From: Gammaproteobacteria bacterium
Lineage (GTDB): Bacteria > Pseudomonadota > Gammaproteobacteria > Thiohalospirales > Thiohalospiraceae
Direction of reading: 5' to 3'
Assembly: GCA_015490535.1 (NCBI GenBank)
Contig: WFXP01000099.1
Coordinates: 1-37,964 of the forward strand
Length of the DNA stretch: 37,964 nucleotides
Shown: piece by piece, positions 1-37,964 of the stretch
How positions within the stretch are numbered: the stretch's first letter is position 1
How the letters are laid out: the number at the start of each line of letters is the position of its first letter
Made by a program: the position numbers and the translations under genes
Notes under the pieces: model-generated
Seen by the model: only the letters and a program-made list of their open reading frames with translations
What the model was told of the DNA's origin: nothing
Databases searched by the model: none

Positions 1-156
1 CTCAACAACCTGGGGCCGGGGCTGGGGGAGGTGGGGCTGCACTACCGCGACATAAACGATCCCGCAAAATGGATGCTCTGCTTTGCCATGTTGCTGGGCA
101 GGCTGGAGATTTTCACCCTCCTGGTGCTTTTGACCCCGGCCTTCTGGCGCCGGTGA
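1..156 (+). CDS. trkH: Trk potassium uptake membrane subunit, C-terminal end (partial)
   Basis: The window opens inside a gene read in frame 1; 51 codons remain before the TGA at 154-156. The tail begins LNNLGPGLGEVG and ends KWMLCFAMLLGRLEIFTLL (20 residues or fewer quoted) followed by LTPAFWRR. This is the characteristic last pore-loop and last transmembrane helix of TrkH/TrkG, the inner-membrane K+ translocation subunit that works with the cytoplasmic NAD-binding regulator TrkA. Only the C-terminus is visible, so full length and the upstream neighbour (often trkA) cannot be judged. It converges on the fbpC gene, with 42 bases between the two stops. Confidence 0.88.
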   Translation, partial: LNNLGPGLGEVGLHYRDINDPAKWMLCFAMLLGRLEIFTLLVLLTPAFWRR

Positions 157-166
157 GCGGGCCCGG

Positions 167-200
167 GAACCGGAGCCGGCATCATCCGGCCGGCGGGTTC
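167..200. terminator. Possible bidirectional terminator between trkH and fbpC
   Basis: Between two convergent stops lies an imperfect hairpin. GAACC (167-171) pairs with GGTTC (196-200), and GCCGG (175-179) pairs with CCGGC (186-190), separated by an asymmetric internal loop. There is no T tract on either side, so this is only a candidate. It overlaps the fbpC stop codon. Confidence 0.3.
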
Positions 201-1248
201 AACGGGCGGCAGGGAATATCACCAGGTGGTCCAGGTTCAGCCGGATCCCGATCTGCTCCCCCGGCTTGTGGTCGTGGTGGCTCGGAGCCAGGCAGAGCAC
301 CCGTCCGCCGCTGGTTATCTCCAGGGTGTAGAGGTGGCAGGCGCCGCGGAACAGGCGGTTGACTATCCGGGCGCGCACCGGGCTGCCGTCGTCATGGAGG
401 ATGTCGTCGGGGCGGATCAGCAGTTCGGCGGCGCTGCCGGGCGGCAGCTGCAGGGAGAGTTCGCCGCTGATCCTCCCCAGTTCGGTCTGCAGCGTCCTCC
501 CGTCCAGAACCGTGGCGTCCAGCAGCACACCCTGCCCGATGAAGTCGGCCACAAAGCGGCTTCGGGGGCGGTGGTAGAGGTTGAAGGCACTGTCCCACTG
601 CAGCAGGCGGCCGTCATTGATCACCCCGATGGTGTCGGCGAAGGCGAAGGCCTCGTGCTGATCGTGGGTCACCAGCATGGCGGTGATGCCGTCTCTGGCC
701 AGGATGTTGCGCACCTCCTGTACCAGCTGTTCGCGCCGCTCCATGTCCTGGCTGCTGAACGGCTCATCCAGCAGCAGCAGGGCGGGACGGGGGGCCATGG
801 CGCGGATCAGGGCGATGCGCTGCTGCTGGCCGCCGGAGAGCTGGTGGGGATAGCAGTTGCGCAGGGCGGGCATGTCGACCAGTTCGAGAAGCTCGTCGAT
901 GCGCCGATCGATTGCCGGGCGGGGCTGTCCGCGCATTCCGAAGGCGATGTTTCCGGCGACGGTGAGATGGGGGAACAGGGCGAGGTCCTGGAACACCATG
1001 CCTATGCCCCGCTTCTCCGGCGGCACGCTGTGCCGTGGGTCGGCGATCCTGCTGCCATGCAGGGAGATGCTGCCCGCGCACGGCTGCTCGAACCCGGCGA
1101 TGGCGCGCAGCAGGGTGGTCTTGCCGCATCCGCTGGGTCCCACCAGGCAGGTGAGTTCCCCGGGTTGCAGCGCCAGGCTCACCTGCTGAACCACCGCCCT
1201 GCCGCCGAGCCGCACCGACAGCTCTCTTAGTTCAAGCTGGTTCTGCAT
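199..1248 (-). CDS. fbpC: Ferric iron ABC transporter ATP-binding protein
   Basis: A 349-residue ABC ATPase that powers ferric iron uptake through the FbpB permease at the cytoplasmic face of the inner membrane. Visible motifs are Walker A GPSGCGKT (residues 37-44), the ABC signature LSGGQ (137-141), Walker B LLLLDEP with catalytic Glu162, and the switch His195 in VTHD. Residues from about 235 on form the TOBE-like regulatory domain typical of the FbpC/PotA/CysA class. Length matches FbpC (about 350). The start ATG (1246-1248) lies 17 bases inside the fbpB 3' end, so the two are translationally coupled. Assignment to iron rather than another oxyanion or polyamine rests on the neighbouring FbpA-like binding protein and the Fur box upstream of the operon. 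Confidence 0.87.
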   Translation of the reverse strand: MQNQLELRELSVRLGGRAVVQQVSLALQPGELTCLVGPSGCGKTTLLRAIAGFEQPCAGSISLHGSRIADPRHSVPPEKRGIGMVFQDLALFPHLTVAGNIAFGMRGQPRPAIDRRIDELLELVDMPALRNCYPHQLSGGQQQRIALIRAMAPRPALLLLDEPFSSQDMERREQLVQEVRNILARDGITAMLVTHDQHEAFAFADTIGVINDGRLLQWDSAFNLYHRPRSRFVADFIGQGVLLDATVLDGRTLQTELGRISGELSLQLPPGSAAELLIRPDDILHDDGSPVRARIVNRLFRGACHLYTLEITSGGRVLCLAPSHHDHKPGEQIGIRLNLDHLVIFPAAR

Positions 1249-2935
1249 GGCCGGGCCTCGAGCGGGCGATGGTGACGCTGAGCAGGATGACGGGGATTAT
1301 CCCCACCAGCACGATGGTCAGGGCGGCGCTGGATGCGTCCGCCAGACGCTCGTCGGAAGCGAGCTCATAGGTGCGCACCGCCAGAGTGTTGAAGTTGAAG
1401 GGGCGCAGCACCAGGGTGGCGGGCAGCTCCTTGAGCACATCCACGAACACTATCAAAAGCGCCGTCAGCAGGCTGCCGCGCATCAGCGGCAGGTGGATGC
1501 GGCGTACCGTGGCGGCTTTGCCGTGGCCCATGGACCAGGCCGCCTCATCCATGGAGGGTCTGATCTTGCCGAGCCCCGCCTCCACCGTATTCAGCGACAC
1601 GGTGAGAAAGCGTACCAGATAGGTGAACAGCAGGATGAAAATGGTACCGCTGAACAGCAGGCCGGTGCTGATCCCGAAGTGGTCGCGCATCCAGCCGTCC
1701 AGTGCGTTGTCCAGCCAGCCGAAGGGGATGAGCACCCCGATGGCGATCACCATGCCGGGGATGGCGTACCCCATCCCGGCGGTCCGCACCAGCGCCCGCA
1801 GCCAGGGAGTGGGGTGCAGCCGTCTGCCGTAACCGAGCAGCAGTGCCAGGAGCAGCGCTATTACGGCGGCGATCCCCGCCAGGGCAAAACTGTTGGCCGC
1901 CAGGGTGTAGAAGCCGGCATCCACCATCTCCCTCCAGGTCCGGAGCGCCCACAGCCCCAGCTGCGCCACCGGCAGCAGAAACCCGAACAGCACCGGCAGC
2001 AGGCAGGCGGTGGTGGCGAGCCAGGCGCTGAACCTTCCCAGCCCTATCTCCGGCAGCGCCTGGTACCGGTTGGTGGTATGGTGGTAGCGCGCCTGTCGCC
2101 GCGACCAGCGCTCCAGCAGGATCAGGCTGAATACGAATAGCATCAGCAAGGCCGCCAGTTGCGCCGCGGCCACCTCGTCGTAGAGGCCGTACCAGGTGCG
2201 GAATATGCCGGTGGTAAAGGTGCTGACCCCGAAGTACTCCACGGTGCCGAAATCGGCCAGGGTCTCCATCAGCGCCAGCGACAGCCCCACCACGATCGCC
2301 GGCCGCGCCAGGGGCAGCGCCACCGCGAAGAAGCTGCGCCAGGGTCCGCAGCCGAGGGAGCGGCTGACCTCCAGGGCGCAAACCGACTGCTCCAGAAAGG
2401 CGGCCCGCGCCAGCAGATAGACATAGGGGTAGAGCACCAGCGAGAGGATCACCATCGCACCGCCGATGGAGCGGATCTCCGGGAACCAGTATTCGCCGTA
2501 GCGCAGGCCGAAGGTGGTGCGGATCCACTCCTGCACCGGCCCGGCCGGCTCCAGCATGCCGGTATAGGTGTAGGCGAGGATGTAGGCCGGAAACGCCAGC
2601 GGCAGCAGCAGCGCCCAGATGAACAGGCGCCGGCCGGGAAAGCGGTACATGCTGGTCAGCCAGGCGGTGGTGATGCCGATGCTGCCCGCCCCGAATGCGA
2701 CACCGGCCATCAGCAAAAGGGAGTTGCGGATGTAGTCGCCGAGAACGGTATCCGCCAGATGCTGCCAGGTGCCGGTGCCGGGATGGAACAGATAGCCGAG
2801 CACCGTTAGGATGGGGGTCATCACCACCAGGGCCGCCAGTGCGGCGGCCACCGCCCAGGGTGATGGCCGGCGCAGTGTGGCAGACCCACTGCGCCCGGGG
2901 AGTGGCTCGATAGCGTTAGGGGTGCCCGCTCTCAA
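1232..2935 (-). CDS. fbpB: Ferric iron ABC transporter permease (fused two-domain)
   Basis: A 567-residue polytopic inner-membrane protein with two tandem binding-protein-dependent permease domains, about 12 hydrophobic segments in all. This is the architecture of FbpB/SfuB/HitB, which form the Fe3+ channel. EAA-type cytoplasmic loops are visible in both halves (around ALEVSRSLGCGPWRSFF and around MDEAAWSMGHGK). The open frame begins with TTG at 2935, immediately preceded in frame by TGA, and no good Shine-Dalgarno is seen. The next plausible in-frame start is a GTG about 28 codons further in, just before the first membrane helix, so the N-terminus is uncertain. It sits 84 bases after fbpA and overlaps fbpC by 17. 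Confidence 0.85.
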   Translation of the reverse strand: MRAGTPNAIEPLPGRSGSATLRRPSPWAVAAALAALVVMTPILTVLGYLFHPGTGTWQHLADTVLGDYIRNSLLLMAGVAFGAGSIGITTAWLTSMYRFPGRRLFIWALLLPLAFPAYILAYTYTGMLEPAGPVQEWIRTTFGLRYGEYWFPEIRSIGGAMVILSLVLYPYVYLLARAAFLEQSVCALEVSRSLGCGPWRSFFAVALPLARPAIVVGLSLALMETLADFGTVEYFGVSTFTTGIFRTWYGLYDEVAAAQLAALLMLFVFSLILLERWSRRQARYHHTTNRYQALPEIGLGRFSAWLATTACLLPVLFGFLLPVAQLGLWALRTWREMVDAGFYTLAANSFALAGIAAVIALLLALLLGYGRRLHPTPWLRALVRTAGMGYAIPGMVIAIGVLIPFGWLDNALDGWMRDHFGISTGLLFSGTIFILLFTYLVRFLTVSLNTVEAGLGKIRPSMDEAAWSMGHGKAATVRRIHLPLMRGSLLTALLIVFVDVLKELPATLVLRPFNFNTLAVRTYELASDERLADASSAALTIVLVGIIPVILLSVTIARSRPGHAEPA

Positions 2936-2994
2936 ATCAAATCAGGTTCCGTCAGCAGGGATATTCCCGGCATTGCCGGTAAGTATCGAATCTT

Positions 2995-3012
2995 CCCGGA
3001 AAAACAACCGGG
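2995..3012 (-). other. Small intercistronic hairpin after fbpA
   Basis: CCCGG at 2995-2999 and CCGGG at 3008-3012 form a 5-bp stem eight bases past the fbpA stop. Hairpins here often protect or attenuate message so that the binding protein is made in excess of the permease. The stem is short and the role is inference. Confidence 0.25.
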
Positions 3013-3019
3013 TCTGTCG

Positions 3020-4039
3020 CTACCTCCAGCCGACCCGGTCGAATATTTTCACCGCCGTCACGTTGTGGATTCCCAGCTGGCCCATGTCGAGCTGGTCCTC
3101 CTTGAAGGGGTATCCCCAGGCCCTGACGATGGGGCTGACCTCGACCCCCGCCTTTACCGGGTACTCATGGTTGCTCTCGGCATACCATTTCTGCGCCTCG
3201 TCGCCGACCATGAACTCCAGAAGCTTGCGGGCATTGTCGCGGTTGGTGGCGTGCCTGGTTATGCCGGCGCCGCTGATGTTGATGTGCGCGCCGCGGTCAC
3301 CCTGGTTGGGGAAGAAGGGGGCCACCTTCACCGCCGCGTCCCGCTCGCTCCGATCGCTGGAGCTCTGCATGTTCCCCAGGTAGTAGCTGTTTACCACCGC
3401 TATGTCACACTCGCCCGTGGCCACCGCCTTGACCTGGGCGCGGTCGTTGCCCCGGGGCGGGCGCGCCATGTTGGCCACCACTCCCGCGGCCCATCTTTCC
3501 GCGGCCGCCTCGCCATGATGGGCCACCAGGGAGGCGAGCAGGGACTGGTTGTAGATGTTGCCGGATGAGCGGATGCAGATTCTACCCTTCCATTTCGGGT
3601 CGGTCAGATCCTCGTAGGTGGAGAGCTCCTCCGGCCTTACCCTTTCCCTGCTGTAAACGATGATGCGGGCCCGCTTGGAGAGGGCAAACCACTGGTTGTC
3701 GCGGTCGCGCAGATGGGTCGGGACCGCTTCTGTCAGTATTCTGCTCTCCACCGGCTGCAGCAGGCCGGCCTGCTTCGCCACATGGAGGCGACCCGCATCC
3801 ACTGTCAGGAACAGATCGGCAGGGGTGTTGCGGCCCTCCACCTGCAGCCGCTTGAGCAGCGCGCTGGCCTTGCCGGTGACCAGGTTCACATCGATGCCGG
3901 TCTCGGCGCTGAAACGGTCCAGCAGGGGCCTGATCAGGTTCTCCTTGCGCGCGGAATAGAGATTTACCTGCTGCTCTGCCGCCAGGGCCGTTCCACCCAG
4001 GAGAGAGAGCGCGGTGATGAGTGCCAGAGCTGTTTTCAT
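3020..4039 (-). CDS. fbpA: Periplasmic ferric iron-binding protein
   Basis: A 339-residue class II periplasmic binding protein that delivers Fe3+ to FbpBC. It starts with a Sec signal peptide (MKTALALITALSLLGG, cleavage after TALA near residue 20), followed by VNLYSARKE, the usual FbpA/FutA mature N-terminus. The paired tyrosines in the conserved VVNSYYLG segment are the expected Fe3+ ligands of this family. The ATG has a good ribosome site (GAGGTAACGAC). First gene of fbpABC; a Fur box overlaps its promoter, so repression by Fur-Fe2+ is expected. Confidence 0.9.
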   Translation of the reverse strand: MKTALALITALSLLGGTALAAEQQVNLYSARKENLIRPLLDRFSAETGIDVNLVTGKASALLKRLQVEGRNTPADLFLTVDAGRLHVAKQAGLLQPVESRILTEAVPTHLRDRDNQWFALSKRARIIVYSRERVRPEELSTYEDLTDPKWKGRICIRSSGNIYNQSLLASLVAHHGEAAAERWAAGVVANMARPPRGNDRAQVKAVATGECDIAVVNSYYLGNMQSSSDRSERDAAVKVAPFFPNQGDRGAHINISGAGITRHATNRDNARKLLEFMVGDEAQKWYAESNHEYPVKAGVEVSPIVRAWGYPFKEDQLDMGQLGIHNVTAVKIFDRVGWR

Positions 4040-4069
4040 GTCGTTACCTCGGCTGTCTTTTCATTTTAT

Positions 4070-4097
4070 ATGATAATGGTTATCATTCTTTTTTCAA
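4070..4097 (-). promoter_or_regulatory. fbpABC promoter with overlapping Fur box
   Basis: On the minus strand a -35 TTGAAA (4092-4097) and -10 TATCAT (4070-4075) are separated by 16 bases. The 15-mer at 4071-4085, TGATAATGGTTATCA, matches the 7-1-7 Fur half-site consensus TGATAATNATTATCA at all but one informative position and covers the spacer and -10. Fur bound here would exclude RNA polymerase. Start of transcription is expected near 4063, about 24 bases before the fbpA ATG. Confidence 0.8.
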
Positions 4098-4181
4098 CCC
4101 GAGAGCGATGCTTGCCCCCCCCGTTTTTCCGCTCCCGGCCGCAAGCTATCCCCGGCGCGGCGCATGCTGAGGGGCAGCCCC

Positions 4182-6743
4182 CTACTCCGGATCTTCGCCG
4201 TCCAGCATGTCGCGCAGCCGGTACAGCTTCTCCAGCGCCTGGCGGGGGGAGAGTCCGTCCAGGTCCATGCCGGCCAGGGCCTGCTCCACCGGCGAGCGGC
4301 TCGGTGGCGGCGCGTCCGCGGCCGGTACGGTGGTCCGGGACGGGGTCCGGGCCGGGTGCTCCCGCTCCAGCTCCCGGAGCCTGTCGCGCGCCCGGCGGAT
4401 GACCTCCGCCGGCACTCCCGCCAGCGCGGCCACCTGCAGCCCGTAGCTCTGGTTGGCCGCCCCCTCCTTGACGGTGTGCATGAATATGATCCGCTCCCCC
4501 TGCTCCGTGGCGTCGAGATGGACATTGGCGATCCCCTCCACCTGCCCGGCGAGACGGGTCAGCTCGAAATAGTGGGTGGCGAACAGGGTGAAGGCGCCGA
4601 TCTCCCGGGCCAGATGGAGGGCGCAGGCCCAGGCGAGGGAGAGGCCGTCGAAGGTGCTGGTGCCGCGCCCTATCTCGTCCATCAGCACCAGGCTGTCGGG
4701 GGTGGCGTTGTGCAGGATGTTGGCGGTCTCGGTCATCTCCACCATGAAGGTGGAGCGGCCGCTGGCCAGCTCGTCGGAGGCGCCGATGCGGGTGAAGATG
4801 CGATCGACGGGGCCGATGAGCGCCCTCTCCGCCGGTACGAAGCTGCCCATGCAGGCCAGCAGTACGATCAGGGCGGTCTGGCGCATGTAGGTGGATTTCC
4901 CCCCCATGTTGGGACCGGTTATCAGCAGCATGCGGCGGCCGCGATCCAGGTGCAGATCGTTGGGAACGAACGGTTCCTCCTGGAGCTGCTCCACCACCAG
5001 GTGGCGCCCGGCGGTTATCTTCAGCTCCGGGCGGCCGGTGAGCTCCGGCGCCACCAGCTCCAGGGTGGCGGCGCGCTCCGCCAGGTTGTTCAGGGCGTCC
5101 AGCGCGGCTATCGCCGCGGCGCTCTGCTGCAGCGATTCCAGCTCCCGGGCAATGGTGTCCAGCAGCTCCTCGTAGAGCCGCTTTTCGCGCGCCAGCGCAC
5201 GCTCGTTGGCGCTCAGCACGCGATCCTCAAACTCCTTGAGCTCCGGGGTTATGTAGCGCTCCGCGCCCTTGAGGGTCTGGCGGCGCTGGTAGCGTGCCGG
5301 AGCCCTGTCGCTCTGGGCACGGCTCACCTCTATGTAGTAGCCGTGCACCCGGTTGTAGTTGACCTTCAGGTTGGCGATGCCGGTCTGCTCCCGTTCCCGC
5401 TGCTCCAGCTCCAGCAGGTAGCCGCTGGCGTTGCGCTGCAGGGAGCGCAGCTCGTCCAGCTCCGCGTCATAGCCGGGGGCGATGACGCCGCCGTCCCGGA
5501 TCAGCTGGGGGGGCGCCTCCACCACCGCCTGACGCAGCAGCCGGTGCAGCTCGGGGAAGCTGCCTATCCTGCGTCGCAGATCACGCAGCAGCGGAACCTC
5601 CCGGTCCGTCAGGCTCTCCCGCAACTGGGGCAGCTTTCCCAGGGCGGTGCGCAGCTGTACCAGATCCGCCGGGCGTGCCGAGCGCAGGGCGATGCGGCTC
5701 AGGATGCGCTCCATGTCGCCGATGCCGCGCAGCTGCTGCTGCAGCTCCTCGTAGCCGTGCCCCTCCAGCAGGGCCGCCACGACGGCGTGGCGCCGGCCTA
5801 TGGCCTCCCGGTCGCGCAGCGGGCGGTTGAGCCAGCGCCGCAGCAGACGGCTGCCCATGGCGGTGGCGGTGTGATCCAGCACCGCGGCCAGGGTCTGCTC
5901 CGGGTGGCCCGAGAGGCTGCTCTCCAGCTCCAGGTTACGGCGTGTGGCGGCGTCCAGGATTATGCTCTCGTCGCGCCGCTCCACATGCAGAGAGCGTATG
6001 TGGGGCAGCGCGTTGCGCTGGGTGCCGCGCACATAGTGGAGCAGACCTCCGGCGGCGGCCACGGCGAGCGGAAAGGGGTCGCAGCCGAAGCCGGTCAGCT
6101 CCCGGGTGCCGAACTGTTCACACAGCATCCGCGTGGCGCTCTCCAGCTCGAAGTGCCACGGTGGCAGCCTCTGCAGGGCGGCGCTGCAGGATGGTTCCAC
6201 GGAGTTCTCCTCGCAGGCCACCAGCTCGGCCGGCTGCAGGCGCTCCAGCTCCCCGGCCAGCGCCTCTTGGTTCTCCAGCTCCATCGCCAGAAAGCGCCCG
6301 CTGGTGACATCCATCCAGGCCAGGCCGAAGCGATCTCCCCTCTGCAGCAGCGCCGCGATCAGGTTGTCCCGGTTCTCCTCCAGCAGCGCCTCCTCGGTAA
6401 CGGTGCCGGGGGTCACGATACGGGTGACGCGCCGCTCCACCGGTCCCTTGCTGGCGGCGGGATCGCCGATCTGCTCGCAGATGGCCACCGACTCCCCCTG
6501 CCTGACCAGTCTGGCCAGGTAGCTGTCCACCGCGTGGCAGGGAACGCCTGCCATGGGGATGGGCTCGCCCGCCGACTTGCCCCGGCTGGTCAGGCTGATG
6601 TTGAGCAGACTCGCCGCCTTGCGGGCGTCGTCGTAGAACAGCTCGTAGAAGTCTCCCATGCGGAAGAAGAGCAGGATATCCGGGTGTTGCGCCTTGATGG
6701 CGAGATATTGCTGCATCAGGGGCGTGTGCTGGGCGCGGCTCAT
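4182..6743 (-). CDS. mutS: DNA mismatch repair protein MutS
   Basis: Recognises mismatches and small loops and, with ATP, recruits MutL. The mismatch-wedging Phe-X-Glu is seen as F32-Y-E34. The C-terminal ATPase has Walker [10 protein letters not shown] (about residue 610) and the [12 protein letters not shown] signature/Walker B. I chose the ATG at 6743, giving 853 residues ([13 protein letters not shown]...), the same length as E. coli MutS. A TTG 12 codons upstream would add a low-value extension. The downstream space (4094-4181) shows GC-rich short hairpins but no clear terminator. Divergent from pilZ-pncC-thpR across a MITE-like element. Confidence 0.95.
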
Positions 6744-6846
6744 CCGTGCGATTCTAGCCAAAATCGGTGGTGGGGCCAATTCCGCCGCAGTGCCGCGCTG
6801 CTTGCTAATATTGGTTCGGTCTGGTATTGCTTACTCTCAATCTTAA

Positions 6847-7112
6847 GTCTTCCTCAAATCGTGTGGGTAAAATGGCAAATCACCGCGTAGCGGCTCCGTC
6901 CTTGACAGGCGGAATGCACGCCACATACTCGGTAGCCAGAAGGGGATTGGGGCGGTCTGGCCGGGGAGTGGCGGATATCCACCACCTGCGCCAATTGCAA
7001 CTGGTCCGGCTATCCCAAACTCTCCCCAATCCCCTTCTGCCGACCAGCTTCCGGCGTGCATCCCGCCTGTCAAGGATGATTTGCCATTTTACCCACACGA
7101 TTTGAGGAAGAC
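6847..7112. mobile_element. MITE-like 266-bp element with perfect 34-bp terminal inverted repeats
   Basis: Bases 6847-6880 are the exact reverse complement of 7079-7112 (34 of 34). The inverted repeat continues inward with few mismatches (TCCTTGACAGGCGG.ATGCACGCC near 6899-6922 against 7055-7078, and CAGAAGGGGATTGGGG against its complement near 7025-7040). Only a small core near 6955-7020 is unpaired, so transcribed RNA would fold into one very long hairpin. The left arm carries an extra 17 or so bases with a small CCGC-GTA-GCGG hairpin. No protein-like frame is present. A second copy begins at 37822 and a 31-base remnant lies at 23540-23570. No obvious target-site duplication is seen. It separates divergent mutS and pilZ. 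Confidence 0.78.
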
Positions 7113-7147
7113 CCAATTGTCTAATAAATTAAAGCGAGGCTGGGCTG

Positions 7148-7453
7148 ATGACGATGCGACTGGACTATAGCGAAAAGCGCGATTTCACCCGCATGGAGGT
7201 GGAGTTCATGCTGGATTTCCGGCTGCCGGGTGCGGAGGAGATGCAGCAGGCAACGGGCCGCGATTTGAGCGGTGGCGGAGTGCGTTTCGAGACGCCGCGG
7301 GAGATGGAGCCGGGTACGCGACTGGAGATCGTGATCTCGCCGCAGCAGAAGCTGACCCCGCCGCTCGAGGCCACTGCCGAGGTGGTCCGTGTGGAGCCCG
7401 CCGGGGAGGGGTGCTGGATGGTGAGCTGCCGTTTCCTCGAGATCAAGGGCTGA
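7148..7453 (+). CDS. PilZ-domain c-di-GMP-binding protein
   Basis: A 101-residue stand-alone PilZ domain. Both cyclic-di-GMP binding elements are present: RxxxR as R11-D-F-T-R15, and DxSxxG as D39-L-S-G-G-G44. It is therefore expected to bind c-di-GMP and act as an adaptor, possibly for pilus or surface behaviour, though its partner cannot be read from sequence. The ATG is preceded by a purine-rich AAGCGAGG ribosome site. Its TGA overlaps the pncC ATG (TGATG at 7451-7455), making it first gene of a coupled operon. The segment upstream is the MITE-like element. Confidence 0.85.
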   Translation: MTMRLDYSEKRDFTRMEVEFMLDFRLPGAEEMQQATGRDLSGGGVRFETPREMEPGTRLEIVISPQQKLTPPLEATAEVVRVEPAGEGCWMVSCRFLEIKG

Positions 7454-7935
7454 TGGACAGGGTTCGGCAGCTGGCCTGCCAGCTGGGTGAGCGGATGTTG
7501 CAGAGGCGGGCGATGCTGGTCACCGCCGAGTCCTGTACCGGAGGGTGGATCGCCAAGGTGATTACCGACATCCCCGGCAGTTCGCGCTGGTTCGAGCGCG
7601 GTTTCGTCACCTATACCAATGTTGCCAAGCGGGAGATGCTGGGGGTGAGCGAGGAGGTGCTGGAGAGTTACGGCGCGGTAAGCGAGCAGACCGTCCAGCA
7701 GATGGCCAGCGGCGCCCTGGCGCACAGCCATGCCCAGCTTTCGGTGGCGGTCAGCGGCATCGCCGGGCCGGGTGGCGCGGTGCCTGGCAAGCCGGTGGGT
7801 ACCGTATGGTTCGCATGGGCCGACTCCAGGGGGTGGATGGAGAGCCACAGGGAGCGCTTCAGAGGGGATCGGGAGGCGGTGCGCCAGGGGGCCGTTTGGG
7901 TCGCCCTGGAGGGGCTGCGGGATGCCGCGGGTTGA
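7453..7935 (+). CDS. pncC: Nicotinamide-nucleotide amidase (CinA C-terminal domain)
   Basis: A 160-residue single-domain CinA_C protein that deamidates NMN to nicotinate mononucleotide in pyridine-nucleotide salvage. Conserved segments are TAESCTGG near the N-terminus, the WFERGFVTYTNVAK stretch and SGIAGPGG followed by KPVGTVWFAW. I placed the start at the ATG overlapping the pilZ stop; an in-frame earlier GTG at 7411 would lie inside pilZ. In many gammaproteobacteria this gene sits between mutS and recA; here mutS is near but divergent and no recA follows. Its 3' end overlaps thpR by 14 bases. Confidence 0.9.
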   Translation: MDRVRQLACQLGERMLQRRAMLVTAESCTGGWIAKVITDIPGSSRWFERGFVTYTNVAKREMLGVSEEVLESYGAVSEQTVQQMASGALAHSHAQLSVAVSGIAGPGGAVPGKPVGTVWFAWADSRGWMESHRERFRGDREAVRQGAVWVALEGLRDAAG

Positions 7936-8464
7936 GGGGCAGCGACTCTTCTTTGCGCTCTGGCCGGATGAGGAGCTGCGCCTGCGGCTGGCGGAGCTGC
8001 TGGAGAGTGGAGGGTTCCGGAGTGCCGCCGGGCGGGCGGTGGCGGCGGAGAATCTTCATGTAACCTTGCGCTATCTGGGGGCAATCTCTCCAGCGCAGCA
8101 GGAGTGCGCCGAGCGGGTCGCGGCCGCCATCCGGGCCGAAGGGTTCAGCATCACCCTGAACCGGGTCGGCTACTGGGCCGGTCCGCGGGTGGCGTGGCTG
8201 GGGACAGACAGCATTCCAGCGCCGTTGCAGAGGCTGGTTGCAGAGCTGGAGAGCGGTCTGCAAGGCTGCGGCCTGCCGCCCGAGACGCGCCCCTATCGGC
8301 CCCATCTGACCATCCTGCGCCGCGCCCGTCCAGGCGGGCTGCCGCGCCACATCGAGCCTCTGCCGTGGCGGCTGGAGGATTTCGTGCTGGTGCGCTCGAT
8401 CGCGGTTCCGGGCGGTGTCAGTTATGAGACAGTGAGCCGCTGGCCCCTGGGGCAGGCAGGCTGA
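7922..8464 (+). CDS. thpR: RNA 2',3'-cyclic phosphodiesterase (2H family)
   Basis: A 180-residue 2H phosphoesterase with the two catalytic HxTx motifs, H46-V-T48 and H128-L-T130, at the usual spacing. The family opens 2',3'-cyclic phosphate RNA ends to 2'-phosphates, historically called 2'-5' RNA ligase/LigT. The start ATG lies 14 bases inside pncC, and the resulting N-terminus (GQRLFFALWPDEE) is the family's standard first strand. Last gene of the pilZ-pncC-thpR operon; a palindromic repeat starts about 10-15 bases after the stop and may shape the 3' end of the message. Confidence 0.9.
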   Translation: MPRVEGQRLFFALWPDEELRLRLAELLESGGFRSAAGRAVAAENLHVTLRYLGAISPAQQECAERVAAAIRAEGFSITLNRVGYWAGPRVAWLGTDSIPAPLQRLVAELESGLQGCGLPPETRPYRPHLTILRRARPGGLPRHIEPLPWRLEDFVLVRSIAVPGGVSYETVSRWPLGQAG

Positions 8465-8472
8465 TTTCCCGG

Positions 8473-8620
8473 CAGCTGCGCTCGCCCCTGAAATCCGCCA
8501 CTTCTGCGTTGAATCCGCGGGTCATTTACCCCCGTAAACCCCCATTTTTCGCCTTGAACTGACGGGTTTCAGGGGCGAGCCGAACAGTCACCGGCCTGCT
8601 TCAGGTTATGCTGAATGGTT
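8473..8620 (+). repeat. Palindromic intergenic repeat, copy A
   Basis: The core is 8480-8580: GCTCGCCCCTGAAA at the left is the exact reverse complement of TTTCAGGGGCGAGC at the right. The middle holds CTGCGTTGAA, a CCCGTAAAC block and TTTTTCGCCTTGAA, which recur in copies at 10821, 23571 and 29761. The right flank CCGGCCTGCTTCA to GCTGAATGGTT is also shared with copy B, and its end is the complement of the AACTATTCAGC seen at the left of other copies. It follows the thpR stop directly. Confidence 0.75.
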
Positions 8621-8633
8621 ACATTTCCCATAT

Positions 8634-8674
8634 TTGATGCATATCAAGGACACGAGGGGGCGGGTGTGTAGAAA
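8634..8674 (+). promoter_or_regulatory. FNR-type class II promoter
   Basis: TTGAT-GCAT-ATCAA at 8634-8647 is a perfect match to the FNR/Anr consensus TTGATNNNNATCAA. A TAGAAA -10 element follows at 8669-8674. With the FNR site centred at -41.5 the start point would be about 8682, the geometry of activated class II FNR promoters. No protein-coding gene begins before the strong terminator ending at 8780, so the promoter is best read as driving the short transcript listed next. Confidence 0.68.
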
Positions 8675-8681
8675 TGTGCCT

Positions 8682-8780
8682 GCAATATCCTTCTGCGACA
8701 ATTCCTCCGTTCGGATCAGGGGGAGGTAAACAGCGACTATCGACATCCTCCCGCCAGCTGTTTCCCCCTGATCTTTTTTT
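8682..8780 (+). ncRNA. Putative FNR-activated small RNA (about 99 nt)
   Basis: The span from the predicted FNR promoter start to a Rho-independent terminator encodes no open reading frame with a ribosome site. It contains C/U-rich single-strand-prone segments (TTCCTCC at 8702-8708 and CATCCTCCCGCC at 8744-8755) of the kind small RNAs use to pair with Shine-Dalgarno sequences. GGGAGG (8721-8726) can alternatively pair with CCTCCC (8747-8752). The logic resembles enterobacterial FnrS (FNR-dependent, Hfq-type sRNA of about 120 nt), but I see no sequence similarity to it. The boundaries and the existence of the RNA are inference. Confidence 0.5.
8714..8780 (+). terminator. Rho-independent terminator
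   Basis: GATCAGGGGG (8714-8723) pairs with CCCCCTGATC (8764-8773), and AAACAGC pairs with GCTGTTT across a four-base bulge. This gives a 17-bp stem with a 22-base loop, followed at once by seven T residues (8774-8780). It lies about 250 bases beyond thpR and ends the putative FNR-driven transcript. Confidence 0.8.
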
Positions 8781-8846
8781 GTCACGGTCGTCCCCGGATA
8801 CCTCTTTGGGAGGTGGTGAAAATCCCTTTCATCACCGCTTATGGTT

Positions 8847-8875
8847 TTGATCGCCTGGACGAGATACAGTATATT
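8847..8875 (+). promoter_or_regulatory. Candidate sigma70 promoter for the WecA-like gene
   Basis: TTGATC (8847-8852), a 17-base spacer and TATATT (8870-8875) give good hexamers at ideal spacing in a markedly AT-rich stretch (about 8840-8960). A second TATAAT occurs at 8910-8915 without a convincing -35. Transcription from the first would leave an untranslated leader of about 147 bases before the ATG at 9029. Confidence 0.5.
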
Positions 8876-9028
8876 CGTATGACGTTATGTGATGACCGGA
8901 CGTGTTTAATATAATTTTCCGGTAAATACAATTAGTTAAATCAATATACTTAAGTTTGTCATCAGGTCCCGGGGTCGGTTCGGGTGTCCTGATGGCGGGT
9001 CCGGGGTGATCTCCGGAGTAGGGGTCCC

Positions 9029-10696
9029 ATGAAGTATTTCCTGATTCTCTGTATAGCCATAGCGGTAAGCATTCTGGTCATCCCGATCATGATGCGTCTG
9101 GCCCCACTGCTGGGAATGATAGATCATCCGGACGAGCGCCGCGTTCACGCCGACCCCATCCCCAGGGTCGGGGGGTGGGGAATAGTTCTCGGCATGCTGG
9201 TGCCGATGCTGATCTGGTTGCCCATGAAGCCCATGGTGCTCTGCTATCTGTTTGGTGTCCTGGTCCTTCTGCTGTTCGGCTCCCTCGATGATCGCCACCA
9301 TCTGTCACCAGGCATAAAGTTTGCCGGGCAGCTGCTCGCCGTTTTGCCCGCGGCGCTCTGGGGAGGGATGCAGATTACCTCCCTGCCGCTGCTGGGAGAC
9401 TATCTGCAGCTACCGCCCGCCATTGCCATACCGTTTGCGGTATTCGCCGTGGTGGGAATGACCAACGCCCTCAATACCTCGGACGGCCTGGACGGTCTCG
9501 CCGGCGGGGAGGCGCTGCTCTCCCTCGGGGCTATCGGCCTGCTGGCCTATCTGGATGGAGGGGGGGTGATATCCATAATCGCGGTGGCCATGGTGGGCGG
9601 TATCCTGGGGTTTCTGCGCTACAACACCAATCCGGCGGTGGTCTTCATGGGGGACAGCGGCAGCCAGGTGATCGGTTTCACTCTCGGTTTCCTGGTGGTC
9701 ATGTTGACCCAGAATCCCGATACGGCCATCTATCCCGCGGCCGCGCTGCTGCTGCTCGGGCTGCCCATCGCCGATCTGCTGGTGGTGATGATCAAGAGGC
9801 GGCGGCGCGGGGTGAGCATGTTTGAGCCGTCCAAGGACCATTTTCACCATCTCGTTATGGAGCTGGGCTTCTCGCAGCGTGGATCGGTGGGAATCATGTA
9901 TCTGCTGCAGACCCTGTTTGTGTTTATGGGGGGTATGCTGGCCTACACCAACGATGTGGTGATCCTGGCCGCCTATGCCATTCTCTGTATCGGCCTGGTC
10001 AGGCTGCTGGAGCGAATCCACGAATCCGGATGGCGCAAGGTGGGCAGCCTGCGGGATACCATTCCGGGGCAGTTCGGAGAGGGGCGCCGGGCGACGGATC
10101 TGGCCAGCAGCACGCCGGGCGTGTTGGTCTGGCTGCCTCGCAGATTGATCGAGTTCGGCGTGCCGGTCTATCTGGTGGTGGCGAGCCTGGCGTTTGAGGT
10201 GGTGCCGCGCGACGTGGGCATTCTGCTGGCCGCGGTATGCCTCTTCATGCTGCTGGAGCTCGTGTACGGCTCCGCAACGCACTCGCTGTTTCACCGGGCG
10301 ATGATATATGTGGTGGCGGCGGCGGTGGTGTTTCTGCAGGTTACCTATCCGCCGGTAATGGGGGTATGGGCGCGGGCGGCCGACGTGAGCTTCTTCATAC
10401 TCCTGGCGATCGGCCTGGTCATTGCGATGATCTACTCCCCGCGCCGCAGGAGGGTGGAGTTTTTCACCACAACCATGGACTATCTGCTGGTATTCGCCGG
10501 GATCTCGCTGTTGATCCTGTCACAAACCCCTATGGGGAGCTATGCCAATATCGCCCTGCTGTTCTACCTCGGCATACTGTTATACGGTTGTGAATTCATT
10601 AACGTGGAGAAGCGGGAGCGCTGGAACGAGCTGGCGATCGGCTCCCTGGTGAGTGCCGCGATACTTGCGGTCAAGGGGTTGTTCATATCCTCCTGA
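9029..10696 (+). CDS. WecA/MraY-family undecaprenyl-phosphate sugar-1-phosphate transferase, long form
   Basis: A 555-residue integral membrane protein. The first 280 residues carry the family's motifs: HPDERRVHADPIPRVGG (33-49), the Asp pair D87-D88 in GSLDDR, NALNTSDGLDGLAGG (146-160), GDSGS (208-212) and HFHH (271-274). Such enzymes move GlcNAc-1-P or a similar sugar phosphate from UDP-sugar onto undecaprenyl phosphate to begin O-antigen, capsule or related glycan synthesis. WecA proteins are about 360 residues; this one has some 200 extra C-terminal residues with several more hydrophobic segments and a basic loop (SPRRRRVE). No other glycan genes are adjacent, so the product is unknown. 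Ribosome site GGAGTAGGGG. Confidence 0.82.
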   Translation: MKYFLILCIAIAVSILVIPIMMRLAPLLGMIDHPDERRVHADPIPRVGGWGIVLGMLVPMLIWLPMKPMVLCYLFGVLVLLLFGSLDDRHHLSPGIKFAGQLLAVLPAALWGGMQITSLPLLGDYLQLPPAIAIPFAVFAVVGMTNALNTSDGLDGLAGGEALLSLGAIGLLAYLDGGGVISIIAVAMVGGILGFLRYNTNPAVVFMGDSGSQVIGFTLGFLVVMLTQNPDTAIYPAAALLLLGLPIADLLVVMIKRRRRGVSMFEPSKDHFHHLVMELGFSQRGSVGIMYLLQTLFVFMGGMLAYTNDVVILAAYAILCIGLVRLLERIHESGWRKVGSLRDTIPGQFGEGRRATDLASSTPGVLVWLPRRLIEFGVPVYLVVASLAFEVVPRDVGILLAAVCLFMLLELVYGSATHSLFHRAMIYVVAAAVVFLQVTYPPVMGVWARAADVSFFILLAIGLVIAMIYSPRRRRVEFFTTTMDYLLVFAGISLLILSQTPMGSYANIALLFYLGILLYGCEFINVEKRERWNELAIGSLVSAAILAVKGLFISS

Positions 10697-10820
10697 GAGG
10701 GGAGTATCGGGCTCCCGACAGCAGGACGCGCCGTTGGCGGCTTGGTGCGCCGCTCCTCCGGTACCTCGTTCCCGCGGCGGGGGTCGACCCTGCTGTCCGC
10801 CTGGCAATTGCTCACAGCTG

Positions 10821-10971
10821 CAACTTTTCAGCTCACCCCTGAAATCCGCCATTGCTGCGTTGCAAAATGGTCACTTAGCCTCTCGTAAACTCCCCTTTTC
10901 GCCTTGAACTGATGGATTTCCGGGGCGATCTGACAGTTGCCGGCCTGCTTCACACCATGCCGAACGGTCTC
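10821..10971 (+). repeat. Palindromic intergenic repeat, copy B
   Basis: Same family as 8473-8620: CAACTTTTCAGCTCACCCCTGAAATCCGCC on the left (given here only as a family mark, 10821-10850), CTGCGTTG, TCTCGTAAAC, TTTTCGCCTTGAACTGATGG and GATTTCCGGGGCG on the right, then CCGGCCTGCTTCA and GCCGAACGGT. One mismatch (TTTCCGG for TTTCAGG) weakens the outer stem. It fills the space between the WecA-like gene and the convergent binding-protein gene and runs up to the latter's stop. Confidence 0.72.
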
Positions 10972-12028
10972 ACAACTTCAGGTTTTTCTCCTTGATCTTC
11001 TTCCAGGCGGTGGTATACAGCCGGTTCTGCTCGGCGTTGTGGACAAAGGCCCTGCACTCCGAGCGCTTGATTACCGCGGCCGGAGGGGAGAGCGCGGGAT
11101 TGTTTTGGTAGCTTTCGCCCAGCAGATCGGCTGCCGCCCGGTTGGTGGTGGCATAGTGAAATCTCCTTGCCAGGCTGGCAGAGATATCCTTGTCCATCAG
11201 AAAGTTGATGAGTTGATGTGCGGCAACCGGGTCGGCGGCATGTCTGGGGATGCACAGCAGTTTTTGCCGGATGATGGTGCCTTCGGCAGGTGCGGCAAAG
11301 CCGAATTCGCTGTATTCACGCAGCTCCTTGTGGAAATCGTCGCTCCACGACATTACCAGATCCACCTCGCCGGAAAGCAGCAGTTTTGTGGGGCGGGAGG
11401 TGAAAGCCTTCACCTTGGGACCCTGTCTGGCCAGTAGCCGGGTCGCCTCTCCGATGATCTCGGGTGTGGCGGAGTTGATGGAGTGCCCCAGGTACTTCTG
11501 GGCCACCTGTATGGTGCTCATTTTGTCATCCAGCAGGGCCATGCGGTTGGCGTGCTCGCTGCTTTCCAGCAAGACTCTCCAGCTTTCCGGGGGGTTGGAA
11601 AAAGCGGCCCTTCGATATCCTATTCCCAGGGTTCCCCAAAAGTAGGGCAGACTGTAGACGCGCTCCGGATCATCCGGCGGGAGCGGAATGATCGGGTTCA
11701 GCTGGCCGGCATTCGGGATCAGGGAGCGATCGAGCGTCGCCAGCAGCTTGGTGTGCAGCAGGTGGGATATGCTGTCATCGGGCGCCATGGCAACATCGAA
11801 GCGGGGTTTGCCGCCCAGGAACTTGGCTATGAACTGGGCATCGTTCCCATATTTGTGCCGCTGCACCTTCATGTTGGCGAGCCTGCCGAACTCGCGCAGG
11901 GTCTCGGCATCGACCCCGTTGCTGCAGCCCAGGAAGTGAACCGTTTTCGGGCGGTTCGGTTTTGCGTGGATCGGGCAGAACGGCAGCACGGCTGCCGCGG
12001 CCAGGAAAGAGCGTCTGGAATAGTTCAT
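10970..12028 (-). CDS. Orphan Tat-exported periplasmic binding protein, polyamine/iron (PotD/FbpA) type
   Basis: A 352-residue class II ABC solute-binding protein. It begins MNYSRRSFLAAAAVLPF: a twin-arginine SRRSFL signal with a short hydrophobic stretch and a cleavage-like site near IHA (residue 22). The mature part follows the PotD pattern (WGTLGIGY segment, DLVMSWSDD, and the HQLINFLMD segment near the C-terminus typical of spermidine/putrescine binders). No permease or ATPase is adjacent, so it may feed a transporter elsewhere or serve sensing. The ligand is not deducible; PotD-like is the nearest family by eye. It lies 193 bases downstream of rpiA on the same strand. Confidence 0.75.
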   Translation of the reverse strand: MNYSRRSFLAAAAVLPFCPIHAKPNRPKTVHFLGCSNGVDAETLREFGRLANMKVQRHKYGNDAQFIAKFLGGKPRFDVAMAPDDSISHLLHTKLLATLDRSLIPNAGQLNPIIPLPPDDPERVYSLPYFWGTLGIGYRRAAFSNPPESWRVLLESSEHANRMALLDDKMSTIQVAQKYLGHSINSATPEIIGEATRLLARQGPKVKAFTSRPTKLLLSGEVDLVMSWSDDFHKELREYSEFGFAAPAEGTIIRQKLLCIPRHAADPVAAHQLINFLMDKDISASLARRFHYATTNRAAADLLGESYQNNPALSPPAAVIKRSECRAFVHNAEQNRLYTTAWKKIKEKNLKL

Positions 12029-12100
12029 GTTTCGTCAGGAAACCCCACGGTTGTCAGGTGCGGTGAAACAAAACGGGTTGCAATATCTATCAAGCCATGG

Positions 12101-12145
12101 CTGCCAGAGGCCGGATTGCCGGATGGAGCCGGCCGTCTCTGGCAG
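12101..12145. other. Long stem-loop between rpiA and the PotD-like gene
   Basis: CTGCCAGAG (12101-12109) is exactly complementary to CTCTGGCAG (12137-12145), with further GGCCGG/CCGGCC pairing inside, making a stable hairpin of about 14 bp. Without a T tract on either strand it is more likely a pausing, processing or weak Rho-independent-like site at the rpiA 3' end than a standard terminator. The remaining bases from 12029 to 12221 show no gene. Confidence 0.4.
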
Positions 12146-12221
12146 GCACTTTCCAATGGTTACGCAATGGTTGTGCCGCCGCCGGTAAGGGTGGCTGGGG
12201 GAAGTCACCCGCCATGTTCTC

Positions 12222-12878
12222 TCAGGAGAGTGTTCTGACCCCATCCTCGCCGCCAAGCAGCAGCACATCCGCAGGGCGGAGGGCAAATATACCGTTGGTC
12301 ACCACTCCGGCAATGTTGTTTATCCGGGCCTCCAGTTTGCTCGGCTCCATGATCTGCAGACCATGGACATCAAGGATGATGTTGCCGTTATCAGTGGTGA
12401 ATCCCTCCCTCAGAACCGGCTCGCCGCCCAGCTTGACCAGCTCGCGTGCCACGTAGCTGCGCGCCATGGGTATTACCTCCACGGGCAAGGGGAAGCCCCC
12501 CAGAATATCCACCAGTTTGCTCTCGTCGGCAATGCATACGAATTTGCGGCTGGCGGCGGCCACGATCTTCTCCCTCGTGAGGGCGCCGCCACCGCCCTTG
12601 ATGAGGTGCAGGTGTCTGGTGGCTTCGTCCGCCCCGTCGATGTACACCGAGATCTCATCCACCATGTTGAGATCCAGAACATCGATTCCATGCTTCTCGA
12701 GACGCTCGGCGGAGGCCACCGAACTGGCCACGGTTCCCTCTATCCTGTGCTTGATGGCGGCCAGTGAGTCGATAAAGTGATTGGCGGTGGAGCCGGTCCC
12801 GATCCCTATCACGGTCCCGGTTTTGACATACTCCAGCGCTGCTTCCGCGGCGGCCTTTTTCATCTCGTCTTGGGTCAC
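12222..12878 (-). CDS. rpiA: Ribose-5-phosphate isomerase A
   Basis: Interconverts ribose-5-phosphate and ribulose-5-phosphate in the non-oxidative pentose phosphate pathway. Conserved segments [26 protein letters not shown] and PVEVIP are all present. I chose the GTG at 12878, which gives 218 residues beginning (M)TQDEMKK, aligned with E. coli RpiA (219), and has GGAGA seven bases upstream. A TTG eight codons earlier lies inside the promoter palindrome and is unlikely. Divergent from ilvA. Confidence 0.94.
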
Positions 12879-12895
12879 GGCTGTTCTCCGCTGTC

Positions 12896-12918
12896 TGGTC
12901 AATTATTGACCAATTATA
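12896..12918 (-). promoter_or_regulatory. rpiA promoter -10 with adjoining palindromic operator-like site
   Basis: On the minus strand a perfect TATAAT (12913-12918) is followed immediately by the 17-base palindrome TGGTCAATTATTGACCA (12896-12912; 8-1-8 with no mismatch). The -35 region near 12936-12941 reads TGGTTA, which is weak. The palindrome would cover the transcription start (about 12906), a typical position for a repressor operator. The binding factor is unknown. Confidence 0.5.
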
Positions 12919-13086
12919 GGTTGGTTTGCGCCGCATAACCAGATGGCACTGGCAATTTTGCGCCAAGCTGTTAACTTATCAGTCCGGCGGCGGTTTCCCA
13001 CTCGGGGCTTCGGGAACGGGCCGGATCAAGGCACGGTTTGCGGGCCGCCGCGCGACGGCCGGACGCGCCGGGTTGACAGCCTGACC

Positions 13087-14598
13087 ATGGAACAGTACAT
13101 CAAGGAGATTCTTACTTCCCGGGTTTACGCCGTGGCGCGTGAGACCCCCCTGGAGCGCGCCTCTTCCCTGTCGGCGCGGATGGAGAACCGCGTCCTGCTC
13201 AAGCGGGAGGATCTGCAGCCGGTATTCTCTTTCAAGCTGCGCGGCGCCTATAACAGGATTTGCGGGCTGTCCGATGCCGAACGGGCCCGGGGGGTGATTG
13301 CTGCCTCCGCCGGAAATCATGCGCAGGGGGTGGCGCTGGCGGCGCGCCAGCTGGGGATCCACGGTCTGATTGTGATGCCCAAGACCACCCCCCACATAAA
13401 GGTGCAGGCGGTGCGTAATCTGGGCGGTGAGGTGGTGCTGCACGGCAGCAGCTATGATGATGCCTGCCGCTACGCCGTTCGGCTGGCGGGGGAAAAGGGA
13501 ATGAGTTTCATTCACCCCTATGACGACCGGCAGGTGATTGCAGGCCAGGGTACGGTGGCGATGGAGATCCTGCGCCAGCATCCGGAAGAGCTGCATGCCC
13601 TGTTTGTTCCGGTGGGTGGGGGTGGTCTGATCGCCGGCATGGCGGCCTATGTGAAGGGATTGCGCCCCGGGATCAAGGTGATCGGGGTGGAGCCGGACGA
13701 CGCGCCCTCTATGCATCACGCCCTTGCCCGTGGAGAGCGCATCTGCCTGGAGCAGGTGGGGATCTTCGCCGATGGCGTGGCGGTGCGCCAGGTAGGGGAG
13801 GAGCCCTTCCGTATCGCCCGCCGGTGTGTAGATGAGGTGATCTTGGTCTCCACGGACGAAATCTGCGCCGCGATCAAGGATATATTTGACGACACCCGCT
13901 CAATTGCCGAACCTGCCGGGGCGCTGGCCGTTGCCGGTCTCAAGAGATATGTGGCGCGTGAGGGGGTGAGGGATCGGAGCATGGTGGCGGTGCTCAGCGG
14001 CGCCAACATGAACTTCGACCGCCTGCGCCATGTGGCGGAGCGTGCCGAGCTGGGGGAGCAGCGGGAGGTTCTTCTCGGCGTCACCATTCCCGAGCGGCCG
14101 GGAAGTTTCAGACAGTTCTGCAGCGTTATCGGCCTGCGCTCCATAACGGAGTTCAACTACCGCTTCTCGGATCCGGATTCCGCCCATGTGTTCGTGGGCG
14201 TGCAGATGGAGCCGGGAAAGGGGGAGCGGGAGGAGCTCGTCGCCCGCCTGCGCCGGGCCGGCTATCCGGTGGTGGACATGACCGACAACGAGATGGCGAA
14301 GCTGCATGTGCGCTACATGGTGGGGGGGCATGCCCCGCGGGTGGAGCATGAGCTTCTGTACCGCTTCGAGTTCCCGGAGCGCCCCGGGGCACTGCTGCGG
14401 TTTCTTACCCGTATGGGACAGAATTGGAACATCAGCATGTTTCACTATCGAAACCATGGGGCGGATTTCGGCCGGATCCTGGTGGGGATCCAGGTGCCAC
14501 CGCCGGAGCGCGGAGCCTTTGCACGGTTTCTGGAGGAGCTGGGATACAGCTATCGGGAGGAGACCGGCAATCCGGCCTATGAGTTGTTTCTCAGATAG
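13087..14598 (+). CDS. ilvA: Biosynthetic threonine ammonia-lyase (threonine deaminase)
   Basis: A PLP enzyme converting threonine to 2-oxobutyrate, the first step of isoleucine synthesis. At 503 residues it is the long, allosteric form: a catalytic domain (1-320) with the PLP lysine K50 in SFKLRGAYN, the phosphate-binding GGGGL loop and SAGNHAQG, followed by two ACT-like regulatory domains (about 325-410 and 420-503) that bind isoleucine/valine. The start at 13087 (MEQYIKEIL) matches E. coli-type IlvA. The frame stays open 48 codons upstream, but that stretch (PTRGFGNGP...) is not family-like. Divergent from rpiA across 208 bases. No clear terminator follows. Confidence 0.95.
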   Translation: MEQYIKEILTSRVYAVARETPLERASSLSARMENRVLLKREDLQPVFSFKLRGAYNRICGLSDAERARGVIAASAGNHAQGVALAARQLGIHGLIVMPKTTPHIKVQAVRNLGGEVVLHGSSYDDACRYAVRLAGEKGMSFIHPYDDRQVIAGQGTVAMEILRQHPEELHALFVPVGGGGLIAGMAAYVKGLRPGIKVIGVEPDDAPSMHHALARGERICLEQVGIFADGVAVRQVGEEPFRIARRCVDEVILVSTDEICAAIKDIFDDTRSIAEPAGALAVAGLKRYVAREGVRDRSMVAVLSGANMNFDRLRHVAERAELGEQREVLLGVTIPERPGSFRQFCSVIGLRSITEFNYRFSDPDSAHVFVGVQMEPGKGEREELVARLRRAGYPVVDMTDNEMAKLHVRYMVGGHAPRVEHELLYRFEFPERPGALLRFLTRMGQNWNISMFHYRNHGADFGRILVGIQVPPPERGAFARFLEELGYSYREETGNPAYELFLR

Positions 14599-14878
14599 CC
14601 GCCGCCGGATCAGGCTTGCATGGATTGAGATACGGTCATTGCGCAACCTCTGTTCGCCGTAACGGAAGAGGCGGAGTTGCCGGGTGTTCTGCTCCGGGGT
14701 GGGCGCCGAGGGGGTTGCGATCGCTGCGCCGGAGCGCCATGTCGCTTCAGATGAATATTGATCTATAGGGTAATAATGAATCGTTAACATTCTGAAAATT
14801 AACGGCCGCGCGGCGTGATCACCCTTTATTCCTGGCCTGTTCTGTGTAATATTTAGAACCGGTCAGGCAACTCACACC
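14599..14878. other. Intergenic region after ilvA
   Basis: No gene is seen in these 280 bases; long frames on the minus strand are shadows of ilvA. An AT-rich stretch holds a CGTTAA (14782-14787)/TTAACG (14799-14804) inverted repeat, and TAATAT at 14847-14852 could be the -10 of the small membrane gene at 14879, though the -35 is poor. Confidence 0.35.
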
Positions 14879-15079
14879 ATGAAGCGGCGTAAACCCGACA
14901 TTCTGCTGGTACTGGCGGTCGTAACCGGGCTGGGGGTGCTGGTCACCGGCTCGGTACAGAGCCTGTTTTATTCCCCGACCGCAGGGGAGTCCCTGCGGGA
15001 AGCGGGAGAGATCGGCGACGACACCTCTCCTGACTCCGGGGGCGACAGCTTTGCGGTGAACGGGGGCGGGAGTCGCTGA
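14879..15079 (+). CDS. Small single-pass membrane protein, unknown function
   Basis: A 66-residue frame: a basic MKRRKPD start, one hydrophobic helix (about residues 8-26, ILLVLAVVTGLGVLVTG), then a polar, acidic, Gly/Ser-rich tail of 35 or so residues that should face the periplasm by the positive-inside rule. I do not recognise the family. The ribosome site is weak (CAGGCAACTCACACC), but codon use and the coherent membrane topology favour a real gene. It converges on the narK-usp operon; the two stops are only 17 bases apart. Confidence 0.5.
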   Translation: MKRRKPDILLVLAVVTGLGVLVTGSVQSLFYSPTAGESLREAGEIGDDTSPDSGGDSFAVNGGGSR

Positions 15080-15096
15080 AACCCTCCCGCCTTGCC

Positions 15097-15225
15097 TTAC
15101 CAGAGAAGTATCTCTCTTGCGAGATTCATCAGCGGTGTAGAGTAGTCGGAGAGCAGGTAAAGGCTGATCCCCAGCCCAACAGCCCCGGCAACGGCCAGCA
15201 CCGGCAGGAACTTTTCGATGTTCAT
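15097..15225 (-). CDS. 42-residue membrane microprotein at the end of the narK-usp operon
   Basis: An ATG at 15223-15225 opens a 42-codon frame ending TAA at 15097: MNIEKFLPVLAVAGAVGLGI then SLYLLSDYSTPLMNLAREILLW. It has one transmembrane helix (about residues 6-25) and a short amphipathic tail. It starts 27 bases after the Usp stop on the same strand, so it is probably co-transcribed. Its length is below usual gene-calling limits. The ribosome site is modest (GGTGGCGAT). Function unknown; a small subunit or regulator of a membrane complex is possible. Confidence 0.5.
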   Translation of the reverse strand: MNIEKFLPVLAVAGAVGLGISLYLLSDYSTPLMNLAREILLW

Positions 15226-15252
15226 GGTTGTATCGCCACCGTTTGGTTTGTC

Positions 15253-15672
15253 TCAATGGGTCATCATGACGGGACAGGGTGACTCCTTCGCCAGACGGCG
15301 CAGGTTCAGGCGGTGCATGCCCGCCTTTTCCCCGACGCCTACGACGATGAGGTCGACACCCCTCTCATTTGCCATTTCGACCAGCTCCTCCTCCACGTAG
15401 CCCACCTTCACCTCAAGGGTGACCTCCACCCCTTTCTCCCGGGCAATCTCCTCCAGGGCTCCAAGGGTGGAGAGAGCCTTTTGTTGCAGATCCTCGATGA
15501 TCACCGACCACAGCCGATCGGACGGGGCTATGGTTTCCCCCTCGAACGCCACGACCTTGAGACCGATCAGTTCGGCCCCCTGATCCGCAGCCACGGCCAC
15601 CGCCCGCTCCGCTGCGTTCCTGCTGGCTTGCGAGCCATCGAATGCTATCAGTATCCTGTTGAAAACCGCCAT
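15253..15672 (-). CDS. Universal stress protein (UspA family)
   Basis: A 139-residue single Usp domain of alpha/beta fold, starting MAVFNRILIAFDGSQASRNA, with DLIVVGVG and a PCPVMM C-terminal strand. The usual ATP-binding signature GxxG(x9)G(S/T) is degraded: the stretch reads GVGEKAGMHRLNLRRLAKES and lacks the final Gly-Ser/Thr, so nucleotide binding is doubtful. Ribosome site GGGAGGT. It lies in a minus-strand set narK - 84-residue membrane protein - usp - 42-residue microprotein, suggesting a role under the conditions in which nitrate or nitrite is transported. Confidence 0.87.
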   Translation of the reverse strand: MAVFNRILIAFDGSQASRNAAERAVAVAADQGAELIGLKVVAFEGETIAPSDRLWSVIIEDLQQKALSTLGALEEIAREKGVEVTLEVKVGYVEEELVEMANERGVDLIVVGVGEKAGMHRLNLRRLAKESPCPVMMTH

Positions 15673-15773
15673 GGTAGTTTACCTCCCGCGTCTCCACACC
15701 GTCCGCTTGCGGACGAATCCAGACAGGCCGTTTGCAGCGTCAACCCATACCCCTGCGCCCTCCATCCACATCG

Positions 15774-16028
15774 CTACTGCTTGGCGGGGGCATCGATGGT
15801 GCTGCTGTTCGGCTCCTCTCTGGCCGGTGCCGGTTGCTCAATCGTCGCCTTCGGCTTCTCGAAGGTGACCTTCTTCTTGAACTCCACCGCTTGCCCGGTG
15901 AACGCCATGGAGAGCGCGTATATGCTGACGGCTATCGCCAGCGCCGCCTCGAAGAACAGAAACGCCACTCCATATTTGTACCACGGTTCATACTCGTAGT
16001 CTTTCGGTACCTTGGAAACTCCAGCCAT
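15774..16028 (-). CDS. Small single-pass membrane protein, unknown, in narK operon
   Basis: An 84-residue protein: a polar N-terminus (MAGVSKVPKDYEYEPWYKYG), one hydrophobic helix (about 20-43), then a Lys/Glu/Pro-rich extended tail (AVEFKKKVTFEKPKATIEQP). It has a textbook ribosome site (GGAGG, seven bases before ATG) and starts 54 bases past the narK stop, so it is almost certainly translated with it. I do not recognise the family. The aromatic YEYEPWYKYG segment before the helix may help it associate with a membrane partner. Confidence 0.72.
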   Translation of the reverse strand: MAGVSKVPKDYEYEPWYKYGVAFLFFEAALAIAVSIYALSMAFTGQAVEFKKKVTFEKPKATIEQPAPAREEPNSSTIDAPAKQ

Positions 16029-16082
16029 TGTGTTGCCTCCAGTAGTGTTAAGCTCGACTCGGTTGGTTACAGGTTTTCACCG

Positions 16083-17459
16083 CTATGCCTGCTCCTGGCC
16101 GCCTTTCCCCAGCCAGCGCTCCTTGCTGCCGAACCCGTGCTCTTCCGGATGCACATCCCAATGCATGGCCCATATGAAGTATAGTATGAACGGGATGAAC
16201 AGGAAGGTGGCCACCAGCGCGTATCCCCAGTGAATTCCGCCCACCTCGAACCAGCCGGCGGCCTCTCCATATATCAGCGGGTAGATTATCCCCCCCGCGC
16301 AGGATACACCGCCGATGAAACCGGTGGCGGTTCCAGGGCGCTCCTTGAACATCAGCGGGACGATGGCGAATGTTCCACCGGTACCGAAGCTGACCGTCAC
16401 TCCGAACAGGGCGAGGATGAGCACCGACAGAATGAGGTTGTTCTGCAGGCCGGCAACGGTCAGCAGGATCATGGTGGTGGTGATGGAGAGCAGGGCGAAC
16501 ATCAGCCAGTGAATCCTGGGCGCGTAGTCCAGGTGTTTGGAGATCATCGGGAATGGTGTCCAGCCCTTGCGTTGCCAGATGTCTGAAATCCATCCCGAGA
16601 AGGGGCGGAACAGAGAGGCGTTGAACGACTGCACCGCGGCGAAGGAGCCGGCGGCGATCTGGACATCCTGCAAGGACTGGAACCCGAGCTCCCTGATGGC
16701 CTCCTCGAAGCCCATCTTGTAGTAGCCGGGCAGCCAGGCGTTCATCCCGATCTCCAGTCCGAAACTCATGGCGTACGCCAGCATGAGGGCGATGGCGGCG
16801 TGGCGCGTCCATACGAAAGCGGTATCGCGCAGGGTGGCGGTCTTCTTGGCCATCGCCGCCTGTTCGGCGCTCTTGGCCGGCACGCCGCGCAGCAGTATCC
16901 AGAGGGCGATGATGAAGGCCACGATGCCCAGATGGATGAATGCGGTGTGGTAGTCGAGCCCGTATATCCTCGGCAGCAACAGGGCCCCCACCCCGGCGCC
17001 CACGTTGCCGGTGCCGGCATACAGGCCCTCGGCGGTTCCCATCTCTTCCGACTCGAACCATTGGGCCACATGCTGGATCCCCACCACGAAGGAGATGCCG
17101 GCGGTGGCCACCACCACCCTGGTCCAGAACAGGAACTGGTACTCCGTCACACCAATCGCGGGACCCAGCGTCGCGGCGTGTGCCGACAGGATACTGAATG
17201 CCCCGGTCACCACCAGGATCAGGACGAAGGCCTTGGGAGCGCCGAATTTGTCGGCGGCCCATCCGGCCAGGGGTCTGGCAATGGGGGCGGTCCAGATGGC
17301 GGAGCTTGCCAGCAGCGCGACCCCTTTCACACCGAGATCGAACTGGGAAGCTATGGTTGGAACGAATGCGGCGCTGGAAAACCACAACAGAAAACACCAG
17401 AAGAACGCCACCGCGGCCATTATCAGCTGTTCTACCTTGTGTGTCTTGATGTTTCTCAT
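16083..17459 (-). CDS. narK: Nitrate/nitrite transporter, MFS (NNP family)
   Basis: A 458-residue, 12-helix major facilitator protein. The nitrate signature is visible twice: AEGLYAGTGNVGAGVGALLL in the first half and FGTGGTFAIVPLMFKE...FIGGVSCAGG in the second, the glycine-rich helices 5 and 11 of NarK/NasA/NrtP. It imports nitrate and/or exports nitrite across the inner membrane. The ATG has a strong AGGGGAATAAAG ribosome site. It is divergent from narXL and followed by the 84-residue membrane protein, Usp and a microprotein. No nitrate reductase genes are in the window, so an assimilatory or respiratory role is not settled; the nearby nirBD argues for assimilation at least in part. Confidence 0.85.
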   Translation of the reverse strand: MRNIKTHKVEQLIMAAVAFFWCFLLWFSSAAFVPTIASQFDLGVKGVALLASSAIWTAPIARPLAGWAADKFGAPKAFVLILVVTGAFSILSAHAATLGPAIGVTEYQFLFWTRVVVATAGISFVVGIQHVAQWFESEEMGTAEGLYAGTGNVGAGVGALLLPRIYGLDYHTAFIHLGIVAFIIALWILLRGVPAKSAEQAAMAKKTATLRDTAFVWTRHAAIALMLAYAMSFGLEIGMNAWLPGYYKMGFEEAIRELGFQSLQDVQIAAGSFAAVQSFNASLFRPFSGWISDIWQRKGWTPFPMISKHLDYAPRIHWLMFALLSITTTMILLTVAGLQNNLILSVLILALFGVTVSFGTGGTFAIVPLMFKERPGTATGFIGGVSCAGGIIYPLIYGEAAGWFEVGGIHWGYALVATFLFIPFILYFIWAMHWDVHPEEHGFGSKERWLGKGGQEQA

Positions 17460-17917
17460 CTTTATTCCCCTGTTAGCTGAACTGGGTGTTGCTCAGACCT
17501 CAGGCCGTATGTAAGCGGATACCATGGACACAACAAAGCTGTCTTGCATACCCCGGCGCGGGAATCTCCGACCGTGCGGTCTGAACCGGGAACCGGATAG
17601 TGTGGTGGTGCGATTCGGAATGTCAGCACCTCCTGCTAGCTGGTTGCCAATCGTATTACTCTTGCTCTTGCGAGGGAATTTAACTACAGAGAGTATGGGT
17701 TGCAACCATGGGAAGGGCTTCTGCAGCGTTGCCGAATACCAATTAGGTGGTAAAGGGGTAGTTTTGTATCGTATTGATTGAACGGATGATTGTTCCGCGG
17801 TTTTCAATAAAACCGCACTTGATCGAGGGACAATCAAACCCCCTGGAATTTTGGTGGTATCCCTCCGTTTCCAGGGTATTCCGTTTCCATGGCGGGCGGC
17901 GACGCTATAATGGGGGC
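17460..17917. promoter_or_regulatory. narK-narX divergent intergenic region
   Basis: These 458 bases hold no gene that I can support. A perfect short hairpin, GCGGTTTT (17797-17804) and AAAACCGC (17809-17816), lies mid-region without a T tract. TTGAT-N9-ATCAA at 17819-17837 has FNR-like half-sites at the wrong spacing. TATAAT at 17906-17911 precedes the narX ATG by only six bases and has no good -35. Promoters for both genes should be here, but I cannot place them with confidence. Confidence 0.4.
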
Positions 17918-19846
17918 ATGGCGAAGCTAACCAAAAAGTCGCTGCTGCTGCGGATGGGTATAGCCATGGCGACCATTACCTCCTTCGCTTTCGTCAGTAT
18001 GGTCAGCTCCGTGATCATAGCCGAGATGACCCAGGGAGTGGCTGCCGCGGTCAACCAGGCCGGCACCCTGCGCATGCAGTCTTACCGGATCGCCAACGCC
18101 CTGGCCCAGGAGATGGCGGCGGAGAGCAGCGATATGCCGCGGTTCGCCGCCACCACCAACCGGATGGTGCAGGAGTTCGAATCCCGGCTGCTGGACTCCA
18201 GGCTGGTTTCCATTCTTTCCCGAAACACCAATAACAGGCTTGGTGCGGCCTACCGGGATGTCAACAGGCAGTGGTATGGCAGGATCAAGCCGCTGTTTGT
18301 CGCGGAGGGGGGTTCCGCCTCCGGCGAACCGGCTTCCCTGAGCCCACGCGTCCGCTACCTGTCCATCGTGGACGGGTTTGTGGCGGATATCGACCATATG
18401 GTCAAGCTGCTGGAGCAGGATGTGGAGTCGAAGATAAGCCTGTTGCGCCTGATCCAGATAGGCTCGCTGTTTCTGACCCTGATCGTGGTTTTTCTGACCA
18501 TGTATCTCATGAACAGCAAGGTTCTGGTCCCGCTGCGTGATCTGCTGGCCTGCGCGCAAAGCGCCCGTCACGGCGATTTCTCCATCCGCACCCGGTATAC
18601 CGGGAGTGACGACGAGCTGGGGCAGCTGGGCTACGCCTTCAATGTCATGGCCGATGATCTCTCCAAGAAATACTCTGATCTGGAGGAGCGGGTGCGGGAG
18701 AAGACCTCCGATTTGGAGCGCAGCAACCGCTCGCTGGAGCTTTTGTACAATACCACCAGGCGCCTGTATATGGCCCCGGTCTCCGATACAGCGTACACGG
18801 CGCTGCTGAGAGATATTGAAAAGCTGGTGGGGGTCGGTCCCGGAACCATCTGCATAAATGATGAAAACAGCAGCGACCGCGCCTTCAAGCTGGCGACCAC
18901 GCGAAACCCTCCGCCGGGAGAGGTGGACACCTGCTCTCCACCCAACTGCCCCGCCTGTTACGGAGAGCACAACACCCATACCATGAAGTTTGTCCGCAAC
19001 AAGGGGGATCAGCTGCACATAATATCCACTCCGATCAGGGATCAGAAGCAGCAGTACGGGGTGTTGCTGACCGAGATCCCGCGGGGGATGAAGCTGGACG
19101 AATGGCAGACACGGCTGCTGGAGGCGGTGGCGCGCCACATCGGTATCGCCATAAACATCTCCCGCCAGGCCACCGAGAGCCGGCGGCTGGCACTGCTGGA
19201 GGAGCGGGGAGTCATCGCCCGGGAGCTGCATGACTCCCTGGCCCAGTCGCTCTCCTACCTGAAGATCCAGGTGGTGCGTCTCAACGTTGCCCTGACCCGC
19301 TCTTCCGACGATCAGGCGGTGGGTCCGATAATTGACGAGCTGCGTGACGGGATCAGTCGTGCCTACCGGCAACTGCGCGAACTTCTCACCACTTTCCGCC
19401 TGAAGATCGATGGTCCCGGGTTGAATGCGGCGCTGGAGGAGACGGTGGAGGAGTTCCGGGAGCGCAGCGGTATAGTCATCACCCTGGATAACCGGCTGGG
19501 GGTGCTCCAGCTCGGCGCGAACGAGGAGATCCATGTTTTACACATCATTCGCGAGGCGTTGGCCAACGTTACCCGCCACTCCAGGGCGTCGCAGGCACAG
19601 GTGGAGATCCAGCATGTCAAGCAGAGCGGCGAGGTGATCATAAGGATTTGTGACGACGGCATCGGGATCGATGAGGAGGCGGAGCGGGCGGATCACTACG
19701 GTCTCGCCATCATGAACGAACGTGCCAGCGGACTGGGCGGAGCCATCCAGGTATTCAGGCGCGCCGAAGGGGGGACCGAAGTGAGGCTGGTGTTTGTCCC
19801 GAGCGGCTCGAGGTGTTCTGACGAGAAGATGCGGAGAACGGCGTAG
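17918..19846 (+). CDS. narX: Nitrate/nitrite sensor histidine kinase
   Basis: A 642-residue NarX-type sensor. Order: TM1 (about 12-33); a periplasmic domain opening with the nitrate-binding P-box AAAVNQAGTLRMQSYRIAN (42-60); TM2 (178-198); HAMP (199-250); a linker; a central domain with three cysteines C339, C344 and C347, as in NarX; then the HisKA_3 dimerisation box with phospho-acceptor H438 in ARELHDSLAQ, and the HATPase with N-box EALANVTRHS and DDGIGID. Nitrate or nitrite binding at the P-box drives phosphorylation of NarL. The ATG at 17918 gives the natural N-terminus; a longer frame back to 17774 is not conserved-looking. It abuts narL. Confidence 0.93.
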   Translation: MAKLTKKSLLLRMGIAMATITSFAFVSMVSSVIIAEMTQGVAAAVNQAGTLRMQSYRIANALAQEMAAESSDMPRFAATTNRMVQEFESRLLDSRLVSILSRNTNNRLGAAYRDVNRQWYGRIKPLFVAEGGSASGEPASLSPRVRYLSIVDGFVADIDHMVKLLEQDVESKISLLRLIQIGSLFLTLIVVFLTMYLMNSKVLVPLRDLLACAQSARHGDFSIRTRYTGSDDELGQLGYAFNVMADDLSKKYSDLEERVREKTSDLERSNRSLELLYNTTRRLYMAPVSDTAYTALLRDIEKLVGVGPGTICINDENSSDRAFKLATTRNPPPGEVDTCSPPNCPACYGEHNTHTMKFVRNKGDQLHIISTPIRDQKQQYGVLLTEIPRGMKLDEWQTRLLEAVARHIGIAINISRQATESRRLALLEERGVIARELHDSLAQSLSYLKIQVVRLNVALTRSSDDQAVGPIIDELRDGISRAYRQLRELLTTFRLKIDGPGLNAALEETVEEFRERSGIVITLDNRLGVLQLGANEEIHVLHIIREALANVTRHSRASQAQVEIQHVKQSGEVIIRICDDGIGIDEEAERADHYGLAIMNERASGLGGAIQVFRRAEGGTEVRLVFVPSGSRCSDEKMRRTA

Positions 19847-20506
19847 ATGGAGCACGAACGCGGTATAAGCACGCTACTGACCATAGATGATCATCCGCTG
19901 TTTCGCAAGGGGGTGGCGGATCTCATAGCTCTCGACGACACCCTGGCGCTGGTCGGGGAGGCGGCATGCGGCGAAGAGGGGCTGGAGCTGGCGAAGAGAC
20001 TGAACCCGGATCTTATTCTGCTCGACCTGAACATGAAGGGGATGGACGGTATCGAAACCCTGAGGGCCATCAAAAGCGCTGAGCTGGACTCCCGGGTGAT
20101 CATCCTGACGGTGTCGGACAACGAGGAGCACGTGGTGGCGGCGCTGCGAGCCGGGGCGGATGGTTATCTTCTCAAGGACATGGAGCCGGAGGAGATTCTG
20201 GAACGGCTGCAGATGGCGTCGCGGGGGCGTCTGGTGATAAGTGACAAGTTGACCGAATTGCTGGCCCACGCCTTGCGGCACGAGTCCACGCCACGTGATC
20301 CCGACAAGGCGGGACTGACCAGGCGCGAGCAGCAGATCCTCGGCCTGATAGCCAAGGGGCTCAGCAACAAGCTGATCGCGCGGGAGCTGGATATCACGGA
20401 GGGGACGGTGAAGGTCCACGTCAAGCACATGTTGAAAAAGCTCAACCTGCACTCCAGGCTGGAGGCGGCTGTATGGGTGGTAAACAGCAGGAGACCGGTG
20501 CAGTAG
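19847..20506 (+). CDS. narL: Nitrate/nitrite response regulator, LuxR/NarL class
   Basis: A 219-residue response regulator. The receiver domain has the acidic pair D14-D15, phospho-acceptor D60 (LLDLNM), T88 and K110. The output domain (about 150-205, LTRREQQILGLIAKGLSNK onward) is a LuxR/NarL helix-turn-helix. Its ATG follows directly on the narX stop (TAGATG), so the kinase and regulator are coupled. When phosphorylated by NarX it should bind TACYYMT-type heptamers at nitrate- and anaerobiosis-controlled promoters. NarP would be an alternative name; narL is favoured by narX linkage. Confidence 0.92.
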   Translation: MEHERGISTLLTIDDHPLFRKGVADLIALDDTLALVGEAACGEEGLELAKRLNPDLILLDLNMKGMDGIETLRAIKSAELDSRVIILTVSDNEEHVVAALRAGADGYLLKDMEPEEILERLQMASRGRLVISDKLTELLAHALRHESTPRDPDKAGLTRREQQILGLIAKGLSNKLIARELDITEGTVKVHVKHMLKKLNLHSRLEAAVWVVNSRRPVQ

Positions 20507-20511
20507 CTGCA

Positions 20512-20560
20512 TGCACTATCTTGGAACGGCACGTAGATCTGTGCGCGTGATAATGGTGCA
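20512..20560 (+). promoter_or_regulatory. Two NtrC-like enhancer sites upstream of nirB
   Basis: Site 1 (20512-20528, TGCACTATCTTGGAACG) and site 2 (20544-20560, CGCGTGATAATGGTGCA) match the NtrC 17-mer TGCACTATATTGGTGCA at 13 and 12 positions; each has one strong and one weak half. Their centres are 32 bp apart, three helical turns, the same spacing as the E. coli glnA enhancer pair. They lie about 153 and 121 bp upstream of the sigma54 start point. Both fall just past the narL stop. Confidence 0.55.
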
Positions 20561-20646
20561 CAATCTTTGAGCAGGGAGCCATCCTGCCTTTAGGTCCGGA
20601 ACAAATAACCGGCCAATCAACGGAGTAACAACCAGCAACCCTGTTC

Positions 20647-20661
20647 TGGCACGCCATTTGC
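20647..20661 (+). promoter_or_regulatory. Sigma54 promoter of nirBD
   Basis: TGGCACG-CCAT-TTGC is an essentially perfect -24/-12 element (YTGGCACGNNNNTTGCW), with GG (20648-20649) and GC (20660-20661) 12 bases apart. The predicted start is about 20673. A sigma70 reading also exists in the same DNA (TTGCCA 20658-20663, 18-base spacer, TACAAT 20682-20687), so dual control cannot be excluded. Confidence 0.72.
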
Positions 20662-20671
20662 CATCAGTGAC

Positions 20672-20695
20672 GGGCGGGCTGTACAATGCCCGCCC
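20672..20695 (+). promoter_or_regulatory. GC-rich hairpin at the predicted 5' end of nirBD mRNA
   Basis: GGGCGGGC (20672-20679) and GCCCGCCC (20688-20695) form a perfect 8-bp stem around the loop TGTACAAT. It begins at the predicted sigma54 start and ends 38 bases before the nirB ATG. There is no U tract, so it is not a plain terminator; 5'-end stabilisation or an attenuation element read by an RNA-binding regulator are options. Confidence 0.5.
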
Positions 20696-20733
20696 TTGCT
20701 GGACCCGAGGCGCTCGACAATGCGGAAATTGCC

Positions 20734-23181
20734 ATGAACAAGCAGAGGCTGATACTGGTAGGAAACGGCATGGCCGGTATCCGGACGCTGGAGGAGCTGC
20801 TCAAGCTGGCTCCCGACAGGTACGAAATCACCGTATTCGGTGACGAACCGTACGGCAACTACAACCGGATCTTGCTGTCGCCGGTGCTGGCCGGGGAGCA
20901 GGAGTTTGAACAGATCATACTCAACGACGAGGAGTGGTATCGGCAGCACGGTATCACGCTGCACGCCGGCTGCAGGGTGGAGCGCATAGATCGCGCGCGG
21001 CGCCAGGTGGTGGCGCAGGATGGCAGCACCGCTCCCTACGACAGGCTTCTTCTGGCCACCGGTTCCTCTCCGGTGCTGCTCCCGGTTCCGGGGCACGATC
21101 TGGATGGGGTGATCGGCTTCCGTACCATTGCGGATGTGGAGCAGATGCTCGCTGTCAGCCGCAGCCACCGTGACGCGGTGGTAATCGGGGGCGGGCTGCT
21201 GGGGCTGGAGGCGGCCAACGGGCTGCTGCAGCGCGGCATGAACGTCACCGTGGTGCATCTGCTGGACACCCTGATGGAGCGCCAGCTGGACAGGACCGCC
21301 GCGGGGATGCTGCAGCGCTCCCTCGAGGAGCGGGGTCTCAAATTCCGCCTGGAGGCCGAGACCGAGGCGATCCTGGGTCAGGAGCGTGTGGAGGGGGTCC
21401 GCTTCAAGGATGGTACCGAGCTGGCGGCGGACCTGGTGGTGATGGCGGTGGGGATCCGCCCCAACATCGAGCTGGCCCGCCAGTGCGGCCTGTACTGCGA
21501 GCGGGGTGTCGTGGTCAACGACACCCTGCAGACCTTCGACCCGCGCATCTATGCGGTTGGAGAGTGCGTCCAGCACCGCGGGGTCACGTACGGCCTGGTG
21601 GCCCCCCTGTTCGAGCAGGCGCGCGTGTGCGCCAATCATCTGGCCGAATACGGCATAGGGCACTACGAGGGATCGGTTTCGTCCACCAAGCTGAAGGTGA
21701 CCGGCATCGATCTGTTCTCCGCCGGAGACTTCACGGGCGACGAGCGGAGCGAGGAGATCGTGATGCAGGACGCCTCCGCCGGTATCTACAAGAAGATCGT
21801 GCTCCGGGACAACCGCATCGATGGAGTGGTGCTCTACGGGGACACGGTGGACGGTGCCTGGTACTTCCAGCTGCTGCGTGACGGCACCGACGTCAGCGAC
21901 ATGCGGGACCAGCTGCTGTTTGGCCAGGGCAACCTGGGCAACGCCGGCCATGGCGGAGAGAACGCCTCGGTGGAGCTGCCCGACGACGCCGAGGTGTGCG
22001 GCTGCAACGGGGTAACCAAGGGGGAGATCGTCAAGGCGATCCTGGAGAAGGGGCTGTTCACCCTGGAGGAGGTGCGCACCCACACCAAGGCGTCCGCCTC
22101 CTGCGGCTCCTGCACCGGTCTCGTGGAGCAGATCCTGGCGGACACCGCCGGTGGTGACTACTCCGCGGCGCCCGCCACCCAGCCCATCTGCAAGTGCACC
22201 GACTACAGCCACGATGACGTTCGCAACACCATCCGCCAGGCGCACCTCACCAGCATCCGGGCCGTGATGGAGACGCTGGACTGGCGCACCCCCGACGGTT
22301 GCAGCAGCTGCCGGCCGGCGCTCAACTACTACCTGATCTCCACCTGGCCAGGCGAGGTGCAGGATGACGCGCAGTCCCGCTTCATCAACGAGCGGGTCCA
22401 TGCCAATATCCAGAAGGACGGAACCTACTCTGTGGTGCCGCGCATGTGGGGTGGTGTCACCTCTCCCGACCAGCTGCGCGCCATCGCCGACGTGGCGGAA
22501 AAGTACAAGGTTCCCCTGGTCAAGGTTACCGGGGGGCAGCGCATCGATCTGCTCGGGGTCCGCAAGGAGGATCTTCCCGCGGTGTGGGCCGATCTGAGCG
22601 CCGCGGGCATGGTTTCCGGTCATGCCTACGGCAAGTCCCTGCGTACCGTGAAGACCTGCGTCGGCTCCGAGTGGTGCCGCTTCGGCACCCAGGACTCCAC
22701 CGGGCTCGGCATCAAGCTGGAGAAGATGTGCTGGGGAGCCTGGACGCCCCACAAGTTCAAGATTGCCGTCTCCGGCTGCCCGCGCAACTGCGCCGAGGCC
22801 ACCATCAAGGATTTCGGTGTGGTGTGCGTGGAGTCGGGGTACGAGCTGCACATTGGTGGCAACGGCGGAGTCAAGGTGCGCGCCACCGATCTGCTCTGCA
22901 AGGTGGTGACCGAGGAGGAGGTGCTGGAGTACTGCGGGGCATTCCTGCAGCTTTACCGGGAGCAGGCGCACTATCTGGAGCGCAGCGCACCATGGCTGGA
23001 GCGGGTGGGTCTGAGCTTTATCCGGGAGCAGGTGGTGGAGGACGCGCGGCGGCGCAAGGCGCTGTGCGAGCGGTTTCTCCATGCCCAGAGGTTTGTGCAA
23101 CAGGATCCCTGGGCACAGATCGCTGGCAGTGACGAGGCGAACCGTGGCTTCACGCCGCTCAAGGTTCTGGAAGAGAGTTAG
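20734..23181 (+). CDS. nirB: NADH-dependent nitrite reductase, large subunit
   Basis: An 815-residue cytoplasmic enzyme reducing nitrite to ammonium with NAD(P)H. Domain order: FAD/NAD-binding pyridine nucleotide reductase (1 to about 290, with GNGMAG and GGGLLGLEAA nucleotide motifs); a first BFD-like [2Fe-2S] domain with C422, C424, C457 and C460; a second Cys set C486, C488, C523 and C526; then the siroheme/[4Fe-4S] nitrite-sulfite reductase region with C642, C648, C682 and C686 in the invariant C-x5-C-x33-C-x3-C spacing. The start at MNKQRLILVGNGMAG is chosen on homology. Preceded by a sigma54 promoter and NtrC-like sites; nirD follows after 24 bases. Confidence 0.95.
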   Translation: MNKQRLILVGNGMAGIRTLEELLKLAPDRYEITVFGDEPYGNYNRILLSPVLAGEQEFEQIILNDEEWYRQHGITLHAGCRVERIDRARRQVVAQDGSTAPYDRLLLATGSSPVLLPVPGHDLDGVIGFRTIADVEQMLAVSRSHRDAVVIGGGLLGLEAANGLLQRGMNVTVVHLLDTLMERQLDRTAAGMLQRSLEERGLKFRLEAETEAILGQERVEGVRFKDGTELAADLVVMAVGIRPNIELARQCGLYCERGVVVNDTLQTFDPRIYAVGECVQHRGVTYGLVAPLFEQARVCANHLAEYGIGHYEGSVSSTKLKVTGIDLFSAGDFTGDERSEEIVMQDASAGIYKKIVLRDNRIDGVVLYGDTVDGAWYFQLLRDGTDVSDMRDQLLFGQGNLGNAGHGGENASVELPDDAEVCGCNGVTKGEIVKAILEKGLFTLEEVRTHTKASASCGSCTGLVEQILADTAGGDYSAAPATQPICKCTDYSHDDVRNTIRQAHLTSIRAVMETLDWRTPDGCSSCRPALNYYLISTWPGEVQDDAQSRFINERVHANIQKDGTYSVVPRMWGGVTSPDQLRAIADVAEKYKVPLVKVTGGQRIDLLGVRKEDLPAVWADLSAAGMVSGHAYGKSLRTVKTCVGSEWCRFGTQDSTGLGIKLEKMCWGAWTPHKFKIAVSGCPRNCAEATIKDFGVVCVESGYELHIGGNGGVKVRATDLLCKVVTEEEVLEYCGAFLQLYREQAHYLERSAPWLERVGLSFIREQVVEDARRRKALCERFLHAQRFVQQDPWAQIAGSDEANRGFTPLKVLEES

Positions 23182-23205
23182 ACTGTTCAAGCGAGAGGCC
23201 GAACC

Positions 23206-23526
23206 ATGTCGCGCTGGATAGAGATAGGCAATCTGGATGATATTCCGGTACTGGGCTCACGGATCGTGCAGACCCCCCGGGGAGATATCGCGCTGTTCCG
23301 CACCGGCTCCGGCGCGGTGTTCGCCCTGCGCGATCGCTGTCCCCACAAGCAGGGCCCCCTCTCGCAGGGTATGGTTCACGGCACCACCGTCACCTGCCCG
23401 CTGCACAACTGGGAGATCGATCTGGAGACGGGCGAGGCTCTGCCGCCTGACGAGGGCTGCACCAATACCTATGCGACCCGGGTGGAGAACGGGGTGGTGA
23501 TGATTGAGTTTGGCGGTGTCTCCTAA
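23206..23526 (+). CDS. nirD: Nitrite reductase small subunit, Rieske type
   Basis: A 106-residue NirD/Rieske-fold subunit. Unlike E. coli NirD, which lacks metal ligands, this protein has the complete Rieske set C45-x-H47 (CPHKQGPL) and C64-x2-H67 (CPLHNW), so it probably carries a [2Fe-2S] cluster. That pattern is common in assimilatory NasE/NirD proteins. It lies 24 bases downstream of nirB with a GAGAGG ribosome site and is the last gene of the operon. A MITE remnant and a palindromic repeat follow. Confidence 0.9.
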   Translation: MSRWIEIGNLDDIPVLGSRIVQTPRGDIALFRTGSGAVFALRDRCPHKQGPLSQGMVHGTTVTCPLHNWEIDLETGEALPPDEGCTNTYATRVENGVVMIEFGGVS

Positions 23527-23539
23527 ACAGATCAGGAGG

Positions 23540-23570
23540 GTTTTCACCAGATCGTGTGGGTAAAATGGCA
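23540..23570 (+). mobile_element. Terminal remnant of the MITE-like element
   Basis: About 31 bases match the left terminus of the elements at 6847 and 37822 with a few differences (TTCACCAGATCGTGTGGGTA then AAATGGCA). The rest of the element is absent; palindromic repeat copy C follows at once. This is either a solo end left by deletion or a site where one repeat inserted into or beside the other. Confidence 0.6.
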
Positions 23571-23674
23571 GCAACTATTCAGCTCACCCCTGAAATCCGC
23601 CATTGCTGCGTTGAAAAATGGTCGTTTTCCCTCGTAAACCCCCATTTTCCGCCTTGAAAGAGTACCAGCTGAAT
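23571..23674 (+). repeat. Palindromic intergenic repeat, copy C (internally truncated)
   Basis: The left part is intact (GCAACTATTCAGCTCACCCC, then TGAAATCCGCC and TGCTGCGTTGAAAAATGG) and so is the inner partner (CCCATTTTCCGCCTTGAA at 23641-23658). The outer right stem is missing; the copy jumps to ACCAGCTGAAT. ATTCAGCT (23577-23584) still finds an exact complement in AGCTGAAT (23667-23674). It lies between convergent nirD and the M48 peptidase gene. Confidence 0.7.
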
Positions 23675-23708
23675 CGGGAGGAGACCCATCTGGCGCCCCG
23701 CCAGGGTA

Positions 23709-25577
23709 TTACCTCGACGGAGTATCAGGGGCTTCTGCCACTCCTCCCCGGCGGGATTCCGTTTTCATGCTCCGGGACGGGGAGGCGGCTATCCAGATCT
23801 GCATGACATTTTTCCCGTCGGTAACAGCAGACCAGCCTCCCCAGGACCACAGCTCATCATCGCCGAACGGTTCGGTGGCCAGGGGTCTGCCACAGCACTC
23901 CACGAGCTCGGCGACGGTGGGGTAGGGGTGGTCCGTAACGGCCGCGATTGACAGGCGGGAATCTATGGCGAGCAAGGAGTTTCCGTTGGGGGCGATGTAC
24001 AGGTCGGTTGGCATGGGGCCGATTTGCCGGCGTTGATGTTGCCAGCCCTGCAGCTTTTTCCTGGCCGCAGGGGAGTTTATGTCGGTACCGATTGCCGGAT
24101 CGAGGGGTAACGGCAGCCGGCCATCTGCAGTACGCTCTGCGAGATGGTTTCCGCATCTCTCCGCGGCCGGCAGCCTGCCGCATGCGACCCGCAGGTATCC
24201 AGAGGGGATTTCGACCTCCCGGGATAGCAGCTCTGACCAGGTACGCCGCGCATCTTCATCACGACCCCGCTCCTCGAACAGGCGGGCCAGATTGTAGAGT
24301 GCGCTTGGAGCGCCCGAATCGGCGATTTTCTCCATGATGGAGACGGCAAGCGGCCACATATCGATCTCCTTTTCCTGGCCGTACAGGATCAAGGCGCGCA
24401 GCTCGGATACCTGGTTCGATGACGGAGACAGGATGCGCGCCTCCTCCACCACCGCTCGCGCCTTGTGATAGTCACCCAGGTACAGATATGCGGTGGACAG
24501 GTTGAGGCGGCTGTTCAGATGTGTGGAGTGGGAATCGACCGCCTTTTGCAGATACCTGACGGATCGTTCGAGATGGCGCAGGGCATTTGCTGGTATGGTG
24601 TCCCCCATGCTGCGGTTAGGGGCGGCAAGGGGCGGCGCACTCTCCATCAGGGTGGGCAGCCAGTAGCGGTACCGCAACCCTGTGGGCATATGCTTTCTGG
24701 CCAGTTGCAGGTTAACGTAGCCGAGGTTGTTCAGCACCTCATGGGCAGGGAAGGCGTTGCGAAACTCTTCGAAAAAATAGCCGGCATCTTCGTAGCGACC
24801 AAAGTGGGCCAGCCGCGCCCCGGACATGAAATACTCCACCTTCGAGACGATTGCGGCGAATCTGTTGCGCAGGAAATCGGAACGCGCGGAGGGGCTGAAA
24901 TGGAGATTGCTGCCCGAGGTGCGCGTCTGGCTGACCCAGTGCTCCAGGAAATCCGTTCCACCATGTTTGTCCGAGAATATCAGGTTGGTTTGGAACCCCG
25001 CCAGAGAAGCATATGTGAAGCCCACCTCGTCGGCCCGCAACTCCTTGTCGCGGATCACCTTCTGCCAGTCGCCGTCCTTCGATACACCGGCGGAGGAGCG
25101 GATGGCGGAGCTGATCTGATCCAGGGTGGGAGCTGTCTGTCTGCCGGAGAGGCTGAGATACATTTTGCGGTGCCAGAAGTCATTGGAGGTGAGATGTGAC
25201 AGCTCGTGGCCCAGTACGAACGCCAGCCTGGCGTCTCCGGTGGCGGGGTCCACCCCCCGGTAGCAGATATCCAGAGCGGCGCGGGAGAGGATGATATAAC
25301 CGTCCGGCAAGGCTATTGCCCAGGGCTTGCCTTTGCTGTTTATGATCTTGAGCGTGGGGGTCACGCCAACCGGATCTTCGGCCACCCGGCGGACGCGCTC
25401 GAAGATCTGGTAGGCCCTGCGGGCGAGGGGGGAGCTATCCGGATCGACCAGGCCGAAGGTATCCATGTAGAAACTGGCATGGGAGCGCATATCATCCTGG
25501 GCCTGGCTCTGGCAGAGGGGACCCAGCAGCAGGATGGCGCACAGGGAGAGTGTGTTGTGAAGCTTGAAACAGGACAT
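23709..25577 (-). CDS. Secreted M48-family zinc metallopeptidase with TPR-like C-terminal region
   Basis: A 622-residue protein with a signal peptide (MSCFKLHNTLSLCAILLLGP, cleavage near SQA-QDD). The peptidase domain has zinc ligands H124 and H128 in HELSH and the third ligand E179 in the KELRADEVG segment, the M48 E-x3-D-x2-G arrangement. From about residue 290 on, repeated helical segments (ALRHLERSVRYLQKAVDSHS, LNLSTAYLYLGDYHKARAVV, LYNLARLFEERGRDEDARRT) look like tetratricopeptide repeats. A roughly 100-residue tail follows with no family I recognise. This resembles BepA-type periplasmic M48-TPR proteases but has a different tail. The ATG at 25577 is 11 bases after the membrane-protein stop; a frame to 25748 overlaps that gene. 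Third gene of the sigma-factor operon. Confidence 0.82.
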   Translation of the reverse strand: MSCFKLHNTLSLCAILLLGPLCQSQAQDDMRSHASFYMDTFGLVDPDSSPLARRAYQIFERVRRVAEDPVGVTPTLKIINSKGKPWAIALPDGYIILSRAALDICYRGVDPATGDARLAFVLGHELSHLTSNDFWHRKMYLSLSGRQTAPTLDQISSAIRSSAGVSKDGDWQKVIRDKELRADEVGFTYASLAGFQTNLIFSDKHGGTDFLEHWVSQTRTSGSNLHFSPSARSDFLRNRFAAIVSKVEYFMSGARLAHFGRYEDAGYFFEEFRNAFPAHEVLNNLGYVNLQLARKHMPTGLRYRYWLPTLMESAPPLAAPNRSMGDTIPANALRHLERSVRYLQKAVDSHSTHLNSRLNLSTAYLYLGDYHKARAVVEEARILSPSSNQVSELRALILYGQEKEIDMWPLAVSIMEKIADSGAPSALYNLARLFEERGRDEDARRTWSELLSREVEIPSGYLRVACGRLPAAERCGNHLAERTADGRLPLPLDPAIGTDINSPAARKKLQGWQHQRRQIGPMPTDLYIAPNGNSLLAIDSRLSIAAVTDHPYPTVAELVECCGRPLATEPFGDDELWSWGGWSAVTDGKNVMQIWIAASPSRSMKTESRRGGVAEAPDTPSR

Positions 25578-25588
25578 GGCTCCAGCCG

Positions 25589-26662
25589 TTACTGCAGGGC
25601 GGATCTGATCTGCAGCAACCGCTGCCGGAGCTTCCCGGTTTCCACGGAGAGCGGATCCGCAGGGGTTGCCAGTCTGTCCAGATCGGATATCAGCCCGGCA
25701 ATCGGGGGGGAGACGGACGGGGTAAGCTCTTTCCCGCTCTCTCTCCACAGCTCCAGAAGGAGCTTCAGGGGCTGGCTGTCCGCCCCTTCATGGAGCCGGT
25801 CGACGGCAAGGAGAGTGGCCTCGAGCCACATGCCGAACCTGAACATGGTAATCCACCCTTGTTTGTCGAGCTGCTGCTCCAGGGCATGAACGATGGCTTT
25901 GGTCTGTTCCGATACAGTACCTTGCGCCATCGGGGGTTCTTGCTGGCTCCCCGCCGCGACCAGCAGGGAGGCGTCCACCCCTGTTTGGGGTGCGAGCTGG
26001 AGAATTCCCGTTAAGATTGCGGATGCCTCCTGCCGGTTGCCGGAGGCCTCCAGCACATACAGATCCGTTGCCATCACTCCCAGCTGGAAGGCGGCGCTTG
26101 GTCCATCCACGGTGCCGCTGAATCCGAAGCCGGCCATGGGCCGGGCGGGCCCAATGGAGGGTGCCAGCTGGGGCGCATAAGTGACCACCACGGACGGAAC
26201 TCCCCAGGCGTCGTGGATCTGGACCCGTGATCTGTCATCCGGCAGCGACAGGAGTATGGTGACAACCACCGCCAGAGCCATAGCCGGTGCGGCCATCCGC
26301 CATCCGGGAGCCGGCCCGTCTCCCGCCAATTTTTCAACGACGGCTCTGGCGGCATACCGGACCCGTGCGACGATGCCCGTGCCGGGATCGCGGGACGGGC
26401 TGCCCGGGACGGGGGATCCGGTACGGCTTCTCCGCTTCGCGGCCTCCATGATTATCGCTATCGACCCCTCCCTCTCCGGGTCCGCCGTATGCGGAAAATG
26501 ATCCCTGAACAGTTCAGGGAGATATCTCTCCGCCGTCTCCCCTTTCCCCGCCGATCTCCTGCTGCGGGCCAGCTCGAGGACCGGCGCGATAACCTCCTCC
26601 ATCCCCGGGGTCCGGGAGGACTGGTACTCCCTGTACAATCTGACGGCATCCAAATCTTTCAT
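25589..26662 (-). CDS. Single-pass membrane protein downstream of the sigma factor (possible anti-sigma)
   Basis: 357 residues: a cytoplasmic-type N-terminal part (1-120, charged, with helical DAVRLYREYQSS and ELFRDHF segments), one transmembrane helix (about 122-140, RMAAPAMALAVVVTILLSL), and a 215-residue outer part with no motif I recognise. The position directly behind an ECF-like sigma gene (28-base gap) and the topology are those of membrane anti-sigma factors, but no zinc-binding HxxxCxxC signature is present. The anti-sigma role is inference. It is followed after 11 bases by the M48 peptidase gene, a candidate processing or effector partner. Confidence 0.6.
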   Translation of the reverse strand: MKDLDAVRLYREYQSSRTPGMEEVIAPVLELARSRRSAGKGETAERYLPELFRDHFPHTADPEREGSIAIIMEAAKRRSRTGSPVPGSPSRDPGTGIVARVRYAARAVVEKLAGDGPAPGWRMAAPAMALAVVVTILLSLPDDRSRVQIHDAWGVPSVVVTYAPQLAPSIGPARPMAGFGFSGTVDGPSAAFQLGVMATDLYVLEASGNRQEASAILTGILQLAPQTGVDASLLVAAGSQQEPPMAQGTVSEQTKAIVHALEQQLDKQGWITMFRFGMWLEATLLAVDRLHEGADSQPLKLLLELWRESGKELTPSVSPPIAGLISDLDRLATPADPLSVETGKLRQRLLQIRSALQ

Positions 26663-26690
26663 GACAGGCCACCTCTGGTGAGGAATCGGA

Positions 26691-27503
26691 TCAACCGACT
26701 CCGGACAGACCCTCGTTCAGCTTCCGGACAGCGGCTCGGTAGCGCGTTTTCAGCGTGTTGGCCGAGACATTCAGCAGCCTGGCGAAATAGTCCCAGGTGA
26801 ACTCCTGCTGTTTCGACAGACGCTGGGCCTGCGTCCAGACGAGGAAAACGAGCAGGGCTTCGTCGTCCGGTTTCGGGGGAGGGGAGCCGGTTTCGCCATG
26901 CAGCTGCTCCACGAGCAGGTTGCGGGCCTGTTCGAACCGGCTCCAGGCGGTCTCTCTGTCGATGCCGTTGAGTTCCGCCAGATGGCTCCACTCCAGACGG
27001 CGTTTCTCCTCCCAGTACTCCGATTCGTGGCGCAACAGAAATACCAGGCGCTGTTCCCAGGGCAGTGCAGGGATCAGCTTCTTCACCAGATGCCGGATCT
27101 GTCTGGCCAGCTCATGATCGCTCTCGGGATCGGAAGTGGGAGCAACGGCCAGCTCCACCGGATCGGTATCATCCCGGCCGGGCCGCTTCTTGAAGACCCT
27201 GCCGGTCACCCCCTTGTGGCGCCAGTAGTCGGTCAACAGGTTGGTTGCAATGCGATTCAGAAATGCCGGAAACCTGTCATCGTCCCGGTAGCCATGCAGA
27301 TTCTTCAGCACGCGGATCCACAGTTGCTGGGTCAGATCGGCGGCATCATCAGGGTTGCCGCACTGCCTCGCGAAGCGGCTGTAGGTGGCGCTGTAGTGGC
27401 GCTCCACGAGAACCCTGAACGCCTGTTCACTACCGCCATGCAGATAGCGTTCGATCAGCTCCCCGTCCGACAGCTCCTCCAACTTCATCCTCGGGTTGCC
27501 CAT
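26691..27503 (-). CDS. ECF-like RNA polymerase sigma factor with extra C-terminal HTH
   Basis: 270 residues from the ATG at 27503 (ATG at 27488 is an alternative). Region 2 (about 30-97) shows the ECF pattern DDAADLTQQLWIRVLKNL and FPAFLNRIATNLLTDYWR. Region 4-like helices lie at about 140-205 (LPWEQRLVFLLRHESEYWEE, then HLAELNGIDRETAWSRFEQA). Unlike standard ECF sigmas of about 190 residues, a further segment (215-268) forms another helix-turn-helix-like unit, WDYFARLLNVSANTLKTRYR. First gene of the sigma-membrane protein-M48 operon and divergent from the caspase-like gene, which may be a target. The start is uncertain within about five codons. Confidence 0.78.
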   Translation of the reverse strand: MGNPRMKLEELSDGELIERYLHGGSEQAFRVLVERHYSATYSRFARQCGNPDDAADLTQQLWIRVLKNLHGYRDDDRFPAFLNRIATNLLTDYWRHKGVTGRVFKKRPGRDDTDPVELAVAPTSDPESDHELARQIRHLVKKLIPALPWEQRLVFLLRHESEYWEEKRRLEWSHLAELNGIDRETAWSRFEQARNLLVEQLHGETGSPPPKPDDEALLVFLVWTQAQRLSKQQEFTWDYFARLLNVSANTLKTRYRAAVRKLNEGLSGVG

Positions 27504-27649
27504 GGCAGTATCCCGGAACTCCCTCCTCGGTAGTTTTCTGGGTGCCGATATGCTATCAAAGGTGGTCAGGCAGCGCATGTCGGGTTACTCTTGTGAATCT
27601 GGGGAAGAGCCGGGCTGTGGGGTTCCGTCCGGCCGGCTGGAAAATCCTG

Positions 27650-27680
27650 GCGGCCGCGAGGGGCGTGGCCGCGTTTTTTT
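27650..27680 (+). terminator. Rho-independent terminator in the divergent region
   Basis: GCGGCC (27650-27655) pairs with GGCCGC (27667-27672) around an 11-base loop and is followed by G and seven T residues (27674-27680). It is correctly oriented to end plus-strand transcription, yet no plus-strand gene lies upstream, so it either ends a short RNA starting near 27548 or insulates the caspase gene. Confidence 0.65.
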
Positions 27681-27896
27681 ATTACGCTTTCCGGATCAGT
27701 GTCTTGCACTCTATACTCCTCCAACCCCCCGGATTCAGGTCGACAACACCGTGTGCTCCGGCTTCGGGGAGGGCCTTGTCACCCCTTTCTCATACCGGTA
27801 CTAACGATCCATGTCGCCAGAAGTTTTCCCCCTCCCACTCCGAAGCCGGCTGGTCCGTTCTGGCTGCCGGTGTGGCGGCATTGTAGCGATATACGA

Positions 27897-27902
27897 TATA
27901 AT
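27897..27902 (+). promoter_or_regulatory. Candidate -10 element of the caspase operon
   Basis: A perfect TATAAT lies 65 bases before the caspase ATG. No recognisable -35 occurs 16-18 bases upstream (the DNA there is GGCGGC-like), so the promoter may rely on an activator or on another sigma factor. Confidence 0.4.
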
Positions 27903-27966
27903 GAAGTGGTCTCGCGACAGGTGAAGGGGTTCGCTCTTCACCCAATCCGGTTTCACTGGGGATGCG

Positions 27967-29091
27967 ATGGTGCGGCTGACCTCCTCTCTACTCCTGTTTG
28001 TTGGCGCGTTTGCGTTATCCTTTGCGGAGCTTGTTGCAGGGGAGCGGTTTGCCCTGGTAATAGGCAACAGCCGGTACCAGCAGGTCGAGCATCTTCCCAA
28101 CCCATCGAACGATGCGCGGGCCATCTCCCGCAAGCTGGCGGAACTCGGTTTCCAGGTAACGGAGCTCCATGACCAGTCCAGGGAGCAGATGATGAGTGCG
28201 CTGCGGGAGTACAGCGCTCAGCTCGGGTCCGACAGCATAGCGCTGTTTTTCTATGCCGGCCACGGTATTCAGCACAACGGAAAAAACTATCTTGTTCCCG
28301 TGGATGCAGATATCGGCAGGGCCTATGAGATTGAACACCGAACGGTCGGCCTCGATATGGTGCTGTCCGCCATCAACGAGATGGAGCCGATGTTGATCCT
28401 CGCCATGCTGGATGCGTGCAGAAACAATCCGTTTGAACGGCGGATACGGGGGGTATCCAGAACCACCGGTTTCCGGGGGGGTGGCCTCGCCGCCATAGAG
28501 GGCACCCGTGGAACGGTGCTCTCCTACGCTACCGAGCCGGGCAATGTGGCTACCGACGGGACCGGCGCCCACAGTCCCTACACCGCGGCCATGATCAAGT
28601 ATCTGGATATGCCGGGACTCAGCATTCAGGAGATGCTCAATCAGGTGGGGCTGGAGGTCATGAGCGTTACCCACGGCAGCCAGAAGCCATGGTTCTCCAG
28701 CTCTCCGGTACCCCGCTTCTGTCTCGCAGGCTGTGTCGCCGAAGCGGCCGCGCCCGGGCGTGCGCTTGGCGATCCGGGGCGCCGACCGGCTTTGCCCCTC
28801 ACTGTTGCCGGGCGGATCAAGCGTGCCCTTGCGGCCCGCGACATGGAGAGCCTGAGAAAACTCGTCCACCTGAACCGGGGGCAGGAGGCCCGCCTGCGGC
28901 GGCTGTTCGATATCTATCAGGGGCTCTCCGTTGACCTGGTCTCCCCTTCGTCGCCCCGCAACGAGCGTGGCGAGGTGCTGGTGTTCCAGTTGGTCGAGGC
29001 GGTAAACCGTGGTGGAAATCGGGTGCTCCCCTCCAGAAGCTGGAGCAGGATAGCGCTGCAGCCTGTCGTGGATGACAGGCCGGGTGATTGA
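27967..29091 (+). CDS. Secreted caspase-like (peptidase C14) protein
   Basis: 374 residues with an N-terminal hydrophobic signal (MVRLTSSLLLFVGAFALSFA, then ELVAGE). The caspase/metacaspase fold follows: RFALVIGNSRYQ (first strand), LPNPSNDARAISRKLAELGF, catalytic H99 in FFYAGHG, and catalytic C151 in LAMLDACRNNPF, with the substrate-pocket segment GTVLSYATEPGNVATDG after it. So both dyad residues are present and proteolysis is expected, probably after a basic residue as in metacaspases. The C-terminal 130 residues, after an Ala/Pro/Arg-rich linker, form a region of unknown fold. It is divergent from the sigma-factor operon and followed by a secreted Ig-like protein after 81 bases. Confidence 0.85.
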   Translation: MVRLTSSLLLFVGAFALSFAELVAGERFALVIGNSRYQQVEHLPNPSNDARAISRKLAELGFQVTELHDQSREQMMSALREYSAQLGSDSIALFFYAGHGIQHNGKNYLVPVDADIGRAYEIEHRTVGLDMVLSAINEMEPMLILAMLDACRNNPFERRIRGVSRTTGFRGGGLAAIEGTRGTVLSYATEPGNVATDGTGAHSPYTAAMIKYLDMPGLSIQEMLNQVGLEVMSVTHGSQKPWFSSSPVPRFCLAGCVAEAAAPGRALGDPGRRPALPLTVAGRIKRALAARDMESLRKLVHLNRGQEARLRRLFDIYQGLSVDLVSPSSPRNERGEVLVFQLVEAVNRGGNRVLPSRSWSRIALQPVVDDRPGD

Positions 29092-29172
29092 CAAGGGAGC
29101 GAAGGTATATCATATGATGCGACGCACGGCGCAAGACCGGTGATCCGGACGGAGACACACAAGGGAGCCGAC

Positions 29173-29745
29173 ATGGTTACTCAGGGCGCGGTGGCAGGTG
29201 CTCTTTTCACGCTCATCCTGCTGTTGTTACACCCAATCTGTTTCGCTGCAGATTTCTCGGCACCGTTGATCACCCTCTCCGCCGACGGGTCTCTTGAGGG
29301 TTCAACCAGCTACAGGATCTCCGCTAGGGTAACCGACGATGGTGGAATCCAGGAGGTAAACCTGCACTACCGGCCCATAGGAAGCGAAGATGGATTCCAG
29401 ACGGTAGCGATGGTTCCCGATCGGGGGGAAGGGATTTACTCTGCCATCCTGCCCAAGGATCTCATACCCCTTCCCGGGATAGAGTATTACGTCGAGGCGA
29501 TGGATCGGGCGGCCAACATATCTCAGGAGCCGTTTCCCTCCAGGCCGAGAGAGCTGCTCCTCGCCGGCCCCGTGGCAGCGGCGGCTGCCGCGGACTCGGA
29601 CTCCGGCTCCAGTGCCAGAAAATGGTGGTTGATCGGTCTGGGGGTGCTGGCTGTAGGTGCCCTGATGGCGGCCGGCGATGAGGGGGAGGGTGATGATGAA
29701 GAGACGGGAGGGGCCACCCTTACCATCGAGGCGCAGCTTCCCTGA
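29173..29745 (+). CDS. Secreted Ig-like domain protein with C-terminal membrane anchor
   Basis: 190 residues from the ATG at 29173, which has AAGGGAG as ribosome site; a GTG at 29140 is an in-frame alternative. A signal peptide (1-25, cleavage near CFA-ADF) is followed by a beta-rich domain (about 28-118: APLITLSADGSL, YRISARVTDDGGIQEVNLHY, IEYYVEAMDRAANIS) of the Ig/fibronectin-like kind often attached to bacterial envelope proteins. An Ala/Ser linker precedes a transmembrane helix (about 151-167, WWLIGLGVLAVGALMAA) and an acidic tail GDEGEGDDEE. Co-directional with the caspase gene and probably co-transcribed, so it is a plausible partner, anchor or substrate. Function unknown. Confidence 0.68.
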   Translation: MVTQGAVAGALFTLILLLLHPICFAADFSAPLITLSADGSLEGSTSYRISARVTDDGGIQEVNLHYRPIGSEDGFQTVAMVPDRGEGIYSAILPKDLIPLPGIEYYVEAMDRAANISQEPFPSRPRELLLAGPVAAAAAADSDSGSSARKWWLIGLGVLAVGALMAAGDEGEGDDEETGGATLTIEAQLP

Positions 29746-29760
29746 ACGGCCATGGGTCAA

Positions 29761-29889
29761 CTATTCAGCTTGCCCCTGAAAGGCGCCGCTTCTGCGTTGA
29801 AAGGTGGGAGCGTTTACCCTCGTAAACTCACGTTTTTCGCCTTGAGCTGACGGATTTCAGGGGCGCCCGGTGAGGGTGAACGGTCGTTT
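29761..29889 (+). repeat. Palindromic intergenic repeat, copy D
   Basis: CTATTCAGCTTGCCCCTGAA at the left, then CTTCTGCGTTGAAAGGTGGG, CCCTCGTAAAC, TTTTTCGCCTTGAGCTGACG and GATTTCAGGGGCGCCC on the right, then a GGTGAACGGT end. The outer CCCCTGAAA/TTTCAGGGG stem is intact. It begins about 15 bases after the Ig-like protein stop; 29890-29975 up to the convergent pilR stop shows no further feature. Confidence 0.72.
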
Positions 29890-29975
29890 CCAGTGCGCGG
29901 CATCGGTGCGCCGGGCTCGGGGGCTGATGGTCCGGACTTCCGCTGAACGGGGATTTGCCGGGGGTGCCCGCCACT

Positions 29976-31309
<1,334 letters not shown>

Positions 31310-31313
<4 letters not shown>

Positions 31314-32917
31314 GACGTGCTTCCCCTGCTGAACTCGATGCGGAAGCAGGCGCCCCCGTCCGCGCAGCGGGAGTAGCCGATCCGGGCGCGGTTGGCGCTG
31401 CACAGCTCGCGGACGATGTAGAGCCCCAGTCCGGTGCTCGTGGAGTCGGTGGTGAAGAAGGGTTCGAAGATCTGCTGCTCCAGTCCCGGCGCCACCCCCG
31501 GTCCGTTGTCCCTGATCTCCAGAAACGGCGCGCCGCTGCGGGGATCGACGGCACCGCGCAGCTCTATGCGGGGCTCTCCGGTACAGGCGTGCAGGGAGTT
31601 CTGGCACAGGTTCCACACCACCTGCTGCAGCTGATCGGGATCGAAGAGGATCTCCATCTCCGGTGGCGTGATCTGGATGGCGAAGAGCCCCTCCCGGCCG
31701 GCGGCCAGCTCCCGGAACTCCGCAACCACCCCCTCCAGCCAGGGGCGCAGGGGGAGGCGGTGGCCGCTTGCCGGCCTGCCGCGCCCCAGCTGCAGAACGC
31801 TCTCGACAATGGTGTTGACCCGTCCGGCCTGATTGCGAATGATTTCGATCAGGCGGCGGTCCGCGTCGTTCAGGCGCGGCGATTCCGCCAGCAGCTGCTC
31901 CGCGTGGCTGATGGCTCCGATGGGGTTGCGGAGCTCGTGGGCGATGCTGGCGGTGAGCCGTCCCAGCGACGCCAGCTTCATCTGCTGCGCCTGCTGCTCC
32001 AGCTCCGTACTCTCCTCCAGGTGGATCAGGCGGCAGCCGCTGCCGTTGCCCTCCAGCGGCGTTATCCGGGCCAGCAGCTTTCCCTTCCGGACGGGGAGGA
32101 GTTGGGAGGGTTGCGCGCCGTTCTCCCTCCCCAGCTCGGGGGCCATCTCGTGGATGGTGGCCGGGGTGGAGGGCGCGTCCTCCACCTGCAGCATACGCGC
32201 GGCGGCCCGGTTCATGTGGTGGATGCGGCCCCCGGCATCCACCACCACGATCCCGGACTGCATCTGCTGGATGATGTGCTCGTTGAGCCGGGTGAGATCG
32301 GCCAGCCGGTGGCTCTGCCGCGCGATGTGCCGTTCGCTCTCCCGCAGGTGCTGGGCCAGCAGCGAGGCCAGTAAAGAGGTGGCGAAGAAGATGAGGCCCG
32401 CCAGGCCGGCCTGGAAATAGTCGGCGGCGAAGCTGGAGCTGACGTGGCTGTAGAGCTCGTTGCCGAGCAGCGCAAGGGCCGCCAGGGCGGCAAACATGGC
32501 CCCCATGCGTACTGGCAGGATGACGCCGGCAAGTGCCAGCGGGAGGATTAACAGCATCCCCAGGCCGCTGGATACCCCGCCGCTGGCGTGGATGAGCAGG
32601 GTGATGGCGGCGATGTCCACAACTATCTGCAGGTGGAGCCAGCTGCCGTTGCGGGCAAAGTGGTCCGGCATCAGGAACGGCGCGGCGGCGAACAGCAGCC
32701 ATGCGCCGCAGGCGTAGAGCGCCAGCTGCTGATCGTAGTGGCCGTAGGGAATGTAGCGGTCGGCGAAGGTGAACAGCAGCAGGAGCAGTATGGCGACGAC
32801 CAGGCGGTAGGACTCCAGCAGGCGCAGCAGGCGCTGATCGCGTCTCTCCAGCCGCGTGCCGGCTGCGGGGATGGCCCGCGCCAGCGGGGGGCTAGTGCTG
32901 CTCCTGTTGATCATCAT
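31310..32917 (-). CDS. pilS: Type IV pilus sensor histidine kinase
   Basis: 535 residues. The N-terminal membrane domain has about six hydrophobic helices (35-200), followed by a PAS domain (about 215-300, around [20 protein letters not shown]), HisKA with [20 protein letters not shown], and the HATPase with [16 protein letters not shown] and GLGLYIV. In Pseudomonas PilS senses pilin in the membrane and controls PilR. The chosen ATG lies 26 bases inside yacG with no clear ribosome site, suggesting coupling to yacG translation; a later non-ATG start is possible. It overlaps pilR by four bases. Confidence 0.9.
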
Positions 32918-33077
32918 GGGGTGGGTGTACCGCCGATCCCGGGATGCGGCGCGTCTCGCCGGCCCATTCGCCCAGATCTATCAGCTTGCAGCGTTCGCTG
33001 CAGAACGGGCGCCAGGGGGAGCTGTCGTCCCATGGAACCCTCTTGCCGCAGATTGGACAATCCACCTCTCTGGTCAC
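32892..33077 (-). CDS. yacG: Zinc-binding DNA gyrase inhibitor YacG
   Basis: 61 residues beginning at a GTG that overlaps the coaE stop (GTGA). The zinc site C7-x2-C10 (CPICGK) and C26-x3-C30 (CSERC) is complete, with the family's conserved [16 protein letters not shown] segment. YacG binds GyrB and inhibits gyrase in E. coli. Length is normal (about 65). Its 3' end overlaps pilS. Confidence 0.92.
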
Positions 33078-33712
33078 TTATCCTGCACCTCCCGGGCGTT
33101 TTGCAGATAGGAGCGGTGCAGCCGCTCCACCTGGCGTTTCAGGGCTTCCAGGCTCCCCTCGTTGCGGATGATGTCGTCGGCGGCCGCCAGCCGCCGGTCG
33201 CGCGCCACCTGGGTCGCCACGATCCGTTCCAGCTCTTCCCTGCCGGCGCTGCCGCGCCGCGCCGCGCGCTCCAGCTGCAGGGCGGGCGGGGCGTCCACCA
33301 CCAGGATCCGGTCCACCTCCTCCTGCCACCCCGCCTCCAGCAGCAGCGGGATCTCCAGAATGCAGTAGGGTGTCTGCAGCCGTCCGACGCGGTCCCTCAT
33401 CCTGTGGCGGATCAGGGGATGCAGGGCCTGTTCCAGCGCCCGGCGCGCGGCGGGATCAGCGAAGACCCTGGCGCGCAGGCGGGCCCGGTCCAGGGTGCCT
33501 TCCCGGTTGATCATCTCCCTGCCAAACAGGCCGATGATGCGCTCCAGCCCTTCCTGGCCGGGCGTCACCACCTCTGCGGCGATGGCGTCGGCGTCGATCA
33601 CCGGAACCCCCAGTCCGGCGAAAAAGCCGGCCACGGTGCTCTTGCCGCTCCCGATTCCCCCCGTCAACCCGATGCGCAGCGGGTGGTGGGGGCCGCCGTT
33701 CCGGTCTGCCAT
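33074..33712 (-). CDS. coaE: Dephospho-CoA kinase
   Basis: 212 residues; catalyses the last step of coenzyme A synthesis, phosphorylating dephospho-CoA. The P-loop GGIGSGKST is at 18-26 (K24). [10 protein letters not shown] and the PLLLEAGW segment are as in CoaE. Located between pilD (nine-base gap) and yacG (four-base overlap), the standard gammaproteobacterial order. Confidence 0.94.
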
Positions 33713-33721
33713 GTCACATCC

Positions 33722-34582
33722 TCAGCCCAGCCACTCCAGATAGGCGGCAGTGATATCTCCACCCCACATCATGGCGATCCACCCCGCCGCGGCCAGATAG
33801 GGCCCGAACGGGATCGGCAGGTCGCGCTCCTGGCGGCGCAGCAGAATCAGGCCGATACCCACCACGCTCCCCACCAGTGAGGATAGCACTATGACCAGCG
33901 GAACCGCCTGCCATCCCAGCCAGGCGCCCAGCAGGGCCAGCAGCTTGAAGTCCCCGAATCCCATCCCCTCCTTGCCGGTCAGGAGCTTGAACAGCATATA
34001 TACGCTCCACAGGGAGAGATACCCCGCCATGGCCCCGATGATGGCGCTGGCGGGATCGGTGAAGATCCCGAACAGGCTCAGCCCCAGTCCCGCCCAGAGC
34101 AGCGGCAGGGTGATGTCGTCCGGCAGCAGCTGATGCTCCAGGTCGATGAACACCAGCGGGATCAGTCCCCAGGTGAGCAGCAGTCCGGCGGCGGTCTGCC
34201 AGCCGTAGCCGAATTTCCAGGCCACCGCGGCGGAGAGCAGGGCGCACAGCAGCTCCACCAGGGGGTAGCGCGGGGAGATGGGCTGGCCGCACTCCCGGCA
34301 GCGGCCGCGCAGGATCAGATAGCTGATGAGGGGGATGTTCTCCAGGATGCCGATGGCGTGGCCGCAGCCGGGGCAGCGGGAGCGCGGGGTGTTGAGGTTG
34401 TAGGGCTCCAGATCCGCGGCGTCCGGGTTGGTACCCTGCAGCTCGTGACACTGCAGGCGCCAGCCGCGCATCATCATCTCCGGCAGCCGGTGGATGACCA
34501 CGTTGAGGAAGCTGCCGATGATCAACCCCAGCAGGGCGCAGATGGCCACCAGCAGCAGCGGGTTCCCTCCGAGAAGCTCCAT
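33722..34582 (-). CDS. pilD: Prepilin leader peptidase / N-methyltransferase
   Basis: 286 residues from the ATG at 34582 (MELLGGNPLLL), comparable with P. aeruginosa PilD (290); an ATG three codons earlier (34591) is equally possible. The cytoplasmic loop has the zinc cysteines C70, C73, C95 and C98. The catalytic aspartates are D147 (FIDLEHQLLPDD) and D211 (GMGFGDFK), 64 residues apart as in the characterised type IV prepilin peptidases. It cleaves and N-methylates prepilins and pseudopilins in the inner membrane. It lies 22 bases after pilC. Confidence 0.94.
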   Translation of the reverse strand: MELLGGNPLLLVAICALLGLIIGSFLNVVIHRLPEMMMRGWRLQCHELQGTNPDAADLEPYNLNTPRSRCPGCGHAIGILENIPLISYLILRGRCRECGQPISPRYPLVELLCALLSAAVAWKFGYGWQTAAGLLLTWGLIPLVFIDLEHQLLPDDITLPLLWAGLGLSLFGIFTDPASAIIGAMAGYLSLWSVYMLFKLLTGKEGMGFGDFKLLALLGAWLGWQAVPLVIVLSSLVGSVVGIGLILLRRQERDLPIPFGPYLAAAGWIAMMWGGDITAAYLEWLG

Positions 34583-34604
34583 CGACCCCATTCGAGCGCT
34601 GCCG

Positions 34605-35831
34605 TTATCCTCCCACCACGCTGCCCATCTGGAAGATCGGCATGTACATGGCAATTACCAGGCCGCCGATCAGTACCCCCAGGATCGCCATTATGATGGG
34701 CTCCATCAGGCTGCTCAGGGCGTCTATGGCGTCGTTGACCTGCTCCTCGTAGAAGTCTGCCACCTTGGCCAGCATGCTGTCCAGCGAGCCGGCCTCCTCG
34801 CCGATGGCGGTCATCTGGATCACCATGTTGGGGAACAGCTGGGTGTCGCGCATGGCGGTGTGGAGCGGCTGGCCGGTGGCCACCTGGTCGCGCATCTCCA
34901 GCACCGCCTTGGCGTACACCACGTTCCCCACCGCGCCGGACACCGAGGACATGGCCTCCACCAGCGGCACACCGGCCCCGAACATGGTGGCCATGGTGCG
35001 GGCGAAGCGCGCCATGGCACCCTTGGTGAAGATGGGGCCGAACACCGGCAGCCGCAGGGAGAGGCGGCTCATGGCGGCGCGCAGCGCCGCCGATTTCTTG
35101 TAGGCGCGCAGGAACAGGTAGCCGCTCGCCACCAGCCCCGCCAGTATGGCCCATCCCCAGGCCTGCAGGAACTCGGACATGGCGATCACCACCTTGGTCG
35201 GCAGGGGCAGTTCGGCGCCGAAGCTGCCGAACAGCTCGGCGAATGCGGGCACCACGAAGATCATCAGGATTACAGTAATGATGATGGCGATTACGATCAC
35301 CGCGATGGGGTAGAACATCGCCTTTTTTATCTTGGACTTGATGCTCTCGATGCGCTCCTTGTAGTCCGCGATGTTCTTCAGCAGGATATCCAGCGAGCCG
35401 GACTGCTCGCCCACGTTGACCAGGTTGCAGAACAGCTCGTCGAACTGCTCCGGATAGCGGCTCAGCGCCGAGGCGAGGGGGGTGCCGCCGCCCACGTCGT
35501 TCTTGACCGCGGTAACGATCTCGCGCATGGTGGATTTCTCGATGCCGCCGGCGATGATGTCCAGGGCGTTCACCAGCGGCACGCCGGAGTTGATCATGGT
35601 GGCCAGCTGGCGGCTGAATACCGCCACGTCCCCGGCGTTGGGCTTGTTGAATATGCCGTCCAGCGCCGACTTGCTCTGCTTCTTGATCTTTCCGGGAACG
35701 ATGCCGCGGCGGCGCAGCTCCGCCTTCACCATGGCGCTGTTTTCCGCCTCCATGATGCCGTTGGCCTTGCCTCCCTTCTTGTCCTTTCCCTCCCAGATGA
35801 AGTACTCGAGTTTTACGGTCTGCTCTGCCAT
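34605..35831 (-). CDS. pilC: Type IV pilus inner-membrane platform protein
   Basis: 408 residues, the usual PilC length, with two GspF-type domains (about 75-195 and 275-400). Each domain contains a conserved amphipathic region (FSRQLATMINSGVPLVNALD in the first, FARTMATMFGAGVPLVEAMS in the second), with three transmembrane helices overall. It couples PilB ATPase to pilin polymerisation. The start is five bases after the pilB stop. Confidence 0.95.
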   Translation of the reverse strand: MAEQTVKLEYFIWEGKDKKGGKANGIMEAENSAMVKAELRRRGIVPGKIKKQSKSALDGIFNKPNAGDVAVFSRQLATMINSGVPLVNALDIIAGGIEKSTMREIVTAVKNDVGGGTPLASALSRYPEQFDELFCNLVNVGEQSGSLDILLKNIADYKERIESIKSKIKKAMFYPIAVIVIAIIITVILMIFVVPAFAELFGSFGAELPLPTKVVIAMSEFLQAWGWAILAGLVASGYLFLRAYKKSAALRAAMSRLSLRLPVFGPIFTKGAMARFARTMATMFGAGVPLVEAMSSVSGAVGNVVYAKAVLEMRDQVATGQPLHTAMRDTQLFPNMVIQMTAIGEEAGSLDSMLAKVADFYEEQVNDAIDALSSLMEPIIMAILGVLIGGLVIAMYMPIFQMGSVVGG

Positions 35832-35836
35832 GACTG

Positions 35837-37564
35837 CTACTCTTTGGTTACCCGGTTGATCTCTTCGAGGCTGGTCTCTCCCAGCATCACCTTCCGGAGG
35901 CCCGAGCCGCGCAGGTCCGGGATCCCCTCTTCACGCGCCTGGTCGGCGATCTGGATGGCGTTGCCGCCGCTCATTATCAGGCGCCCCATCTCTTCCGATA
36001 TCGGCATGATCTGGAAAATCCCCAAGCGCCCCTTGTAACCGCCGTTGCACTTTTCGCACCCCACCGGGCGGTAGATGGTGATGTCGTCCACCTGATCTTC
36101 GGGAAAACCCTCCCGGAGCAGGGCCTCGCGGGGCAGCTCCTCCGGCTCCTTGCAGTGGTCGCAGAGGCGCCGTACCAGCCGCTGGGCGATGATGAGGGAG
36201 ATGGTGGAGGCTATGTTGTAGCTGGCCACTCCCATGTTGAGCAGCCGGGTCAAGGTCTTGGGCGCATCGTTGGTGTGCAGGGTGGAGAGCACCAGGTGGC
36301 CGGTCTGCGCCGCCTTGATGCCGATCTCCGCCGTTTCGAGGTCGCGGATCTCGCCCACCATGATTACGTCCGGGTCCTGGCGCAGGAAGGCGCGCAGGGT
36401 GTTGGCGAAGGTGAGCCCGGTCTTCGGGTTGACGTTGACCTGGTTGACCCCCGGCAAGTTGATCTCGGCCGGATCCTCGGCGGTGCAGATGTTGGTGTCC
36501 TCGGTGTTGAGGATGTTGAGCGCCGTGTAGAGGGTGGCGGTCTTGCCGCTGCCGGTGGGGCCGGTCACCAGCACCATGCCGTTGGGCTGTCTTATGGCCG
36601 CGTTGAACAGCTCCTTCTGCTCCTCGTCGAAGCCGAGGGCGTCGATCCCGAGATGCGAGGCCATGGGATCCAGGACGCGCATCACCACCTTTTCCCCAAA
36701 CAGGGTGGGGCAGGTGCTGACGCGGAAGTCCACCGCGCGCTTCTTGGAGAGCTTGAGCTTGATACGGCCATCCTGGGGAATGCGCCGCTCCGAGACATCC
36801 AGCTGGGCCATGACCTTGATGCGCGCCGCCAGGCGGCTGCCCAGCTTAACCGGCGGAGTGGCCACCACTTGCAGGATGCCGTCGATACGTTGTCTCACCC
36901 GGTACTTGGTTTCGTAGGGTTCGAAATGGATGTCCGAGGCCCCCTTCTTGATGGCCTCCAGCATGATCTTGTTGACGAAGCGCACCACGGGGGTGTCGTT
37001 GATCTCCGCCTCGCTGTCCTCCTTGAGATTGTCGTCCGGCTCTGCCTCCGACTCCAGATCCGACAGATCCTCGTCGTCCAGATTCCCCAATCCTTCATCG
37101 GCGCTGTCCAGCGCCTTGTTGATAATCACATGCAGGATGTCGTGGGCGGTGAGAACCGGCTCGATGTGGAGACCGGTGTGGAACTTGATCTCGTCCAGGG
37201 CCTGCAGATTGGTGGGATCGGACACCGCCACGAACAGCCGTCCGCCCCTCTTGTACAGCGGCAGTACATTGTGCTTCTGGATCAGGTTGGGGCTGACCAG
37301 CCCGATGACCTCCTGATCCAGCTCGGCGGTGGTGATGTTGAACAGGGGGACGCCGAACTCCTGGGAGGCGGCCGCGGCGATTCCGTAGCTGTCCAGGCTC
37401 TTGTCCGCCAGCAGGTGGGAGATGAACGAAACTCCCGCCTCGACCGATTCTTGGTGGTAGCTGCGCGCCTGCTCCTTGCTCAGTACACCGTTCTCTACCA
37501 GACGGCGAGCCAGGCCGCTGAGCGGGGGTGCTTCACTGTCCGTCGCTGCGTTTATTCCGTTCAT
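35837..37564 (-). CDS. pilB: Type IV pilus extension ATPase
   Basis: 575 residues. An N-terminal MshEN/GspE-N region (1 to about 150) is followed by an acidic linker (DDEDLSDLESEAEPDD), then the hexameric ATPase with Walker A GPTGSGKT (335-342, K341), Asp-box and Walker B DPDVIMVGEIRD, and His-box STLHTND. The zinc tetracysteine is split as CDHC and CEKC near the C-terminus. It powers pilus assembly with PilC. First gene of the pilBCD-coaE-yacG-pilSR run; no pilA precedes it in the window. Confidence 0.95.
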   Translation of the reverse strand: MNGINAATDSEAPPLSGLARRLVENGVLSKEQARSYHQESVEAGVSFISHLLADKSLDSYGIAAAASQEFGVPLFNITTAELDQEVIGLVSPNLIQKHNVLPLYKRGGRLFVAVSDPTNLQALDEIKFHTGLHIEPVLTAHDILHVIINKALDSADEGLGNLDDEDLSDLESEAEPDDNLKEDSEAEINDTPVVRFVNKIMLEAIKKGASDIHFEPYETKYRVRQRIDGILQVVATPPVKLGSRLAARIKVMAQLDVSERRIPQDGRIKLKLSKKRAVDFRVSTCPTLFGEKVVMRVLDPMASHLGIDALGFDEEQKELFNAAIRQPNGMVLVTGPTGSGKTATLYTALNILNTEDTNICTAEDPAEINLPGVNQVNVNPKTGLTFANTLRAFLRQDPDVIMVGEIRDLETAEIGIKAAQTGHLVLSTLHTNDAPKTLTRLLNMGVASYNIASTISLIIAQRLVRRLCDHCKEPEELPREALLREGFPEDQVDDITIYRPVGCEKCNGGYKGRLGIFQIMPISEEMGRLIMSGGNAIQIADQAREEGIPDLRGSGLRKVMLGETSLEEINRVTKE

Positions 37565-37821
37565 GTTCTGTAATGTCGGCTGGTCGGGGGAAAACTTGAA
37601 CCGCGCCGGGGCGGCGGGCGGGGTTGGAGGGTCAAACGCAATTGGCTGAATTACAGGAGAGATTCATCCGTGTCGGCCAGGCGGTTGCGCTCCCGGAATG
37701 TGCCGGTTTCACACTGAGAGAGCGGTCTCTCCCACCGGGCAAGCCGTCACCTCCCCTACCCCTCCGACCGCTTACCGCCTTCCGGACTACTGTCAGACGG
37801 CGCGCTGAATCCTGATGACGG
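37565..37821. other. Region upstream of pilB
   Basis: No supported gene. It should contain the pilB promoter; TTCAAG-N17-GACATT on the minus strand just before the ATG is a weak candidate. A short hairpin GAGAGA-GCGG-TCTCTC sits at 37716-37731 without a T tract. A 63-codon frame with a TTG start at 37624 lacks a ribosome site and protein-like composition. Confidence 0.35.
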
Positions 37822-37964
37822 GTCTTCACCAAATCGTGTGGGTGAAATGGCAAATCACCGCATAGCGGCTCCGTCCTTGACAGGCGGAATGCACGCCGGA
37901 AGATGGTCGGCAGAAGGGGATTGGGGAGACTTTGGGATTGCCGAACCACTTGCAATCTGCGCAG
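37822..37964 (+). mobile_element. MITE-like element, second copy (cut by window end)
   Basis: From GTCTTCACCAAATCGTGTGG on, this repeats the terminus and arm of the 6847-7112 element, including the CCGC-ATA-GCGG mini-hairpin and TCCTTGACAGGCGGAATGC. From GGAAG (37899) its core (GGTCGGCAGAAGGGGATTGG, then TTTGGGAT and TTGCAATC) matches the reverse complement of the first copy's right half. The core is therefore in the opposite orientation relative to the first copy. The right arm is beyond the window. Confidence 0.75.

Follow-up and report, generated by a model that had tools for sequence, protein, structure and literature searches.

NRT2 is an MFS protein, and NAR2 is a protein of about 200 aa with a domain outside the membrane. 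In plants and algae the two form a system in which the nitrate transporter requires its partner protein, as described in an excerpt of PMC4232926. Functionally, this is the closest likeness to the gene pair reported here, a NarK-type transporter and the small protein encoded next to it (p84), although no sequence relation between p84 and NAR2 was seen, p84 having no Pfam match above cut-off. KdpF is a single-helix subunit of a large membrane complex. AcrZ and CydX are small single-helix proteins of such complexes according to abstracts including that of PMC7267776, and an excerpt of PMC10903887 places AcrZ and CcmD in the same small-subunit class. All four resemble p84 in their single helix, but they have different partners and give no sequence match above cut-off.

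NarK-type transporters are described as monomers in an excerpt of PMC2483277. For the haloarchaeal nas operon of Haloferax mediterranei, excerpts of PMC8143581 and PMC2483277 describe nasA, nasB (NarK-like) and nasC, with nasD apart, and name no small ORF in those parts. Among the matches listed in a literature search, the scope of which left most subscription journals outside, none dealt with a small protein that partners a prokaryotic NarK-type transporter. Some short proteins encoded next to other MFS genes bear the database label 'MFS transporter small subunit'; this wording is absent from the literature searched, and the NCBIfam search with p84 gave no such entry above cut-off. p84 is conserved and apparently has no name yet, a likely small partner of one NarK/NasB-type subfamily.

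A narK operon with two small membrane proteins

The window analyzed here is the whole 37,964-nt stretch of contig WFXP01000099.1, from a genome of 2.13 Mb. It carries the narK operon and, divergent from it, nitrate-linked genes:

16083-17459, minus strand: narK-type MFS transporter, 458 aa (PF07690, 100 bits; TIGR00886, 148.6 bits, under cut-off)
15774-16028, minus strand: p84, small protein with one hydrophobic stretch (core adjoins narK in 21 loci; pN/pS 0.12-0.27)
15253-15672, minus strand: usp, universal stress protein, 139 aa (PF00582, 84.3 bits, above the cut-off of 24)
15097-15225, minus strand: mini42, the other small membrane protein, with 42 aa (homologues in L002-L005, weaker in L006; pN/pS 0.06-0.38)
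17774-19846, plus strand: NarX-like histidine kinase, divergent from narK, start codon uncertain (PF07730, PF02518)
19847-20506, plus strand: NarL-like response regulator (PF00072, PF00196)
20686-23181, plus strand: nirB-type nitrite reductase large subunit (PF07992, PF04324, PF01077, PF03460)
23206-23526, plus strand: nirD-type Rieske protein (PF00355, 56.4 bits; PF13806, 55.6 bits)

A first-pass annotation had proposed that an 84-aa single-pass protein with an excellent ribosome site and a 42-aa membrane protein flank usp behind narK. All four frames indeed lie on the minus strand where it had placed them, the 84-aa frame has a good ribosome site (CTGGAGG 5' of the ATG; that of mini42 is weaker), and each miniprotein has a single hydrophobic stretch, with a best 19-residue hydropathy of 2.23 for p84 and 2.13 for mini42. 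The order narK-84 aa-usp-42 aa, which it suggested looking for, is kept in all four relatives from the window's genus (L002-L005); in other genera no usp was seen with narK. When we checked relatives with this order for loss of the short frames, we found both kept in L002-L005, and one further MAG (L006) has the arrangement narK-53 aa-46 aa with no usp match. A homologue of the narX-like gene, 72% identical to that of the window, adjoins narK in L003 and L005.

Two short frames, very probably genes

We calculated pN/pS among the window and L002-L005, with 10 pairs each for p84, mini42 and usp. Synonymous sites are nearly saturated (pS 0.53-0.89 across all pairs and genes), and pN/pS ranges over 0.12-0.27 for p84, 0.06-0.38 for mini42 and 0.21-0.37 for usp. 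For narK the range is 0.06-0.08 over six pairs; L002 was excluded, as a stop splits its narK into two frames in one register, and this sequence is also omitted from the structure alignment. By these values p84 and mini42 are both under purifying selection. p84 is preceded by a GGAGG-like ribosome site in the window, as it is in most of the relatives with a clear start, and a mini42 model built without L006 recovered a 46-aa ORF of L006 (E 1.3e-6), with E 5.7 for the next best of 3454 frames. Given the pN/pS values, the conserved order, the ribosome sites of p84 and the L006 match of mini42, it is very likely that each short frame is a gene. Their shortness, the lack of a family above cut-off and one decayed p84 copy (see below) would fit chance ORFs or decayed gene ends, but low pN/pS at near-saturated synonymous sites, the p84 ribosome sites and a profile match across domains leave this explanation with a negligible probability.

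mini42 and usp at few narK loci

The mini42 homologues of L002-L005 are 62.5-72.5% identical to that of the window and that of L006 is weaker; mini42 was seen only in the window's genus and L006. Searches of 11 stretches (L007-L015, L031 and L032) yielded nothing better than E 5.7, and those of five haloarchaeal stretches and an E. coli one nothing better than E 0.31. Across 12 genomes of the window's order, the five clear matches to mini42 fall in the same five genomes that have p84, and two weak matches in G408 lie inside long frames. An origin of mini42 as a duplicate of p84 was rejected after a profile comparison (probability 1.6%). The two miniproteins are thus unequal: p84 is widely conserved with the transporter, whereas mini42, seen only in the genus and L006, is probably a lineage-specific modulator. 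usp was matched in L002-L005 and gave no match at E<1e-3 in L006-L015; it is soluble, an ordinary passenger of the operon in the window's genus that stands outside the core.

p84 has a conserved core shared by bacteria and haloarchaea

The core of p84 comprises 30 residues (about residues 16-45), with the bacterial form WYKYGVAFLxxE...YxLxMxFxG. Compared by eye, and with a search pattern that itself required several of them, core positions W1, G5, L9, E12, A16, L24, F28 and G30 are invariant in all 21 loci. Where the start is clear the protein has 42-85 aa and, the window's genus apart, consists of little besides the helix. Bacterial forms from outside the genus are about 50 aa long, with uncertain starts in L008, L010 and L014, and GGFPGKH or GGFPGH closes most of them; in the window's genus a hydrophilic tail of ~40 residues follows the core in place of this end. 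Basic residues flank the helix on both sides in the window form, the topology of which is uncertain.

No Pfam or NCBIfam family matched the window p84 at E<=1. Among its relatives, only three of those scanned had any Pfam match, far under cut-off. NCBIfam likewise gave no match for mini42 or for the small proteins of L033, L006, L009 and L003, and for that of L035 it returned PsbN alone, at 13.1 bits against a cut-off of 70. In a sequence search against solved structures, p84 had one match, at E 2.

In 21 loci the p84 core directly follows a narK of the same subfamily; these are the window, 16 further bacterial genomes and four haloarchaeal plasmids. Fourteen of them came from scanning bacterial and archaeal genomes with p84 seeds, a scan that used exact bacterial peptides as queries and returned no archaeal locus; narK, 57-94% identical to that of the window, is directly upstream in all 14. 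They comprise the four genus relatives (Gammaproteobacteria, Chromatiales), two Salinisphaera, one Lysobacterales MAG, three Alphaproteobacteria, a Beijerinckiaceae MAG, two Proteobacteria MAGs and an Acidobacteriaceae MAG. Two further carriers, G516 and G523, belong to the order of Salinisphaera, where the gap between narK and p84 reaches about 250 nt, which is loose for a co-translated subunit.

Comparing the window narK with plasmids, we found four haloarchaeal transporters of 59-61% identity in nas-type loci, with nasA in three of the four stretches and a ferredoxin-nitrite reductase in all four. NasB of H. mediterranei is likewise a NarK-like transporter of a nas operon; the identity figure refers to the four plasmid records, not to H. 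mediterranei. In each record the next ORF after narK encodes a 42-56 aa protein with the p84 core, overlapping narK by 1 nt in three and abutting it in one. Three of these ORFs are annotated as hypothetical, and one has no entry in the PLSDB gene table, which is incomplete. Searched against 1303 frames, a profile from the bacterial p84 rows recovered all four of these ORFs (E 4e-15 to 1e-11, then E 0.86 for the next best), and even a model from only two window-genus rows recovered them at E 2e-8 to 6e-7, with only known bacterial p84 otherwise at E<=1.

The E. coli narK locus, unlike that of the window, has no p84 by profile search, and none was found in the haloarchaeal locus L037, a nasA locus with a 37%-identical transporter. 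Because this homologue has none, related transporters evidently manage without p84. A plasmid search with the window p84 peptide found nothing, missing even the four haloarchaeal relatives, so peptide searches of plasmids overlook divergent p84; one with a haloarchaeal p84 peptide gave the four haloarchaeal records and, at E 9, a single match in E. coli. Some NarK-like match was seen in 40 plasmid records, of which the four haloarchaeal ones also gave p84; its absence from the others is for the same reason weak evidence.

p84 and this narK subfamily occur together

We also searched genomes in the reverse direction, for narK at E<=1e-20 (E<=1e-30 in a 398-genome phylum sample). Matches were obtained in 15 distinct genomes, and p84 adjoins narK in 14. 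In the fifteenth, G398, the narK match ends at contig base 2 after 138 of 458 residues, the contig being cut inside narK. This test is not fully independent, since 12 of the 15 were known beforehand to carry p84 and most of the genome sets searched were centered on p84-bearing genomes; G398 and the two p84 carriers G516 and G523 are the additions. In the sets searched, wherever the downstream side of this narK could be read, p84 was there.

Set by set, the two genes occur as follows. In one order the same five of 85 genomes carry narK and p84, and the other 80 gave neither. In the window's order, five of 12 genomes have p84 and six have narK, G398 being the extra one. Within the 398-genome phylum sample, clear p84 and narK are found in the window's own genome only; a p84 score of 0.0057 in G382 falls inside a 438-aa frame and was taken as chance. 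For the phylum of the Acidobacteriaceae MAG, narK occurs only in that seed genome among 396 sampled. Two of 96 genomes in an alphaproteobacterial order have narK, both known before, and of the two genomes in the order of L006 only that of L006 itself does. As the phylum-sample rows scored at most four candidates per genome, misses there are possible. Viral contigs gave no match to the window narK. Both p84 and this narK subfamily look rare.

Every locus readable at both places has narK and p84 together, with the exception of one decayed p84 fragment, a second copy in G444 that lacks the WYKYG part and has no narK. This constancy bears on whether p84 could be a regulator rather than a structural subunit, binding NarK conditionally and tuning how fast or how specifically it transports, in the manner of AcrZ with AcrB. 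A small single-helix protein in the operon of its presumed target would fit such a role, for which AcrZ is a precedent (PMC7267776, abstract), and usp and the second small protein in the window-genus operon would fit conditional control. A dispensable regulator, however, would be expected to have been lost somewhere, and p84 is retained in 14 of 14 readable narK loci, albeit with most of these genomes known in advance; we regard the regulator as possible but doubtful.

The transporter is a distant NarK in a nitrate context

The first-pass name narK stands as far as a NarK-type MFS protein is concerned, but the relationship is distant. The MFS_1 domain (PF07690) scores well above its cut-off of 33.4 bits, whereas the curated TIGR00886 (NarK) cut-off of 311.7 bits is reached neither by the window protein nor by three relatives (145.2, 156.9 and 157.7 bits), and identity to E. 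coli NarK is 23% over 332 columns. A sequence search of solved structures with the window narK gave none at E<=0.001. The predicted model of the transporter aligns to NarK 4u4w with Z 31.0 and rmsd 3.1 over 375 residues, a score that many MFS chains equal or exceed. We compared 12 positions of E. coli NarK chosen as what we take to be nitrate-site residues, several of which presumably bind nitrate. Eight of them (F49, A86, F147, N175, Y263, F267, R305 and G408) are identical in all 13 other aligned sequences. R89, G171, L173 and S411 differ here; R89 is replaced by T, M or L, and a conserved Arg is found four residues further along.

Nitrate-linked neighbors are present in 14 of the 21 loci: narXL and nirBD in the window; nosZ, nosR and narX in L003; narXL in L005; a moaA-like gene in L006; ANTAR and NMT1-like proteins, which we take to be NasT and NasS, with a nirB-like stretch in L009; nirB-like stretches in L011-L015; and the genes of the four haloarchaeal records. 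L011, L012 and L015 also have a large molybdopterin reductase nearby, for which formate dehydrogenase alpha is the best model (448-471 bits, against 389-410 for assimilatory nitrate reductase NasC, the second) and none is above cut-off, so that calling it a nitrate reductase is an inference. No nitrate-linked neighbor was seen in L002, L004, L007, L008, L010, G516 and G523, the scans of L004, L008, G516 and G523 having used the window's own proteins only. Other neighbors scanned are unrelated, namely ABC exporter, OpuAC, TonB-type, HAD and choice-of-anchor proteins.

Judged from its neighbors only, with those 14 loci in view, the transporter likely carries nitrate or nitrite. In the window's lineage, where the pair adjoins narXL and nirBD, and nosZ in a relative, it probably serves nitrate respiration or ammonification, and elsewhere nitrate assimilation. 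Linkage of narK and p84 can mean joint function without contact, and p84 might be a membrane anchor or adaptor for another protein of the nitrate pathway, brought next to narK by common nitrate use. The nitrate-linked genes in many loci favor this, yet those neighbors vary (molybdopterin reductases, nasA, nirBD, nosZ, moaA-like and unrelated genes) and the sole neighbor of p84 seen in all 21 loci is narK, which makes an anchor or adaptor without NarK contact rather improbable.

A proposed transporter-p84 complex

A transporter partner is the likeliest role of p84, because it is tied to one transporter subfamily in two domains of life. On sequence grounds, we consider it likely that p84 serves a NarK/NasB-type nitrate (or nitrate/nitrite) transporter, encoded by two genes, as its dedicated subunit or partner. 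Its partner is expected in or at the membrane, because the haloarchaeal and short bacterial forms consist of little beyond the helix. This helix would pack on the 12-helix transporter as a thirteenth, with WYKYG or WYRWG at its N-terminal membrane edge, a Glu about one third of the way in and an FxG end, and stable insertion or the transport cycle may require p84, much as plant NRT2 requires NAR2. We give even chances to the broader proposal that the prokaryotic NarK/NasB-type subfamily of bacteria and haloarchaea is an obligate two-subunit system, consisting of an MFS protein and a 42-85 aa single-helix subunit, which would be a counterpart of NRT2/NAR2 of independent origin.

In an AlphaFold2 prediction of a read-through chain (narK-gap-p84), the mean pLDDT was 70.9 and the pTM 0.73, with the p84 helix at 492-521 and a pLDDT of ~70 there. 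Two stretches of the p84-bearing transporters (~253-263 and 308-314, window numbering) are shorter in L037; 308-314 is also shorter in E. coli NarK, 253-263 not clearly so. By inference only, these stretches are candidate docking sites for p84.

If p84 is such a partner, it would change how transporters of this kind are expressed, purified and engineered, and it would give a role to the hypothetical small ORF of nas-type loci. The pair would also offer a minimal case for why some nitrate MFS transporters require a partner, as NRT2 does NAR2, and others do not.

Regulatory scans of the window

Allowing up to two mismatches, the window holds 17 FNR-type sites against a shuffle mean of 6.4, a number reached by one of 100 shuffles. 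As a feature of the narK operon these sites were rejected: the nearest (15243, 15557 and 17446) have two mismatches each and the sole exact site, at 8634-8647, is far off. Scans for sigma-70 promoters (two found, 1.5 expected) and terminators (two found, 2.3 expected) were likewise set aside. A further short frame, p66 (14879-15079, plus strand), had no match at E<1 in L002-L015. With no visible T run, a hairpin lies 3' of mini42 at 15065-15091.

Interrupted and decayed copies in related loci

In L002, a locus from a genus relative, a stop codon splits narK (513-1877) into two frames in the same register, whereas the p84, usp and mini42 frames of this locus are all open; either the stop in narK is an error of sequencing or the gene has recently become a pseudogene. 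A second, decayed copy of p84, without the WYKYG part, lies at positions 1-330 of L055 (a stretch of genome G444, contig C3), and narK was not found around it within the 6 kb fetched. Upstream of this copy, we noted by eye the apparent end of an outer-membrane porin. On the Haladaptatus plasmid record (L034), the small p84-type ORF at 5335-5460 directly follows the narK-type transporter gene and has no entry in the PLSDB gene table, which is incomplete.

Other features of the window

Two further reading frames were noted:

14879-15079, plus strand: 66-aa ORF with a hydrophobic stretch at its N terminus, convergent with mini42
10970-12028, minus strand: solute-binding protein gene (PF13416)

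For the 66-aa ORF, a Pfam scan returned nothing reaching the cut-off, and there was no match at E<1 across the 14 bacterial loci L002-L015. An exact match to the FNR-type motif TTGATNNNNATCAA lies at 8634-8647, distant from narK, and the window holds more near-matches to this motif than most of its shuffled versions do. To judge by eye, the solute-binding protein gene has a glycosyltransferase-like neighbour on one side and an rpiA-like one on the other.
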